This document shows, one piece after another, positions 1-64,000 of a stretch of DNA of 64,000 nt. The stretch lies in contig NZ_CP047945.1 in the NCBI RefSeq assembly GCF_014279795.1, positions 1,198,572-1,262,571 on the forward strand, read 5' to 3'. Both the position numbers and the translations under genes were made by a program. The notes beneath the pieces were generated by a model. It was given only the letters and a program-made list of their open reading frames with translations, was not told where the DNA came from and made no database searches. The DNA comes from Synechococcus sp. PROS-7-1. GTDB taxonomy: Bacteria; Cyanobacteriota; Cyanobacteriia; PCC-6307; Cyanobiaceae. Numbering within the stretch: the stretch's first letter is position 1; each line of letters starts with the position of its first letter.

Positions 1-1
1 G

Positions 2-526
2 GAATGGCATGCATCCGTTTCCCCTTGGATGCATGACGCGGCTGCGGCAGTGCAACAGGGCGTGCTGCTGGTCGTGGACTATGCCTTTGAAGCGGATCGC
101 TATTACGCGTGCCATCGAAGCGATGGCACGCTGCTTGCTTATCAGGATCAGGTCGCGACCAATGATGTCCTTCGCAATGCTGGTACCCAGGACATCACGG
201 CCCATCTTTGTGTGGAGGGTGTGGTTGCAGCCGCTGAGATGAATGGCTGGTTGTTTGAAGGACAACGCCGTCAAGGCGAGGCCCTTCTGGCCCTCGGCTT
301 GGCCGAACGATTCAGTGCCCTTCAATCCCTTCCCGCTGCGCAACTGGGAGAGGCATTGCGGCGTCGAGAAACCCTATTGCGTTTGGTTGACCCTTCCTGT
401 CTCGGTGATCTGCGCTGGATGGTGTTCCACCGGCAGACCGCAAGACAGGATGATGTCCCAATGCAACGCAGCCGTTTGCTGCGGGATCCTCCACAGGTCA
501 GTGCTGGCCCTCCAGACACTGCCTGA
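2..526 (+). CDS. MidA/DUF185-type SAM-dependent methyltransferase, C-terminal part
   Basis: The reading frame is already open at the window edge, so only about 174 C-terminal residues are visible. The segment [16 protein letters not shown] followed by [10 protein letters not shown] resembles the part of the DUF185/MidA methyltransferase family where a DYG-like motif closes the SAM fold and a conserved arginine/tyrosine-rich segment follows. MidA (NDUFAF7 in mitochondria) methylates an arginine of a complex I subunit; the role in cyanobacteria is not settled. The stop lies 29 bases inside the convergent aroB gene. The family call rests on a short region and is moderately secure. Confidence 0.7.
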
Positions 527-1601
527 CGTCGTCATCGTTGATCTGATCGCTGATCAGAACCGATCCAATGGCGTTCGGCACGACAAACCGCAACTGCCCG
601 TGGCGGACTTTTTTGTCGGAACGAAGGGTGTCAAGGACCCGGTCGATCTCCAGGGAAGGCCATTCAGCGGGCAGCCCAGCCTTACGAATCAAGGTCAACT
701 GACGTTGCTGATCTGCCTCCGTCCACAGTCCCTTGATGACGGCCAGATGACCAACGGCTGCCATTCCGATGGCGACGGCTTCACCATGCAGCCAAGTGCC
801 ATATCCGGTGAGTGTTTCCACAACATGACCGAAGGTATGGCCGTAATTGAGAATCGCTCGCCGCCCGCCTTCCCGTTCATCGGCGGCAACCACGGCGGCT
901 TTGGCCTGGGCAGATCGCTCGAGGATGGTCTGTAGCAGTTCTGTTCCCATTCTGGCTGGATCACTGAGATCCTCTGCCTGCTCGAGACGTTCGAACAGTT
1001 CGGAATCGCCGATCACCCCGTATTTGATCACTTCCGCCATTCCGGCGCGGAACTCCCTTGGTGGAAGTGTTTGCAATGTGAGGGGATCAATCATCACCAG
1101 CGATGGCTGGTGAAACGCCCCAATCAAGTTTTTCCCACAGGCATGGTTAACGCCGGTTTTGCCTCCGATCGAGGCATCCACCATCGCCAGGAGGGTGGTG
1201 GGAATCTGAACCACTGGGATGCCTCGAAGCCAGCAGGCTGCAGCGAATCCGGTCATGTCCCCAACGACTCCACCACCAAGGGCCAGCATCAAGGAGGTGC
1301 GTTCCAGCCCGTTCCGTTGTGCGGCGTCAAGAATGATCCTGATGGTGTCGAGCGTTTTCTGCTCCTCGCCCGCATCGATCTGCAAGAGCACTGGTCTGAA
1401 ACCTGCTGTTTCGAGACTGGTGAGGCATTGCGCTGCGTAGTGATCGGCCACTGCCGGATTGCTCACCACAAGAATCCTGGTTCCATCTCGCACTTGCAGC
1501 GCAGAGATTGCATCACCGACACGGGTTAGCTGGCCCGAACCGATGATGACGTCATAGGGGTTGCGTTCGAGGGCTACACGGATCCTGGCTTGTGGTTCCA
1601 T
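498..1601 (-). CDS. aroB: 3-dehydroquinate synthase
   Basis: AroB converts DAHP to 3-dehydroquinate, the second step of the shikimate pathway, using NAD and a divalent metal in the cytosol. The 367-residue product has the NAD-binding stretch [17 protein letters not shown], the [19 protein letters not shown] segment and metal-ligand histidines in GHTFGH and HGEAVAIGM, all typical of the family. I chose the ATG at 1601 (MEPQARIRV) because it gives the normal family N-terminus; an upstream in-frame start at 1649 would add 16 unconserved residues. It converges on the methyltransferase gene with a 29-base tail overlap and is divergent from the ABC permease. Confidence 0.95.
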
Positions 1602-1672
1602 TGCCGACGTTGTCTCTGGGGTCGTGGTCACTGACCCTATCCTCAGCACGAAAGGTTTCGGGTTGGGGCTTG

Positions 1673-2563
1673 ATGAAATCCGAGGTTGATCGCAGCAGAA
1701 CCCTGACGGCCTGGGGCTTTCTGAGTCCTGCGCTCATCCTTCTTGGTGTTTCGGTGCTGATTCCAGCCGCGATGGCGCTGGTCATGAGCTTCACGCAGAC
1801 AGGGCTTGATGTTTCTGAACCCCTGCGTTTCATCGGATTCGCCAATCTGCGGCGCTTGGCAGGTGATCCGATGTTTTACAAAGTTCTGGGCACGACTCTG
1901 ATCTATCTCTTCGGAGTCGTACCGCCGATTGTTCTTGGCGCCCTTGCTCTGGCTGTGCTTGTGAACCGGGCTCTCCCTGGAATTCACGTTCTTAGAGCTG
2001 CTTTCTATACCCCGGTCCTTGTTTCGATTGTTGTTGCTGCGATCGCCTTTCGATGGCTTTATGCGGAAAACGGATTGATCAATGGCTGGCTCGGCGCTCT
2101 CTTCGGCTCCGGTTTCCTCCCGATCGACTTCCTCTCCAACCCGTTGCTGGCCCTTCCTTCGGTGATGCTGGTCACGCTCTGGAAAGGACTCGGCTACTAC
2201 ATGGTGATTTTCCTGGGTGGACTTCAAGGGATTCCCATTGAGCTGTACGAAGCAGCCGAACTCGATGGCAGTGAAGGCTGGAGAAAGCATCTCGATATCA
2301 CGCTCCCTTTATTGCGTCCTTATCTCACCTTGGTGGCCGTGATCTCAGCGATCGCTGCCACCAAGGTGTTTGAAGAGGTGTTTCTGATGACTCAGGGCGG
2401 ACCTGCTGACTCCACACGCACGCTTGTTTATTACGTCTACGACCAGGCCTTTGCAGAGTTGGAAATCAGCTATGCCTGCACGGTGGGCCTGGCTCTGTTT
2501 CTGATCGTTCTGTTGCTGACCGCCGTGCGACTGGCCTTCAGCGATGATCGTTCCCTTATTTAA
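1673..2563 (+). CDS. Sugar-type ABC transporter permease (MalF/UgpA family), orphan
   Basis: A 296-residue inner-membrane permease of the carbohydrate-uptake family. The hydrophobic profile suggests six membrane segments. The EAA loop that contacts the ATPase is clear near residue 190-215 ([20 protein letters not shown]), and the motif [12 protein letters not shown] is typical of MalF/UgpA proteins. The ATG at 1673 ([10 protein letters not shown]) follows a G-rich Shine-Dalgarno-like GGGG. A longer frame from 1592 would run into the divergent aroB start. No ATPase, second permease or binding protein sits beside it, so its partners must lie elsewhere. The substrate cannot be told from sequence. 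Confidence 0.88.
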
Positions 2564-2636
2564 GTCAGGCGTTTGATCGAAGCAGCTGTCTGATCTCCGC
2601 TCGGATGGCAAGCTTCAGGTTGAGAAAGGGGCTGAC

Positions 2637-3815
2637 ATGGGGAGCGCTGACGGCGCAATCGGAGTGATCGGCGGCGGCCAGCTGGCTCGCATGTTGTCGG
2701 AGGCCGCTGCTCTCCGAGGCATTGAGGTGTTGGTTCAAACCACATCCGAAGCAGATTGCGCTGTTGCTGCATCCAGCCGACTGGTTCAGGCGTTGCCGAC
2801 CGATCAGGACGCGACGCGCGAGCTGGCGCGTGATTGCAGTGGCATCACATTTGAGAACGAGTGGGTGACGGTGGACGCTCTTATGCCTCTGGAACGCCAG
2901 GGCGTGACGTTTGTGCCATCCCTGGCCAGCCTGGTGCCTCTCGTTAACAAACTCTCTCAGCGCCGGCTTCTCGACGATCTCTCCATTCCCAGCCCTCGCT
3001 GGATCTGTCTGGCTGAGATCAATCCAGGGTCACCAGCGCTGCCTCCTGGGTGGACCTTCCCGGTGATGGCCAAGGCTGCGACCGGTGGGTACGACGGCAA
3101 GGGCACTCAAATCCTTGAAGACCTCAATGATCTGGCCCATCTCATGCGCAATGTGCGAGCTCAGGACTGGTTGCTCGAGAGTTGGGTGAAATTTGAGCGG
3201 GAGCTTGCCCTTGTGGTGAGTCGCGATCGACAGGGGCGTATCCGCCACCTGCCGATGGTGGAGACCCACCAAAGCCATCAAATCTGCGACTGGGTTCTCG
3301 CTCCTGCGGAAGCGGAACCCCTGCTCGAAGCAACCGCCTACAACATTGCAGCGTCTCTGCTCACCCGCCTGGGATATGTAGGTGTGATGGCTCTGGAGTT
3401 CTTTTATGGGCCGGAAGGCCTGTTCGTGAACGAAATCGCTCCGCGCACCCATAACTCGGGTCACTTTTCCATCGAAGCCTGCTCCAGCAGTCAGTTTGAT
3501 CAGCAGCTCTGCATCACGGCAGGGTTACCGGTTCCTGCAACAGAGCTTGTGGTGGAAGGCGCCTTGATGGTCAATCTGCTCGGCTTGCACGATGCCGCAG
3601 CAGTTGGCAGTGATCAAAACCTCAATGAACGTTTGGCCAGGCTTCGATCGATTCCGAACGCCCATGTGCACTGGTATGGCAAGCAGGAACTGCCCGGACG
3701 CAAAGTGGGCCACGTCACTGTTGTACTGCGTGAGGAGAGAGCCGAGGCCCGTCGTCAGACGGCGATGACAGTCCTGAGCCAAATCCGAGACGTGTGGCCA
3801 AATCCCCTAAATTGA
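2637..3815 (+). CDS. purK: N5-carboxyaminoimidazole ribonucleotide synthase
   Basis: PurK uses ATP and bicarbonate to carboxylate AIR to N5-CAIR in purine synthesis. The 392-residue protein starts with the nucleotide-binding IGVIGGGQLARML and carries ATP-grasp segments including KAATGGYDGKGTQ and the metal-binding EIAPRTHNSGHFSIEA, all hallmarks of the family. The start ATG has a GGGG-type ribosome site a few bases upstream. The gene is followed by a probable 6S RNA, an arrangement reported for other cyanobacteria. Length and motifs are normal for the family. Confidence 0.96.
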   Translation: MGSADGAIGVIGGGQLARMLSEAAALRGIEVLVQTTSEADCAVAASSRLVQALPTDQDATRELARDCSGITFENEWVTVDALMPLERQGVTFVPSLASLVPLVNKLSQRRLLDDLSIPSPRWICLAEINPGSPALPPGWTFPVMAKAATGGYDGKGTQILEDLNDLAHLMRNVRAQDWLLESWVKFERELALVVSRDRQGRIRHLPMVETHQSHQICDWVLAPAEAEPLLEATAYNIAASLLTRLGYVGVMALEFFYGPEGLFVNEIAPRTHNSGHFSIEACSSSQFDQQLCITAGLPVPATELVVEGALMVNLLGLHDAAAVGSDQNLNERLARLRSIPNAHVHWYGKQELPGRKVGHVTVVLREERAEARRQTAMTVLSQIRDVWPNPLN

Positions 3816-3844
3816 TCCGTGAACTACCCCGTTGGTGACAGCCT

Positions 3845-3990
3845 TCTTCTAGTGCTCTGATCTGACTCTCTTTCGACTTGGGGCAACTGTCGTGATGGTG
3901 CCGTAGACCGGCCTCGTAGCCGGAAACGAAGCCTCACTTTGTCGCCCCTTCTGGTAACTCCAGGTCGAACACTGGGGCTTGCACGGCTGG
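3845..3990 (+). ncRNA. ssaA: Probable 6S RNA (ssaA), boundaries approximate
   Basis: The 190-base gap after purK has no convincing coding frame but is rich in structure. A long imperfect hairpin is visible: GGGGCAAC near 3880 can pair with GTCGCCCC near 3945, enclosing an inner stem CCGGC/GCCGG around 3913-3927. A GTGC near 3853 can pair with GCAC at 3981 as an outer closing stem, and a terminator-like hairpin follows. From memory, the cyanobacterial 6S RNA gene ssaA (about 185 nt) lies downstream of purK. Position and shape fit, but I could not align the sequence to a covariance model, so the ends are estimates. Confidence 0.55.
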
Positions 3991-4007
3991 GTGGTTCACC
4001 CCCTTTT
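3989..4007 (+). terminator. Rho-independent terminator-like hairpin after the 6S RNA region
   Basis: GGGTG (3989-3993) and CACCC (3997-4001) form a 5-bp stem with a GTT loop, followed by CC and TTTT ending at 4007. It would end purK/6S RNA transcripts. It abuts the stop codon of the convergent DUF2103 gene. Confidence 0.5.
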
Positions 4008-4306
4008 CAGGGACTTGAGGCTTTGATCCGCTGGCCTAATTCAGCTTTGCTCAGCGGTGTGACGACAAACACTTCCTGCACGCTGGTGCCTCTGCGGGCC
4101 ACCACCTTGAATCCCCCGGATACCGGTGTTGAAATTCGAAGTTGAAGGCCAACGCAGCGGCCCCTCACTCGACTGATCACCCCTGGAGTAATCGTTTGAA
4201 TGGCAGGGTCCGTGGCCAGTTTCTTGAGCCAAGGAATCAGTCCCTCGACGTAGGTGCTGTGTGTGATCACTAGGCGTCCCACGACCAGACCAGCAACATG
4301 AAACAA
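4007..4306 (-). CDS. DUF2103-type predicted metal-binding protein
   Basis: A 99-residue protein whose core GRLVITHSTYVEGLIPWLKK and TITPGVISRVRG matches my recollection of DUF2103, a small family widespread in cyanobacteria and annotated as predicted metal-binding. The histidine in THST is a candidate ligand. No signal peptide or membrane segment is visible, so it is probably cytosolic. Its function is unknown. The stop codon touches the terminator hairpin of the opposite strand, and the start is divergent from a 75-residue hypothetical gene. Confidence 0.75.
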   Translation of the reverse strand: MFHVAGLVVGRLVITHSTYVEGLIPWLKKLATDPAIQTITPGVISRVRGRCVGLQLRISTPVSGGFKVVARRGTSVQEVFVVTPLSKAELGQRIKASSP

Positions 4307-4360
4307 GCTGGCCGAAGCTAAAGGATCTAGCTACAGAGAAGACAGCGATGCTGTCCTGTC

Positions 4361-4588
4361 ATGCTCCGATCCGTCGACAGCCTGTGCCTGCAAGTGATTA
4401 CCCCTCTCAAGGATCGCTGCGGTCCCCAAGCGCGCGTCTTAACAGCTGAGCTGCATGGCGACGAAGTCAGGGGTCTGGCTTTTTGTCCTGGGAAAGTGAT
4501 GCGCTACGTGCTGGTCGCTCAGAATCAGAAACTGAAAACCACTGAACTGCTGAAGCTCACCCGCGCCAGCCGGCAGCCTGCGGCCTGA
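4361..4588 (+). CDS. Small conserved-looking hypothetical protein
   Basis: A 75-residue soluble frame beginning MLRSVDSLCLQVITPLKD. Third-position codon bias resembles the neighbours, and the frame fills the gap between divergent and convergent genes with no better alternative. No known motif or membrane segment is seen. I do not recognise the family. It could be a lineage-restricted picocyanobacterial protein. Confidence 0.55.
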   Translation: MLRSVDSLCLQVITPLKDRCGPQARVLTAELHGDEVRGLAFCPGKVMRYVLVAQNQKLKTTELLKLTRASRQPAA

Positions 4589-4595
4589 CGTTTGA

Positions 4596-5981
4596 TCAGT
4601 CGAGTTCGCTGGTGAGAACGGAAGCCAGCGCCTGCTCAACCTTGCGCTGAAACAACTTGGTGTCGACGCGAAGCAGCATGATGCCAGCGATGAGAAGACC
4701 CATGGCTTGCACGATGAAGACGCCCGCATAAGCACTGAAACTGTTCTGAGAGCCAGTGAACTGACCAAAGAGGCTGAGCAGAGCCCCACCTCCGATGGTG
4801 GCCAGTCCCCTGGCATAAGCCTGCGCAAGCCCCCATACACCGATGAAGGTTCCTGCCATCAGCGGAGAGGTGAGGCCCAGCATGAGGGTAAGGCTTGCAT
4901 TGGTGCTGATCCCGGCAGCAGCACCAAAGAGAAAGAGAGCTCCCTTGAAGAGAGGTTCAGAGTTCATGCCGCCTGCAACCACGATCAGAAGCACGAAAAC
5001 GGCTGACAGAAGACCTCCCAGCAGAGCAGTGCGTTGGGCGCCGAGCCGGGGCACGAAGAGAAACCCCGTTGTGGCAATTCCAAGCAATGTTCCGATCCCC
5101 CAGATGGCATTCAGCCTTGTGGTGGCGCAGACATCCATTGCGAAAATTGCGCCTCCATAGGGCTCGAGAACGGCCTCCTGCAAGAAGAGCGAAAACGTGA
5201 ACAGCGATAGAACGGCAAAGAAGTAGCCCACCTGCGGAGAAGCTCGGAGAATCGTCCAGGACGCTGCCAGGGAGATTTCTTGATCATTGCTATGGCCCTT
5301 CTCCTTTCGGTTGTTGTTGATGATTCGTGGTTCAACTCCAGCGATCGCGATCAGCACGAGGCCGAAAATCACCACGGGGGCGACCGCGATCAGGCGCCTG
5401 ACGCCATCAATGACATCCGTGAGCTCCGCGCTTGCACAGGAGGAGCCGAGAAAGGAACTCAGGAGAATGGCGCCGACAACAATCCCAACCATCAGCATTG
5501 ACCACACAATCGAGACCAGAACAGGTCGTTGTTTGTCGGTGCTGACATCGACCAACAGAGCGGCAAATGGGGTTGAACTCGCTGAAATTGCCAAGCCATA
5601 CAGCAAGAAAACGACAGCCAGCAACAGCCCTCGTTCGATCACAGCTGAGGCGTCATCGACCATGGATGCAGCAGCGATCCAAAGCACCAGCCGCCCGGCG
5701 ATCCAGGTGAGCGCGCAGAACGCTGCTGCTCCACCGATGATGAAGGGCGTTCGGCGCAGTCCTCTCCAGCGACAGCGATCCGACCGCTGGCCGAACCATA
5801 CCCGTGTGAAGGCGACGAGTTGCTGGCAGCCAAGAGCGAGGGCCGTCAATGCCGCGGGAACGGCAAATTCTTCAATCAGAAGCCTGTTGAAGATGCCCAG
5901 GGTGAGCACTGATAGTGCCCCGAGACAGGCCTGAAAAAGCCCTAGGCGAATGGCGAGGAGAAAAAACCGGGCCGAACCCAC
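4596..5981 (-). CDS. PucC-like major facilitator (BCD family) transporter
   Basis: A roughly 461-residue polytopic protein with about 12 hydrophobic segments. Features such as LALGCQQLVAFTRVWFGQRSD, TPFAALLVDVSTDKQRP and GRGLATIGGGALL-like stretches resemble the bacteriochlorophyll-delivery (PucC/LhaA) branch of the MFS. In purple bacteria these assist light-harvesting assembly; a chlorophyll-handling role in cyanobacteria is an inference. The frame stays open to 6122, but that would overlap most of the first third of clpS. The GTG at 5981 (V-GSARFFLLAIRLG), just before the first membrane helix, is the most plausible start. It lies 34 bases after the clpS stop, so the two may be cotranscribed. 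Confidence 0.85.
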   Translation of the reverse strand: MGSARFFLLAIRLGLFQACLGALSVLTLGIFNRLLIEEFAVPAALTALALGCQQLVAFTRVWFGQRSDRCRWRGLRRTPFIIGGAAAFCALTWIAGRLVLWIAAASMVDDASAVIERGLLLAVVFLLYGLAISASSTPFAALLVDVSTDKQRPVLVSIVWSMLMVGIVVGAILLSSFLGSSCASAELTDVIDGVRRLIAVAPVVIFGLVLIAIAGVEPRIINNNRKEKGHSNDQEISLAASWTILRASPQVGYFFAVLSLFTFSLFLQEAVLEPYGGAIFAMDVCATTRLNAIWGIGTLLGIATTGFLFVPRLGAQRTALLGGLLSAVFVLLIVVAGGMNSEPLFKGALFLFGAAAGISTNASLTLMLGLTSPLMAGTFIGVWGLAQAYARGLATIGGGALLSLFGQFTGSQNSFSAYAGVFIVQAMGLLIAGIMLLRVDTKLFQRKVEQALASVLTSELD

Positions 5982-6015
5982 GTCGTCGACTGCAAGCTCG
6001 TCAACCCTACGTTCG

Positions 6016-6312
6016 CTAACAGCGTTCGATTGGCGCCATCGTGAGCCCCTCAGCGCCGAGTTGCTGGTGGTAGAGCTCTGCTTGCTCAAGGGGGCCACAC
6101 CAGACCTCAGCGGCACCTTCACCGTCGATTTGATGCGCCAGGTTCCAGGCTTGATCGCTGTTCATGCCGGGAATGATCCTGCAGAGACTCTCCACAACAT
6201 GCTCAAAGGTGTTCACGTCGTCGTTGAGGACGATCACGCGAGCCTGGGGGTAGCGCAGCGCTTGCCGATCTCTTTCAAGAACGGTGGAAACGCCCGGTGA
6301 TGACGAAGTCAT
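6016..6312 (-). CDS. clpS: ClpS adaptor of the Clp protease
   Basis: ClpS hands N-degron substrates to the ClpC/ClpP machine. The 98-residue protein has a disordered N-terminus followed by RVIVLNDDVNTFEHVVESL, where the ND pair and the following TFE/H residues form the N-degron pocket, then a helical end with HQIDGEGAAEVWCGP. Length and motif order match the family. It is divergent from petN over a 70-base intergenic region and upstream of a PucC-like gene on the same strand. A clpP gene lies 2.8 kb away. Confidence 0.95.
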   Translation of the reverse strand: MTSSSPGVSTVLERDRQALRYPQARVIVLNDDVNTFEHVVESLCRIIPGMNSDQAWNLAHQIDGEGAAEVWCGPLEQAELYHQQLGAEGLTMAPIERC

Positions 6313-6382
6313 GAGAGCTCGTGAACAACTGGCCTGAACCGCTCAATACTTTAGGTAAAATTTGTCTAATCACGTTCAAGAC

Positions 6383-6484
6383 ATGCTGTTCACCCTGGCC
6401 TGGGCTTCTCTTGCAGCTGTTTTCAGCTTTTCGATCGCCATGGTGGTGTGGGGGCGTAACGGTGACGGCACGCTGAACTTCTGA
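6383..6484 (+). CDS. petN: Cytochrome b6f complex subunit PetN
   Basis: A 33-residue protein consisting of one membrane helix (residues 3-23) followed by VVWGRNGDG. The ending of the helix in VVWGR(N/S)G is the signature of PetN, the smallest cytochrome b6f subunit, needed for complex stability in the thylakoid membrane. The ATG at 6383 gives the usual family length. It is too short for ordinary gene-length cut-offs. It is divergent from clpS and immediately followed by another tiny membrane protein frame whose GTG start lies one base after the petN stop codon. Confidence 0.93.
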
Positions 6485-6485
6485 G

Positions 6486-6638
6486 GTGCTCGCAACAGTT
6501 CAATCCCAGCTGCTGAACCAAGGTTTGGCGGTCACGGCTACGGCTCTGCTCGTCTTTGTTAGTGGCGCTGTGATTTATCTGTCTACCATTGAGTGGAGAG
6601 ATCGTCGTCGCCGACGTTCACCACGTGGTCGCAGCTGA
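6486..6638 (+). CDS. Small single-pass membrane protein with basic tail, unrecognised
   Basis: A 50-residue frame with GTG start at 6486, directly after the petN stop. It has a short polar N-terminus, one strong hydrophobic helix (about residues 14-33, ending GAVIYLSTIEW) and a very basic tail (RDRRRRRSPRGR). By the positive-inside rule the tail faces the cytosol or stroma. Its spacing to petN suggests translational coupling. The end overlaps the likely GTG start of the downstream DUF3352 gene by 14 bases. I do not recognise the family. Confidence 0.6.
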   Translation: MLATVQSQLLNQGLAVTATALLVFVSGAVIYLSTIEWRDRRRRRSPRGRS

Positions 6639-8040
6639 GTCCCGTCCATTCGAGCGTCTGTTCATCGTCACTGGACTCAAGGCTTTTCCAGCCACAGCAC
6701 TGGGAATTCTGTTGCTCATCCTCGGGTCGTTCATCGGCCTCGGGACGACGACAAGTCGCAAACTTCTCAACCGCGATTCAACCGTGCGATCACTGGCGCG
6801 GTTGGCCGATGCGTTCATCCTGATTCAGAGCTTCCAGGGTGATCCCCGCCGGCCTGTTCCATCACTGTGGAATGCACGCCTTGGAGTGAAACCGGCTGGT
6901 GATCTCTGGAAACGGCAGGGGGGAATGCTTTGGTGGCAGGCCTGGTCACTGGATGGCGAGGCTTATTTGATTCTTCCTGCGACATTGGCTCAGTCCCAAG
7001 CGCAGCGTTCCTTCGGTCAACGGCTTGGCAATCTGGTGGTGATTGGCACCGATCAGCTGCACCGCGAGCAGTTGATGCAACGCATTGAGGCGGTCAAGCC
7101 TCAATCGGACGCGTTCGATGGGCGTGGGTTGTTTCAGTCATGCCTCGACTCTCTTTCGCAGCAACCAAGCGTGTACTGGAGTGCCGATGCGTTGGCCTCC
7201 GTGAGCGGGACTCTCGCGCCCCTATTGCAGCAGGGACGTGAGGGATGCATGCAACTGCGCCTTCAGGGGAGGACTCTGCAGTGGAACGGCGTGATTGGAC
7301 AACGTCCACTGCGGACCAACCCTGTGAATGCGGAACTCGTGAGGTGGAACTGGTCCACCGTTGAAGCGGCTCCAGCCAATCAATCCAGCTTGCTGCGCGT
7401 GGATGGCTCTGCGCTGCAGTTGATTTTAGGAACCCTTTTGAGCCGACAAATCATCCAGGTTCCTCTGGAGCAGAACTACGGCATCAGCGAAGTGTTGCGA
7501 TCACGGATCAGCGCATCACCCTTTTCTCTGCGACTTGTGGCCAGGCCAACAGGGTTGTATCGCGCAGGGCTTCAACTGCAGATACCTGTTCCCAACGATC
7601 AGGCCTCGTGGATGAAGGTGCTTAGCGCCGTGAGTGACCGGCTGAAGAGTCGTGGATTCGCTTCGCTTCAACCATCCGCTGATCCCACGGTCCAGGAGCA
7701 ACAGCTCTGGTTCAAAGCGGATGATCCCAAGAAAACGATCGTCGGTGGCTGGCGTTGGCTCGGAGGCAAGGACCAACCGCTTCTGAGTATCGGATTTGGT
7801 ATCAAACCAGACGTGAAACCGTTCTTGCGAAATCTGGGTGCGTCCAAAGCTGCGTCACTGATTGTTCAGGCCAATCCATCCACACTGGCTTCCATGGATC
7901 TTCTCAATGGACGTTGGCCGAAGCCGATGACTAAGGCTTCAACCATGACCTTTCAAGTCAAGCCGTTGGATGCCAGTGGTCCGTCCACATCCAGGGGGCT
8001 ATGGAGGCTGCGGGGGGAGCTGACGCTGCCTCAATCTTGA
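6625..8040 (+). CDS. DUF3352-type membrane-anchored protein
   Basis: A protein of about 471 residues with one N-terminal hydrophobic anchor (around TALGILLLILGSFIGLG) followed by a long, presumably extracytoplasmic or lumenal region. The content (SLWNARLGVKPAGDLWKR, a lipoprotein-like repeat of beta-rich segments, late GFGIKPDVKPFL) fits my memory of the cyanobacterial DUF3352 family. Function is unknown. The start is uncertain: a TTG at 6589 and the GTG at 6625 are both in frame. I prefer 6625 because it minimises overlap with the preceding 50-residue gene. Its 3-prime end overlaps the convergent psb29 gene by 10 bases. Confidence 0.75.
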   Translation: MVAAESRPFERLFIVTGLKAFPATALGILLLILGSFIGLGTTTSRKLLNRDSTVRSLARLADAFILIQSFQGDPRRPVPSLWNARLGVKPAGDLWKRQGGMLWWQAWSLDGEAYLILPATLAQSQAQRSFGQRLGNLVVIGTDQLHREQLMQRIEAVKPQSDAFDGRGLFQSCLDSLSQQPSVYWSADALASVSGTLAPLLQQGREGCMQLRLQGRTLQWNGVIGQRPLRTNPVNAELVRWNWSTVEAAPANQSSLLRVDGSALQLILGTLLSRQIIQVPLEQNYGISEVLRSRISASPFSLRLVARPTGLYRAGLQLQIPVPNDQASWMKVLSAVSDRLKSRGFASLQPSADPTVQEQQLWFKADDPKKTIVGGWRWLGGKDQPLLSIGFGIKPDVKPFLRNLGASKAASLIVQANPSTLASMDLLNGRWPKPMTKASTMTFQVKPLDASGPSTSRGLWRLRGELTLPQS

Positions 8041-8735
8041 GTCTGTTTGCTTTCCGAGGCCTGTCGCTCGCGCTTGCGACGTTCTGAGGCAAGCGTCTCC
8101 TCCATCAGTTCGACCGCCTGGGCCATCTTCTCAAGATTGCTTCTGTACAAATTGAGATCCTTCTCCAGGCGTGGCCTGGAGAGGCCAATCTGCTCACCAA
8201 TGCTGTGGGTTGTTTTGCAGAGCTCTTCAGGATCCTGTGATTCAACGCCTTGCGCTGAGGAGAGAAGGGAGAACAGGCCAACGGCCATCAGTCTTGAGTA
8301 GTGGAACTGTTCGCCAGCAAGATCGGCGAGACCGGAGGCGAGGGGTTCAGGAGCTCCATCTCCTTTTGCCTGCAACCAGGTTTGAACCTCCTCCATGCTG
8401 TGGCCGGCCACAGCTTTTTCTGATCCCTCCGCAACGGAATTCAGCTGTTGGGCGTTGAAACCGTTGCAGCTGCAAAGGGCATCAAACAGCTCGGGGAGGT
8501 GATCGGCAGGTCGATAACCCTTGGTGAACGCAGTGAAGACCTGCCGGAGTCCGACGGCAAAAAGGGCATTCGACTTGAATTGCGTCTGGTGGCTGAGCAG
8601 ATGCAGTTCCACAAGCAACTCATCGGCAGTGCGTCGATAGAGAGATGGAATCACGTAGGGAAAGGCTGCGTGAAACGCTCTCTTGCTGTCTGCGATCGTC
8701 CGAAGCCCTGTCAAGGTTTTCTGCAGCTGATTCAA
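8031..8735 (-). CDS. psb29: Photosystem II biogenesis protein Psb29/Thf1
   Basis: The 234-residue protein contains [33 protein letters not shown] in its first 50 residues, the signature region of Psb29/Thf1, and an extended C-terminal coiled coil rich in Glu, Lys and Arg (from about residue 185). Psb29 is peripheral to thylakoids. In cyanobacteria and plants it binds FtsH protease and is required for normal FtsH levels and photosystem II repair. It is divergent from clpP with a 59-base gap and lies 1 kb from ftsH, which fits this role. Length is normal. Confidence 0.94.
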
Positions 8736-8794
8736 GGCACGACCATAGCGCTGACGATGCCGCCGTTAGGATTGAGTCAGTGTGCAAGTTCAGC

Positions 8795-9385
8795 ATGATC
8801 CCCATCGTGATCGAGGAATCCGGGCGCGGGGAAAGAGCGTTTGACATCTATTCCCGTTTGTTACGGGAGCGCATCATTTTCCTCGGTGAAGCTGTCACGA
8901 GTGAGTCCGCCAACCGCATTGTTGCTCAGCTGCTGTTTCTGGAAGCTGAGGATCCGGAAAAAGATATTTTCTTGTATATCAACTCACCTGGTGGATCTGT
9001 TTATGACGGGTTGGGTATTTTCGACACGATGCAGCACATCAAGCCTGATGTGCAGACTGTCTGTGTAGGCCTTGCCGCAAGTATGGGGGCTTTTCTACTT
9101 TGTGCGGGAGCCAAAGGGAAAAGGAGCAGCCTCCGTCACTCACGAATCATGATTCACCAGCCATTGGGAGGTGCCCGCGGGCAAGCCAGCGATATCAGGA
9201 TTCAAGCCGACGAAATCTTGTTCCTGAAAAGTCGTCTCAACCAAGAACTCGCTGAACGTACGTCCCAGCCTTTGACCAAGATTCAGGAAGATACAGATCG
9301 CGATTTTTTCATGTCACCGCAAGAAGCTGTGGAATACGGCTTGATTGACAGTGTGATTGACAAACGCCCTGTTCATTCTGTCTGA
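8795..9385 (+). CDS. clpP: ATP-dependent Clp protease proteolytic subunit
   Basis: A 196-residue serine peptidase subunit that assembles into the ClpP barrel. The catalytic serine is S96 in GLAASMGAF and the histidine H121 in IMIHQPLGG; the aspartate lies in the EDTDRD segment near residue 166-168. I chose the ATG at 8795 (MIPIVIEES), which gives the usual family start. A longer frame from 8645 would overlap psb29. Cyanobacteria have several clpP paralogues; this one has no clpX or clpR beside it, so it may be the stand-alone ClpP1 type (inference). It ends at a strong hairpin. Confidence 0.95.
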
Positions 9386-9388
9386 ATA

Positions 9389-9430
9389 AAATTCCCGCTT
9401 GAGGCCACTGTTCGGCCTGAGCGGGAATTT
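9389..9430. terminator. Bidirectional terminator hairpin between clpP and a convergent gene
   Basis: The arm AAATTCCCGCTTGAGGCC pairs with GGCCTGAGCGGGAATTT around an eight-base-or-shorter loop, with one mismatch. A-rich and T-rich flanks occur on both sides, so it can end clpP on the plus strand and the 77-residue gene plus upstream ftsH on the minus strand. Confidence 0.85.
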
Positions 9431-9444
9431 GTTAAAAACGAATA

Positions 9445-9678
9445 TTATATCGACAAATCTTTTTTGCTCGAACGTAAGTCATTCCATAATGCTTTGATCT
9501 CGGCATAAGCTTCGCTTTGTTCCACTTTGCCGTTGGCTTGAAGTCCAACAATTAAACCAACACGTTCGGCAAATTGTTCGAGATTTTGATGAAATGCCAA
9601 GCGTTCTGGAGACCAGTCATCTCCTCGATAACTGCTGAAACTCTCAAGTGGAGAATGAGTTCCATCTCCGGGTTCCAT
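9445..9678 (-). CDS. Small conserved cyanobacterial protein (DUF7219-like)
   Basis: A 77-residue soluble, acidic protein. The pattern YRGDDWSPERLAFHQNLEQF, then GLQANGKVEQSEAYAEIKALW, matches my memory of a small cyanobacterial family (DUF7219) that is often mis-annotated as isopropylmalate/isohomocitrate dehydrogenase. Nothing in the sequence supports an enzyme. It lies 43 bases downstream of the ftsH start-to-stop unit on the same strand and ends at the shared hairpin, so it may be cotranscribed with ftsH. Confidence 0.7.
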   Translation of the reverse strand: MEPGDGTHSPLESFSSYRGDDWSPERLAFHQNLEQFAERVGLIVGLQANGKVEQSEAYAEIKALWNDLRSSKKDLSI

Positions 9679-9721
9679 AGACGTTCCTTAAAAACAAATT
9701 ATGAAACCCAGAGATTAAGAA

Positions 9722-11635
9722 TCAGCTAAGAACTGGGGAGAAGCGATCTTTTTCGGGGATATCGGTTACTTTGGCGACCATTTCTCTGAATTCGTCTCCA
9801 TCCAGGGTTTCTTTCTCAATTAATAACTCAACGAGATCATCCATAACTTCTCTCTGAGCACCTACCAGCTCTAGCGTTTCTTGATAGCACTGCATCACAA
9901 TGTTGCGAACTTGGTCATCGACTTGTTTTGAAATGGCTTCCGAAACATCACTCCGGGTCATCAGATCGCGACCAAGGAATACCTCTTGGCTTCCCCCTTC
10001 AAGGGACATAGGGCCAAGGTTGCTCATGCCAAATCGTGTCACCATCTGACGTGCCATCGATGCAACCTGTTGGATGTCTCCACCAGCCCCGGTTGTGACT
10101 TCGGAGCGTCCGAACACCACATCTTCAGCGGCGCGCCCACCAAGAGCTCCCATGATCCGCGCCTTGAGTTGAGCGCGAGACACAAGCATCTGCTCCTCAT
10201 CCGGTGAGAACCAGGTCAGGCCTTGCGCCTGTCCCCTTGGGATCAGGGTGACTTTTTGCACTGGGTCATGATCCTTCACCAACGTGCCAACAAGAGCATG
10301 GCCGACTTCGTGATAAGCGATCAATCGCTTGCTCCGACCATCAGTGAGAGGTTGTCCCTCCATGCCGGCAATGATTCTGTCGACCGCATCGTCGATCTCA
10401 GACAGACTGATCGATTCCTTGCGGCGGCGAGCGGTGAGGATCGCTGCTTCATTGAGAAGATTGGCCAGGTCTGCGCCTGTGAAACCAGGAGTGCGTCTGG
10501 CAATGCTGTCGAGTGAAAGCTCAGGATCGAGTTTCTTGTTTCTGGAATGAACTTCAAGAATGGAGAGTCGCCCTTTGATGTCAGGAGCATCAACGGTGAC
10601 CTGGCGATCGAACCGGCCGGGGCGCATCAACGCTGAGTCAAGAACGTCAGGTCGGTTGGTTGCGGCAATGATGATGATTCCGCTGTTGCCCTCGAATCCA
10701 TCCATTTCTGTAAGCAGCTGATTGAGGGTCTGCTCACGTTCGTCATTACCGCCACCAATACCCGCGCCTCTCTGGCGGCCAACGGCATCGATTTCATCAA
10801 TGAAAATCAGGCAAGGGCTGTTTTCTTTGGCTCGCTTGAAGAGATCGCGAACGCGGCTGGCGCCAACACCCACAAACATCTCGACGAACTCCGATCCGGA
10901 GAGAGAGAAAAACGGAACGCCCGCTTCACCTGCGATCGCTTTGGCGAGCAGAGTCTTGCCTGTGCCAGGAGGGCCAACCAAAAGCAGCCCCTTGGGAATT
11001 TGCGCACCCACAGACGTGAACTTTTCAGGCTGCTTCAAGAAGGTGACAACCTCCTCGAGGTCTTGCTTGGCTTCATTGACGCCAGCGACATCGTCAAACA
11101 TCACGCCGGTTTCAGCTTCCATCGCAAAACGGGCTTTTGTCTTTCCGAATTGCATGGCTTGCCCTGGCCCACCGGGCATGTTGTTGGAGCGTCGTGCCAG
11201 GAAAATCAGCGATCCAATCAACAGCAAGGGAAACAGAAGATTTCCGAGTAGGCCAAGGGCCGGCGGAGCTGTTTTTGGAGGATGAATGTCAAAACTGATT
11301 CCTTCCTCCTTGAGTGTGTTGATCAGTTCAGGTGCAAGCCCAGGAAGATCGACTCTCAGACGCTGAACCCGATTATCAAGGTCGGGATCGACCGCTTCCA
11401 CCACGGCATCCCGACCACCGTCGTAGATGTCGACAGATGTGACACGTCCGGCTGCAACGTAGTCAAGGAAGCGTCCGTAGCTCATGCGAGCGACCGCGGT
11501 GTTCCGCGGCGCCACGGTGGGACCACCGGGCTTGAGGCCGTTCAATCCACCGCTGCCGAGCACTTGCCAGGCCAGCACCAGAGCAATGGTGATGGGTAGA
11601 CCCCAAAGAAGGATCTGGCGCCAGCGTTGGTTCAT
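9722..11635 (-). CDS. ftsH: ATP-dependent zinc metalloprotease FtsH
   Basis: A 637-residue membrane AAA protease. It has an N-terminal membrane helix (residues 8-26), a small lumenal domain, a second helix (about 130-146), the Walker A GPPGTGKT near residue 219, Walker [17 protein letters not shown], and the zinc site HEVGH at 442-446. In cyanobacteria hexameric FtsH complexes degrade damaged D1 protein. I cannot say which of the usual four paralogues this is. Nearby psb29 encodes a protein known to control FtsH accumulation. The MacB-like permease and pyk lie upstream on the same strand, with a 63-base gap to ftsH. Confidence 0.96.
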
Positions 11636-11698
11636 GGATCTCGTACCGATTGCGTGATCGTAAGAGCTGCCGGTGTTGAACTGCAGACGCAGATCTCA

Positions 11699-12928
11699 CT
11701 AAAGACTGCGCAATGCCGTGATCGGATCAAGTCGTGCTGCTCGCCTGGCTGGAACCACACCGAAAAACAGGCCGATGGAGCCTGACAACCCCACAGTGAC
11801 CAGGACTGTGGAGGCCCCGATCGCGGCCGGTAGGGGAGTGAACGCAGCAACCAAGGCGATGGCTCCGTATCCAGTGGCTGTTCCGATCACGCCGCCGAGG
11901 CTGGCAAGAACAAGAGACTCGACAAGAAACTGACGAAGAACATCGGAACTCCTGGCTCCGAGTGCCTTTCTCAGACCGATCTCCTCGGTGCGCTCGCTGA
12001 CTGACACCAACATGATGTTCATAATTCCGATTCCGCCGACCAAGAGCGAAACGCCACCGATCGCACCCAACATCAGTGTGAGGCCACCAGTGATGGTGCC
12101 AACGATCGTGAGGGCATCCTGCTGGGAACGCACCGCGAAATCATCGTTGCGAAGGATCTTGTGCCGTTGGCGAAGAAGGTTGGAGATTTGGAATTTTGCA
12201 GCCCCGGTGCTCTGTTCAGAGAGGGCTTCAGCACTGATGAAACTCAAACTGATGCCATAGGTGGGATCGCGGCCGGTCAGCCGGCTCACCATGGTGGAGA
12301 GAGGGATGTAGGCGTTTTCATCTTGATTGGAGCCGAAGACTGCTCCCTTCGGTGCCATCACCCCAATCACCGTGAAACTCTGGTCACGGATCCGCAGGCT
12401 TTGTCCGATGGAACTGCCGCTGGGAAAGAGCTTGTCACGCAGATCAGGGCCAATCACAACAACAGTGCGTGCGGCTTTGACGTCCTGTTCTGTGATGAAA
12501 CGCCCTCTGGAGATCTCGAAACTTCTTACGGGAAGAAATTCCGGTGTGATCCCGAAGATCGCCGCGGTGCTGCTTCTCGCTCCAGCCTGAACGACTTCAT
12601 TGGCATTGATCTGTGGTGCCACCCGCTTCACACTCGGGACTTGCTCTGCAATCGCTTCAGCATCTTCAAGGACGAGCGTCTTCGGAAATGCCACACCTTG
12701 CCTGCGGGTGTCGTTGCTGCCAGGCACAACGAAGAGCACATTGGCGCCAAGGGTGCTGAGCTGGCTCTCCGCAAGATTCTGAGCGCCACGACCCACTCCG
12801 ACGAGGGTGATCACGGACGCATTGCCGATCACGATCCCAAGCATGGTGAGCAGGCTTCGCAGGCGATTGGCTCTCAGTGTGGTGAGAGCCATCCCGACGG
12901 TTTCGGCGATGGGCAGGTTGCTCGCCAT
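11699..12928 (-). CDS. MacB-like ABC transporter permease
   Basis: A 409-residue permease with the MacB architecture: an N-terminal helix (TMLGIVIGNASVITLVGVG), a large extracytoplasmic MacB-PCD domain (about 50-270), and a C-terminal FtsX bundle of three helices with the conserved cytosolic loop SERTEEIGLRKALGAR. Such proteins act as mechanotransmission pumps with a separate ATPase and membrane fusion protein, or in lipoprotein or DevBCA-type export. Neither partner is adjacent, so the substrate is unknown. Only 14 bases separate it from the pyk stop, suggesting one transcript. Confidence 0.88.
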   Translation of the reverse strand: MASNLPIAETVGMALTTLRANRLRSLLTMLGIVIGNASVITLVGVGRGAQNLAESQLSTLGANVLFVVPGSNDTRRQGVAFPKTLVLEDAEAIAEQVPSVKRVAPQINANEVVQAGARSSTAAIFGITPEFLPVRSFEISRGRFITEQDVKAARTVVVIGPDLRDKLFPSGSSIGQSLRIRDQSFTVIGVMAPKGAVFGSNQDENAYIPLSTMVSRLTGRDPTYGISLSFISAEALSEQSTGAAKFQISNLLRQRHKILRNDDFAVRSQQDALTIVGTITGGLTLMLGAIGGVSLLVGGIGIMNIMLVSVSERTEEIGLRKALGARSSDVLRQFLVESLVLASLGGVIGTATGYGAIALVAAFTPLPAAIGASTVLVTVGLSGSIGLFFGVVPARRAARLDPITALRSL

Positions 12929-12942
12929 TCTTCTGGTGGTGT

Positions 12943-14739
12943 TTAGAGCATCGTGTCGAGTTTCATCAGCGTGTTGCTGCCGGTGCCGCGATGCACTGCA
13001 CCTTCTTTGATGTGGAGGGTCACCACCTCACCTTCACGCAGATCCCTGGTTGCATTGGCGACGCCGGTGATCACTGAGAGACCGAGCCGACGGGCAATCA
13101 CTGCAGCATGTGAATCATCACCCCCACATTCGGTGATGATCGCAGCGGCTTCACGGAATGCGTCGAGATAGTCAGCGTTGGTGTCGCTGGCGACGAGGAT
13201 ATCTCCGGGTTCCAGACGCGCGCAGTCGCTGGCAGTGAGGGCGATGCGGACCTTGCCGCTGATCGATCCGCTCCCGATTCCGGTTCCACGTCCCAGCACG
13301 GCACTCACAATCCCCACCTTGATCAGATCCGTGGAACCGCTGACGCCTGCAAGGGTTCCGGCCGTTTGGACGCAGAGATCACCGTCTTTGAGAACTCCCA
13401 TTTCCTGAGCGACACCCATCGCCAAGGTGAACGTTGCTGTGGTGCTTTTCTGTGTTTCGATCAACAAGGGTGTGACACCCCAAACCAGCTGGAGTTTGCG
13501 TGCCACCGAGACTTCGGACGTGATCGCGAGAATCGGCGTGGAGGGCCTGAATTTGCTCACGTTGTGAGCTGTGGCTCCACTTTTGGTGAGCGGGAGAATG
13601 GCTGCCGCATTGAGTTGTCGGGCAATGCTGCTCACGGCTCCGCTGATCGCGTTGGGAATGGTGCTGGGCAGATGGGTATCAATCGGACGCTGGGGGTAGT
13701 CCCGTTCGATCCGCCGCGCAATCGTGGCCATCGTTTCGACCGCTTCAACGGGAAAGTCCCCAACCGCGGTTTCATTCGAGAGCATCACCGCGTCAGTTCC
13801 ATCCAGAATCGCGTTGGCCACATCACTCACCTCCGCTCGGGTGGGTCTGGGGCTTGATGCCATCGAGTCGAGCATCTGGGTTGCCGTGATGATCGGGATT
13901 CCCAGGCTGTTGGCCTTGTGAATCAGATCCTTCTGCAGCAGAGGAACCTCTTCAGCAGGCATCTCGACTCCGAGATCCCCGCGGGCCACCATGACTCCGT
14001 CGCACAGCGGCAAGATCGCGTCGATCTGGTCGATCGCTTCGAATTTCTCGATCTTTGCCACCACGGGCGTGGTGAAGCCATGCTTGCGAATCAGTTCTCG
14101 GATCTCCTGCATATCCGATGGGTTGCGCACGAAACTGAGGGCGACCCAGTCGACACCCTGCTGAAGTCCGAATGCCAGATCTTGGCGGTCTTTTTGGGTC
14201 AGAGCACGCACAGAGAGCTGCACGTCTGGGAAATTCACCCCTTTGTTGTTGGAGAGCACGCCACCCACGGTGACGACGCAATGAAGGGTCTGATCAGCAC
14301 TATCGACCCTGTCCACGCGCATCTCGACGCGGCCATCGTCGAGAAGGATGCGGCTGCCTGCTGTGACCTCATCAGCAAGCTTGTCGTAAGTCACGGTGGC
14401 AACCGTCTGGTTGCAGCGCACCTGTTTTGAAGTGAGGGAGAAATGATCACCTTTGTCAACGGTGATTGGCCCTTCCTCGAAACGGCCCAGCCTGATCTTC
14501 GGACCCTGAAGGTCTTGGAGGATGCCGATATGAACGCCCAGCTCATGGGCCACCTGACGGATTGTGGCCATCCGAGCCGCATGCTCGCTGTGATCTCCGT
14601 GGGAAAAATTCAAACGGAATGTGGTGGCACCGGCCTGAATCAGCTCACGGATCCGTTCAGCACTTTCTGTAGCTGGGCCGATCGTGGCAACGATCTTGGT
14701 TCTACGGTTCAGATCGAGCACGGCCATTCTTGGCGCCAT
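12943..14739 (-). CDS. pyk: Pyruvate kinase with C-terminal PEP-utilizer-like domain
   Basis: A 598-residue enzyme that makes pyruvate and ATP from PEP. The N-terminal barrel begins RRTKIVATIGPATES and has catalytic-lysine segment PVVAKIEKFEAIDQID and metal-binding MVARGDLGVEMPAEEVP. After the usual C domain (to about residue 475) an extra domain contains GGDDSHAAVIARRLGLSVITG, like the swivelling phosphohistidine domain of PEP synthases and PPDK. This extension is known in Bacillus and cyanobacterial pyruvate kinases. Starts at 14739 or 14727 are both possible. It is divergent from the MazG-like gene. Confidence 0.95.
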   Translation of the reverse strand: MAPRMAVLDLNRRTKIVATIGPATESAERIRELIQAGATTFRLNFSHGDHSEHAARMATIRQVAHELGVHIGILQDLQGPKIRLGRFEEGPITVDKGDHFSLTSKQVRCNQTVATVTYDKLADEVTAGSRILLDDGRVEMRVDRVDSADQTLHCVVTVGGVLSNNKGVNFPDVQLSVRALTQKDRQDLAFGLQQGVDWVALSFVRNPSDMQEIRELIRKHGFTTPVVAKIEKFEAIDQIDAILPLCDGVMVARGDLGVEMPAEEVPLLQKDLIHKANSLGIPIITATQMLDSMASSPRPTRAEVSDVANAILDGTDAVMLSNETAVGDFPVEAVETMATIARRIERDYPQRPIDTHLPSTIPNAISGAVSSIARQLNAAAILPLTKSGATAHNVSKFRPSTPILAITSEVSVARKLQLVWGVTPLLIETQKSTTATFTLAMGVAQEMGVLKDGDLCVQTAGTLAGVSGSTDLIKVGIVSAVLGRGTGIGSGSISGKVRIALTASDCARLEPGDILVASDTNADYLDAFREAAAIITECGGDDSHAAVIARRLGLSVITGVANATRDLREGEVVTLHIKEGAVHRGTGSNTLMKLDTML

Positions 14740-14783
14740 AAACCAGCGGAATCTACCGTCAAGCCCATTGGCGCCTCATCACT

Positions 14784-15113
14784 GTGCATCTCAACGATTA
14801 CCAGCGGGAATCCAGAACGACAGCCCGTTACCCCGATCTTGGAAGCAATCTGATTTATCCAACCCTGGGACTTGCAGGAGAGGCGGGAGAGGTGGCTGAC
14901 AAAGTCAAGAAACTGATCCGGGATCGGAACAGCCTGGTGGATGACAGCTTCAAGCAAGACATCGCCCTGGAACTGGGCGATGTGCTTTGGTACATCGCTC
15001 AACTTTCCACAGAACTGGGACTGACCCTCGAGGACGTGGGGCAGATGAACCTCGAAAAACTGAACAGCCGCTCAAAACGGGGGACCCTCCATGGCGAGGG
15101 CGACCACCGCTGA
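14784..15113 (+). CDS. MazG-like nucleotide pyrophosphohydrolase
   Basis: A 109-residue all-helical protein with GTG start. The motif GLAGEAGEVADKVKK, then ALELGDVLWYIAQL, supplies the EExxE/ExxD-like acidic metal ligands of the MazG/all-alpha NTP pyrophosphatase fold. Such enzymes hydrolyse NTPs or dNTPs to the monophosphate and PPi for pool cleaning. It is single-domain, unlike the two-domain MazG of E. coli. It converges on yggT with a 5-base gap. Confidence 0.85.
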   Translation: MHLNDYQRESRTTARYPDLGSNLIYPTLGLAGEAGEVADKVKKLIRDRNSLVDDSFKQDIALELGDVLWYIAQLSTELGLTLEDVGQMNLEKLNSRSKRGTLHGEGDHR

Positions 15114-15118
15114 GAGGC

Positions 15119-15421
15119 TCAGCCGAAGCTGTTGAAACCACTTGCAAATGAATAACTGGCTGAAACAAGAAGCTGCTGCATCAGGCTGAGGGCAAAAAAG
15201 GCGATAATCGCCGAAAGGTCGAGACCTCCCAAAGGAGGAATTAAGCCGCGAAAGGCGTTGAGGTAAGGGTCGGTGATGGAGCTCACGGTGCTCAGCACCG
15301 GATTGCTCCAGTCGATGTTGGGGAACCAGCTCAACAGCACGCGCACGATCAGCACGAGCGAATAGATCTGCAAGGTCTGCGCCAGCACTTGAAGCGTGGT
15401 GGACACCAACTCGAAAGCCAT
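15119..15421 (-). CDS. YggT/YlmG family membrane protein
   Basis: A 100-residue protein with two membrane helices (about residues 12-32 and 70-90) and the family motif RVLLSWFPNIDWSNP followed by DPYLNAFRGLIPP. YggT/YlmG proteins in cyanobacteria and chloroplasts (CCB3/YLMG) are linked to nucleoid partitioning and cytochrome b6f heme attachment; which role applies here is not shown. ScpB, a chromosome segregation protein, is immediately upstream on the same strand. Confidence 0.9.
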   Translation of the reverse strand: MAFELVSTTLQVLAQTLQIYSLVLIVRVLLSWFPNIDWSNPVLSTVSSITDPYLNAFRGLIPPLGGLDLSAIIAFFALSLMQQLLVSASYSFASGFNSFG

Positions 15422-15445
15422 GGGAGCGGGATGACTAAAGGAACT

Positions 15446-15946
15446 CTATGCAGCCTGGGGGGGTTCGGTGCCGCCGATTTCAGGGAGCACTGAAAAGGTT
15501 CGATGAAATTTCTCTGTCAGCGTGATCCAGTACGAGCGACCATCACTCTGGCGCTTGCGTTCAATGAAATTCTGGCTGATCAGTTCCTTGATGTGGTCGT
15601 AGGCCCCAGAGCCACGCAGATCCACGAGGTCCGACTGGAGGATGCGCTTTTTCAAAGCAATTGTTGCCAGTGTTCGCAAGGCAGCGGTTGACAGGTCGAC
15701 AGGGAGAAGATCCCTCACCAGATCGCCTAATCCGGGTCTGAGCTGAAGACCGTAACGGCCATTGGAATGATTGATCTCAAGGGCTGTATCCCTTTGGGCA
15801 TAACCGGCAATCAAAACCAGTAGCCCCTGCTCCGCTTCGGACGCTGTGACTCCAGAGAGTGCTGCCAGTTCTTGGAGCGTGAGGGGACGCCCCTTTAGGT
15901 AGAGAATCGCCTCGAGGCGGGCCGGTAAAGACAGAGCCTGTTCCAT
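15446..15946 (-). CDS. scpB: Segregation and condensation protein B
   Basis: ScpB dimers bind ScpA and the SMC ATPase in the bacterial condensin complex. The 166-residue product has two winged-helix domains: LPARLEAILYLKGRPLTLQELAALSG at the start and LRTLATIALKKRILQSDLVDLRG with the DHIKELISQNFIERKRQ recognition region later. The frame extends to a TTG at 16006; I prefer the ATG at 15946 (MEQALSLPARL), which starts just before the conserved domain. ScpA is not in the window. Confidence 0.9.
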   Translation of the reverse strand: MEQALSLPARLEAILYLKGRPLTLQELAALSGVTASEAEQGLLVLIAGYAQRDTALEINHSNGRYGLQLRPGLGDLVRDLLPVDLSTAALRTLATIALKKRILQSDLVDLRGSGAYDHIKELISQNFIERKRQSDGRSYWITLTEKFHRTFSVLPEIGGTEPPQAA

Positions 15947-16045
15947 CGGATGCTCATGATCTCGATCCAGAGGCAGCGTGTCGTCACTCAAATCCCCACC
16001 TCTCAACGCGATAGTTCAAGGTAACGTCCGCACACAGAAGGGCCA

Positions 16046-17578
16046 TCAGGCTCCCAAAAAGATTCGATAGGCAGGATTGGACGTTTCCTCCCAGCTGGCA
16101 TATCCAAGTTCTCTGAGCACACCTTGCCAGTCTTGAAGTTCATCGGGTTTCACCAGCACCCCAACCACGATGCGCCCCACATCTGCACCATGGTTTCGGT
16201 AGTGAAAAATGCTGATGGACCAGTCAGCATGCAGAGCACTCACGAAGCGCATCAGCGCCCCGGGCCGTTCTGGGAACTCGAAGCGGTAAAGCAATTCCTG
16301 GGGTTGCTGGGATCCGGAATCAGCGCGAATGGGCAGTCGGCCACCCACCATGTGACGGAGGTGAACTTTTGCCAATTCATCGTCACTGAGATCGAGGCAG
16401 TCGTATCCATGACTGCGCAAGTAAGCGAGAAGATCCGCGCGATCTTGCAGATCAGCCACCTGGATGCCCATAAAGATATGGGCGCTTTCGCCAGCACCCA
16501 TGCGGTAGCTGAATTCCGTCAGGCTGCGTTTGTGGAGAAGCTCACAGAGTTGTCTCAGGCTGCCCGGTTCTTCGGGAATCTCCACAGCCAACATGGCTTC
16601 CCGTTCTTCCCCCAATTCGGCCCGCTCAGCCACAAAGCGCAGCCGATCAAAATTCATGTTGGCGCCGCAGGCGACGGCCACCAACTCTTGATTTTTCAGT
16701 CCTCGGCGTGCGACATCCGCTTTTAAGCCGGCAACCGCTAAGGCCCCCGCCGGTTCGAGAATGGATCGTGTGTCTTCAAAGACATCCTTGATCGCCGCAC
16801 AGATCTCATCGGTGCTGACCGTGACGATGGCGTCGACATAACGTTGAACCAGACGGAAGGTGTGTTCACCGACTTCTCGCACGGCCACACCATCAGCGAA
16901 CAATCCGACTTGAGGGAGTCGAATGCGTTCACCGGCCTCCAGCGAAAGGGTCATGGCGGCAGCGTCATGCGGCTCAACACCAATGATCTGCACATCGGGC
17001 CATAGGGTTTTCACATAGGCCGCAATGCCTCCGATCAAGCCGCCGCCACCAATGGCGATGTAGATGGCATCAGGAGGACATGGACTCTGACGCAGGATTT
17101 CCATGCCCACGGTTCCTTGTCCGGCAATGACATCGGGGTCATCGAAAGGGTGGATGAAGCAGAGGTGCTCGTTTTCGCTGCGGCGGCGTGCCTCGGCATA
17201 GGCCTCGTCATAAGTTTCACCGTGGAGAACAACTTCGCCTCCTAGTTGCTTCACGGCTTCGACTTTCACGCTTGGCGTGGTGACCGGCATCACAATCACT
17301 GCCCGGCAGTGGAGATGGGAGGCACTCAGAGCGACGCCCTGAGCGTGGTTTCCAGCACTGGAGGCGATCACCCCACGACTCAGCTCCTCTTGAGTGAGCT
17401 GGGCCATGCGGTTGTAAGCCCCCCGAAGTTTGAACGAAAAGACCGGTTGAAGATCCTCCCGCTTGAGTCGGATGGTGTTGGAGAGACGGCGACTGAGATT
17501 GCTGGCTACATCGAGGGGGGTTTCACGGGCGACGTCATAGACCCGTGCACGAAGAATCCTTTGGAGATAGTCGTCCAT
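16046..17578 (-). CDS. ilvA: Threonine ammonia-lyase, biosynthetic
   Basis: IlvA deaminates threonine to 2-oxobutanoate, the entry to isoleucine synthesis. The 510-residue protein has the PLP lysine in FSFKLRGAYN, a glycine-rich phosphate loop AIGGGGLIGGIAAY, and two ACT-like regulatory domains in the last 180 residues (AVEIPEEPGSLRQL and YRFEFPERPGALMRF). That two-ACT tail is the biosynthetic, isoleucine-sensitive type. The gene is divergent from dxs with a 77-base gap. Confidence 0.95.
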   Translation of the reverse strand: MDDYLQRILRARVYDVARETPLDVASNLSRRLSNTIRLKREDLQPVFSFKLRGAYNRMAQLTQEELSRGVIASSAGNHAQGVALSASHLHCRAVIVMPVTTPSVKVEAVKQLGGEVVLHGETYDEAYAEARRRSENEHLCFIHPFDDPDVIAGQGTVGMEILRQSPCPPDAIYIAIGGGGLIGGIAAYVKTLWPDVQIIGVEPHDAAAMTLSLEAGERIRLPQVGLFADGVAVREVGEHTFRLVQRYVDAIVTVSTDEICAAIKDVFEDTRSILEPAGALAVAGLKADVARRGLKNQELVAVACGANMNFDRLRFVAERAELGEEREAMLAVEIPEEPGSLRQLCELLHKRSLTEFSYRMGAGESAHIFMGIQVADLQDRADLLAYLRSHGYDCLDLSDDELAKVHLRHMVGGRLPIRADSGSQQPQELLYRFEFPERPGALMRFVSALHADWSISIFHYRNHGADVGRIVVGVLVKPDELQDWQGVLRELGYASWEETSNPAYRIFLGA

Positions 17579-17655
17579 CTTCCCAGTGTGACAACTCAGC
17601 GGCTGTCGCGGCTGGTAAGGAGGGCCCGTAGATTGCCTGAATCAGAAGCGGGCCC

Positions 17656-19599
17656 ATGCACCTGAGCGACTTAGCCCATCCCAATGAGCTGCATGGCCTC
17701 TCCGTGGCAGAGCTCCAGGACGTTGCTAAACAAATCAGGCAACGCCATCTCGAGGTTGTTTCCAACAGTGGCGGGCATCTTGGGCCCGGACTGGGTGTTG
17801 TTGAGCTGACTCTTGCTCTTTATCAAACCCTTGACCTGGATAAGGACCGGGTGGTGTGGGATGTGGGCCATCAGGCATACCCGCATAAGTTGATTACAGG
17901 TCGCTATGCGGCGTTTGATTCCCTCCGTCAGCAAGGGGGTGTGGCTGGATACCTCAAGCGATGTGAAAGCGAGTTCGATCATTTCGGTGCCGGGCACGCC
18001 AGCACATCCATTTCTGCTGCTCTCGGAATGGCAATGGCCCGCGACCGGCAAGGTCTGGACCATAAGTGCGTTGCTGTGATCGGTGATGGTGCTTTGACAG
18101 GCGGTATGGCCCTCGAAGCCATCAACCATGCCGGCCACATGCCTCACACACCCTTCCTGGTGGTGCTGAACGACAACGACATGTCGATCTCTCCCCCTGT
18201 CGGGGCGTTGTCAAGCCACCTCAACCGGATGCGACTGAGTCCTCCGATGCAGTTCCTATCTGGAAGTGTTGAGGAAAGCATGCGCCATCTTCCATTCATG
18301 GGCGGCGATTTGCCTCCAGAACTGAATCGGTTGAAGGAAAGCATGCGCCGATTGGCGGTGCCCAAGGTCGGCGCCGTGTTCGAGGAACTGGGTTTCACCT
18401 ACATGGGGCCGATTGATGGCCATGACATGGCCGAAATGATCCGCACCTTCCAGGCCGCCCATCGCATCGGTGGCCCCGTTCTCGTTCACGTCATCACAAC
18501 GAAAGGAAAGGGCTATCCCTACGCGGAAGCTGACCAAGTTGGCTATCACGCGCAGTCGGCCTTCGATCTTGGAACTGGGAAGGCTCGTCCAAGCAAAACC
18601 CCCAAACCCCCTAGTTACAGCAAGGTGTTTGGGCAAACACTCGTGAAAATCTGCGAACAGAATTCAAAGGTGGTTGGCATCACTGCAGCGATGGCAACTG
18701 GAACAGGGTTAGATCTGCTTCAAAAAGCAGTTCCGGATCAGTACGTCGATGTTGGAATCGCAGAACAGCATGCTGTCACGCTTGCTGCAGGCATGGCCTG
18801 CGATGGACTACGCCCGGTCGTCGCTATTTACAGCACGTTTCTACAGAGAGCGTTCGATCAGATGATCCACGATGTGGGTATTCAGAATCTGCCGGTCACA
18901 TTCGTGCTCGATCGGGCGGGAATTGTCGGTGCCGACGGCCCGACGCATCAGGGTCAGTACGACATCAGCTATCTGCGGGCGATTCCGAACTTCACAGTGA
19001 TGGCCCCGAAAGATGAAGCCGAATTGCAGAGGATGCTGGTCAGCAGCCTCCAGCATTCAGGTCCTTGTGCCATCAGAATCCCGCGCGGACCTGGTGAAGG
19101 AGTTCCGCTGATGGAGGAGGGCTGGGAGCCCCTACCCATCGGTCGTGGTGAACTTCTGCGTGAAGGTGACGATCTTCTGATTGTGGCGTACGGAGCCATG
19201 AACTCAAAAGCGATGGCGACCGCTGAACTGCTCGCTGCACAAGGAGTGGAGAGCACGGTGGTGAATGCAAGATTCCTTAGACCTCTGGACGATGAGCTGT
19301 TCCATCCCCTGGCACGTCGGATCGGCAAGGTTGTCACGATTGAGGAGGGCACCTTGTCAGGTGGATTCGGTTCTGCTGTCACCGAGTCGCTCAGTGATGC
19401 AGACATCAAGCCATCAATCCTGCGGTTGGGCATCCCAGACGTTCTTGTTGATCATGCAACACCCCAGCAGAGTTTCGAACAGCTGGGTCTAACGCCCGTG
19501 CAGATGGCAGAGAAGATCAAGACGTTTGTGCAGCGTCCGAATGGGACACCTCTCAGTCCGTTCATCCAGCAGCCGAGTGTGACCGCCGTTGAGAGCTGA
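17656..19599 (+). CDS. dxs: 1-deoxy-D-xylulose-5-phosphate synthase
   Basis: Dxs condenses pyruvate with glyceraldehyde 3-phosphate in the first step of the MEP isoprenoid pathway, which supplies carotenoids, phytol and quinones. The 647-residue protein has the thiamine diphosphate motif [18 protein letters not shown], the active-site region [17 protein letters not shown], and the transketolase C-terminal domain. Length and start ([16 protein letters not shown]) are normal. A GC-rich hairpin follows 3 bases after the stop. Confidence 0.96.
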
Positions 19600-19602
19600 G
19601 GA

Positions 19603-19627
19603 CTCAGGAGGGACCCCCCCTCCTGAG
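19603..19627. terminator. GC-rich hairpin between dxs and psaK
   Basis: CTCAGGAGGG (19603-19612) pairs perfectly with CCCTCCTGAG (19618-19627) across a five-base loop. It sits between convergent dxs and psaK. No T-run follows on the plus strand, so termination there is less certain than pairing suggests. Confidence 0.6.
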
Positions 19628-19639
19628 CTCACCCATGGA

Positions 19640-19897
19640 TCAGAAAACGCCGCGGGTTGACAGACCGAGGATCGCCCCCATTCCAAGCAAGTGGCCGAAA
19701 CTGGTGCAACCGAGCATGGCGCCATGACTCATGCCACCAAAGAAGGCTCCGCTCGGCATTTTTGCGCCTTCGTTGGGGTACTTGATCGTGGCCTTGCCGA
19801 TCGCGATCGCAATCACATTGCAGATGATCATCACCAGAGCAACTTTGGGTGTCCAGGTCACGGATGCAGGGGTGATGGCCAGAAGGGACAGGAACAT
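19640..19897 (-). CDS. psaK: Photosystem I subunit PsaK
   Basis: An 85-residue protein with two membrane helices (about 18-36 and 55-80) joined by a loop containing GKATIKYPNEGAKMP, the usual PsaK pattern. PsaK is a peripheral thylakoid subunit that binds chlorophyll at the edge of photosystem I and helps attach antenna. It is followed by a convergent hairpin shared with dxs. Its promoter lies in the 67 bases before the DUF3593 gene. Confidence 0.9.
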   Translation of the reverse strand: MFLSLLAITPASVTWTPKVALVMIICNVIAIAIGKATIKYPNEGAKMPSGAFFGGMSHGAMLGCTSFGHLLGMGAILGLSTRGVF

Positions 19898-19964
19898 GCG
19901 GTAAACAGGCGACGCCTTATCTTCAGCGTTTACACAGCCCTAGCCCAGCTCTCGTAAGAGATAT

Positions 19965-20258
19965 TCATCGCTTTGGCATGTCAACTCGCAGAAGACCAGC
20001 AACGATCAGAGCGTTGCTGAAAGTGAGAAAGGCTTCAGCACCCCCATGAAGAGGATCGATGGCAACGAGTTCGGAATCGAAGCGAACCAGAGCCACAACC
20101 GCGGCAACGATGGTGACGCCAACAAACAGCAGAGTGAGTTGAAAGCCAACGCGCGCGAGCCGGTTGAACCAGCCGTTGCTTCCGAGTTTGTACAGGAAGA
20201 AGAGATACGGGAAAAGCGAAAGCGCAAAGACGGGTGCCGGATCAAAGTCGCCCATCAC
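19965..20258 (-). CDS. DUF3593 membrane protein
   Basis: A 97-residue protein with about three hydrophobic helices. The start FDPAPVFALSLFPYLFFLYKL and later LTFSNALIVAGLLRVD match my recollection of DUF3593, a family confined to cyanobacteria and plastids. Its ATG overlaps the stop of the upstream DUF2499 gene by 4 bases, so the two are translationally coupled. Function unknown. Nearby psaK hints at a thylakoid role, which is only an inference. Confidence 0.75.
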   Translation of the reverse strand: MMGDFDPAPVFALSLFPYLFFLYKLGSNGWFNRLARVGFQLTLLFVGVTIVAAVVALVRFDSELVAIDPLHGGAEAFLTFSNALIVAGLLRVDMPKR

Positions 20259-20575
20259 TGCTCATCCTGAGTTGGTGTTGCAGGAACCGATGCGGCATGA
20301 CCATATGCAGCTGCCAAGGCAAGACAACAGTTGCCGATCAGGGTTGTGAATGCCTGAAGCGTGACCAACCACCGCAATGATTCGCTGTTGTCGTAGAGGT
20401 GCCAGGTGCATGCTGCCATCGCACTGATCAATGCCGGAACCATGGCAAGGCTGAAGACGCTCATGCCTGCGAACTGCAGACCAGGAGAGCGGCGTTGGAT
20501 CAGAACAATGGCGGCTAGCCACTCAACAACAGATGCCCAGTGAATCCACCAGGTTCCGAGTGACAGTTCGTGCAT
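20255..20575 (-). CDS. DUF2499 (Ycf49-like) membrane protein
   Basis: A 106-residue protein with three hydrophobic helices and the conserved segments SLGTWWIHWASVVEWLAAI, ALISAMAACTWHLYDN and LTLIGN-like end, matching DUF2499, named ycf49 in some plastid genomes. It is predicted to be a thylakoid or inner-membrane protein of unknown function. It is cotranscribed with the DUF3593 gene (4-base overlap) and divergent from csaB. Confidence 0.8.
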   Translation of the reverse strand: MHELSLGTWWIHWASVVEWLAAIVLIQRRSPGLQFAGMSVFSLAMVPALISAMAACTWHLYDNSESLRWLVTLQAFTTLIGNCCLALAAAYGHAASVPATPTQDEQ

Positions 20576-20643
20576 GACAACTGATCGATCCCTCTACCGT
20601 AATGGCACTCCCATTCGATAATGGATAGAAGCGAAGGGATGAC

Positions 20644-21726
20644 ATGGCGTACTCAAGCAACGACGGCCGTCCCAGGATCCTGATTTGCGGGTACTACGGA
20701 GAGCACAACCTGGGAGACGATGCGCTGCTTTCAGTTCTCCTGAATCAGCTGGACGATGGATGGAGTCCAGTGATCACAGCAAGAGACCGACAAGCAGTGG
20801 AGTCAATAGCTCCAGGACTTGAGACTGTTAACAGGCGATCTTTGGCATCGGTGCTGAAGGCAGTGAGGCACGTTGATGCGCTGATTTTGGGTGGAGGAAG
20901 CCTGCTTCAAGATTCAACGAGTACACGCAGTTTGATCTATTACATCCTGCTCATCTGGTGTGCAAAGAGTCTCCAGAAGCCAGTCTTGCTGTGGGGGCAA
21001 GGTTTAGGGCCGTTGAAACGAAGCATCAACAGATTGCTGGTTCGAACGTCATTAAAAACGATTAGCTCTGTTACATGGAGAGACCCATCTTCAATGAATC
21101 AGGCAAAGGAATGGATGCTGGACGTACCCATGAACATTGGGCCAGACCCCGTTTGGGGTCATTCAGCACCGCCCTGGACATCCGGACAGTCGTTGATCTT
21201 GTGTTGGAGGCCGACTCCACTTTTAGGCAGAAGCGGCTGGAATCAGCTTGTGAGCTCTTTGTCGCGATTCAGTGAGATTCATGATTTAAATGTTATTTGG
21301 CTAGCGTTTCATGAACATCAAGATGCCAGTTTATTTCAATCTCTGGTTAACGAGCAAATCGTCCCTCAGTCACTGGAACAAAGGTCGACTACTCTTGTTG
21401 CAGAGTCGATTTCTCAAGTCCAAAAACTGTTTAGCGAATCGAGTATGATCATCGCAATGAGGCTTCATGCTCTAATTTTGGCAGCAGTCGGTGGTGTTCC
21501 TGCGAGTGCACTGAGTTATGACCCAAAAGTTGCAGCAGCAGCCGAACTTGCTGGAATTCCCTATTCTGAACTCAACAATCAATTGTCAGAGCAACATTTA
21601 ATTGCACAATGGAATGAGGCAATGAAAAAACCACTTGCGGAGGATGAAATTTGTGCATTAGCTCGTGACGCAAAAATTCACAGTGATGTACTGAATAAAA
21701 ACCTGCGACAACTGATTAGAAGATAG
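20644..21726 (+). CDS. csaB: Polysaccharide pyruvyl transferase CsaB
   Basis: A 360-residue enzyme that transfers pyruvate from PEP to sugar residues of cell-wall or exopolysaccharide. The start GYYGEHNLGDDALLSVLL, the middle LILGGGSLLQDSTSTRS and the late MRLHALILAAVGGVP are typical of CsaB. In bacteria with S-layer homology domains the pyruvylated polymer anchors SLH proteins, and many cyanobacterial porins carry SLH domains. The first half has base use like the chromosome, while from about 21250 onward it becomes AT-rich, merging into the AT-rich block that follows. Confidence 0.88.
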   Translation: MAYSSNDGRPRILICGYYGEHNLGDDALLSVLLNQLDDGWSPVITARDRQAVESIAPGLETVNRRSLASVLKAVRHVDALILGGGSLLQDSTSTRSLIYYILLIWCAKSLQKPVLLWGQGLGPLKRSINRLLVRTSLKTISSVTWRDPSSMNQAKEWMLDVPMNIGPDPVWGHSAPPWTSGQSLILCWRPTPLLGRSGWNQLVSSLSRFSEIHDLNVIWLAFHEHQDASLFQSLVNEQIVPQSLEQRSTTLVAESISQVQKLFSESSMIIAMRLHALILAAVGGVPASALSYDPKVAAAAELAGIPYSELNNQLSEQHLIAQWNEAMKKPLAEDEICALARDAKIHSDVLNKNLRQLIRR

Positions 21727-21753
21727 TTTTAGGTGAAGTAATTAGAGGTCGAG

Positions 21754-22773
21754 CTAACGAAACTGTGGTTTTTTGTGAACATCGAAACTTGTTTGTAGAA
21801 TTTGGCCAATCGTCAAACCGACAGGTATTTTGCCACCAAACGATGTGCCGAGAATATGACGGTAAAGCTTTGAATCGACAAGTCGGTAGGTCGCATTTTG
21901 CAAAGGAATATAATTCGCTTGAGTGACAAGCTGCTCGACGTTACGCAGATAATAAGTGATGAAATTACGAAGCGATGTGTTATTGCGTAAAGAACGATCA
22001 TTGACATAAAGAAAAAGTGGACGCGAAAGAGGTTGGTAGATCTCTTTTTGCACGGCCGCTACTGAGGGAAGAATGGCATTTCCCTTACTATTGACAATCC
22101 GAATAGCTTTGAGTTTTGATCGATTGTTGAGGAAGTAGGAGAAACCAAAATAGCCAAGGGCATTAGAATTATTTGCAACACAACTGACAATCACATTGTC
22201 ATCTTCACTAGACTTGTAATCGCTTCTAGAATTAGTCTTGGACTTATTGATAGCTTTGTTAAAGATATCAAATGTGCCTGAGTCCTTACCTGGCCCACAG
22301 AGCTTAATTTGCTTATCGGGAAAATCAAGATTGACTTGATTCCAGTTTTTGACCTTGCCCTGTGAAGCTTTGGACCATAAGCGTGAAAGCTCGGATGGCG
22401 TTAAAGAATTAAGCCAGCGATTCGATTGGTTAGCGACAACAGTGATGGCATCAAAAGCTATGGGTAGTTCAATAAAGTTGACGCCCTTCTGCTGGCAGGC
22501 GATGATTTCTTTTGAACTAATGGGTCTTGATGCATTCGTAAGAGGAATTTTATTGTTACAAAAATCCCTAAAACCTGCAGACGAACCAGTTGATCGCAGG
22601 GAGATTGAAACGTTTTTGCCTTGACCTGTTTCGTTAAATTTTTTAATTGCTAGGGATGTAATCGGATAAACAGTACTAGAACCGGCGATTGAGAGTCCTG
22701 CCGCTGAAGCTGATGGAATAAAGGTTGAAGCAAGTGCAAAAGAAGCGAGGAAAAAAGAACGTCTTAATTCCAT
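21754..22773 (-). CDS. sphX: PstS/SphX-family phosphate-binding protein
   Basis: A 339-residue exported protein. It has a signal peptide (MELRRSFFLASFALASTF, cleavage after SASA near residue 24), then LSIAGSSTVYPIT and LRSTGSSAGFRDFC, which contribute the phosphate-binding loops of the PBP-like fold, and GPGKDSGTFDIFN later. It resembles the SphX branch of cyanobacterial PstS proteins, so the symbol is tentative. The pst permease and ATPase genes are 15 kb away. It is very lysine- and asparagine-rich, in line with its AT-rich DNA. Confidence 0.8.
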   Translation of the reverse strand: MELRRSFFLASFALASTFIPSASAAGLSIAGSSTVYPITSLAIKKFNETGQGKNVSISLRSTGSSAGFRDFCNNKIPLTNASRPISSKEIIACQQKGVNFIELPIAFDAITVVANQSNRWLNSLTPSELSRLWSKASQGKVKNWNQVNLDFPDKQIKLCGPGKDSGTFDIFNKAINKSKTNSRSDYKSSEDDNVIVSCVANNSNALGYFGFSYFLNNRSKLKAIRIVNSKGNAILPSVAAVQKEIYQPLSRPLFLYVNDRSLRNNTSLRNFITYYLRNVEQLVTQANYIPLQNATYRLVDSKLYRHILGTSFGGKIPVGLTIGQILQTSFDVHKKPQFR

Positions 22774-22833
22774 TGTGTAAGGATCAACACCATCATTGTG
22801 GACACAGAAAGCCTATGTTGGGTTAACAAATTA

Positions 22834-23988
22834 TTAGGGACCGAATTTTCGACTGCGACCCGAAAGATCTTGAAACCATCCTCGCTTCCATAAAAAATAA
22901 GCTTGAAAGAGCGCGATTAAGGTCATTAATATTAATGAATACAAGTATCCGTATTTCCATTTCAATTCGGGCATGTTCTCAAAGTTCATGCCATAAATGC
23001 CCGCAATGAAGGTCAATGGCGCAAAAATAGTACTCACAATAGTAAGTGTTTTGATAATCTGATTCATGACATTGCCAGTACTCGCCATGTAAGCATCGTT
23101 AATGCTATTAAGCTGAAGACGAATACTATCTCCTATTTCCAGCAAAGTATTGACGTGGTCGGCCATATCATGAAGACCTTCTCTGGCTACCGGCCCAAGC
23201 AAACGTTGACTTTGCCTGAGAAGAATAATCAACTCATTGCGTAATGGCCACAGCTGTCGACGAGCAACACGATGATTAAACCTGACTTGATATGCTCGAT
23301 TAAGAATTGAAGGTTTTGGTTTCAATAAGGCTCGTTCCTCCAAATCGTCTAGAAATACGCTCATTGATTCAAGCATAGGCAAATGACTATCAAGAATATC
23401 GTCAACAACAAAATGAAAGAGATTATCTAAATCGATTGCCTTTACGTTATTCGTCTTATTATTGAGCCACGCTTCGAGGTCATTAAAGGTGCGCTGTGGG
23501 TTCTCTTGAATTGTGATCAGCATGCGATTGGTTAGAACTAAATTGTATTGAGTACTGATTAGATGTGTTGGATCAGTAGCTAGAGAGAATTCATGAAGCA
23601 CCGCTAAGACTGAATTATTTGTTGAGGTGATTCTTGATTTTTGTGGAAAGGTAAGAATGATATCAATTACACTGGGCTCTAGAGACAGTAACGATAAGTA
23701 CTGACGCAGCAAGTCAATATTGGCAAGACCACGAAATTGAAGCCACATCAGTGCTTGAGAGGGTATCAGTGACTCAAACTCTTCATAGTTATGAACCTGA
23801 AAAGTAGACACTACCTCATCATTAAACTGTAGAACTTTGCAAGAAAAGGGTGCCTTACCTCCATGCAAAAATAAATGAGCGGGCAGATCTCCTGGGCGTT
23901 CTAGTAAAGGTAAAGGTTCGGGAATGCTATCAGGGGCTAATCGATCACCAGGTTTAAACAGGGATTGATCTGATCTTGAATCAGTCAT
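22834..23988 (-). CDS. corA: CorA-family magnesium/cobalt channel
   Basis: A 384-residue protein with a large cytosolic N-terminal domain and two C-terminal membrane helices. The selectivity motif GMN is present in AGIYGMNFENMPEL near residue 335. The segment RREL/PLRNELIILLRQSQ fits the long stalk helix. CorA forms pentameric Mg2+ channels. Here it sits 64 bases downstream of an RCK-domain membrane protein and upstream of sphX, within a run of transport genes on one strand. Confidence 0.9.
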   Translation of the reverse strand: MTDSRSDQSLFKPGDRLAPDSIPEPLPLLERPGDLPAHLFLHGGKAPFSCKVLQFNDEVVSTFQVHNYEEFESLIPSQALMWLQFRGLANIDLLRQYLSLLSLEPSVIDIILTFPQKSRITSTNNSVLAVLHEFSLATDPTHLISTQYNLVLTNRMLITIQENPQRTFNDLEAWLNNKTNNVKAIDLDNLFHFVVDDILDSHLPMLESMSVFLDDLEERALLKPKPSILNRAYQVRFNHRVARRQLWPLRNELIILLRQSQRLLGPVAREGLHDMADHVNTLLEIGDSIRLQLNSINDAYMASTGNVMNQIIKTLTIVSTIFAPLTFIAGIYGMNFENMPELKWKYGYLYSLILMTLIALFQAYFLWKRGWFQDLSGRSRKFGP

Positions 23989-24052
23989 GTCTACGTTCGA
24001 TCAATATCATTATGATGTAATCGATTGCACTTGATTGATTTCACGGATTGCT

Positions 24053-25939
24053 TTAAGGATGTTGAGCGTGTTCCATAGGCGTCACTTCCGCTCGAATGGC
24101 ATATTTTCTGAGGGATTCCTTTAATTGCATGGCGATTGCATAATCAATGCTATCAATGGTGTGTGATTGACCATCTAGCAAAGAGAGGAACTCACCTGGT
24201 GCTTTATTGAGTAAACGTGCAAAACATTGTTGTATTTCATAGGCATGAAAAAGCTGATTGTGGATCGAAAAGGTAATGGACCAGCGTGGAGACACAATCG
24301 TTTTGCTATCAATTCTTTGAACTCCAGCAAGATCAGCAACAATGAACAACTCATCTCCAGGTTCAATGATCGTGAAGCGTGCAGGGAAAATTTTCAAGCC
24401 CGATTGACTTGAGGTGCGACGTCCAATCACGGTGATTCCGTAACCCTCCTCAAGTCGGGATACCGACAATCCATGAAGAGTATCAGATTGTTCAATAGAG
24501 TATTTAACAACTAGTAAGTTGCGGCCCTGAAATCGAATCACCTGTTCGACGGTCTCGCCAAATGCTGTAGCAATAATTGCATCAGCTGCAATATCTGTTG
24601 TTGATATCAATGAGATACCACCTAGTAGACTACTCATCGATTGAGATGAAGACAAATGCTTGGTAACAATGGATAAATTTAGCTGGGGATTAATTGTTTG
24701 CAGTTCTAATGCTATGCGTAGATTGCTGATTAGATCTTTACAGAGCAGTGCAGCTCCAATGAGTTTGCCTTTTCTGACAAGCTTGATGGCTCTCGCCATT
24801 GTCAAACCAGTTTCTGCCTGTGTATCAACATGAAGAACACCGATGCCCTGTGATTGCAACAACCTAGCAACAAGCTGATTGAGCTCCATCCCATCAACAA
24901 GGAGGACAGAGTCAACACCGCGTCTGGGACGATCACGTCGACGTAATCCCAAGCGACGACTCAATATTTGATCGAGTATTAGTGCCACAAAAAGCGACGT
25001 TAATATAGTGCCAATAATGGCATAAATAAGTGTAATAAGTAAAACAAATAATGGAAATTGCATTACGGACTGATCGCTTTCTTCGATGAGTACATTGACG
25101 GGATCGACAAACTCACCTTTTAAAAGCGCAACAGTTACAAAAACCCCGGTTTGTAAGTTTACCTTATCAAAGCTAAAAGTAAGCGTGCCAATTAAAAGCA
25201 AGGAGAGCAATATTATTACAAGATAGTCATAGAGTTGCAGGTTCTTGAGTCGATTGAAGAGACTATCCTTGAACTCGTTCAATTTCTTGCGTATTCGACT
25301 GATAATTGCTTTGAACTCCTTCTTCTTGCGTGAGCGCTTAAATCGATAAGATGTTAATGATGATTCAGAAAGGATGATGCGCTTTTGATTAGAGTAGAGA
25401 TTTGGTTGCAGGCACAATTCGCGTTGATGACGTGAAGAGTAGTCGAATAGGTCTGAATTTGTTGATATGAATCGATAACTTTGCCCTTCCATTTGGAAAT
25501 AAAGATCATTCTCTCCGCTCGCAAGAGATTGTGCTGTTGCTCCTGCTGTCAGCAAATGAGGATCGATGATGACTAAATTAGGAATTTTGCTTTCAATTAA
25601 ATGGTTGATATCACCTTGTTGCTTTGTCGAGCGAACAACAATCGCTGCCTCAGGATTTAGAACCCGCGCTTGTAGTGCTGCTTCAAGATTATTTGTAGGA
25701 TTAGAACTCAAAAATAAAATGCTTCTAGCGTTAGCGATTTCTGCCTGAACAAGTATCGATGGTTCTCTCATGTCGCCGAGCACCAAGGAAGAGCCGAATA
25801 TATCTTTCAGCGATTGTGATAGCCATTTTGGCTCATTCTCATTGATACATTTAATCTTGGCTTCCGTCTCTAATAAGCGCTCAATACAGGTCTGAGCCAG
25901 TGTGCCAATGCCACAGATCAGCACCAGCGAGTTGTTCAT
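24053..25939 (-). CDS. Two-RCK (TrkA-N-like) membrane protein, putative ion channel
   Basis: A 628-residue protein with an unusual order. Residues 1-140 look like a Rossmann-type RCK domain (LICGIGTLAQTC start). A basic linker (200-230) follows. Then come a membrane helix (about 237-257), a short loop with QTGVFVTVALLKGEF (263-277), a second helix (about 293-325), and another RCK half starting VDSVLLVDGMELNQLVARLL (342-) and a TrkA-C-like end (about 470-540, with YGITVIGRRTSSQ and EPGDELFIVAD). The canonical TxGYG potassium filter is absent. It starts 24 bases after ggtA, so it may share that transcript. Conductance and ion are unknown. Confidence 0.75.
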   Translation of the reverse strand: MNNSLVLICGIGTLAQTCIERLLETEAKIKCINENEPKWLSQSLKDIFGSSLVLGDMREPSILVQAEIANARSILFLSSNPTNNLEAALQARVLNPEAAIVVRSTKQQGDINHLIESKIPNLVIIDPHLLTAGATAQSLASGENDLYFQMEGQSYRFISTNSDLFDYSSRHQRELCLQPNLYSNQKRIILSESSLTSYRFKRSRKKKEFKAIISRIRKKLNEFKDSLFNRLKNLQLYDYLVIILLSLLLIGTLTFSFDKVNLQTGVFVTVALLKGEFVDPVNVLIEESDQSVMQFPLFVLLITLIYAIIGTILTSLFVALILDQILSRRLGLRRRDRPRRGVDSVLLVDGMELNQLVARLLQSQGIGVLHVDTQAETGLTMARAIKLVRKGKLIGAALLCKDLISNLRIALELQTINPQLNLSIVTKHLSSSQSMSSLLGGISLISTTDIAADAIIATAFGETVEQVIRFQGRNLLVVKYSIEQSDTLHGLSVSRLEEGYGITVIGRRTSSQSGLKIFPARFTIIEPGDELFIVADLAGVQRIDSKTIVSPRWSITFSIHNQLFHAYEIQQCFARLLNKAPGEFLSLLDGQSHTIDSIDYAIAMQLKESLRKYAIRAEVTPMEHAQHP

Positions 25940-25963
25940 TGGGCCAAAAGACTCTTTACTAAC

Positions 25964-26935
25964 TTAGCTTGTGCGTAAGCCTGTGGCGACATCAAAATAA
26001 AAAACTTTCGATTGATCCCATTGCACGAAGACACGTTCAGGACAAATGAATGATGGATCTACGACCATTCTTAACTCTCCTTCTGCTGATTCAAGATAGA
26101 GAAGCTGAGTGTTACCGAGCCATTCGCGCGCAATCAGACGACAAGGTAGGCCTGAATCGCTAATTTTGAGATGCTCTGGACGAATGGCCAGAATCTGATT
26201 CTTGCGTGGCTTTAAACAATTGATCTGAGGACGACCCAAAAACTGAGCGACAAAAAGTGAACACGGATTTTGGTATAAATTAATCGGCGTATCCAGCTGT
26301 TGAATGAGCCCTTGATTGAGGATCGCAATCTTATTCGCCATAGCCAGCGCCTCACTTTGATCGTGCGTGACATAGACGGTTGGTTTTTCCTGATTTAAAA
26401 TGAGCCTCCGCAGCTCAGGTCTGATCTGCTCTCTTAATTGAGCATCTAAATTACTCATTGGCTCATCAAGTAAATAGACCTTTGCGTCTCTAAGTAATGC
26501 ACGAGCTAAAGCCACCCTTTGCCTTTGGCCACCAGATAAGGCTGCAGGTTGATGGTTGGCACGATCGGCTAACTGCACAACATCAAGAATATGCTGTATC
26601 CTTCTACTTCTTTGTTCCAAGCGCACACCGCGAATACGCAGACCTAGTTCAAGGTTTTCGTAGATTGTTAAATGCGGAAGAAGGGCATAACTCTGAAACA
26701 CCATACCCACTGCTCGTTCAGATGGCTTGGATAAAGTGACATCACGATTTTCAATCTTAATTCTGCCATGTTGACACTCATCTAAACCTGCTATTAATCG
26801 AAGAGTCGAGCTCTTTCCACAACCACTTGGCCCCACAAGAACAAGGCATTCGTCCTGTTCTACTGAGAAGGTTAAATCACGAACAATCCAGTTCGTATTG
26901 ATTTGTCGTCCTACGGAATTAAGTTCGAGTGTCAT
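25964..26935 (-). CDS. ggtA: Glucosylglycerol ABC transporter ATP-binding protein
   Basis: A 323-residue ATPase of the MalK/UgpC group. It has Walker [10 protein letters not shown] near residue 37, signature LSGGQRQRVALARALL, Walker B VYLLDEPMSNLDAQLRE and a C-terminal TOBE-like regulatory region with AIRPEHLKIS. It powers uptake through the adjacent permeases. Position in the ggpS-ggt operon supports the glucosylglycerol substrate. Its start overlaps the ggtD stop by 4 bases. Confidence 0.85.
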   Translation of the reverse strand: MTLELNSVGRQINTNWIVRDLTFSVEQDECLVLVGPSGCGKSSTLRLIAGLDECQHGRIKIENRDVTLSKPSERAVGMVFQSYALLPHLTIYENLELGLRIRGVRLEQRSRRIQHILDVVQLADRANHQPAALSGGQRQRVALARALLRDAKVYLLDEPMSNLDAQLREQIRPELRRLILNQEKPTVYVTHDQSEALAMANKIAILNQGLIQQLDTPINLYQNPCSLFVAQFLGRPQINCLKPRKNQILAIRPEHLKISDSGLPCRLIAREWLGNTQLLYLESAEGELRMVVDPSFICPERVFVQWDQSKVFYFDVATGLRTS

Positions 26936-27747
26936 CCTTTAACGGCTCCACTGGTGAGACCAGAAACAATTGGCTTTTGAAAAACTATCACTAGGACTAT
27001 GAGTGGAATAGCACCCAAAACAGTAGCAGCAGCATATGCACCATACGGTACTGAATGAACGGATGAACCGGCAATACGTGCCATTGCTACAGGCAACGTT
27101 AGTTTCGATTGATCACTGATCCATGTTAAAGCAATTGGGTATTCATTCCATGAGAACAGGAATATTAAGATTGCAGTGCTGGCTATTGCTGGGGCCAATA
27201 ACGGTATGTAGATCCAGCGAAATCGATTCCATAACGATAGTCCCTCAACCCGAGCTGCGTCATCCAATTCAGATGGGATTGATGAAAACGCACTTCCTAA
27301 CAATAAAATAGCAAGTGGTTGAGACAAGGCTGTATAAGGCAGAGCCAATGCAAATAGATTGTTTCCGAGTGATAGAGACCTGGCAATTTCGAGCAAGGCT
27401 AAGAATAATAGAACATATGGAAATAATGCACAACCAACAAGGATAATTCGAATTATATTTGACTTTGCAGTCGATAATTTACTTAACGAATATGCCGCAG
27501 GAAGGGCTATCAATAACGTGAAAAGTGTTGAGAGTGCTCCAACAAAAAAACTATTCAATAAGTATAGAAAAAAGGGGGGATTTGATGAGATGACACTTCG
27601 GTAGTGCTCCAGCGTCCATCGATCTGCTAGTTGAGCCAATGGTGTGACCAAAGCTTGATCAGTTGAAAACGAAGTGTATAGCTGCCAAAGCAGTGGTGCC
27701 GATGACCATAAAACAAGAATGAGAATCGGTAATGTCCTTGATTTCAT
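26932..27747 (-). CDS. ggtD: Glucosylglycerol ABC transporter permease GgtD
   Basis: A 271-residue MalG-type permease with about six membrane helices. The EAA loop IPSELDDAARVEGLSLWNRFRWIYIPLL contacts the ATPase. I use the ATG at 27747 (MKSRTLPILILVLW), which overlaps the ggtC stop by 4 bases. A frame extending to 27798 would add 17 residues inside ggtC. Function is assigned by synteny with ggpS. Confidence 0.85.
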   Translation of the reverse strand: MKSRTLPILILVLWSSAPLLWQLYTSFSTDQALVTPLAQLADRWTLEHYRSVISSNPPFFLYLLNSFFVGALSTLFTLLIALPAAYSLSKLSTAKSNIIRIILVGCALFPYVLLFLALLEIARSLSLGNNLFALALPYTALSQPLAILLLGSAFSSIPSELDDAARVEGLSLWNRFRWIYIPLLAPAIASTAILIFLFSWNEYPIALTWISDQSKLTLPVAMARIAGSSVHSVPYGAYAAATVLGAIPLIVLVIVFQKPIVSGLTSGAVKG

Positions 27748-28619
27748 TCTGTCACCGTCATTGCGCGTTGTTGGTTCAATAAAAGGATTAACCACCAACT
27801 GAATCCAACGATTGTACTTAATAGGATAAAGCTAGCGATCATGATTGTTGCGCTATAGCCAAAATCTAGAAATCGAAGAGCATTCCAGTAGGCATACAAA
27901 GCAATACTCTCAGTGCTACTTGCAGGACCTCCGCCAGTCATCACTTGAACGAGGTCAAAAACTCCAAATGCCTGAGCAAGCCTAAACATCGCCGCTAACC
28001 CTAAGTAGGGTTTCAAAAGTGGCAATGTGATTCTGCGGAAACAAGTCCAAGACGATCCGCCTTCAAGAGTACAGGCTTCATAAAGATCACCAGGAATACT
28101 TTGTAACCCAGCGAGCACAATCAGGGCTACAAATGGCGTTGTCTTCCAGACGTCCGCATAAACTAATCCAATCCAAGCGATGGATGGATTACCAAGAATG
28201 TTTAGAGACACGCCTGTCAACGTGGATGTGATTTGATCAAATGGTCCATAGGGCGTATTGAAGATCCAACGCCAGCCGAGGGCCATCACAGTTGTGGGTA
28301 AGGCCCAAGGAATTAATGATATAGAGCGAATCACACCTCTCTTCCTCATTGGTTGGTTGAGTAGCAAAGCTACGACGACTCCTAGTACAAGCTCTATTCC
28401 GACTGATGCAATCGCAAACCGCATGGTTTGAATCAAATCCTGCCAATATCGTTGATCGTTCATTAAACGAATCCAATTTGCCCCGCCGTTGGCTATCGGT
28501 TGTAAGCCTGTTAGAACGGAATCAGCATGAAAACTCAACCATGCATAGCGCATCAATGGCAAACCAAACACACTGATGAGCATCAGCATCGAAGGGATCA
28601 ACAAATAGAAGACAATCAT
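27744..28619 (-). CDS. ggtC: Glucosylglycerol ABC transporter permease GgtC
   Basis: A 291-residue MalF-type permease with the EAA loop IPGDLYEACTLEGGSSWTCFRRITLPLLKP and the motif VQVMTGGGPASSTES. About six membrane helices are predicted. It starts 4 bases inside ggtB and ends 4 bases into ggtD, so the set is translationally coupled. Confidence 0.87.
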   Translation of the reverse strand: MIVFYLLIPSMLMLISVFGLPLMRYAWLSFHADSVLTGLQPIANGGANWIRLMNDQRYWQDLIQTMRFAIASVGIELVLGVVVALLLNQPMRKRGVIRSISLIPWALPTTVMALGWRWIFNTPYGPFDQITSTLTGVSLNILGNPSIAWIGLVYADVWKTTPFVALIVLAGLQSIPGDLYEACTLEGGSSWTCFRRITLPLLKPYLGLAAMFRLAQAFGVFDLVQVMTGGGPASSTESIALYAYWNALRFLDFGYSATIMIASFILLSTIVGFSWWLILLLNQQRAMTVTE

Positions 28620-29899
28620 TGACTACCTCCACCTGCTGCACTCATGATTTGTTCAGAAGCAATCTGGGCATTGATCATGCTTGTCTCCGCATTAATCTCG
28701 TCTGTCAATGATGCACTCAAACTACGTTGTAGTACGTCACTCAACTGCGCATAAATCGGAGTTTCAGGGCGCATTTTTGCAACCGTTAATGCTTCATAGA
28801 GCTTGGCTATGTATGGGTATTCTTTCAAGAGTTCTTCGTTTTGATAAACGGATTTTCGGGTGGGTGTGTAACCGTACTCAGTAAAAAGCTTTGTCTGCGC
28901 TTCATTCGATGTTAGATACTTAAATGCTTTAATTGCTGCCTCTTTATGTTTTGATCCCTTGAGAAGGCTCAATCCCCAACTGCCCATTGTCGAAGCAGGT
29001 GAAACACCTGGTATCGACACCATCGTGGAAATTCCCACATGTCCACGCACTTGACTGTCCTCTTTTTGCAATTCTGCCCATGCATAGGGCCAATTGCGCA
29101 TCAATGCACTGTCACCTGATTTGAAACTTTGTAGTGCTTCGGACTCTGCATAATTAGTGACAGCTCTAGGGCTAATTCCGTTGTTGATTAAATTTGTAAG
29201 CCATTGAGCTGCATTGATACCGGGTTGTTGATCCAGGCCAAATTCTTCTCCATTGGGATTAAACCACTGCCCTCCAAATCCATCGATCATTTCCAAATAG
29301 ACGCAACTTAAGCCTTCGTATTGTCGACCCTGCCATACATATCCCCATGTAGCTTTGTTTTTGCGCTGAAGTTCTTGACTAATGGCAACCAATTCTGAAG
29401 GTGTTGATGGTGGTTTGTCCATTAAATCAGTTCGCCAAAATAGCAGTCCCATGTCTGCCACCAATGGCCATCGGTACAGGCTTCCATCATAGATATTTCC
29501 TAATTGAGCACCATTTGTTAAATCTTGAATTTCAGATTGATCAAAGCCTTTATCCAATGCTTCAAGCCACCCAGCTCGAGCATATTTTGGTAACCATGTA
29601 ATATCCATTAGAATGGCGTCAAAAGGTGTATCCCCCAATAACAAACTGCTAATTGCTAAGTCGGATATTGCCTCAGTTTCGAGCGGACCACGTATAACAT
29701 CGAGATGGATTGAGTTTGCATATTTTGCATTGAACTCCTCCACCAGCTTGACCGTTGAGTCCGCGAATGGTGCAGGCATTAATATTGATATGGACTCAAT
29801 GTCACGTGCAATGATGCTGGGTATAAAGATTAAGAGTGTGCATATTGCGAGAGCGACTGATATGCACAATGATAACTTTTTGCGCCAACTTATTAGCAT
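28616..29899 (-). CDS. ggtB: Glucosylglycerol ABC transporter substrate-binding protein
   Basis: A 427-residue extracytoplasmic binding protein of the sugar-binding (SBP family 1) class, with an N-terminal signal anchor (LCISVALAICTLLIF). Visible family features are DAILMDITWLPKYARAGWLEALD, MRNWPYAWAEL and MGSWGLSLLKGSKHKEAAIKAFKYL. The GgtBCDA system recovers leaked glucosylglycerol and can take up sucrose and trehalose in other cyanobacteria. It begins 2 bases after the ggpS stop, so synthesis and retrieval genes are linked. Confidence 0.85.
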   Translation of the reverse strand: MLISWRKKLSLCISVALAICTLLIFIPSIIARDIESISILMPAPFADSTVKLVEEFNAKYANSIHLDVIRGPLETEAISDLAISSLLLGDTPFDAILMDITWLPKYARAGWLEALDKGFDQSEIQDLTNGAQLGNIYDGSLYRWPLVADMGLLFWRTDLMDKPPSTPSELVAISQELQRKNKATWGYVWQGRQYEGLSCVYLEMIDGFGGQWFNPNGEEFGLDQQPGINAAQWLTNLINNGISPRAVTNYAESEALQSFKSGDSALMRNWPYAWAELQKEDSQVRGHVGISTMVSIPGVSPASTMGSWGLSLLKGSKHKEAAIKAFKYLTSNEAQTKLFTEYGYTPTRKSVYQNEELLKEYPYIAKLYEALTVAKMRPETPIYAQLSDVLQRSLSASLTDEINAETSMINAQIASEQIMSAAGGGSQ

Positions 29900-29901
29900 G
29901 T

Positions 29902-31392
29902 TTAAATCATGGTTTCTAGGGATTGCAATTGTTCATTGGCCCAATCTTCAACTGTAAATTCTTCCACAGCTGAGGCCATTTTGCTGATTCTTTCTATTTG
30001 CTCATCTTGAGGTAATGCTAATGCTGATTCGATGGCTTGATCCATCTGTTTGTGCGAGTAAGGGTTCGTAAGGATAGCGCCATCAAGCACGACGGATGCA
30101 CCGGTGAATTCGGACAACACAAGTACTCCATCTCTTCCTTTTCGTGCCGCTACATATTCTTTAGCGACTAGATTCAGCCCATCTCTTAAGGGTGTAATCC
30201 AGCAAATATCTGACATTGAGAACCATGCAACCATTTCCTCGTAGGGGATTCGGTTGGTTGAAAAGCGAATCGGAACCCAATCGATGGAACTGAATCGTCC
30301 GTTGATTCGTCCAGCCGTTTCCTCAATGAGTCGCTGTGTCTCCTCATAGATTTTCATTCCCGATGCTGCGGCTACACAAGCCAACATCAAAACAACTTTC
30401 CCGTGCAGATCTAGACGCTTCTCTAGCAAGCGTTCGAATGCTAAGAGAAGCTCTTCGTTTCCTTTTGTATAGTCCACACGACTTGCAGACAAAATCAGTT
30501 TTCGCCCCTTTTTCGTGTCTGCATCGATCTGTCTTTTTAATTCAGAAACATCGTCCCTTGTTGACAAGGAATGAATAACATCCGGTGATGTCCCTACAGG
30601 TGAAGAAACTAGTTTTACTTTTCGACTCTTGTATTCAAGCCATGGTGTCTCTGACGGTTCAGTTAATGCTGAGCCAAATTTGAGAAACTTTGGTGCGACA
30701 TCTGTTTTTGGACCTTTTTTGACTCCGAGTAGACAACTCGCAGCTCGTGCGAAATTCTCTGTGTACCTGGGTATGTGAAATCCTACGACATCACACGCAA
30801 GTAGGCTTTCAATAATTTGTTTTCTCCAAGGCAGAATTGCAAAGACATCATTTCCTGGGAATGGTGTGTGATGGAAGAATGCAATCTTTAAGTCAGGACG
30901 TTTCTCTCGAATAAAACCTGATACAAGCCATAAATTGTAATCGTGTATCCACACTGTGGCCCCTTTGGCTGCTTCAGAGCAGGCTGCATCAGCAAACCTT
31001 CGGTTGACTTCTTCAAAAATTGCCCAATTAGCATTGTTAACATCAAAATAAGTAGGAAACGTATGAAGTATTGGCCAAACCGATTCTTTTGATGTTACGT
31101 GGTAAAAGCTAGATACTTGACTTTGTTCGAGGGGAATGCGTCTGAGAATAAAAGTTGAAGGATTGCTCATTGCAATCCTTTCGTCTTCCTCGCCGCTTGC
31201 ATCATCTACTTGACGCCATGCTATCCACGTACCATTTTCTTGGCTGCGAAATAAGTTTCTTAACGTGGGGATTATCCCGTTTGGGCTTTTTTGATCCCTC
31301 CAGGTTCGATTGCCCTGTTCATCGACAGATTCATCAAACGGAGTGCGATGATACAAGATAATGAAGTTACTGTTACCTCCGCTTATCGTCAT
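29902..31392 (-). CDS. ggpS: Glucosylglycerol-phosphate synthase
   Basis: GgpS transfers glucose from ADP-glucose to glycerol 3-phosphate, the first step in making the compatible solute glucosylglycerol. The 496-residue protein is a GT20 (trehalose-phosphate-synthase-like) enzyme: N-terminal IILYHRTPFDE with a conserved loop, VWIHDYNLWLV, LSASRVDYTKGNEELLLAFERLL and RDGLNLVAKEYVAAR. I take the ATG at 31392 (MTISGGNSN); a GTG at 31401 is also in frame. It heads the ggt operon. The phosphatase GgpP is not in the window. Confidence 0.92.
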   Translation of the reverse strand: MTISGGNSNFIILYHRTPFDESVDEQGNRTWRDQKSPNGIIPTLRNLFRSQENGTWIAWRQVDDASGEEDERIAMSNPSTFILRRIPLEQSQVSSFYHVTSKESVWPILHTFPTYFDVNNANWAIFEEVNRRFADAACSEAAKGATVWIHDYNLWLVSGFIREKRPDLKIAFFHHTPFPGNDVFAILPWRKQIIESLLACDVVGFHIPRYTENFARAASCLLGVKKGPKTDVAPKFLKFGSALTEPSETPWLEYKSRKVKLVSSPVGTSPDVIHSLSTRDDVSELKRQIDADTKKGRKLILSASRVDYTKGNEELLLAFERLLEKRLDLHGKVVLMLACVAAASGMKIYEETQRLIEETAGRINGRFSSIDWVPIRFSTNRIPYEEMVAWFSMSDICWITPLRDGLNLVAKEYVAARKGRDGVLVLSEFTGASVVLDGAILTNPYSHKQMDQAIESALALPQDEQIERISKMASAVEEFTVEDWANEQLQSLETMI

Positions 31393-31455
31393 GCCCTGCA
31401 CCTATTCGAGTTATCCCTTTCTACCATTGAACAAAATCTCTGAATTGTCAAATCG

Positions 31456-32016
31456 TTATGTACTTTGTGTGGATTGCAACCCTCTCAGTGTATCCAAAAC
31501 TTCCTGGGCGTGTCCTACAGGCCTGACTCCTGTCCAGCGCGCTTGTACGACACCCGTAGGATCAATCAAAAATGTGTGCCGCAGTGAGTAAGGTGCCATC
31601 CAAGACCCGTAGCTTCGGCTCACAATGCCATCATGATCAGAAAGTAACGTGAAATCTAACTCTTCACTACTACAGAATGATTCATGATCTTCAACTGAGT
31701 CGGCGCTGATAGCAGCTACATCGCAGTTGTTAAGCTTAAATTGCTCCAGGGAATCTTGAAATCCGTGTGCTTCAATCGTGCAACCTGATGTGAAGTCTCT
31801 GGGATAAAAATATAGAACCAGCCATCGACCTTTCCAGTCAATTAAAGACCAACGCGATTTGTCTGGACTCTGTAGGTTTGTGCCAGACAGTTCAAAGTTT
31901 GGTGCTGGTGTACCAATTTCAGGCGAAGGACCTCCCAGAGCCTGACCTTTCTTGGGAAACAAGCTGAGTGCAACGGCAGCCACGAATCCATTTTGAAGCA
32001 GTTGCCGCCGTTTCAC
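31456..32016 (-). CDS. PrxQ-type peroxiredoxin, exported, resolving Cys replaced
   Basis: A 186-residue AhpC/TSA peroxiredoxin of the BCP/PrxQ group. It has KRRQLLQNGFVAAVALSLF, a twin-arginine-like signal, at the N-terminus, suggesting a lumenal or periplasmic location. The peroxidatic cysteine is in RDFTSGCTIEAHGF; most PrxQ proteins have a second cysteine five residues later, here histidine, implying a 1-Cys mechanism. I chose the GTG at 32016; the frame extends upstream through rpmB. It lies 14 bases after rpmB and is oriented like ggpS downstream. Confidence 0.8.
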   Translation of the reverse strand: MKRRQLLQNGFVAAVALSLFPKKGQALGGPSPEIGTPAPNFELSGTNLQSPDKSRWSLIDWKGRWLVLYFYPRDFTSGCTIEAHGFQDSLEQFKLNNCDVAAISADSVEDHESFCSSEELDFTLLSDHDGIVSRSYGSWMAPYSLRHTFLIDPTGVVQARWTGVRPVGHAQEVLDTLRGLQSTQST

Positions 32017-32030
32017 CTTGACTCCCAGTC

Positions 32031-32267
32031 TCAAAGACGAGCCAGGTTGATGCCAAGGGATTTTGCATAAGCACCCAATCCTTTCTTCTGAATCGTTTTG
32101 AGAGCACGGGTTGTGATCCGTAGATTGACCCAGCGCTTGCCTTCTGCCCACCAAAGGCGACGCTGCTGAAGATTCGCTTGTTGCAGCTTTTTAGTACGAA
32201 TATGGGAATGGCTGACAGCCATTCCGTTATTTGCTTTCGTACCTGTGAGCTGACACACCCTGGACAT
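32031..32267 (-). CDS. rpmB: 50S ribosomal protein L28
   Basis: A 78-residue basic protein with the L28 pattern [27 protein letters not shown] at its start and [18 protein letters not shown] near its end. It binds 23S rRNA in the large subunit. The ATG at 32267 gives the standard family N-terminus. It is followed by a PrxQ gene and preceded by htpG on the same strand. Confidence 0.93.
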
Positions 32268-32324
32268 GATCCGGATCCTTGAGAGAAATGGCACCTGCCA
32301 AGCGACCATCCTAGCAAAAGGGCA

Positions 32325-34226
32325 TCATGTTCTCTGCTCCAGGAGGTTGGACATCAGCATGGTGGCTCTGGCTTGAAAGCCGCCAAGCTCTGTTGGCTCT
32401 AATCCACCAACTGCGAGGCGCGCCAGATCGTACAGGTGTTGAGCCAGGTCCACCGCCAGCTTGTGGCTGGGAGATGAGGCTCCGTCAGCGATGACGACCG
32501 ACCCCGATTCCAGACTCAGCAGAGACTCGACCAAGGGATGTTGTCGGTTGACCAGCAGGATGTGGTAGTCGGGCAGGCCAGGGAGCCTTTGTTCCATTAG
32601 TGCCCCGATGTCGTTCATTCGGCGCATTTGCTCTGGTAGTAGAATTAAGGCAGCAGGTGCTTCAGATCCGCCTTTCAAAGACTGAACCTGAACAGTCACT
32701 TTGTCGTTATTCAGTGCTTTTTTGATCAATGTTCTAAGGGTCTCACTTTTGGTTTCTCCTTCTTGATCGCTTAATTCTGGTTGATCATCCTGAAGACTGG
32801 AATCCAGTTCTGAGTCAACACGTTGAAATGTAAGTTCGGTTTCTTTCGATTCGAGCCAGGGTATGAATTGACTGTCTAATACCGTTTCAGCGAAGATGAC
32901 TTCTGCACCTTGTCCTTTCCACAGTGAAAGTGCACCAGCTTGTGCAATCTCATCTGTGCAGTAGAGAACACGTTTTTGGTCGTCTCCTGTTTGTCGCTCT
33001 CTGTAGGCTGAAATCGTTGTGTATGTTCGCTCGCTGCCAGTCATCAGGTTGGCAGCTGTATCTTTGTCTGCTGTTGTCTGGAAAAGAATCAATTCGGATA
33101 CCTGCTCAGCAAATTTCTCGTCTTCCATCGCACCGATTTTGACAAAAGGTGCAACCGAATCCCATACCTCTGCGTAGTAATCGGGATTGTCTTTCTTGAG
33201 GTCTCGGAGTTTATCGGCTACTTTTTTGGAGACGAACTGGCCAATGGATCGCACACGTCGATCTGTTTGCAGGGCGCTGCGGCTGACGTTTAGAGGGATA
33301 TCAGGCGAGTCGAGGACTCCACGAAGGGGTAGGAGGTAGCGTGGAACGACTTCTTTAATTGAGTCACTGACAAAAACTTGATTGCAGTACAGTTTGATTT
33401 CTCCTTTTTCCCAGTCTGCCCGGCCTGTTTGCTTCGGGAAAAAGAGAATTCCTTGAAGGCTGTAAGGATAATCGGTGTTTAGATGAACCCACAGCAATGG
33501 ATCCCCTTGAAATGGATAGAGATAACGATAGAGATCGATGTAATCCTGGTCTTCCAACTCTCTGGCGCTGCGTCGCCAAGGCGCATTCATTTTATTGATC
33601 GTTTCACCCTCTAATTGAACCGGTACTGCCATGAAGTCGCAGTAGGTGTTGATGAGGGTTTTGATCCTTGATGGCTCTAGGTATTCGAGCTCGTCCTCCA
33701 TAAGATGCAGGACGATGTCTGTTCCTGGATGATTGCGCTCTCCTTCTGTTAGTGAATAATTCGGTGAACCATCACAGCTCCAGCAGACTGGAGCGCTGTC
33801 AGGGCGAGCCGAGAGCGTTTTTATCTCAACACGTTCGGCAACCATAAAGCTTGAATAAAAGCCCAGGCCAAAGTGACCGATGATTGCATCGCTGTCTTGT
33901 TTGTATTTTTCTAAAAAGTCCTCTGCGCTTGAAAATGCAACTTGATTGATGTATCGCTTTACTTCGTCGGCTGTCATGCCGATTCCGTTGTCGCTGATTG
34001 TGAGCGTCTTGTCTGTTCGATCTACCCTGATTTGAATGGTTCCTTCGTCTCCTTCCTGGCAGTCTCCAGCCATGGCTGCCATGCGTCTTTTGCTAATTGC
34101 ATCAACACCATTGCTGACCAATTCTCTTAGGAAGACTTCATGGCCCGAATAAACTGCCTTTTTAATAATTGGAAATATATTTTCGGTGTGGATCTGAATC
34201 TGTCCGTTTTCTTCTAATACTGCCAT
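32325..34226 (-). CDS. htpG: Hsp90-family chaperone HtpG
   Basis: A 633-residue Hsp90. The N-terminal ATPase domain has ELVSNGVDAI, ISDNGIGMTADEV and IGHFGLGFYSSFMV; the middle domain has NVSRSALQTDRRVR; and the C-terminal dimerisation region ends without the eukaryotic MEEVD. Cyanobacterial HtpG supports thermal and oxidative tolerance and assembly of phycobilisome or tetrapyrrole enzymes. Length and start are normal. Confidence 0.95.
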   Translation of the reverse strand: MAVLEENGQIQIHTENIFPIIKKAVYSGHEVFLRELVSNGVDAISKRRMAAMAGDCQEGDEGTIQIRVDRTDKTLTISDNGIGMTADEVKRYINQVAFSSAEDFLEKYKQDSDAIIGHFGLGFYSSFMVAERVEIKTLSARPDSAPVCWSCDGSPNYSLTEGERNHPGTDIVLHLMEDELEYLEPSRIKTLINTYCDFMAVPVQLEGETINKMNAPWRRSARELEDQDYIDLYRYLYPFQGDPLLWVHLNTDYPYSLQGILFFPKQTGRADWEKGEIKLYCNQVFVSDSIKEVVPRYLLPLRGVLDSPDIPLNVSRSALQTDRRVRSIGQFVSKKVADKLRDLKKDNPDYYAEVWDSVAPFVKIGAMEDEKFAEQVSELILFQTTADKDTAANLMTGSERTYTTISAYRERQTGDDQKRVLYCTDEIAQAGALSLWKGQGAEVIFAETVLDSQFIPWLESKETELTFQRVDSELDSSLQDDQPELSDQEGETKSETLRTLIKKALNNDKVTVQVQSLKGGSEAPAALILLPEQMRRMNDIGALMEQRLPGLPDYHILLVNRQHPLVESLLSLESGSVVIADGASSPSHKLAVDLAQHLYDLARLAVGGLEPTELGGFQARATMLMSNLLEQRT

Positions 34227-34339
34227 TTCGAACTTTAAAAACTATATTTTATCGAGTCGTGAACTTAAGCCCAATGGCTTCCTAGGAGGGTTTTCCGTAC
34301 CTAGGCGTGCTTAATGGGTGATGATCGCGTACAAGTGAA

Positions 34340-34564
34340 CTATTTTGTATTTTGGAGGTCGGCTCTCTCCTCAGCCAAAATGGCTCCATCAACAGGGCAC
34401 ACCTGGAGGCAGATTCCGCAATCGATACAGGTATCAAAATCGATCCAGTAGAAGTCGGTTCCTTTCTTGTTTTTTCCCTTGCCCGGTTGGATACACGCGA
34501 CTGGACACGCGTCAACGCAATCTGCTACTCCCTCGCAGATGTTAGTGACGATGGTGTGAGCCAT
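34340..34564 (-). CDS. Bacterial-type two-cluster ferredoxin
   Basis: A 74-residue ferredoxin with eight cysteines at 10, 16, 20, 24, 46, 49, 52 and 56. The second set, CIDCGICLQVCP, is a classic 4Fe-4S CxxCxxCxxxCP motif. The first set has wider spacing (C10-x5-C16-x3-C20), as in 7Fe ferredoxins that bind one 3Fe-4S and one 4Fe-4S cluster. It is a soluble electron carrier with an unknown partner. It lies 24 bases after hisZ and before htpG. Confidence 0.9.
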   Translation of the reverse strand: MAHTIVTNICEGVADCVDACPVACIQPGKGKNKKGTDFYWIDFDTCIDCGICLQVCPVDGAILAEERADLQNTK

Positions 34565-34588
34565 GGATTTGTTTAGGCAGAGGTGATC

Positions 34589-35767
34589 CTAGTCGTCTAC
34601 CCATAGCAGTGAGCTGCATCCTGACGGCTCCACGCGTTGGTCTGCATCAGCTTTGGACTGGCAGGGTTGATGGTCGATTTGGCAGTTCAGGCCTTTGCGA
34701 TGGCATTCGGCTTGCACCTGTAGAGCTTGTTCCATGGATGTTCTTTGTGAATAGCAAAGCAGGATCCGTTCGGGTTTTGCTGATGTCATGGCGAAGGCGC
34801 CAGGCAGATCCCTCAGATCATCCACACAAAAACTAAACCCAAGTCCTGTGGCATCCCTTCCTTTTGCTCCCAGTCGTTGAACAACAGCGTCGTACCGACC
34901 TCCACGCGCGACAACCACGGGGGATGAAACGCCTCGACAAACCAATTGGAAAACAACGCCGTCGTACAACTCGTAGACCGGCTGAAACGTTGGATCCAGC
35001 TGCAGGCCGATTCCGGTTTCTTTGGCAAGGGGAGTGAGGTGATTGATAAGTCTTGATAGCTGATCCAGCACGTGAGCGTTCGGAAAAGCTTCCTGGAGTT
35101 TTGTGATTACTCCCTCAGGTGAACCTCGCCGATCAAGCCATTGCAGCAGATGAGCATGCTGGGGTTGATTGCTGATTCGTTCCTGCAGTTCGAGCCGATC
35201 CAGTCGCGTTAAACAGCTTCGGAAGGCTTGATGCTGCTGATGGTCAATGTTCTGTAGCAGCAATTGCATTAAGCCCGTGTGGCCGATCAGAAGTCGCGGA
35301 GGGTCACTCAGTGGCAGTCTCAGGGCTCTGAGCGATGCCATCAGCAGTGTCAGCAGCTCCAGTTCTGCCTCCACACCATTGGCTCCGAAGAGCTCCACGC
35401 CGCAATGCAAGTTTTCTTCAATGCAGAGGCCGCCCTCGTCGGCCTGCCGACTCTCAAAAACAGTGCCGTGACTCCACAGTCGCAGGGGGCGTTGCCGATC
35501 TTGGAATCGTGTACACGCGGCTCGGGCAATGGATGCCGTCAGTTCTGGCCTTAATCCCAAGGGTTCATCTGCGACCAGACGGACAATGTCCCGACTGTCG
35601 ATGGCTCCACCCGCTTTGAGCGTGTCCATGCGCTCCACCCTTGGTGGAGAGACTTCTTCGTATCCCCAGAGTCTGAAAACCTCCGCGAGCGTTTCTCGCA
35701 ATTCATGATTGCGGCGAACCTGCTGAGGGTTCAGATCCCTGACACCAGAGGCAGGCTGTAGGGCCAT
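34589..35767 (-). CDS. hisZ: ATP phosphoribosyltransferase regulatory subunit HisZ
   Basis: A 392-residue protein of the histidyl-tRNA-synthetase-like family. It has the class II motif 2-like region LRLWSHGTVFES and a late ARGGRYDAVVQRLG, but lacks the full C-terminal anticodon domain of HisS. It therefore fits HisZ, which associates with short HisG to start histidine synthesis. I use the ATG at 35767 rather than the preceding GTG. HisG is not in the window. It lies just downstream of an inositol-monophosphatase gene. Confidence 0.88.
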   Translation of the reverse strand: MALQPASGVRDLNPQQVRRNHELRETLAEVFRLWGYEEVSPPRVERMDTLKAGGAIDSRDIVRLVADEPLGLRPELTASIARAACTRFQDRQRPLRLWSHGTVFESRQADEGGLCIEENLHCGVELFGANGVEAELELLTLLMASLRALRLPLSDPPRLLIGHTGLMQLLLQNIDHQQHQAFRSCLTRLDRLELQERISNQPQHAHLLQWLDRRGSPEGVITKLQEAFPNAHVLDQLSRLINHLTPLAKETGIGLQLDPTFQPVYELYDGVVFQLVCRGVSSPVVVARGGRYDAVVQRLGAKGRDATGLGFSFCVDDLRDLPGAFAMTSAKPERILLCYSQRTSMEQALQVQAECHRKGLNCQIDHQPCQSKADADQRVEPSGCSSLLWVDD

Positions 35768-35787
35768 CACGCTTGATCGTTACCTGA

Positions 35788-36672
35788 TCAGGATCCCACG
35801 TCCAGGTTCCCTCCATAGTGCGGAGCAGGGATCGGTGAGACCCTTCTGAGTTCCTGTTTCAAGGGCTCATGCAGCTGAGCGCCAGAGGCGAGAATTCTTC
35901 CAGATCCAAGTTCGAAGCCCTCTCCGCGGTAATCGTCAACCAATCCTCCTGCGAGTTGCACGAGTGCTGCACCTGCGGCCAGGTCCCAGGGCGCTAAACC
36001 CCGTTCCCAATATCCATCAAGCCGACCGGCTGCCACAAAGGCCAGGTCCACCGCTGCTGCTCCGCCTCTGCGCACCCCCCGAGTGCGGTGTGTCATCCAC
36101 GCAAACTCGGCATAGTTATTGTCAAGCACTTCACGCCGGTCATAGGCAAATCCTGTGACGAGAAGACTTTCCTCGAGAGAGGTGCAGTCCGACACGCGTA
36201 TTTTTTGATCATTAAGGAATGAGCCTTCACCGGGGCAGCACCAGTACAGCTCTTTAAGAAACGGCACGGAAATAGCACCCAGAACCGGTTGGTCACGCCA
36301 GACAAGGCCCACTGATGTTGCGAACAACGGGTAGCTGTGGGCAAAGTTCGTGGTTCCATCAAGTGGGTCCACGCACCAGCACAGATCGGCCACGTGGTCA
36401 CTGGCGCCTGACTCCTCAGCCAGAATGGCGATTTCAGGTGTTTGACGCGACAAGACGCCCAGAACTTCAGCCTCAGCTGCGTGATCAGCCGTTGTCACCA
36501 GGTCGCCTGATCGTCCTTTTTCGCGTATCGACGTCAGCCTCCCGAAGTGATCCATCAACTTGAGGCCTCCTTGGCGGGCAGCCTGAACCGCCACAGCAGA
36601 AAGAGATTTCATCCGTTCATCGGATAAGCCAGCTTCGGCAGCAACAGCAGAGCAATCAAGACGTTCAGGCAT
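35788..36672 (-). CDS. Inositol-monophosphatase-family phosphatase
   Basis: A 294-residue protein with the metal-site motifs of the IMPase family: EESG near residue 87, WCVDPLDGTTNFAHSYP near 100-116 and GLAPWDLAAGAALVQLAGG near 225-243. Relatives hydrolyse inositol phosphate, PAP, fructose bisphosphate or histidinol phosphate; the nearby hisZ makes a histidinol-phosphatase role worth considering but does not prove it. Its start overlaps the upstream ferredoxin stop by one base. Confidence 0.88.
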   Translation of the reverse strand: MPERLDCSAVAAEAGLSDERMKSLSAVAVQAARQGGLKLMDHFGRLTSIREKGRSGDLVTTADHAAEAEVLGVLSRQTPEIAILAEESGASDHVADLCWCVDPLDGTTNFAHSYPLFATSVGLVWRDQPVLGAISVPFLKELYWCCPGEGSFLNDQKIRVSDCTSLEESLLVTGFAYDRREVLDNNYAEFAWMTHRTRGVRRGGAAAVDLAFVAAGRLDGYWERGLAPWDLAAGAALVQLAGGLVDDYRGEGFELGSGRILASGAQLHEPLKQELRRVSPIPAPHYGGNLDVGS

Positions 36673-37037
36673 TACTCCTCATCCAACGGAAGGCCACGGG
36701 TGACGACGCCCTTGCCGAAGTGTTGTCCGAACTGAAGCTCATACACCTCATCCTCATCTTGGGTTTCAGCTTCTAAAGGACCAACGGCACGCGCTACACA
36801 CAGGAGTCCATAACCTTTGCCTCTTAGCTCCTGAGACAACCCCATCGCTTCTCGCTGGTCGAGTTCACCGTTCAGCACCCTCACCGCACATGAGGTGCAA
36901 CAGCCGTTCCGACAGGAGAACGGCAGTGGATCTCCCTGGCGTTCAAAGCTTTGCAGGATGTACTCGCCTTCCTGCACGTCATGGCTGATGACACGATCCC
37001 GCTGACGCCAGTGGATGGTGATGCGGTGGCTTGCCAT
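36672..37037 (-). CDS. Plant-type 2Fe-2S ferredoxin with C-terminal extension
   Basis: A 121-residue ferredoxin. The 2Fe-2S ligands are C42, C47 and C50 (C-RNGC-C-TS-C pattern) plus C80 in the [14 protein letters not shown] stretch. About 25 residues beyond the normal end ([20 protein letters not shown]) resemble the extended FdC2-type ferredoxins of plants and cyanobacteria, whose redox potential and partners differ from PetF. A TTG at 37040 is also in frame; I use the ATG at 37037. It overlaps the IMPase gene by one base. Confidence 0.88.
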
Positions 37038-37093
37038 CAATGCGACTCCTCAGGGACTGCCCTGCTACATTCTCACTTGCCCCATCAGCCGCT

Positions 37094-37180
37094 GGAGAGG
37101 TGGCCGAGTGGTCGAAGGCGCAGCACTGGAAATGCTGTATAGGGGCAACTCTATCGAGGGTTCGAATCCCTCCCTCTCCG
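37094..37180 (+). tRNA. tRNA-Ser(GGA)
   Basis: An 87-base cloverleaf. The acceptor stem GGAGAGG pairs with CCTCTCC and the discriminator is G; no CCA is encoded. The D-arm is GCCGAGTGGTCGAAGGC. The anticodon loop CTGGAAA gives anticodon GGA. A long variable arm (GGGGCAACTC core) marks a class II tRNA, and the T-arm has GAGGG-TTCGAAT-CCCTC. It reads UCC and UCU serine codons. Confidence 0.97.
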
Positions 37181-37188
37181 CTTCCATC

Positions 37189-37213
37189 CCGGCCCAAGGG
37201 CCGGTTTTTTTTT
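37189..37213 (+). terminator. Strong Rho-independent terminator after tRNA-Ser
   Basis: CCGGCCC (37189-37195) and GGGCCGG (37198-37204) form a perfect 7-bp stem with an AA step, followed by nine T residues. It lies 8 bases after the tRNA, so the tRNA is probably transcribed alone. Confidence 0.93.
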
Positions 37214-37266
37214 GCCGACTGTGGGGACTCTGATCGAGCCCCCACCGGATCATTTGACAGCGTGGA

Positions 37267-38082
37267 TCAACCGAACCGACCAGAGACGTAATCCTGGGTG
37301 GCTTGTTGCGATGGTGAGTTGAAGATTTTTTCAGTCTCATTGAATTCAACGAGATAACCGACCTTCCCGGATCCCCCCTCAACAGCTTCTGCGTTGTAGA
37401 AGGCGGTCATGTCACTCACCCGTACCGCCTGTTGCATGTTGTGGGTCACAATCACGATCGTGAAACTCTTTTTGAGCTCATGCATTGTTTCTTCGATCTT
37501 CAAGGTAGAGATCGGGTCAAGGGCCGAGCAAGGTTCATCCATCAGGATGACTTCGGGTTGGATGGCAATCGTGCGGGCGATGCAGAGACGCTGCTGTTGA
37601 CCACCAGACAGTGAATACCCGCTTTCGTTGAGCTTGTCTTTGCATTCGTCCCAGACGGCAGCTTGGCGCAGGGAACGTTCAACAAGCTCGTCCATATCGC
37701 CTGTGAAGCCATTGATGCGGGCGCCGAAGGCGATGTTCTCATAAATCGTCTTCGGGAAAGGATTCGGTTGCTGGAACACCATGCCGATCCGGCGCCTGAC
37801 TTCAACAGGGTCAACCATTGGGTCGTAGAGATCAGCACCGTCAAACAGCACTCGGCCACGCAATGAGCAACCTTCGATGAGGTCGTTCATTCGGTTGAGC
37901 GCGCGCAGCACGGTGGATTTTCCACAACCTGAAGGACCGATGAAGGCTGTGACTTTTCCCCGAGGGATATCGCAATAGACATTTTTGACAGCCTCATAGC
38001 TGCCGTAACTGATTGTGGCGTTTTGGATCGAAATGCAGGTGTTCTCTGAAATCGGCTGAGCAGTGGAGGTGGAAGCAGTCAT
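37267..38082 (-). CDS. pstB: Phosphate ABC transporter ATP-binding protein
   Basis: A 271-residue ATPase with Walker [12 protein letters not shown] near residue 49, signature [15 protein letters not shown], Walker [15 protein letters not shown] and switch His in VTHNMQQ. The insertion [21 protein letters not shown] is characteristic of PstB. It energises high-affinity phosphate import with PstA and PstC, encoded upstream (39-base gap to pstA). No pstS or phoU adjoins it. Confidence 0.95.
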
Positions 38083-38121
38083 TGGTAAAGAGGAGATACA
38101 GGTAAAAGGAACTTGAATGAA

Positions 38122-39024
38122 TTACTTAGACGCGAACTGACCCAGCCAGCGCGCGAACAAGTTCATGCCAAGAATGAACAGAACCAGCACAAAAGATGCT
38201 GCCCATGCAAGCTCGTTCTGTGCCTCGTAAGGCATGATCGCGAAGTTGTAGATCAGAACGGACAGAGTCGCGACGGGATTGAAAATCCCATCTGACCAGA
38301 ATGGAGAGAACAGCGCTGTGAAAATCAGTGGAGCAGTTTCGCCTGCAGCTCTGGCAATGGAAAGCACCACTCCAGTGGCAATTGGCGTAAACGCAGTGGG
38401 AAGTGTGATTCTCACCACTGTCACGAACTTCGAGGCGCCGACGCCGAGGGCACCACGACGAAGATCGTCTGAAACAAGCTTCAGGCCTTCATCAGTGGTT
38501 TTAATCACCGTTGGCAGCATCAGAATCGACAGGGCGATTCCACCTGCAAGAGCGCTGTAGGAATTTCCGAAAAACAGTCGTGTCGAAACAATGATTCCGT
38601 AGACGAAGACGCCAGCGATGATCGAAGGAACACCTGATAGAACATTGGTTCCGAAACGGATGAATTGAGCAAATCCACCGCCACGGGAGTATTCGGCCAG
38701 AAAAATTCCGCCTCCAACCCCAACTGGAATGGCGATCAGGCCGGCGAGGACCGTCACAACAATGCTGCCGATGATCGCATTGCCGATACCACCGCCCTCG
38801 AGTCCCGGCGGTGGTGGTAGTTCAGTGAATAGGGTAAGGCTGATTTTTTCGCCGCCTTTCAGAAGCACGTAAATCAGTACCGCAATCAGTGGAAGCACGG
38901 CGATCGCAGAAAATAATCCAGCAATCAGGGTGAGCAAGCGACTGATTAGATTCCGTCTCAGCCCCTGCTTGTAAGCAAGATCTGGGACGCCATTCGCTAA
39001 GCGAGTTGTAGAAGAAAAAGTCAT
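38122..39024 (-). CDS. pstA: Phosphate ABC transporter permease PstA
   Basis: A 300-residue permease with about six helices. Family features are VGGGIFLAEYSRG near residue 105, FGTNVLSGVPSIIAGVFVY, and the coupling loop LRRGALGVGASKFVTVVRITLP. It pairs with PstC, whose stop lies 2 bases upstream. Start and length are normal. Confidence 0.94.
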   Translation of the reverse strand: MTFSSTTRLANGVPDLAYKQGLRRNLISRLLTLIAGLFSAIAVLPLIAVLIYVLLKGGEKISLTLFTELPPPPGLEGGGIGNAIIGSIVVTVLAGLIAIPVGVGGGIFLAEYSRGGGFAQFIRFGTNVLSGVPSIIAGVFVYGIIVSTRLFFGNSYSALAGGIALSILMLPTVIKTTDEGLKLVSDDLRRGALGVGASKFVTVVRITLPTAFTPIATGVVLSIARAAGETAPLIFTALFSPFWSDGIFNPVATLSVLIYNFAIMPYEAQNELAWAASFVLVLFILGMNLFARWLGQFASK

Positions 39025-39026
39025 GA

Positions 39027-39974
39027 TCAGTACTTAAGACTCAGACGCTTGACCAGCCATTGTGCGAGGACATTCACTGCAAGAGTGAGGACCATCAACA
39101 CAAACGCGGCGTACATCAGGGATGAAACCTGGCTGCCATCCGCTTCACCAAACTGATTGGCCAACATGGCAGCGATCGTGTTTCCAGGTGCCAGCAGTGA
39201 GGCGCTGAAATTATTTGAATTTCCAATGATCATGGTGACAGCCATGGTCTCACCCATTGCTCGACCTAGTGCAAGCATCACACCGCCGACGATTCCAGAA
39301 ATGGCTGCTGGAAGGATCACGTTCAAGATGGCTCCCCAGCGTGTGGTTCCAACGCCATAGGCAGCTTGGCGCAGTTTGACGGGAACCTGATTCAGTGAAT
39401 CTCTAGAAATGGCCGTAATGATTGGAAGAATCATCACCACGAGAATCAACACTGCAGGGGCCGTACCAGGACCCATGGGTGGCGATGAGAAGAATGGAAG
39501 CCACGACAACGTGCTGTAGAGAAAGTTGAGGAAGGGCCTGATGAAGGGCTCCATCACAAAAATGGCCCAAAGCCCAAGTACAACCGAAGGGATGGCAGCC
39601 AAGAGCTCCACCATCACGCCAATCACGCTGCGAATCCGCAATGGAATGATGTTCTCAGTGATGAAAACAGCAGTGCCAACGCCGAGTGGCACGGCAATCA
39701 ACAACGACAGCACAGAAGTGACGATCGTTCCATAAATGGCTGTGAAAGCCCCGTACTCGTCATCGACCGGATTCCAGTTGGACGTGACCAAAAATTTCCA
39801 GCCATAACGTCCCATCGACTCGAGGGACCCCCAGAAGACGACGACGAGGATGGCGAACAACACCACAGCCACCATCGACGCCAGGGTCACTGCGAGATAT
39901 CTGAAACTCACGTCCACCACCTTTTCCGATGGTGGACGGCGCCTCAGGAGATACAGCTCCTTGGTCTCGGTCAT
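39027..39974 (-). CDS. pstC: Phosphate ABC transporter permease PstC
   Basis: A 315-residue permease with family features GAFTAIYGTIVTSVLSLLIAVPLGVG, VELLAAIPSVVLGLWA and coupling loop LRQAAYGVGTTRWGAILNVILP. It is the first gene of pstC-pstA-pstB and is divergent from dnaK. I saw no clear tandem Pho-box in the 145-base upstream gap, so phosphate control is unproven here. Confidence 0.94.
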   Translation of the reverse strand: MTETKELYLLRRRPPSEKVVDVSFRYLAVTLASMVAVVLFAILVVVFWGSLESMGRYGWKFLVTSNWNPVDDEYGAFTAIYGTIVTSVLSLLIAVPLGVGTAVFITENIIPLRIRSVIGVMVELLAAIPSVVLGLWAIFVMEPFIRPFLNFLYSTLSWLPFFSSPPMGPGTAPAVLILVVMILPIITAISRDSLNQVPVKLRQAAYGVGTTRWGAILNVILPAAISGIVGGVMLALGRAMGETMAVTMIIGNSNNFSASLLAPGNTIAAMLANQFGEADGSQVSSLMYAAFVLMVLTLAVNVLAQWLVKRLSLKY

Positions 39975-40003
39975 CCCGCTCAGGCAAAGACGACTGAAAC
40001 GTA

Positions 40004-40016
40004 ACGGTCGAACCGT
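40004..40016. promoter_or_regulatory. Small palindrome in the pstC/dnaK divergent region
   Basis: ACGGT-CGA-ACCGT is a perfect 5-bp inverted repeat about 30 bases upstream of pstC and 104 bases upstream of dnaK. Short palindromes arise by chance, so an operator role is speculative. Confidence 0.15.
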
Positions 40017-40119
40017 ATGGAATTCACTAAGGGCGCTTTAACGCCAGCTGCATCAGTCCCTGTCTTGGGCTGGGAGACAATGGTTTGGGCCGTTAACTTG
40101 GGAGTCCCCACAGGCGTCT

Positions 40120-42120
40120 ATGGGACGGATCGTCGGAATCGACCTGGGTACGACCAACTCCGTTGTGGCTGTTCTCGAGGCAGGTCGCCCTGTTGTGATT
40201 GCTAATGCCGAGGGGACGAGAACCACTCCCTCCGTTGTTGGTTACACCAAGGACAGTGAGCTCTTGGTTGGTCAGCCTGCCCGTCGCCAGCTGGTCCTGA
40301 ATCCGCGCAACACGTTTTCCAACCTCAAACGGTTTGTCGGTCGTAGCTGGGACGAACTCGACGACAGCTCCCTTACGGTTCCCTACACCGTGAGGGCCAA
40401 CAGTCAGGGCAATGTGCGTGTGGCATGCCCGCAAACCGAGCGGGAATATGCCGCTGAGGAGCTTGTTGCCAGCATTTTGCGCAAGCTTGTGGACGATGCC
40501 TCCACCTACCTGGGAGAAGAGGTGGAATCTGCCGTGATCACGGTTCCTGCTTATTTCAATGATGCGCAACGCCAGGCGACACGCGATGCGGGGCGTCTGG
40601 CAGGGCTCACGGTTGAACGGATCCTGAACGAACCGACTGCAGCCGCTTTGGCCTACGGATTCGACCGCAGTGCCGTGCGCCGTGCTCTGGTGTTCGATCT
40701 TGGTGGAGGCACCTTCGACGTGTCCTTGCTGAGAATCGCCAACGGTGTTTTTGATGTGAAAGCCACCAATGGCGATACCCAGCTTGGTGGTAACGACTTT
40801 GATCAACGCATCGTCGATTGGCTGGCGCAGTCGTTTCTCAAAGAACACAACATCGATCTACGCCGTGACCGCCAAGCACTGCAGCGACTTACGGAAGCCT
40901 CAGAGAAGGCCAAGCAAGAGTTATCAGGTGTGAGCGCGACGCCCGTGTCGCTCCCGTTCATTGCCACGGGCCCTGACGGCCCTCTTCATATCGAAACCAC
41001 ACTGGATCGAGAAACGTTCGAGGGGTTGTGTCCCGATCTTCTCGATCGCCTGATGCTTCCCGTGCAGGCGGCCCTCAGGGATTCCGGCTGGAGTGCTGAA
41101 GACATCGACGATGTGGTTCTGGTGGGAGGAAGCACGCGGATGCCAATGGTGCAGCAACTGGTGAGAACGCTTGTGCCGAATGATCCATGTCAGTCCGTGA
41201 ATCCGGATGAGGTGGTGGCCATCGGTGCTGCGGTTCAGGCGGGAATCATTACGGGTGATCTGCGGGATCTGCTGCTCAATGACGTGACGCCCCTGTCTCT
41301 CGGTCTGGAGACCATCGGCGGGCTGATGAAGGTCTTGATTCCGAGGAACACGCCGATTCCTGTACGCCAATCCGATGTGTTCAGTACCTCAGAACCCAAT
41401 CAGTCGTCCGTTGAGATTCATGTGTGGCAGGGGGAACGCCAGATGGCGGCTGACAACAAATCCCTGGGCCGTTTCCGTCTCTCCGGTATTCCTCCAGCGC
41501 CCAGGGGTGTTCCACAGATCCAGGTTGCTTTCGACATCGATGCCAACGGCATTCTTCAGGTGAATGCCACCGATCGAACCACTGGACGCAAGCAGTCGGT
41601 GACCATTCAAGGCGGATCAACGCTCAACGAGGACGAAATTCAGGCCCTTCTTGCAGAAGCCGAGGCCCGGGCTGATGAGGACCGTCGCCGCCGCGCCACC
41701 ATCGAGCGCCGTAACTCGGCATTGACCTTGGTGGCTCAGGCCGAACGGCGCCTGAGAGATGCGGCACTGGAATTTGGCCCCTATGGAGCAGAACGCCAGC
41801 AACGCGCTGTTGAAATGGCCATGCGTGACGTGCAGGATTTACTCGAGCAAGAGGATCTCCAGGAACTGGAACTGGCTGTGAGCGGATTACAGGAAGCTCT
41901 TTTCGGTCTGAATCGAAGGCTCACGGCGGAGCGCCGCACGGAGTCGGGTCCACTCCAGGGGTTGAAAAGCACGCTTGGAACCCTGAAAGACGAGCTGTTC
42001 GCAGACGATGACTGGGATGATGACCCCTGGTCAACGCCCCAGGACCGCTACGGCTACGACCCTCGTCCGCGGAGTGGACGGAGAGGCCTCGATCCCTGGG
42101 ACGATGACAACTTCCGCTGA
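40120..42120 (+). CDS. dnaK: Hsp70 chaperone DnaK with acidic W/D-rich tail
   Basis: A 666-residue Hsp70. The ATPase domain begins [19 protein letters not shown], with [29 protein letters not shown] and [11 protein letters not shown]. The substrate domain has [10 protein letters not shown], and a helical lid follows. The last 40 residues are acidic with W, including DDDWDDDPW and DPWDDDN, reminiscent of the membrane- or ribosome-associated DnaK paralogues of cyanobacteria. dnaJ starts inside its last codons. Cyanobacteria carry several dnaK genes; I cannot assign DnaK1 or DnaK3 with certainty. Confidence 0.95.
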
Positions 42121-43024
42121 AACCGATTACTGGTCTCTTCTTGGTCTGACCCCTGATGCGGATCAGGAGACGCTGAAGCGGGCTTTTCGCCGTGAAGCCC
42201 GCCGCTGGCATCCCGACCTCAATGGCAACGACCTTCAGGCGGAGGAGCGTTTCAAGCTCGTCAACGAGGCCTATGCAGTACTCAGTAATCCCGAGCGCAA
42301 AACGGAATGGATCCGCTTGCGTCAGGGACAGGGTGAGGGGGCTGATCCTTTCAGCACTGGATTCCCCGATTTCGAGGACTATCTCGACGTGGTGTTTGGT
42401 TCCGGGCGCCAACGTCGTCCAGCCGCTGGCGTGGACGATCCCGTGCAGCCGGACAGTCGAGTTGAAGATGACGAGCACCATTGGCTGGAACCATCCCCAC
42501 AACCGTCACCACCAATCCGATCCCACGATGATCTCGAGACGGTTGTTGAGCTCTCGCCTGACCAAGCCCTTCATGGAACCTTGGTGGAGCTTGAACTTGG
42601 TGACGGAACACTTGTGGAAGTGAGCACGCCACCCCAAGCCGGTGATGGATGGCGTCTGCGGCTGGAAGGGGTGGCACCGGGCGGAAAGGATCACTTCCTC
42701 CAGTTGCGTGTGATCACCGAGGAGGGATTGCGAATCGATGGACTCAAGGTGCACTACAGATTGGAACTTCTTCCTCCTGATGCTGCCTTGGGTTGTGCCG
42801 TCAACGTGCCCACCCTGACGGGTTCAGTGACGCTCCAAGTTCCTCCTGCCTCGTCCAGTGGACGGCTGCTGAGGCTGCGAGGGAGAGGTCTTGAGCTCGG
42901 AACCCAGAGGGGTGATCAACTCGTTGAGATCGTGATCGTGATCCCTTCGTCGCTTGAGGATGATGAGCGCGCTCTCTACCAGCGTCTGCAGGAGATCAGT
43001 CTCGAACGGTCTGGTCTGCCCTGA
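42104..43024 (+). CDS. dnaJ: DnaJ-like co-chaperone lacking zinc fingers
   Basis: A 306-residue J protein. The J domain (residues 6-70) has YWSLLGLTPDADQ and the HPD tripeptide in RRWHPDLNGND. The glycine-rich and four CxxCxGxG zinc modules are missing, and two beta-rich C-terminal substrate-binding domains follow, as in CbpA-type J proteins. The ATG at 42104 overlaps the dnaK stop by 17 bases, so it probably partners this DnaK. A start at 42008 would lie wholly inside dnaK. Confidence 0.9.
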   Translation: MTTSAETDYWSLLGLTPDADQETLKRAFRREARRWHPDLNGNDLQAEERFKLVNEAYAVLSNPERKTEWIRLRQGQGEGADPFSTGFPDFEDYLDVVFGSGRQRRPAAGVDDPVQPDSRVEDDEHHWLEPSPQPSPPIRSHDDLETVVELSPDQALHGTLVELELGDGTLVEVSTPPQAGDGWRLRLEGVAPGGKDHFLQLRVITEEGLRIDGLKVHYRLELLPPDAALGCAVNVPTLTGSVTLQVPPASSSGRLLRLRGRGLELGTQRGDQLVEIVIVIPSSLEDDERALYQRLQEISLERSGLP

Positions 43025-43064
43025 GCAGGAAACGATGAGAGACTCGCGTGGGCGATTCATCTGC

Positions 43065-43463
43065 ATGTTGGTTCACGTTCTCCTGTTCGACGCAGGTCAG
43101 GACAGCGAAGGCATTCACTCTCTGGAGCTTTCAGGTCACACCGTGGTGCTCATGTTCGAAAACAGCGACGATGCTGAGCGTTACGCCGGACTTCTCGAAG
43201 CGCAGGATTTCCCTACACCGAGTGTTGAAGCCCTTGATCGAGAGGAGGTTGAGTTGTTCTGCCGGGAAGCTGGTTATGAGGCTCGCCTGGTCTCAGCGGG
43301 TTTTGTGCCCCAATCCGAGGAGGACCGCTTGATGCTCGCTCCTCCGTCCGCCAATCGGGATGTCAGCAACTGGCAGGACGGCGATCTGGAGAGCCAGGAG
43401 CAAGTTGAGCGCGACAGTGCTGATCTGGATGCTGTGCGTCGGCGTCTTGAGGGATTGCTGTGA
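43065..43463 (+). CDS. DUF3110 protein
   Basis: A 132-residue soluble acidic protein. VHVLLFDAGQDSEGIHSLEL followed by VVLMFENSDDAERYAGLLEAQDFP matches DUF3110, a family of cyanobacteria and plastids with no known function. An upstream ATG at 43035 with a better AGGA ribosome site is in frame; I use 43065 because the family usually starts here. It sits between dnaJ and murQ and shares a 4-base overlap with murQ. Confidence 0.82.
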   Translation: MLVHVLLFDAGQDSEGIHSLELSGHTVVLMFENSDDAERYAGLLEAQDFPTPSVEALDREEVELFCREAGYEARLVSAGFVPQSEEDRLMLAPPSANRDVSNWQDGDLESQEQVERDSADLDAVRRRLEGLL

Positions 43464-44410
43464 TTGAGCCGTCTGCTGATCGAGGCCATCTGCTGACCGA
43501 GCAGACCAATCCGGCCAGTGAAAGCCTGGATCTGCTTCCCACCGATGCGCTCATCAGTCTGTTCGTGGAGGAAGATCGACGCCCCCAGATGGCCGTGCAA
43601 GGGGCGATCAGCGCACTGACCGAAGCTGTGGATGCCATCGCGGAACGCCTGAAAGTTGGCGGCCGCTTGTTTTATCTAGGTGCCGGCACATCAGGTCGTC
43701 TCGGTGTGTTGGATGCGGCCGAATGTCCGCCGACGTTCTGCAGCCCGCCGGATCTGGTGCAAGGTGTTCTCGCCGGGGGCCCTGCCGCACTGCTGCGCAG
43801 CTCCGAGGGGCTTGAAGATCTTGCATCGGCAGGAGTTTCTGATCTGAAAGATCGAGGCTTCACTGGGAGTGACTGCCTGGTTGGCATCGCCGCCGGCGGG
43901 ACAACGCCCTATGTGAAAGGTGGTTTGCATTACGCCCGCGAGCTTGGCGCGCTCACCATCGCCATGGCCTGTGTTCCTTCCGATCAGGCCCCTTTGCCCT
44001 GTGATGTCGACATACGGCTTTTAACAGGCCCTGAGCTGCTGACAGGCTCCACCCGACTCAAGGCGGGGACTGCCACAAAGATGGCACTGAACATCTTGTC
44101 CACTGGCGTGATGGTCAGGCTGGGAAAGGTGTACGGCAATCGGATGGTGGACGTTGCCGCGAGCAACAGCAAGCTGGTGGACCGCTCCATGCGCATTCTT
44201 CGTGATCTGCTGGGGCTGGATCGCGACACCTCTCAAGTGCTGCTCAGTGCGGCGGGCGGTTCCGTGAAACGTGCCCTTGTGATGGGCAGCTGCCATCTGG
44301 ATGCTGTTGCAGCCGATGCACTGTTGAAGAACCACGGATCAGACCTTCGGCAGGCATTGCTCAGCCGCGGGGTCACCCTCCCTCAGGAGGCTGTCACGCT
44401 TCCCCAGTAA
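43460..44410 (+). CDS. murQ: N-acetylmuramic acid 6-phosphate etherase
   Basis: A 316-residue SIS-domain enzyme that cleaves the lactyl ether of MurNAc-6-P in peptidoglycan recycling. Motifs are TEQTNPASESLDLL, FYLGAGTSGRLGVLDAAECPPTF and GIAAGGTTPYV near residue 139. The GTG start overlaps the DUF3110 stop by 4 bases. The tail overlaps convergent mtnP by 28 bases. Confidence 0.93.
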   Translation: MIEPSADRGHLLTEQTNPASESLDLLPTDALISLFVEEDRRPQMAVQGAISALTEAVDAIAERLKVGGRLFYLGAGTSGRLGVLDAAECPPTFCSPPDLVQGVLAGGPAALLRSSEGLEDLASAGVSDLKDRGFTGSDCLVGIAAGGTTPYVKGGLHYARELGALTIAMACVPSDQAPLPCDVDIRLLTGPELLTGSTRLKAGTATKMALNILSTGVMVRLGKVYGNRMVDVAASNSKLVDRSMRILRDLLGLDRDTSQVLLSAAGGSVKRALVMGSCHLDAVAADALLKNHGSDLRQALLSRGVTLPQEAVTLPQ

Positions 44411-45300
44411 GGAGAAGTGAAGAGATCGAGACGGCGGCGGGTGGCTTCAGGCACAACCTCCGGAGGCGTCATCAAGGCATCGGCCAGGGCGTGATGCGCT
44501 TTGGATGCCGGTGGCTCCTGGCGGATGCTCTCCATTAAACGGCTGAGAATGGGTCCGGTGGCCAAGGCATTGGCTTTCAGGTTGCCCACCACCATCTCCA
44601 CAGTGACCGCGTCGTGATCGTTGTGCCAACAATCAAAGTCGGTCACCATGCTCAACGAGGCATAGGCAATCTCTGCCTCCCTCGCCAGGCGGGCCTCTGT
44701 GTGATTCGTCATGCCAATGACGTCGCAACCCCAACGGCGGTAGAGCTCGCTTTCAGCTCGGGTGGAAAACGCAGGCCCTTCCATGCAGAGATAGGTTCCG
44801 CCCCGGTGCAAATGGTGCCCGGCGGGCATTGCCATTGATGCGGCTGAGGCGAGAAGGTCACTGAGCTTGGAACAGAAGGGTTCAGCCAGGCTGACGTGAG
44901 CAACGCAACCGTCGCCAAAAAACGACTGAGGGCGCTGCATTGTGCGATCAATGAATTGATCGGGAACCACCATGTCGCGGGGACGAAGATGCTCGCGAAG
45001 AGAGCCAACGGCTGAAACCGAGACCAGCCAGCGCACACCGAGCGAGCGCATGGCCCAAACGTTGGCTCGATAGGGCACTTCACTCGGAAGCAGATGGTGA
45101 TGACGTCCGTGACGCGCCAGAAAAACGATGTCTACGCCGTTGAGGCGCCCCAGCATGAAGGCATCGGATGGCGGGCCGAATGGGGTCTCCAGTTCAGCCT
45201 CACGCACGTCCTCTAATCCATCGATGGCATAGAGACCGCTTCCACCGATCACTCCCACCCGGGCCGAGTCGAGCGATGGCGGGGTGGAAATGTTGGTCAT
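44383..45300 (-). CDS. mtnP: S-methyl-5-prime-thioadenosine phosphorylase
   Basis: A 305-residue trimeric purine-nucleoside-phosphorylase-fold enzyme that splits methylthioadenosine to adenine and methylthioribose 1-phosphate in methionine salvage. Motifs are [53 protein letters not shown] and [16 protein letters not shown]. Length is normal. It is divergent from a cyclophilin gene. Confidence 0.94.
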
Positions 45301-45360
45301 AGCAGAGGTGCGGCGCTGAAATTATGCCCTTGCCTAGCATGGTGTTTTGGTGTTGATGCC

Positions 45361-45804
45361 TTGACCACGGTTCTCATGACCACGGACGCCGGCCCGATCA
45401 AGCTGGAGATGTTCGACAACGATGCCCCGAACACCGTGGCCAACTTCGTCAAGCTGGCCAAGGAAGGTTTTTATGACGGCCTTGCTTTCCATCGTGTGAT
45501 CGACGGTTTCATGGCCCAGGGCGGGTGCCCCAACAGCCGTGAAGGATCCCGCGGCATGGCTGGAACGGGTGGCCCCGGCTACACGATCGACTGCGAGATC
45601 AACAGCAGAAAGCACGTTCCGGGTGCGTTATCGATGGCGCATGCCGGCAAGAACACCGGTGGCAGCCAATTCTTCATCGTGCATGAAGCCCAGCCCCATC
45701 TCGATGGTGTGCACACCGTTTTCGGTCAGACCGGTGACATGGATGTGGTTCTGGCCCTCAAAAATGGCTCCAAGATCCAAACGGTGACGGTTCAGGACCA
45801 GTGA
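45361..45804 (+). CDS. Cyclophilin-type peptidyl-prolyl isomerase
   Basis: A 147-residue single-domain cyclophilin with [38 protein letters not shown] and [21 protein letters not shown], including the active-site Arg and Phe. No signal peptide, so cytosolic. The TTG at 45361 ([11 protein letters not shown]) matches family starts; the ATG at 45376 is the alternative. It converges on ribBA with a 13-base overlap. Confidence 0.92.
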
Positions 45805-47474
45805 ATCAATGCCGGCTGGTCCGCCCTCTTGAACCAGTCGGCCTTCTCCTTCGTTGATCGGAGCGACTCCAGCGAACGCTCTTCTCTGTTGAGCCACTGT
45901 GGTGGATGACTGATCTGAATCGTTTTCACCGCATGCAGTAATCCGATGCGCGAGATTTCCTGCCAGGACGCCATCGTGGCCAACAGTTTCTGCATCACTG
46001 ACTCTGTGGGATCAGAGTTCTGAATGGACCATACGAATCTCGGTCGCTCCCAGAGGGCGAGCAAACGAGGATTGTGTTCGGTTTGCAGCTGCAGCTTGTG
46101 TTCTTCAGCAAGTTGTTCCATTCGTTGAACCAGCTTGGAGAGAGTGGTTTCATCGTTGGTGAAGACGTCGAGGCCGATCACCCAGTGGGAACGCTCGGGT
46201 TGCTCCTCGAACAAATGGCCCAATTTTTCGCGCTTCGTCGCCAGATACTGGGCGTTGTAATCCCCTGGATCAATTTCTAAAGGCACCCGATCCACCACTT
46301 CCAGGCCGTAGCCCCCCAGGCCAGCAATTTTGCGGGGGTTGTTGGTGAGAAGGCGAAGACGATGAATTCCCAGGTCACTGAGGATCTGGGCCCCTACTCC
46401 GTAATTGCGCAGATCTGGGGCAAAGCCAAGTTTTTCATTGGCCTCGACCGTGTCGAGTCCTCCATCTTGAAGGCTGTAGGCCTTGAGTTTGTTGATCAAG
46501 CCAATACCCCGGCCCTCCTGGCGCAGATACACAAGAACACCCTCGCCCTCCACCTCGATCTGGTGCATGGCCGCTTCGAGTTGGGCGCGGCAATCACAGC
46601 GCAGTGAACCGAAGGCATCACCCGTCAGACACTCTGAATGCATCCGAACCAGCACAGGTTCCTTCATCGAACCGATGGAGCCTTTGACCAGCGCCACATG
46701 TTCACTGCCATCAAGCGCATTGCGAAACCCGATGGCCTGAAAACTGCCGAACTGACTGGGGAGGGATGCCTGGGCCTGACGAACGACAAACCGTTCATTG
46801 TCCAATCTGTAGCGGATCAGATCGGCGATGCTGATCAGGCGCAGTCCCCACTGGCGTGCGTATGCCTGCAGCTCTGGCAGCCGAGCCATGGAGCCGTCGG
46901 CATTCTGAATTTCACAGATCACGCCTGATGAATTCAGTCCAGCCAATTGGGAGAGATCCACTGCGGCTTCGGTATGTCCAGCCCGTTTCAGCACACCACC
47001 GGGTCGGGCTCTGAGTGGAAAGATGTGGCCAGGACGCCTTAGATCCGACGGTCTTGATTCAGCCTGAATGGCCACTTGGATGGTTCGAGACCGGTCTTCG
47101 GCCGAGATGCCAGTGGAGACTCCATGCTCCGGTCCAGCATCGATGCTGACCGTGAAGGCCGTCTGGTTCGCATCGGTGTTGCGGTCCACCATCAAAGGAA
47201 GATCCAGAGCATCGAGGCGATCACCTTGCATTGCCAAACAGATCAACCCCCTGGCTTCAGTGGCCATGAAATTGATTTGTTCGGGTGTGGCGAACTGGGC
47301 TGCGCAGATCAGGTCCCCTTCGTTCTCCCGACGCTCATCGTCGACCACAACAACGCATTCACCGTTTCGAATGGCTTTGAGCGCATCAGGAATGCTGTCA
47401 AACAGGGTTTGAGCTTGCGTTGATTGATCGGCAGATTCGGGCAGAGCTCTCGTTGTCCTGAGTTCAGACACCAT
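45792..47474 (-). CDS. ribBA: Bifunctional DHBP synthase / GTP cyclohydrolase II
   Basis: A 560-residue riboflavin-synthesis enzyme. The N-terminal RibB domain has [21 protein letters not shown] and [15 protein letters not shown]; the RibA domain has [18 protein letters not shown] with zinc cysteines and [18 protein letters not shown]. About 130 extra C-terminal residues (from [13 protein letters not shown]) follow the RibA core; I do not recognise that part. I use the ATG at 47474; a longer frame to 47585 would overlap argC's start region. Confidence 0.93.
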
Positions 47475-47514
47475 TATCGACGCCGGTACGATCGGTTGAT
47501 GTGTTGGCGCAGAG

Positions 47515-48579
47515 ATGCTGAATCGACGGGTTGCCGTGGTGGGTGCCTCGGGATATGGAGGGCTCCAGACCTTGCGCCTTCTCAAAGAGCACCCCTCATT
47601 TCAAGTGAGCTTTCTGGCTGGCGAGCGCTCAGCCGGCCGTCCCTGGAAGGAGATCTGCCCGTTTCTTCCGCTGGACGGTGATCGGATCGTTGAAGCTGCG
47701 GATCCGGATCGCATCGCTTCAACGTCGGATTTTGCAGTGCTGAGCTTGCCCAACGGACTGGCCAGCAAGTTGGTGCCGCCATTGCTGGAGCGAGGGGTGA
47801 GAGTGGTCGACCTCTCGGCGGACTATCGCTACAAATCGCTTGACCAATGGTCCTCGGTGTACGTGCAAGAGGCCAGGAGCGCAGCGAGAACAGACCATGA
47901 TCTCTGCGAGGAAGCCATCTACGGCCTGCCCGAGTGGCATCACCAGGCCATCGCCAATGCTCGGTTGGTTGCAGCGCCGGGCTGTTTCCCCACAGCGAGT
48001 CTGTTGCCACTGCTCCCCTTTCTCAAGCAGGGATTGATCGAGAGTGACGGCTTGATCATTGATGCCAAGACGGGCACGTCAGGTGGAGGGCGTGCAGCGA
48101 AGGAACACCTTCTCCTGGCTGAGGCGTCCGAATCAATTGCCCCCTACGGCGTGATCGGCCACCGCCACACCTCCGAAATCGAACAGTTGGCTAGCAACGT
48201 CGCAGGCTGCCCCATCCAATTGCAGTTCACCCCCCATCTTGTTCCCATGGTGCGGGGACTTCTCTCGACTGTTTACGCCAGGCTGAGGGATCCAGGACTG
48301 ACCGCAGAGGATTGCAACACGGTGCTCCAGACCGTTTACCAGCAGCATCCCTGCGTTGAGGTTCTCCCTGTAGGAACCTACCCAGCGACGAAATGGGCCA
48401 AGCACACGAACCGCGCCATGCTTTCGGTCCAGGTTGATACAAGAACCGGTCGCCTCGTGCTGATGAGCGCTGTCGACAATCTCCTTAAAGGTCAGGCTGG
48501 CCAGGGCCTTCAGTGCCTCAATTTAATGGCTGGCCTCGAGTCCACCGAAGGGCTGCCACTGACACCGTTCTATCCCTGA
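47515..48579 (+). CDS. argC: N-acetyl-gamma-glutamyl-phosphate reductase
   Basis: A 354-residue NADP-dependent reductase in arginine synthesis. It has the nucleotide-binding [18 protein letters not shown], catalytic cysteine in [15 protein letters not shown] and [14 protein letters not shown]. It is divergent from ribBA across 40 bases and overlaps the convergent purN end by 10 bases. Length is normal. Confidence 0.95.
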
Positions 48580-49262
48580 ACCTCGGCATGCTCTTCTCCT
48601 CTCCACTGCAAGCCCGCTAACGCTGTGGCCCAGGGAAGAAGTCGATGCTCCTGCACCTGAATGCGTTTGGCGAGCGTCTCCACGTCATCGCTTGCATGCA
48701 CAGGGACTGCGGCCTGCGCAATGACCGCTCCAGAGTCCACATCGGCCTGAACGTGATGGACGCTGCATCCGCTGATCCGGACGCCTGCGCTGAGGGCTTG
48801 ACCAACAGCATCCAAACCTTTGAACGCTGGAAGAAGGGATGGGTGAAGGTTGATGAGCCTTCCGGGGTAGGCAGCGATCAGAACTGGCGTGACGATTCGC
48901 ATCCAACCAGCCATCACCACCGCTTCGACGTCGGCAGCCCGGAACGCAGACACCAGGGCGTGGTCCAAGGATTCACGGGTGCTGTGCAGTCGGTGATCGA
49001 TGAGCTGCCAGGGGATTTCAAGACGAGCAGCCCGTTCTTTGGCTCTGCAGTTCGGGTTGTTCACAACCAGCAAGCGCAACGATGCATCGAGGTATCCCTG
49101 CGTCGTCGCCTTGTGAAGAGCTTCGAGATTGCTGCCAGAGCCGGACGCCATGACTCCAATTCGTAGCGGCGGCGTGAATCGCGGCCATGCTTCGATTGCC
49201 GGAGCAATGAATCCAGAGGGATCTTTTTCAAGGATCTGGCTAGTGTCTGAAGACGCGGGCAT
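48570..49262 (-). CDS. purN: Phosphoribosylglycinamide formyltransferase
   Basis: PurN formylates GAR using 10-formyl-THF in purine synthesis. The protein has IGVMASGSGSNLEALH, AGWMRIVTPVLIAAYPGRLINLHPSLLPAFKG with the catalytic Asn/His region, and GCSVHHVQADVDSGAVIAQ. It carries about 35 extra N-terminal residues. I use the ATG at 49262; the ATG at 49280 would overlap the divergent Ycf35-like start. Confidence 0.92.
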   Translation of the reverse strand: MPASSDTSQILEKDPSGFIAPAIEAWPRFTPPLRIGVMASGSGSNLEALHKATTQGYLDASLRLLVVNNPNCRAKERAARLEIPWQLIDHRLHSTRESLDHALVSAFRAADVEAVVMAGWMRIVTPVLIAAYPGRLINLHPSLLPAFKGLDAVGQALSAGVRISGCSVHHVQADVDSGAVIAQAAVPVHASDDVETLAKRIQVQEHRLLPWATALAGLQWRGEEHAEVQG

Positions 49263-49271
49263 TCGGATTTC

Positions 49272-49649
49272 ATGTCCCATCTCTCCATCCTGCCCACACT
49301 GGTTAAGGATCTTGATCTGCTGGCTTCAGCATTGCGTGCTGAGGGTTTTGTTGTTGAGGTCGAAGGGCAGCTCAGTTCCTTTGGCACGCAACACAACGTG
49401 GCTCTTGCCGCTACGCATTCCATGGGTTTTGCCCTGGGCTGGACCTGGAACCGCAATCACGACTCCCTCGATGTTGTGGTGGATCTTGGAAGGCCTGCGC
49501 ACTCCTTCTCTGTGGAGCGGATCCTGAGCCGGGTTCTGCGTCGCTATGCCTTACAGCAGGCCTTGCGTGATGCCGACCATCAGAACTTTGCTGTGGCCAC
49601 TGTTGATGATCAGGTCGCGTTGCTAACGCCAGCATCCGTCAGGAGCTGA
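49272..49649 (+). CDS. DUF1257 / Ycf35-like protein
   Basis: A 125-residue soluble protein. MSHLSILPTLVKDLDLLASALRAEGF and GFALGWTWNRNHDSLDVVVDLG match DUF1257, known as Ycf35 in plastid genomes. No catalytic motif is recognised; its role is unknown. Its stop overlaps the start of the M61 peptidase gene (shared TGATGG), so the two are likely coupled. Confidence 0.85.
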   Translation: MSHLSILPTLVKDLDLLASALRAEGFVVEVEGQLSSFGTQHNVALAATHSMGFALGWTWNRNHDSLDVVVDLGRPAHSFSVERILSRVLRRYALQQALRDADHQNFAVATVDDQVALLTPASVRS

Positions 49650-51352
49650 TGGCAGGCGTCAACGTTCATTTGGATCTCAGAAATCCGGGGACTCAGACGA
49701 TTGGTGTCGCGATGCGTTGGACACCAAAGCAGTCTTTGCAGACTCTGTCGCTTCCCGTCTGGACGCCTGGCTCGTACACGGTTCGCGATCCTTCCCAGCA
49801 CCTCCACAGCCTCTCAGTGGTCCAGGGTGATCGCGTTCTGAACGTGGAACGGCGTTCCCCAGAACGCTGGGAGTTCAGTTGTGTCTCGGGTGAGCCGTTG
49901 TGCATTCGCTACCGGCTTGAGGCCAGGCAGCTCACGGTACGGACCAATCACCTCGACCCAGATTTTGCTTCACTCAGCCTCCCCGCAGTGGTGATGTTGG
50001 TTGAGGGTGAACGTTGGCATGAGCATTGCCTTCAGGTTTCAGTGCCTGATCACTGGTCTGTGGCGGTTCCCCTTGCGCTCGATGCGATCGGCTCGTTGTT
50101 CCTGGCCAAGGACTTCGATCAGCTTGTGGATGCTCCGGTTCATGCCGGCAGCTTTCAGCCCGAACGCCTCAGCGTTCGCGGGCACGACCATGAACTGATC
50201 CTGATTGGATCCCCGCCGTCTGGCTGGCCTGCTCGTTTCAAGCATGATCTCGAGGCTGTTTGCACGGCAGTCTGCGATCTCCTTGATTCAGATCCGCCAG
50301 CTGAACAGGTTTATCAGCTCGTGATCCAGTCGTTGGAACAGGGTTATGGAGGCTTGGAACATGACAACGCCTCTGTGATGCAGTTTCCCTGGCCGTCCCT
50401 TCAGGAGTCAGGCGGTTACCGCAAGCTTCTTCAACTTGTCGGCCATGAATATTTGCACCAGTGGAATGTGCGCAGACTCCGTCCCAGCGAGTTCGTTCCT
50501 TATCGCTACGACAGGCCCGTCATCAGCGATGGCCTCTGGTTCGCAGAAGGAGTCACGAGTTACTTCGATCTTGCCCTTCCCCTGCTTGCTGGACTTTCCT
50601 CTCGCCTTGATCTTCTCAAGGACCTAGGAGCAGATCTCTCCCATGTGTTGCTGAATCCTGGTTATGGGATTCAATCGCTTGCCGACAGTTCGAGGGAGGC
50701 GTGGGTGAGGCTCTACAAGCAGACGCCTGCGAATGCTCATAGTCAGATCAGTTACTACCGACTGGGAACAGCGTTGGCCTTTTGCCTTGATGTTCATCTG
50801 CGTCAATCGCAACACTCACTCGCGGAAGTTTTGCGATGTCTCTGGAAGCGCTTCGGTGTTCATGGAAGGGGTTACCGGCGAACCGATTTGATCGACTGTT
50901 TCACCGAGTACTCCAAGGATCTTGAAACACGGTTGCCGGATTGGTTGGATGGACGGTCTGCACTGCCGATCGAGGCAAGTCTCCAGATGATTGGCTTGTC
51001 ACTCAATCCTGTGCGTGACAAAACGCCCTCTGCAGGTTGGCTCATCCGTGAGCGTCAGGGGCGTGTCTGGATCGATCGCACCGAACTTCATGGTCCTGCT
51101 CAACGGGGAGGGTTGGTGGCGGGAGATGAATTGGTCGCACTGCGTGACTGGCGATGCAGCTCAGTGCAGCGCTGCTCAGAGCTTTTGCAGGGCGACTCGA
51201 TCCTCAAAGTGACCTACAGCCGCAGGGGTCTGCTCAAAACCACGGAACTCTCACTCGATGATCCAGGGGTGGACCGACACGAACTGGCCTGGGATCCTGG
51301 TGCATCTCAGGCTGCACGTGCTCTACGCGATCAATGGTTCGCCTTTCTCTGA
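49649..51352 (+). CDS. M61 glycyl-aminopeptidase-like protein with PDZ domain
   Basis: A 567-residue metallopeptidase. The M61 signature HEYLHQWNVRRLRP has zinc ligands H266 and H270, with the catalytic Glu between them, and the downstream FAEGVTSYFDL supplies the third ligand. A PDZ-like segment follows near residue 450-540 (TPSAGWLIRERQ, GPAQRGGLVAGDEL). No signal peptide is obvious. Such enzymes act on small glycine-rich or acidic peptides; substrate here unknown. The 3-prime end overlaps the amidase gene by 19 bases. Confidence 0.88.
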   Translation: MAGVNVHLDLRNPGTQTIGVAMRWTPKQSLQTLSLPVWTPGSYTVRDPSQHLHSLSVVQGDRVLNVERRSPERWEFSCVSGEPLCIRYRLEARQLTVRTNHLDPDFASLSLPAVVMLVEGERWHEHCLQVSVPDHWSVAVPLALDAIGSLFLAKDFDQLVDAPVHAGSFQPERLSVRGHDHELILIGSPPSGWPARFKHDLEAVCTAVCDLLDSDPPAEQVYQLVIQSLEQGYGGLEHDNASVMQFPWPSLQESGGYRKLLQLVGHEYLHQWNVRRLRPSEFVPYRYDRPVISDGLWFAEGVTSYFDLALPLLAGLSSRLDLLKDLGADLSHVLLNPGYGIQSLADSSREAWVRLYKQTPANAHSQISYYRLGTALAFCLDVHLRQSQHSLAEVLRCLWKRFGVHGRGYRRTDLIDCFTEYSKDLETRLPDWLDGRSALPIEASLQMIGLSLNPVRDKTPSAGWLIRERQGRVWIDRTELHGPAQRGGLVAGDELVALRDWRCSSVQRCSELLQGDSILKVTYSRRGLLKTTELSLDDPGVDRHELAWDPGASQAARALRDQWFAFL

Positions 51353-52242
51353 GAAAGAACCTGTCAGCCGTGTTGAAGCGGTTGCATCGCCCCGGTGTGG
51401 GGATCGTGCTGGTCAGCACGGCTGCACTGCTCGTGGTCGTGTCACTGGTTGGTGTCACAGCGGAAAAAGATAGTGGGGCGAGGCGACCTTCCCTTCTTGA
51501 CCTGCTCAATGATGTCGGCAAGGACAAGGATTCCAGTCGAAACATCGATGGTGAGCCACCCGTTCCCCCCAAGGCTTTGTCCTGGTCCTCCCCTTTGGCA
51601 CGACAGTGTTCGGGCATTGATCCGCGCGTGAGAGAGCGTTTGCTGCAACGCAAGCGCTCTCTTGCTCAAGAGCGGAAGAACATCCCCGCCGATCCGAGCA
51701 ACTTCGGAAGCCGTTATCGACGCAATCCATGGGGGCAACCACTCAACCCCGATCCGAGGGTGGTGGTGCTGCATGAAACCGTTTATTCACTTGGGTCCGC
51801 CATCAACACGTTCCTCACTCCCCATCCCCGCGATGAGGATCAAGTGAGTTATCACACCCTGATTGGTTTAGACGGCTCAATTGTGGATCTTGTTGACCCT
51901 CTTGAGCGCGCCTTCGGTGCTGGCTACTCGGCATTCCTCGGTGAATGGGCTGTCACTAACGCCAAATTCAAAGGTTCAGTGAATAACTTCGCGCTTCATT
52001 TGAGTTTGGAGACACCCAAGGATGGTCACGACAATGACAAACGTCACAGTGGTTATACCCAAGCTCAATATGACGCGATGGCTCTTGTTCTTGACGACTG
52101 GATCGAGCGCTTTGGATTTCAGCCCGCAGCCATCACAACGCATCAGCATGTGGACCTTGGCGGGGAGCGAGCGGACCCACGCAGTTTCTCTTGGGCTGAC
52201 CTTCAAATTCGATTAGCAGCTCTTGGGAAGCTTTGCCTCTGA
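51334..52242 (+). CDS. Membrane-anchored N-acetylmuramoyl-L-alanine amidase
   Basis: A 302-residue protein with an N-terminal anchor helix (GIVLVSTAALLVVVSLVGVT, about 23-42), a proline/serine linker and a type 2 amidase domain. Candidate zinc ligands are in VVVLHET and TTHQHVDLGG. It should cleave peptide stems from glycan in the periplasm. It lies between an M61 peptidase and a DUF1402-like gene; all three could act on cell-wall material. Confidence 0.87.
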   Translation: MVRLSLRKNLSAVLKRLHRPGVGIVLVSTAALLVVVSLVGVTAEKDSGARRPSLLDLLNDVGKDKDSSRNIDGEPPVPPKALSWSSPLARQCSGIDPRVRERLLQRKRSLAQERKNIPADPSNFGSRYRRNPWGQPLNPDPRVVVLHETVYSLGSAINTFLTPHPRDEDQVSYHTLIGLDGSIVDLVDPLERAFGAGYSAFLGEWAVTNAKFKGSVNNFALHLSLETPKDGHDNDKRHSGYTQAQYDAMALVLDDWIERFGFQPAAITTHQHVDLGGERADPRSFSWADLQIRLAALGKLCL

Positions 52243-52265
52243 CGAATCCTTCGGTCGACGATTGA

Positions 52266-53090
52266 TCAGATGAGATAAGGCTTCGCTGTCTGGCGAGCGC
52301 TGTAGATCAGGCCATGCAGGGCAGGATCTTGCATGTAGCGCAAAATCCTGGCGGGATAATCCAGTTTGCCGTTGTGCAGATAGGCCAGAGTGGCAATGGC
52401 CTTCGCATCAACATAGGAGCGGCTTGCAATCAAGATCGATCCTTGATCAAGGCCGAGCTCATTTTTGATTCTCGACAACTTTGCTGCCAGCAGCTCGATG
52501 TTGGCCTCGGGGTTCATCAGCAGATCACGGGCTTCGCTGATCTGCTCAGAGGTGGGTTCAGCGGGAAGCCGGCCTTGATGAATTAATTCACTGATCCCGA
52601 GCTGTGCCGGACCATGGGTATCAACTAACCCTGAATGCACCACAAAGGGAAGATCTTCTCCAGGCTTGGAATGCTGGATCTCATCAAAGAGAATGGCTGT
52701 GATCAGCATCGGGTTGACGCGATGGCGGTAGGCCTCGCGCTGAATCACAGGTTTCAGACTCCGCAACCTTGAAAGTGTGTTGGCACGAAGCGGCTGCAAC
52801 TGATCCATACCTCTAGTGAAGAGCTGAGCTAGAGGAGTTTGGGGACCATGGACCCCGAAGCGGCGCTGCAGGAGTTCCAGTTCTTCCGCACTGAAGTCAG
52901 TTGGGTCTGGGTTGGGCTCACCGACTGTTGACTCAGCCGGTGCCTGCTTTGAGGAACTCGATGCAATGTCCGCAATGGAGATCGGACGTAACGACGAATG
53001 AAATGCCAGGGAAGTGGCTGCCAGTGCAGCGGCAACGCCAAGCAACCCACGCATGGAGAGAGCTCGAGCTGGAGACCTGTCAGTGGACAT
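52266..53090 (-). CDS. DUF1402-like exported protein, possible lysozyme-like fold
   Basis: A 274-residue protein with an N-terminal signal or anchor (LLGVAAALAATSLAF). REAYRHRVNPMLITAILFDEIQHSKPG and GPAQLGISELI resemble DUF1402 and the lytic-transglycosylase pattern of a helix ending in a catalytic glutamate (the E in FDEIQ) followed by an amide-rich helix. Peptidoglycan cleavage is an inference. It is convergent with the amidase gene and divergent from pgi. Confidence 0.65.
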   Translation of the reverse strand: MSTDRSPARALSMRGLLGVAAALAATSLAFHSSLRPISIADIASSSSKQAPAESTVGEPNPDPTDFSAEELELLQRRFGVHGPQTPLAQLFTRGMDQLQPLRANTLSRLRSLKPVIQREAYRHRVNPMLITAILFDEIQHSKPGEDLPFVVHSGLVDTHGPAQLGISELIHQGRLPAEPTSEQISEARDLLMNPEANIELLAAKLSRIKNELGLDQGSILIASRSYVDAKAIATLAYLHNGKLDYPARILRYMQDPALHGLIYSARQTAKPYLI

Positions 53091-53172
53091 GCGTGGAGGT
53101 TAGCGGCGGTATTCCAGTTGATGGGCAGGCAAGCGGATTGTGGATACCTTCAGGGCGTGCATGCACCTCGTG

Positions 53173-54771
53173 ATGAGCTTCCCGGATTTCAGCGCCACTG
53201 ACACCCAGATTCAATGGCAACGCTTCTGTGATCTCCTCTGGTACCACGACGATCTTGGATTCTGGCTGGACGTCAGTCGCATGCATCTCAATTCAGCAGC
53301 GTTGGACGAGCTCACTCCCCCACTGGAGCAGGCCTTCGAAGCGATGAAAAAGCTTGAGGCCGGTGCCATCGCCAATGCGGATGAGAACCGTCAAGTGGGT
53401 CACTACTGGCTTCGCGATCCCCAGTTGGCACCAGATCAAGCCGTAGGCCAGCACATCGCTGCAGAAATCAAGGACATCGAGCAGTTCGGAAAAGCTGTGA
53501 TCAGTGGCGAGATCAAGTCACCCACAGGCCAGCCCTTCACTGACGTTCTCTGGATTGGCATTGGCGGAAGCGGTCTTGGTCCTCTGCTGATGGTCCGCGC
53601 CTTGCAAGACACCGGAAATGGGCTGCCCTTCCATTTCTTCGACAACGTTGATCCCAATGGCATGAGCCGGGTGCTCGGTGAGCTTGGTGATGCCCTGCGC
53701 ACGACCCTTGTGGTCACCGTGAGCAAATCAGGTGGTACGCCCGAACCCCACCTGGGCATGGAGCAAGCCCGTCACCGGGTGGAGTCACTCGGAGGCAATT
53801 GGCCGGGTCAGGCTGTCGCCATCACCATGGCCAGCAGTCACCTGGATCAGCAGGCCTCCGAAGAGCAGTGGCTCAAACGGTTCGACATGTTCGATTGGGT
53901 GGGTGGGCGTACCAGCATTACCAGTGCTGTTGGCCTGTTGCCTGGTGCCCTGATCGGCAGTGATATCCAAGATTTCCTGGCCGGAGCCGCTCAGATGGAC
54001 GAGGCCACCCGCGTCGCTGATGTGCGACGCAACCCTGCCGCTCTGATGGCTGCTGCTTGGTACACCGCCGGAGAAGGGAAGGGCAAGCGCGACATGGTGG
54101 TGCTGCCTTACCGCGACCGGCTGGAAGTCTTCAGCCGTTACTTGCAACAGCTGGTGATGGAGTCGCTCGGCAAGCGCCTTGATCGCAGTGGTGCCGTTGC
54201 CCATCAGGGCATCGCTGTTTATGGCAACAAGGGTTCAACCGACCAGCATGCCTATGTGCAGCAGCTCCGTGATGGCGTCGATAACTTCTTCGTCACCTTC
54301 ATCGAAGTTCTGCGTGATGTTGAAGATATCCCTGAAATCAATGGTGAGCGTCCTGGTGACTTCCTTGACGGTTTCGTGCAGGGAACCCGATCTGCGCTCA
54401 CCGAAGGCGGGCGTCAAAGTTTGAGCATCAGCATGCGCACATTCGACTCTCGCAGGCTTGGTGCACTCATCGCGCTGTTTGAACGCGCTGTTGGTTTCTA
54501 CGGCGAGCTTGTCAACATCAACGCCTACCACCAACCAGGGGTCGAGGCGGGCAAGAAGGCAGCCGCTGCGATCCTGAAACTCCAGAAACAGGTGGAAGAG
54601 GTCCTCAGTGATGGGACGTCCCGTTCCGTTGTGGAGATTCAGCAGGCGATCGGCGAGGGATCCGACGAGGCCATCTTCTGGATCTTGCGCCATCTCACTG
54701 GAAACAACCGTGGATACCAGGCTCAGGGAACTTGGGATAGCCCCGCATCCTTGCGTTTCGTCAAGGGGTAA
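53173..54771 (+). CDS. pgi: Glucose-6-phosphate isomerase
   Basis: A 532-residue enzyme interconverting glucose 6-phosphate and fructose 6-phosphate, a node between glycogen, the pentose phosphate pathways and osmolyte synthesis. Motifs are WIGIGGSGLGPLLM, VVTVSKSGGTPEPHLGM and the signature VYGNKGSTDQHAYVQQL. I use the ATG at 53173 (MSFPDFSA); an upstream GTG at 53140 and ATG at 53161 are in frame. It converges on leuS. Confidence 0.95.
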   Translation: MSFPDFSATDTQIQWQRFCDLLWYHDDLGFWLDVSRMHLNSAALDELTPPLEQAFEAMKKLEAGAIANADENRQVGHYWLRDPQLAPDQAVGQHIAAEIKDIEQFGKAVISGEIKSPTGQPFTDVLWIGIGGSGLGPLLMVRALQDTGNGLPFHFFDNVDPNGMSRVLGELGDALRTTLVVTVSKSGGTPEPHLGMEQARHRVESLGGNWPGQAVAITMASSHLDQQASEEQWLKRFDMFDWVGGRTSITSAVGLLPGALIGSDIQDFLAGAAQMDEATRVADVRRNPAALMAAAWYTAGEGKGKRDMVVLPYRDRLEVFSRYLQQLVMESLGKRLDRSGAVAHQGIAVYGNKGSTDQHAYVQQLRDGVDNFFVTFIEVLRDVEDIPEINGERPGDFLDGFVQGTRSALTEGGRQSLSISMRTFDSRRLGALIALFERAVGFYGELVNINAYHQPGVEAGKKAAAAILKLQKQVEEVLSDGTSRSVVEIQQAIGEGSDEAIFWILRHLTGNNRGYQAQGTWDSPASLRFVKG

Positions 54772-54777
54772 GCAGGG

Positions 54778-57414
54778 TTAGGACGGCACCAGATTGACAA
54801 GCTTCCCCGGAACCACGATCACGCGCCGGGGAGGCTTGCCCTCTAGCCATCGCTCCGCGACGTCACTGGCCAAAGCCAATTCCTCCAATTTCTCTTTACT
54901 GCAGTCGGCGGGAACGCTGATCGACCCACGCACCTTCCCTTTCACCTGGATCACAAGGTCCACGGTGTCTCGCACTAACGCAGAGGGGTCATGGACCGGC
55001 CACGGCTGGCTGTGAACGCTGTCTTGTCCGCCAAGGCTGAACCAGAATTCTTCTGCCAGATGGGGGGCAAATGGAGCAAGAAGGCGGATCAGCGCTGAGA
55101 TCGCTTCAGCCTGAACACCCCTTGATGCTTCAGCGAGCGACCCTGTGAGGGCGTTGGAGAGTTTCATTAACTCCGAAATCGCCGTATTGAATTGGTACTC
55201 ACCCGTTAGGTCCTCACTGACGGCCTCGATGGCGGTGTGCACTGCGCGACGAATCTCAGACTCTTTTTGAGACAGGCTTGAAGCGTCAGAAACACTTTCA
55301 GGGGCTCCAAGAAGCTGATCCTGGTGATCTGATCGCACGCTCTCGATCAGGCGCAAAAGCCGTTGCAGAAATCGGAACTGACCTTCAACGTCTGCATCGT
55401 CCCATTCCAGATCTTTTTCAGGAGGTGCCTTGAACAGGATGAACATCCGAGCCGTGTCAGCGCCATAGCGGTCGATCACGGCAGCGGGATCCACACCGTT
55501 GTATTTCGACTTCGACATCTTTTCGAACAGCACCTCAAGATCGCCGCCATCCACTGGGTCTTTCGGTGCGCTCTCGTCACTGACTTCCGAGGGCGCCACA
55601 TACCGACCCGTGCGGGGATTGCGGTAAGTCACACCCTGAACCATTCCCTGTGTGAGTAGACGCTCGAACGGTTCTCGGATGTTCAGTAATCCACGATCAC
55701 GCAGTGCTTTGGTGAAGAAACGGGAATACAGCAGATGGAGGATGGCGTGTTCAATACCGCCGACGTATTGCTGCACGGGGAGCCAGCGCTCCACAGCATC
55801 CGCATCAAACGGACGCTCGGAGTTGTGAGGATCCGCAAAACGAAGGAAATACCACGATGAGCACATGAAGGTGTCCATGGTGTCTGATTCCCGTCGGGCG
55901 GGTCGTCCGCAGCTTGGGCAATCCACATTCACCCAGGACTCCAGGGAGGCCAGGGGAGATCCTCCTCTGCCCTGAAGATCCACATCCTTGGGCAAGGTCA
56001 CCGGAAGCTGATCCGCCGGCACGGGAACAGCGCCGCAGTGATCACAGTGAACGACTGGAATCGGACAGCCCCAATAGCGCTGGCGCGAAATCAGCCAGTC
56101 CCTCAGCCTGTACTGGCGTTTGGGTCGAGCCCAGCCCAGCTCCTGGCCGTAAGCCGTGATCGCCTCTCTGCCATCGTCGCTGGATTGGCCATCGAAGCGG
56201 CCGCTGTTCAACAGAATTCCCGGGCCTGTCCATGCCTCGCCATCGCTGAGATGTTCGTTGGCACCAGCAGCCTGGATCACCCGTTTCAGCGGTAGTTCAT
56301 AGGTGCGTGCAAACAGGAAATCGCGTTCGTCGTGCGCTGGGACACCCATCACGGCTCCGGTTCCATAACCAGCAAGGACGTAGTCGGCGATCCAAATCGG
56401 AATTGTTTCGCCGTTGGCCGGGTTCACTGCTGTGGCCCCGATGGGAACTCCCCTCTTGGGACGGTCATCCGCAGTGCGTTCATCAGCACTCAGCTCACCC
56501 ACCAGATCTCTAAAAGCGGTGACGGACTCTCGTTGTGCTTCCGAGGTGAGAGCTTCGACCAAGGGATGCTCAGGAGCCAGCACCACGTAGCTGACTCCAT
56601 GCAGCGTGTCGGCCCTTGTGGTGAAGACTGTGATCACTGCATCGTCGTGACCACTGACGCGGAAATCAATCTCCGCTCCGATCGAACGACCGATCCAGTT
56701 CGCCTGCATCGTGCGCACCCTTTCGGGCCATCCGTCCAGCAGATCAAGATCGTCAAGCAGTGCGTCGGCGTAGTGGGTGATCCGCAGGAACCATTGCCTG
56801 AGATTTTTCTGCTCGACAAGAGCGCCAGAACGCCAGGAGCGTCCCTCACTGTCAACCTGCTCGTTAGCGAGAACGGTTTGGTCGACCGGATCCCAATTCA
56901 CCGTGGCGTCTTTCTGGTAGGCCAGTCCCTGGTCCAGGAGCTCCAGAAACAGCCACTGAGTCCATCGGTAGTAATCGGTATGACAGGTGGCTTGCTCCCG
57001 GGACCAATCGATCGACAGTCCCAGACGGGCAAGCTGGGCTTTCATCTGCTCGATGTTGCGATCGGTCCAGATCCCTGGATCAATCTGACGTTCAATCGCT
57101 GCATTCTCAGCGGGGAGTCCGAACGCATCCCACCCCATGGGATGAAGCACGGCATCACCACGCATGCGCTGAGCCCGGGCAATCACGTCAGTGATCACGT
57201 AATTGCGCACATGGCCCATGTGCAGACTTCCCGATGGATAGGGAAACATCGAGAGGGCATAGAACGCGTTCTGGCCCGGCTCCGGTGAACGCGTTGCATA
57301 GAGGTCGTTGTGTTGCCACTGGCTCTGCCAGCGCTGTTCGAGCGCGATGGGGTCGTACCGATCCGGGCGGTCAGAGGCCGATGCGGTGGCGGAGGAGGAC
57401 TTGGAGGCCGTCAC
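54778..57414 (-). CDS. leuS: Leucyl-tRNA synthetase
   Basis: An 878-residue class I synthetase. It has the HIGH motif as HMGH in [14 protein letters not shown], the KMSKS loop [12 protein letters not shown], the CP1 editing insert ([16 protein letters not shown]), and a zinc-like CDHCG. It charges tRNA-Leu. The start is GTG at 57414. It lies 54 bases after hfq on the same strand. Confidence 0.96.
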
Positions 57415-57468
57415 GGCACGAAAACACCTGGGGCGATCGTGACATAGCCAGGGATCGGATTTAGCGGG

Positions 57469-57690
57469 TCAGATCAAGGTGCGGATGGTGAGCACCAACT
57501 GACGATTGATCAGGATCGGATCGGATGCGTCATCGCGTTGTACGGCCAGGTAAAGCGGGTCCTGCCATGAGAGACGGCCGTCGACGCGTTTTCCGTCGCT
57601 CAGTTCAACGCTGAGCGTGCGCTGGTCGCGGATCCAGGATTGAAGAAGACGGATTCCGGGAAGACTTGGATCAAAGCTTGTCGGCTCCAT
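57469..57690 (-). CDS. hfq: Cyanobacterial Hfq homologue
   Basis: A 73-residue Sm-like protein. LPGIRLLQSWIRDQRTLSVELSDGKRVDGRLSWQDP and SDPILINRQLVLTIR match the divergent cyanobacterial Hfq family. The canonical Sm2 (Y/H)KH motif of enterobacterial Hfq is missing, as in other cyanobacteria, where Hfq has weak RNA affinity and is tied to type IV pilus function and motility. I use the ATG at 57690; an in-frame start at 57741 would overlap dapF. It is divergent from dapF with 27 bases between starts. Confidence 0.82.
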   Translation of the reverse strand: MEPTSFDPSLPGIRLLQSWIRDQRTLSVELSDGKRVDGRLSWQDPLYLAVQRDDASDPILINRQLVLTIRTLI

Positions 57691-57717
57691 AGGATCACTC
57701 AGGGGTAACGAAGCGCC

Positions 57718-58824
57718 ATGCTGCAGTTCAGTAAATACCAAGGTCTAGGCAACGACTTCATCCTGGTGGAGGGTCGCGATGGCCGGCTTCCTGAGGGCAT
57801 CACCAATCCCAATTCTGACTGGGTCCAGAGTGTTTGCGACCGCCGCTTCGGGCTCGGAGGCGATGGCTTGATCCTTGCGCTTCCTCCGCAGGGCCAGGGC
57901 GAACTGCGCATGCGCATCTTCAACGCCGATGGTTCGGAGGCTGAAATGTGCGGCAATGGAATCCGCTGTCTCGCTCGTTTCCTTGCCGATAGCGATGGTG
58001 ATTTGCCTGGACGGAGCTGGAGGATCGAAACCCCAGCCGGTTTGATCATTCCCGAGCTTCAACAAGATGGCCAGATCCGCGTCGATATGGGTGCCCCCTT
58101 CTTGAAGCCCGAGACGGTTCCGACGCTCCTGAGCTCAGACGAAAACGGCCTGCCGCGCGGTGAAGTCACCCGCGAAGGTCTCACACTCTCTTTGGCAGCT
58201 GTGGGCATGGGTAACCCCCATGTGGTGGTTCCCGTGAACGATCTGGAGGCGATTCCGTTTGAAGCCCTTGGCGCTCAGTTGGAGTGCGACCCGCTCTTCC
58301 CCGCGAAGACCAACGTTCACTTTCTCAAAGTGCACAGCCGACAGCATCTCGAGATTCGCGTCTGGGAACGGGGTGCTGGTCCAACCCTGGCCTGCGGGAC
58401 CGGGGCCTGCGCCACATTGGTTGCAGCCGTCCTGATGGGATTCAGCGACAGCGAGGCAACCGTGGTTCTTCCAGGCGGTCCCCTCAGCATCAGCTGGGCC
58501 GATCAGCAGGGGTCGGTCTTCATGACAGGACCCGCTGTGGCTGTCTTCGACGGCGTGATGAATCCAGATCTGATGCCTGAGGGACAGCCCCAAGAAAGGA
58601 CAGTCGAACCCAAGCCCACGGTTTCTTCAAATGATCCAGGCCTCGACTGTGCCAATGACTGCAAGGAGGGCTGCAGGCAACCCGATCGCTGTCTGCGTGA
58701 AGAGGCACAGGCAAAGGTTCAGGCGTTCCTGGCATCCACTTCGCTGGATTCGATGATCAATCTCGCTGGAGATTCTCTCGAGCAGCGCACCCTGTCTCGC
58801 ATTCAGCGTGATGGTCAGAGCTGA
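57718..58824 (+). CDS. dapF: Diaminopimelate epimerase with four-cysteine C-terminal tail
   Basis: DapF interconverts LL- and meso-diaminopimelate for lysine and peptidoglycan synthesis. The catalytic cysteines are C78 in MCGNGIRC and C226 in ACGTGACAT. The core ends near residue 283. A further 85 residues follow, containing cysteines at 311, 315, 319 and 325 (C-x3-C-x3-C-x5-C) and then a helical tail. Normal DapF is about 280 residues. The gene overlaps the downstream cysteine desulfurase by 14 bases. Confidence 0.93.
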   Translation: MLQFSKYQGLGNDFILVEGRDGRLPEGITNPNSDWVQSVCDRRFGLGGDGLILALPPQGQGELRMRIFNADGSEAEMCGNGIRCLARFLADSDGDLPGRSWRIETPAGLIIPELQQDGQIRVDMGAPFLKPETVPTLLSSDENGLPRGEVTREGLTLSLAAVGMGNPHVVVPVNDLEAIPFEALGAQLECDPLFPAKTNVHFLKVHSRQHLEIRVWERGAGPTLACGTGACATLVAAVLMGFSDSEATVVLPGGPLSISWADQQGSVFMTGPAVAVFDGVMNPDLMPEGQPQERTVEPKPTVSSNDPGLDCANDCKEGCRQPDRCLREEAQAKVQAFLASTSLDSMINLAGDSLEQRTLSRIQRDGQS

Positions 58825-59992
58825 CGCGACGCCCATTTACCTCGATGCCTGTGCCACGACACCGCTTCGACCGGGTGTGCAGCAAAGGATGTTGGATGCT
58901 CAAACTCAGGCCTGGGGCAATCCTTCCAGCCTTCATTCCTTTGGGATTGCAGCAGCGGAAGCCCTGGAACGCACAAGGGTTGAAATCGGTGCACTGCTCG
59001 GTGCCGACGCCGATGAAGTTCTGATTACCTCAGGAGCCACTGAATCCATTCATCTCGGGATCCGCGGATTGGCGTCATCCTTCCCGCCAGGACGGATCGT
59101 GATCTCCGCTGTGGAGCATCCTGCTGTCACGGCGGCAGCGCAGGCACTGATCCCCTTGGGATGGCAGGTGTCGATGGCCCCTGTTGATTCGCAGGGACTC
59201 ATCCAACTGGATCGTTTCGAAGAGCTTCTGCGCCCACCCACGCGTCTGGTGTCCGTGATCTGGGGACAGAGTGAGGTGGGCACGCTTCAACCGCTTCAGA
59301 CCATCGGCGCTCTTTGCCATCAGTACGCAGTTCCCTTCCATACGGATGCCACGCAGGTGATCAGCCAGGCCCTGCCCAACTGGAACACCCTGCCTGTGGA
59401 TTTACTGACCGCGTCAGCCCACAAATGTGGGGGGCCAAGAGGTGTGGGCCTGCTTCTGATTCGCCGAGCCTGGAAACAGCAACTCAACGCGTTGTTGACG
59501 GGGGGCGGGCAAGAGAACAACTTGCGCAGTGGCACTGAATCCGCCGTGTTGGTGGCTGGCATGGCTGAGGCGCTGTCGCAGATTCAACGTTGTGACGTGG
59601 ATGGGCTTCCTGACAGCGGCGATGGCATCCGGCGAATCAGAGATGAATTGGAGCTTCAGCTCTGTCGAACAGCTGGTGTCGCAACGATCGGACAGCCTCA
59701 TCAACGCCTCCCGCATCATTTGGCTCTGGTGCTTCGCGACCGTTCAGGGCAGCCGTTGTCTGGTCGGCGAATGGTGCGCGTTCTCGATCAAGAGGGACTG
59801 GCCGTGAGCAGTGGGAGCGCCTGCTCATCAGGGCGTGACACGGACAGCAGTGTGCTTGCAGCGATGACCATTCCCCGGGAGATGAGACGCTCGGGCCTGA
59901 GGCTTAGCCTCGGCTTCTGGAACACGTCCAACCAGATCGAGAGCATCGTTGAGCGTTTTGATCGTGCGTTACTGGCCTGTGCTGAAAGCTGA
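58811..59992 (+). CDS. NifS/IscS-type cysteine desulfurase
   Basis: A 393-residue PLP enzyme. The start YLDACATTPLRPGVQQRM, the PLP lysine in TASAHKCGGPRGVG near residue 200 and the catalytic cysteine in VSSGSACSSGRDTDS near 336 are standard for class I desulfurases. It would deliver sulfane sulfur for Fe-S clusters or tRNA thiolation. It lacks an adjacent iscU or sufE. I use the ATG at 58811. Its start overlaps dapF. Confidence 0.93.
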   Translation: MVRADATPIYLDACATTPLRPGVQQRMLDAQTQAWGNPSSLHSFGIAAAEALERTRVEIGALLGADADEVLITSGATESIHLGIRGLASSFPPGRIVISAVEHPAVTAAAQALIPLGWQVSMAPVDSQGLIQLDRFEELLRPPTRLVSVIWGQSEVGTLQPLQTIGALCHQYAVPFHTDATQVISQALPNWNTLPVDLLTASAHKCGGPRGVGLLLIRRAWKQQLNALLTGGGQENNLRSGTESAVLVAGMAEALSQIQRCDVDGLPDSGDGIRRIRDELELQLCRTAGVATIGQPHQRLPHHLALVLRDRSGQPLSGRRMVRVLDQEGLAVSSGSACSSGRDTDSSVLAAMTIPREMRRSGLRLSLGFWNTSNQIESIVERFDRALLACAES

Positions 59993-60036
59993 TTGATCGA
60001 TCGCAGTACGCTCCGCCAAAGATGCATTGATGGCCC

Positions 60037-60732
60037 GTGAGCGCTGTTCTTCCTGCTGATCTTCTCGAGGCTGAACAGCGCACGATCTCAGCGTTGGAGT
60101 CTGTGCTGGGTGGGATTCGGAGAGGGCGCTGGATGGTGACCTGGCGTTTTGAAGGCCTGCGGGTCATGGGACCAGCACTGCGCATGGCAAGAACGCTTAA
60201 GGAACGCAGCTGGCCTTTGCTCGTGGCTTTTCCCGATGCTGGCGCGGCGGCTCTCGCTAAACGCGATGCGCCTGATCTCGCCAACTGTTGCGTTGATTTC
60301 ATGCAGCTGCAGAGGGATCCGGCCTGGGCTAACCGAGGTGAACTGCTCCTGCTCATTGGTGCCCAGCCAAGCGACTACGAAACTGTTGAAGCGATCTGCA
60401 ACCTCTGGAAAGAGCCAGTGGTGCTTGTCAACGGACGACTTGAGGATGCCGGGGTCGGCATCGGCAGTGTGGCCCGTTCCAGACGCCGAGGATTTTTGGC
60501 CACTTGGTCCAGCGCCTTCCATCTGGAGCCTCTCGCGCAAGGGGCTTTGCTGTTGGAACGTCAGAAGGAATGGGAGCTGTTCCGCTGTGATCCCGATGGA
60601 TACCGTTGGATTCAGCGGTTCGAACAACGCCCTGACCCGGAGCAGATCGATGCAGCCGTTAGTCCATCAGCGGATGGATTGCGCCAAACATTGGGTGCTG
60701 TGGATCGACTGATTGACGATCTCAGAGGTTGA
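60037..60732 (+). CDS. DUF1995 protein
   Basis: A 231-residue soluble protein. RTISALESVLGGIRRGRWMVTWRFEGLRVMGPALRMARTL near the start and LLLIGAQPSDYETVEAIC match the DUF1995 family of cyanobacteria and plants (related plant proteins affect photosystem assembly). No catalytic residues are evident. It follows the cysteine desulfurase by 44 bases and precedes DUF4330. Confidence 0.8.
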   Translation: MSAVLPADLLEAEQRTISALESVLGGIRRGRWMVTWRFEGLRVMGPALRMARTLKERSWPLLVAFPDAGAAALAKRDAPDLANCCVDFMQLQRDPAWANRGELLLLIGAQPSDYETVEAICNLWKEPVVLVNGRLEDAGVGIGSVARSRRRGFLATWSSAFHLEPLAQGALLLERQKEWELFRCDPDGYRWIQRFEQRPDPEQIDAAVSPSADGLRQTLGAVDRLIDDLRG

Positions 60733-60777
60733 TCACAGGCCGTAACACTTTTAGGGTGCAAGCTCCCTCGGAACTTC

Positions 60778-61293
60778 ATGGGCATCAAGGATCGTTTTCG
60801 CTCCCTGTCGGTGATTGATGCAGCTGCCGCTCTTGTGGCAGTGGCAGCCGTTGCTGGTGTGCTCTGGAGCCCGAAACTCAGCAACACGATTGCCAGAGCC
60901 ACAGGCTCCGTGAAACCTGTTGTTGTGAGTGTGGATGTCCGCAATTCAAGTTCTGCAGACCCTGATGGTCTGATCAAGCAGGCTCTCGATCGCGGTCGAA
61001 CCAACCTCGTGATTCGCAATCAGCCTGCTGGCAGTGCGGAACTCATCCGTGTGGATGACATCAGCAGGAAGCTCGTCGCTGTGCAACCTGATGGACGGGT
61101 TGTCTCTGCTGTTGATCCGAATCGGCAGGACCAAGGAATCCTCGATGCTCGATTTGTTCTTCGCAGCAATGCCACTGTCACCCCCTCAGGTGTGGTGGTT
61201 GCAGGCACAAAGCTCAAAGTGGGAACGCCCGTCGAACTCGACGGTCGCCTTTATCGGCTGAATGGAATCGTCAGCGGGATCGACGTGCAATGA
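60778..61293 (+). CDS. DUF4330 membrane-anchored protein
   Basis: A 171-residue protein with an N-terminal helix (SVIDAAAALVAVAAVAGVLW) and a beta-rich domain beginning KPVVVSVDVRNSS; the ending LKVGTPVELDGRLYRLNGIV is typical of DUF4330. Function unknown; probably faces the periplasm or lumen. It overlaps dacB by 4 bases, suggesting a cell-envelope role. Confidence 0.8.
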   Translation: MGIKDRFRSLSVIDAAAALVAVAAVAGVLWSPKLSNTIARATGSVKPVVVSVDVRNSSSADPDGLIKQALDRGRTNLVIRNQPAGSAELIRVDDISRKLVAVQPDGRVVSAVDPNRQDQGILDARFVLRSNATVTPSGVVVAGTKLKVGTPVELDGRLYRLNGIVSGIDVQ

Positions 61294-62600
61294 ACACACG
61301 CATCTGCCTTTTTGTGCTTCTGGCAGCAACGCTGCCAGCTGGCGTCCAAGCCGAGGAGGTCATTCCCTTGATCTCCCCTCCCCCTCCTGAGACCCAGCAA
61401 CCGCTCCCTGAGCTGCAAAAAGCGCGTTCCTGTCAGTCGCTACAAACGGCGATCCAGGCCAATCTTGGTTCTGAGCCGAGGGTGTGGTCTGTCACGGTGC
61501 TGAACAGTGATGGCGATGTCCTTGGGGATATCAATGGCTCCATCGCTCGTATCCCCGCCTCCAATCAGAAACTGATCAGTACGGCTTACGCCCTGGACCG
61601 TCTCGGACCCGATTTCCGGCTGAAAACTCGCCTGATCCAGCGACCGGACGGTTCCATGGAACTGAATGGCGAGGGTGATCCCGACCTGGGTATTGCCGGT
61701 CTCCAGCGCTTCGCGCTCGCAGCTCTTCGTCAGGGCGGGTCGCGAGGGGTGACCTCGGGGCCGGTCAACTTGATGGTGCGTGAAGAGCCAAGGCGTAATT
61801 GGTGGCCGAGCGACTGGCATCCTGCTGACCGTGGTTATGCCTACGGGGCTCCCATCACACGGTTGGCTCTGACCAGCAATGCCGTCGGTGGTGCCGTCAG
61901 CGATCCCTACACCCGACTGCAACGGTTGTTTCAGAAAGAGGTGCAACGGAGGGGTGGTGCCGTTCGCATTCAGCAGGCCCAGCCTTTGAGCATGGCTGAG
62001 ATCTCTGATCGAGGAGATCGCGAGGAGATGGTGGTTCTGCATGAAGAAACTTCAGCGCCCATGCATGCCTTGCTCAGCCTCGCCAACACGGAGAGCCACA
62101 ACTTCACAGCTGAGGTGTTGATGCGTCAGGCGGCCGATCTCTGGGACGTGAAGGCTGCATCAAGAGCGACGGAACGCTGGATGTGGGAACAGGGTCTTCC
62201 CGTTCAAGGGCTGCGGGTTGCGGACGGAAGTGGTCTGTCCAGGAACAACAGGGTCACGAGCCAAACGATTGCCGCTTTGTTGATGCGTATGGATCAACAT
62301 CCTTACGCTCCCTATTACCAGGCCTCCATGGCCATTGCCGGACAACGGGGCACACTCAGAAATCTCTACAGAGGGACTCCTATTGATGGACGTTTCCGAG
62401 GGAAGACTGGAACCATCAGCGGAGTGAGGAGCATCTCTGGCATCCTGCAAACCGCAGATGGCCCCCGTTATGTGAGCATGATCTCCAACGGCTCGAGCCG
62501 GCCGAACACAGTGATCGGCCAGATTCTTCGATCCGTTTTGAAATTCAGCCCGTGCCCTTCATCTGCCGCACCCGCGATGCTGCACGGCGGGCGCGGCTGA
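61290..62600 (+). CDS. dacB: D-alanyl-D-alanine carboxypeptidase/endopeptidase (PBP4 type)
   Basis: A 436-residue class C low-mass penicillin-binding protein with a signal peptide (LFVLLAATLPAGVQA). Active-site motifs are SxxK at S91-K94 in PASNQKLIS, SxN in TESHNFTAEVL and KTG in RGKTGTISG. It trims or cleaves peptide crosslinks in the periplasm. Start overlaps DUF4330; the tail overlaps the convergent coiled-coil gene by 56 bases. Confidence 0.92.
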   Translation: MNTRICLFVLLAATLPAGVQAEEVIPLISPPPPETQQPLPELQKARSCQSLQTAIQANLGSEPRVWSVTVLNSDGDVLGDINGSIARIPASNQKLISTAYALDRLGPDFRLKTRLIQRPDGSMELNGEGDPDLGIAGLQRFALAALRQGGSRGVTSGPVNLMVREEPRRNWWPSDWHPADRGYAYGAPITRLALTSNAVGGAVSDPYTRLQRLFQKEVQRRGGAVRIQQAQPLSMAEISDRGDREEMVVLHEETSAPMHALLSLANTESHNFTAEVLMRQAADLWDVKAASRATERWMWEQGLPVQGLRVADGSGLSRNNRVTSQTIAALLMRMDQHPYAPYYQASMAIAGQRGTLRNLYRGTPIDGRFRGKTGTISGVRSISGILQTADGPRYVSMISNGSSRPNTVIGQILRSVLKFSPCPSSAAPAMLHGGRG

Positions 62601-63474
62601 TCGGAACAGCTTTCGAGTCGCTTGTTTCGTTGATCGGAGCTTCAGTGCGTCCTGTCTGAATCTTCACCAATTCCTGACGGCCAGCCATCACCACCTGAGC
62701 CATCTCTTTCAGGCGCTGTTCGAGCTCACCGAGGGTTTGTTCTGCATAACGGTTGGCACCGTCCTGAACCGACGAAGCTTCCTGGCGACTCCGCTGAATC
62801 AGTGACTCGCACTGCTGTTGGGTCTGCTGACGGAATTGCAACGCATCCTGATGCAAGCGTTCGGCTTCGCTCTGCGCTTCTTTCTGAAGCCTCAACCCTT
62901 CTTGGCGGATTTGATCGAGCTCTTGCAGGGACTGAAGACGGTTTCGTTCATGTTGCTCGCTGAGCTGGCGTTTCAGTTCAATGGCTTCCTGATCGAGCTG
63001 CTGACGGCGCTGCAGGGCCTCTTGTTCGAGCTGCTGTCTGCGAGTGGCGTACTGCTGCTCCAGTTGGGCCTGCTTGGTTTGCATCTCCTGTTCCATCTGG
63101 GCGGATTGATGACGTGCGGTCTGCAGAAGCTGCTCGCATTGCTGGCGAACCTGTTCACGCATCTCATTCACCTGTCGCTCAGCTTCCTGACGGATGGAGG
63201 CCTGAGACACGAGTTGTTCGCGTTGCTGTTGGGCGTTTGCGACGATCTCGTCAGCTTGGGAGCGAGCCGTGGCGATGAAATCATCGCGCTTCTCCAGAAG
63301 CTGATCGGCCTGAGCGACTTGGGAGGGCATTGCTTCGCGAACTGCGTCCAGCAGTTCGACGGCATCCTGCTCGTTCACGAGCCTCCCACCGCTGAAGGGA
63401 ATACGGGTTCCCTCGAGCATGATCTCCTCGAGCTGATCGAGCTGTTCGAGTACGGAGAACCGGATCTCGCTCAT
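62545..63474 (-). CDS. DivIVA-like glutamine-rich coiled-coil protein
   Basis: A 309-residue protein. Residues 1-65 form a globular start ([29 protein letters not shown]), and 65-265 are an almost continuous coiled coil very rich in Gln, Glu and Arg, with a basic C-terminal tail. It resembles the DivIVA-like Cdv3 division proteins of cyanobacteria, which I recall lying near coaD, but this is unproven. It overlaps coaD by 4 bases. Confidence 0.75.
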
Positions 63475-63968
63475 CGCGACGGGGGGGCGAAAGCCGAATT
63501 AAAGAACCTTGCAAGGTCTTCCGCCACCACCCGGGGCACCATGTGGTCGACTGCACCACCGAATCGGGCCACTTCCTTCACGACCGAGCTGCTGAGAAAG
63601 CTGTAGTGGGCTGACGTGGTGAGAAAGATGGTTTCGAAATCCGGATCGAGCGAGCGATTGGTGTGAGCAATCTGAAGTTCGTATTCGAAATCGCTCATGG
63701 CCCGGAGTCCACGCAAGATGAGGCGTGTGCCTTGTTCTTTGGCACAGGCCACCGTCAGTCCATCGAAACTAATCACGGACACATTGCCGAGGTGTTCTGT
63801 GGAAGCGGTGATCTGCCGCAGACGCTGTTCAAGGGGAAACGCTGGCGACTTCCCTGGGTTCTGCAGAACGGCAACCACCAGTTCATCGACAAGGGATGCC
63901 CCTCTCTCAATGAGGTCGAGATGCCCAAGGGTGAGAGGGTCGAAGCTGCCTGGATACAGCGCTTTCAT
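63471..63968 (-). CDS. coaD: Phosphopantetheine adenylyltransferase
   Basis: A 165-residue enzyme of coenzyme A synthesis. Motifs are [20 protein letters not shown] with the HxGH-like nucleotidyl site, [20 protein letters not shown] and [15 protein letters not shown]. Length and start are normal. The last 32 bases of the window upstream of the start hold nothing recognisable. Confidence 0.96.
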
Positions 63969-64000
63969 CCGATTGATGTCGCGGTCCGGGCGGATCCTAT

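Follow-up and report, generated by a model that had tools for sequence, protein, structure and literature searches.

What kind of protein is encoded by a cyanobacterial gene whose product appears to place an RCK domain on either side of a two-helix pore, and whose pore loop lacks a recognisable potassium filter? The gene lies in a 64,000-nucleotide stretch of Synechococcus sp. PROS-7-1 DNA (the window, to which all positions refer), and an earlier note, made from the letters alone, had proposed this arrangement and suggested a part in ion flux during salt acclimation. We conclude that the architecture is real, conserved and uncommon, a variant of the RCK-gated channels with an altered filter. 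Our preferred reading, to which we give a probability of roughly 0.6, is that the product forms an RCK-gated tetrameric cation channel that is probably not K+-selective.

The open reading frame was confirmed by translation (ATG start, 628 residues, minus strand, 25939..24053), and the plus strand of 24053-25939 is rich in stops in the frame read. Hydropathy resolves two hydrophobic stretches, at about residues 233-260 and 290-327; there are 15 K/R before the first helix, eight after the second, and two K/R against six D/E in the loop, a charge pattern that by the positive-inside rule would put both protein ends in the cytoplasm. AlphaFold prediction of the whole 628-residue protein from a two-sequence alignment gave a pLDDT of 38.6 and is unusable as fold evidence, and the reading of the pore is therefore unsupported by structure; a helix at 260-273 is present in this low-confidence model. 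Residues 547-628 modelled alone (AF2) reached a pLDDT of 69.8. A Foldseek search with this C-terminal domain returned nothing at E<=0.001, the best match being a PBP2X chain (E 0.02), with many ClpS chains from E 0.03 onward (TM about 0.57). We know of no ClpS-like last domain in other RCK channels, and this alpha/beta domain may pack on a putative gating ring. The features of the gene and its neighbours are collected below.

Table 1. Positions of the channel gene, the parts of its product and the adjoining genes within the window.
Feature	Positions	Strand	Basis
Channel gene: RCK, two-helix pore, RCK, small C-terminal domain	24053..25939	-	ORF, translation, alignment of 38 family members, purifying selection
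N-terminal RCK / TrkA_N Rossmann domain, residues 1-145, GxGxx[GA] nucleotide motif	25505..25939	-	TrkA_N, 7.1e-14
Basic linker before TM1, residues 196-235, 15 K/R and 3 D/E	25235..25354	-	Charge count
Predicted TM1, about residues 236-257	25169..25234	-	19-residue hydropathy windows >1.6 spanning 233-260
Predicted pore helix, about residues 262-273, within QTGVFVTVALL	25121..25156	-	Alignment with K+ channel pore helix via wide clade
Motif at the filter position, K274-G-E-F-V-D279, aligned on T-V-G-Y-G-D of K+ channels	25103..25120	-	Alignment
Predicted TM2, about residues 297-326, with G310	24962..25051	-	Hydropathy and alignment
Predicted C-terminal RCK, residues 343-545: degenerate Rossmann lobe and TrkA_C lobe	24305..24913	-	hhalign against family N-terminal RCK; TrkA_C
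Extra C-terminal alpha/beta domain, residues 547-623, weakly ClpS-like	24071..24301	-	AF2 and Foldseek
CorA-family gene, YGMN motif, 64 bases downstream of the channel gene	22834..23988	-	PF01544, 3.2e-48
Solitary phosphate-binding-protein-like gene (PBP_like_2, PstS-like), third gene of the present/absent block	21754..22773	-	
ABC transporter genes immediately upstream (presumably ggtA, ggtD, ggtC, ggtB)	25964..29899	-	Class and order
Glycosyltransferase family 20 gene (presumably ggpS), head of the cluster	29902..31401	-	Position and class

An RCK-pore-RCK order is common to all 38 aligned members of the family (chosen from 61 rows, with near-copies and fragments left out), 22 of them picocyanobacterial and 16 from outside the picocyanobacteria (the wide clade), and in this respect the earlier description holds well beyond the single protein from which it was made. 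A tree of 44 of the 61 rows (17 named rows left out), built by a quick method with the filter columns removed and with uneven composition flagged in 25 rows, separates the 25 picocyanobacterial rows from the rest by a branch with full support. TrkA_N matches residues 6-107 of the window protein at 52.6 bits against a Pfam cut-off of 23.8, and at E<=1 it is found in every one of the 38 members. TrkA_C scores 22.5 bits in the window protein, short of its cut-off of 27, and at E<=1 matches 36 of the 38 (best 1.2e-9). The predicted second RCK, subtle in the window protein alone, is secured by the family profiles: in the wide clade the C-terminal region matches the N-terminal one with an hhalign probability of 99.5 and a score of 144 (30 column shuffles gave 18.1 or less), the picocyanobacterial C region matches the wide N region with a score of 41.8 (30 shuffles, 20.1 or less), and the picocyanobacterial C and N regions match each other with a probability of 94.3 and a score of 52.5, a pair run without a shuffle control.

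The nucleotide motif GxGxx[GA] is present in the N-terminal RCK of all 22 picocyanobacterial and all 16 wide members, and in the C-terminal RCK of four of the 22 and 13 of the 16. The acid that closes the second strand of the N-terminal RCK is D or E in 36 of 38 members; the window protein and its counterpart in Synechococcus WH7803 instead have N33, and this replacement of the usual acid of the nucleotide site counts against our reading of a nucleotide-sensing channel.

Among solved structures the best match to the family profile is GsuK of Geobacter sulfurreducens (PDB 4gx0/4gx5; E 4.3e-13), which likewise has two RCKs per subunit around a K+-type pore, and the N-terminal RCK profile finds its best solved relatives in GsuK, the Kch RCK, TrkA and MthK (the last at E 9e-6 to 9e-5). 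As given in the available part of its description, GsuK is a K+ channel with the chain order pore-RCK1-RCK2, and its RCK2 has the nucleotide motif and binds ADP/NAD+ (PMC3510474), whereas the window family has an RCK before the pore, a non-canonical filter and an extra C-terminal domain; a tandem RCK1-RCK2 after the pore, as in channels of the GsuK or BK type, is seen in none of the 38 aligned members. The second RCK of GsuK matches the family N-terminal RCK (i-E 2.6e-8), and its transmembrane segment and first RCK weakly match the family pore and C-terminal RCK (i-E 1.8). Because of this domain order and these profile matches, the family looks like a GsuK-like machine with one RCK shifted to the N-terminus. 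The RCK-to-RCK correspondence is not firm, because the window sequence alone aligns with the first GsuK RCK and not the second (E 0.37), while the profile match falls on RCK2. MthK is similar in having an RCK-gated two-helix pore with an RCK after the inner helix, although its pore-bearing chain holds a single RCK and not one on both sides; further RCKs are made from an internal start, according to the same partly available source (PMC3510474). In the open-access literature, as far as its texts were accessible, we found no account of a channel with the RCK-pore-RCK order.

The loop QTGVFVTVALLKGEF (residues 263-277) is without TxGYG, as first described, and the departure is general: the window protein reads KGEFVD, and the potassium signature is lost in all 22 picocyanobacterial members, whose filter columns fit [KLQN]-G-[ED]-[YFL]-[VILA]-D. 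For comparison, the filter of MthK is TVGYG. What could not be seen from the window is that a degenerate GY-D filter survives in the wider relatives at this position, with [LI]-G-[GD]-Y-x-[DNE] in all 16 aligned (LGGYAD in six, LGGYGD in five, IGGYDN in two, and LGDYGE, LGGYDN and LGGYSD in one each). G275 and G310 are invariant in all 38 members, all 22 picocyanobacterial members keep D279, and a lysine stands at 274, beside the acid, in 19 of those 22. The column of the first filter glycine holds glycine in 15 of 16 wide members and an acid (276) in 22 of 22 picocyanobacterial ones, a placement that depends on an ungapped alignment, such that a slip of one residue would move the acid elsewhere in the filter, to the place of the tyrosine. 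Cyclic-nucleotide-gated channels have a glutamate at that tyrosine place. One wide-clade member, with the filter LGDYGE, has an acid at the same position, and on the tree this is a separate, second change.

The pore is nevertheless homologous to those of K+ channels, transitively and via the wide clade only. The wide pore profile matches 19 canonical K+ pore rows with a probability of 92% and a score of 40.7 (100 column shuffles gave 19.2 or less), with LGGYAD aligned on TIGYGE in the TxGYG register and G310 on an inner-helix glycine of K+ channels; the K+ set was drawn by a TxGYG-type pattern over 33 loci, and four of its 19 rows are two pores counted twice through overlapping loci (L064 and L066). 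Pfam Ion_trans_2 matches eight of the 16 wide pores (best 2.1e-4), and each of the 19 other families matches one; on one of the wide pores (L034) the Ion_trans_2 match of 14.1 bits is under the curated cut-off of 22.5. On these two lines of evidence, the pore descends from K+ channels. The picocyanobacterial profile by itself gives no match to K+ pores (score 16.7, within the shuffle range of 19.2 or less), and the link therefore runs through the wide clade, whose pore profile matches the picocyanobacterial one at 97.5% and E 8.3e-12, ungapped across the filter. Against the PDB, neither pore-only profile found a channel above noise: the wide profile matched only Cas13a chains (E 1.7-1.8), and the picocyanobacterial profile came no nearer than K2P fragments with E values of 5.5 and above. 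The full family profile touches K2P pores at E 0.02-0.03, too weak to rely on.

This descent, together with a GGY mostly kept in the wide relatives and a D279 present throughout the picocyanobacterial members, is what might be expected of an ordinary K+ channel whose degenerate filter selects K+ through its backbone carbonyls. We consider that reading quite unlikely, since G-Y-G occurs in none of the 22 picocyanobacterial members, which instead have an acid at the first glycine and V, I, L or A at the second, and since the same genome already has five other pores over the Ion_trans_2 cut-off, all of the form T-[IV]-G-[YF]-G. With an acid fixed in place of the first filter glycine, classic K+ selectivity would be unlikely. 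(The window's genome has a tandem pair of adjacent K+ channel-like genes, with the filters TTVGFGD and TTVGYGD, at G000:C1:1660578-1661541, L064 and L066.)

The reading that we prefer is of an RCK-gated cation channel with altered selectivity. The gene product would be one subunit of a tetramer with a gating ring, in which the pore is lined by the two membrane helices together with a re-entrant loop, the N-terminal RCK with its kept nucleotide motif senses an adenine nucleotide, and the C-terminal RCK, joined to the inner helix, pulls on that helix. Because the picocyanobacterial clade has a fixed acid in place of that filter's first glycine, which makes four per pore, the channel there probably passes cations other than K+ (Na+ or divalents), or a mixture, and not K+ alone. 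K274 could neutralise the neighbouring acid, and we count this against altered selectivity.

There is a precedent of a kind in the plant nuclear channels CASTOR, POLLUX and DMI1, which have an RCK gating ring, no TVGYG and an acidic filter residue (AD265S/AGNHA); as reported in the portion of the source at hand, CASTOR selects Ca2+ and requires its filter aspartate to pass current (PMC6697748). By analogy with CASTOR, Na+ or divalents are possible as the carried ions. These plant proteins differ in having four predicted transmembrane segments with both RCKs after the pore, again as set out in the accessible part of that paper (PMC6697748), as opposed to the two hydrophobic stretches and flanking RCKs of the window protein. 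Membership in the CASTOR/POLLUX family, for which a profile search had been proposed, is rejected: Castor_Poll_mid is found in two of the 38 members (best E 0.02) and is absent from the matches of the window protein. A more specific form of the channel reading would make the protein a prokaryotic counterpart of CASTOR, nucleotide-gated, derived from a K+ channel, with a ring of four glutamates in its filter, selective for Mg2+ or Ca2+, and working alongside CorA in picocyanobacteria. We regard this as doubtful, but if true it would be an independent conversion of a K+ filter to divalents with intermediate GGYGD relatives still living.

The family is widespread among cyanobacteria. Whole-genome searches found 34 carriers among the 151 genomes sampled from the taxonomic family (E<=1e-10), 48 among the 292 sampled from the phylum (E<=1e-15, a sample that overlaps the first) and five among the 31 genomes of the genus (E<=1e-5), and these counts include one genome (G112) in which the channel copy is broken. 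A scan of genome contigs, which picks up close relatives only, gave the protein of WH7803, with 77% identity. No relative was found among 40 pattern matches on viral contigs, among plasmid records (queried with one wide-clade member, E<=1e-10) or among phage records (queried with the window protein, E<=1e-3).

The association with glucosylglycerol genes is confined to part of this range. The channel gene does follow by 24 bases the ABC-ATPase gene that we take to be ggtA, just as the earlier note had stated, and the order ggpS-ggtB-ggtC-ggtD-ggtA-channel-corA-pstS-like is shared by the window and all four other carriers of the genus; a genome of another genus (G054) has the same order with a short corA match, and the broken copy in a third genus (G112) is also in the ggt-linked position, with ggt genes and no corA match there. 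This latter copy (L118, G112 C1:1156500-1173500, at 7262-9071) consists of channel matches in three pieces in different frames, reflecting either decay or sequencing error. A pattern scan found 21 promoter-like sites (22.4 in shuffles) and 12 terminator-like ones (8.9 in shuffles), neither count giving anything to rely on; none of the terminator-like matches falls in the gap to ggtA or in the gap to corA. The position after ggtA and these uninterrupted gaps suit a device for salt acclimation that acts with glucosylglycerol synthesis and uptake. However, ggpS is present in nine of 34 carriers compared to 53 of 117 non-carriers in the 151-genome sample, being if anything rarer among carriers (Fisher p 0.07); in the five same-genus non-carrier loci read (L125-L129) the ggt operon is kept and the channel-corA-pstS-like block is absent between ggtA and a polysaccharide pyruvyl-transferase gene; and in the contexts read from other genera the channel gene is away from ggt, and in several is near corA. 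The linkage to the glucosylglycerol operon is thus real in the window's lineage and is not a family trait. As the association with ggpS is not positive, the salt reading applies, if at all, to that lineage, and as an account of the protein we consider it decidedly unlikely.

Losses are also recorded close by. In the closest locus (L145, G423 C1:1114000-1133900, about 87% DNA identity) the channel gene has been deleted from between ggtA and corA, leaving two short remnants at about 9318-9580 of the locus that correspond to amino acids 587-627 and, weakly, 35-78; G431 has no channel gene and an interrupted corA. With five carriers among 31 genomes of the genus, a deletion in one close relative and a broken copy in another genus, the channel gene is dispensable, and we weigh this against the preferred reading.

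CorA is the stronger partner. A corA match is present somewhere in the genome of 30 of 34 carriers and 23 of 117 non-carriers (Fisher 3e-13), in 16 of 17 carrier genera and one of 42 others when genomes are grouped by genus code (the overlap counted by hand and then tested), and, in the window's own genus, in five of five carriers and two of 26 non-carriers. Among 20 carrier contexts, four from the same genus included, corA is matched in nine (in one of them truncated where the stretch ends), gives a short match in one and is unmatched within the stretch in ten. Because these tests are uncorrected for shared ancestry and genome size, we regard the link with CorA as suggestive. Apart from the channel gene itself, no ORF family of at least 110 residues recurs in more than three of 12 wide-clade loci.

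These associations raise the possibility that the protein does not conduct at all, and instead serves, anchored in the membrane, as a nucleotide sensor or as a regulatory partner of, for example, the adjoining CorA or ABC transporter. Such a role would fit the co-occurrence and linkage with CorA, the linkage to ggtA in the window's lineage, and a picocyanobacterial filter that is unrecognisable by itself, but we think it unlikely given the strength with which the filter loop is conserved, G275, D279 and the acid at 276 being present in 22 of 22 members. Moreover, when the window protein is compared with that of WH7803, no segment is better conserved than the pore, with 87% identity as against 81% in the C-terminal RCK, 76% in the N-terminal RCK, 74% in the C-terminal domain and 59% in the linker, which is not how a dead pore should behave. 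The gene is under purifying selection, with dN/dS values of 0.08-0.28 in ten hand-picked pairs of near relatives, although the pair formed by the window and WH7803 is close to saturated at synonymous sites. The low dN/dS and the conservation of the pore both argue that the change of filter is not simple decay.

Few natural series are available in which a K+ filter has drifted elsewhere. Here one family combines a constant RCK-pore-RCK scaffold with pores of the GGYGD, GGYAD and KGEYVD kinds, and a change of selectivity could be tested with existing genes. The family also provides a candidate for ion flux in cyanobacteria that are abundant in oceans and lakes, with a tie to CorA that can be tested. 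For WH7803, we found no work in the open-access literature that brings together salt, a potassium channel and the transcriptome. Two published entries may bear on the family. Synechocystis PCC 6803 has five K+ channel homologues, the fifth of which, Sll0536, is without functional information in the part of the account available (PMC13099474), and it may belong to the wide clade. The Cyanorak cluster CK_00002470, annotated as a 'putative potassium transporter', is present in 43 of 67 freshwater, seven of 17 brackish and eight of 48 marine strains (PMC9361551, accessible in part), a distribution that could be that of the channel family.
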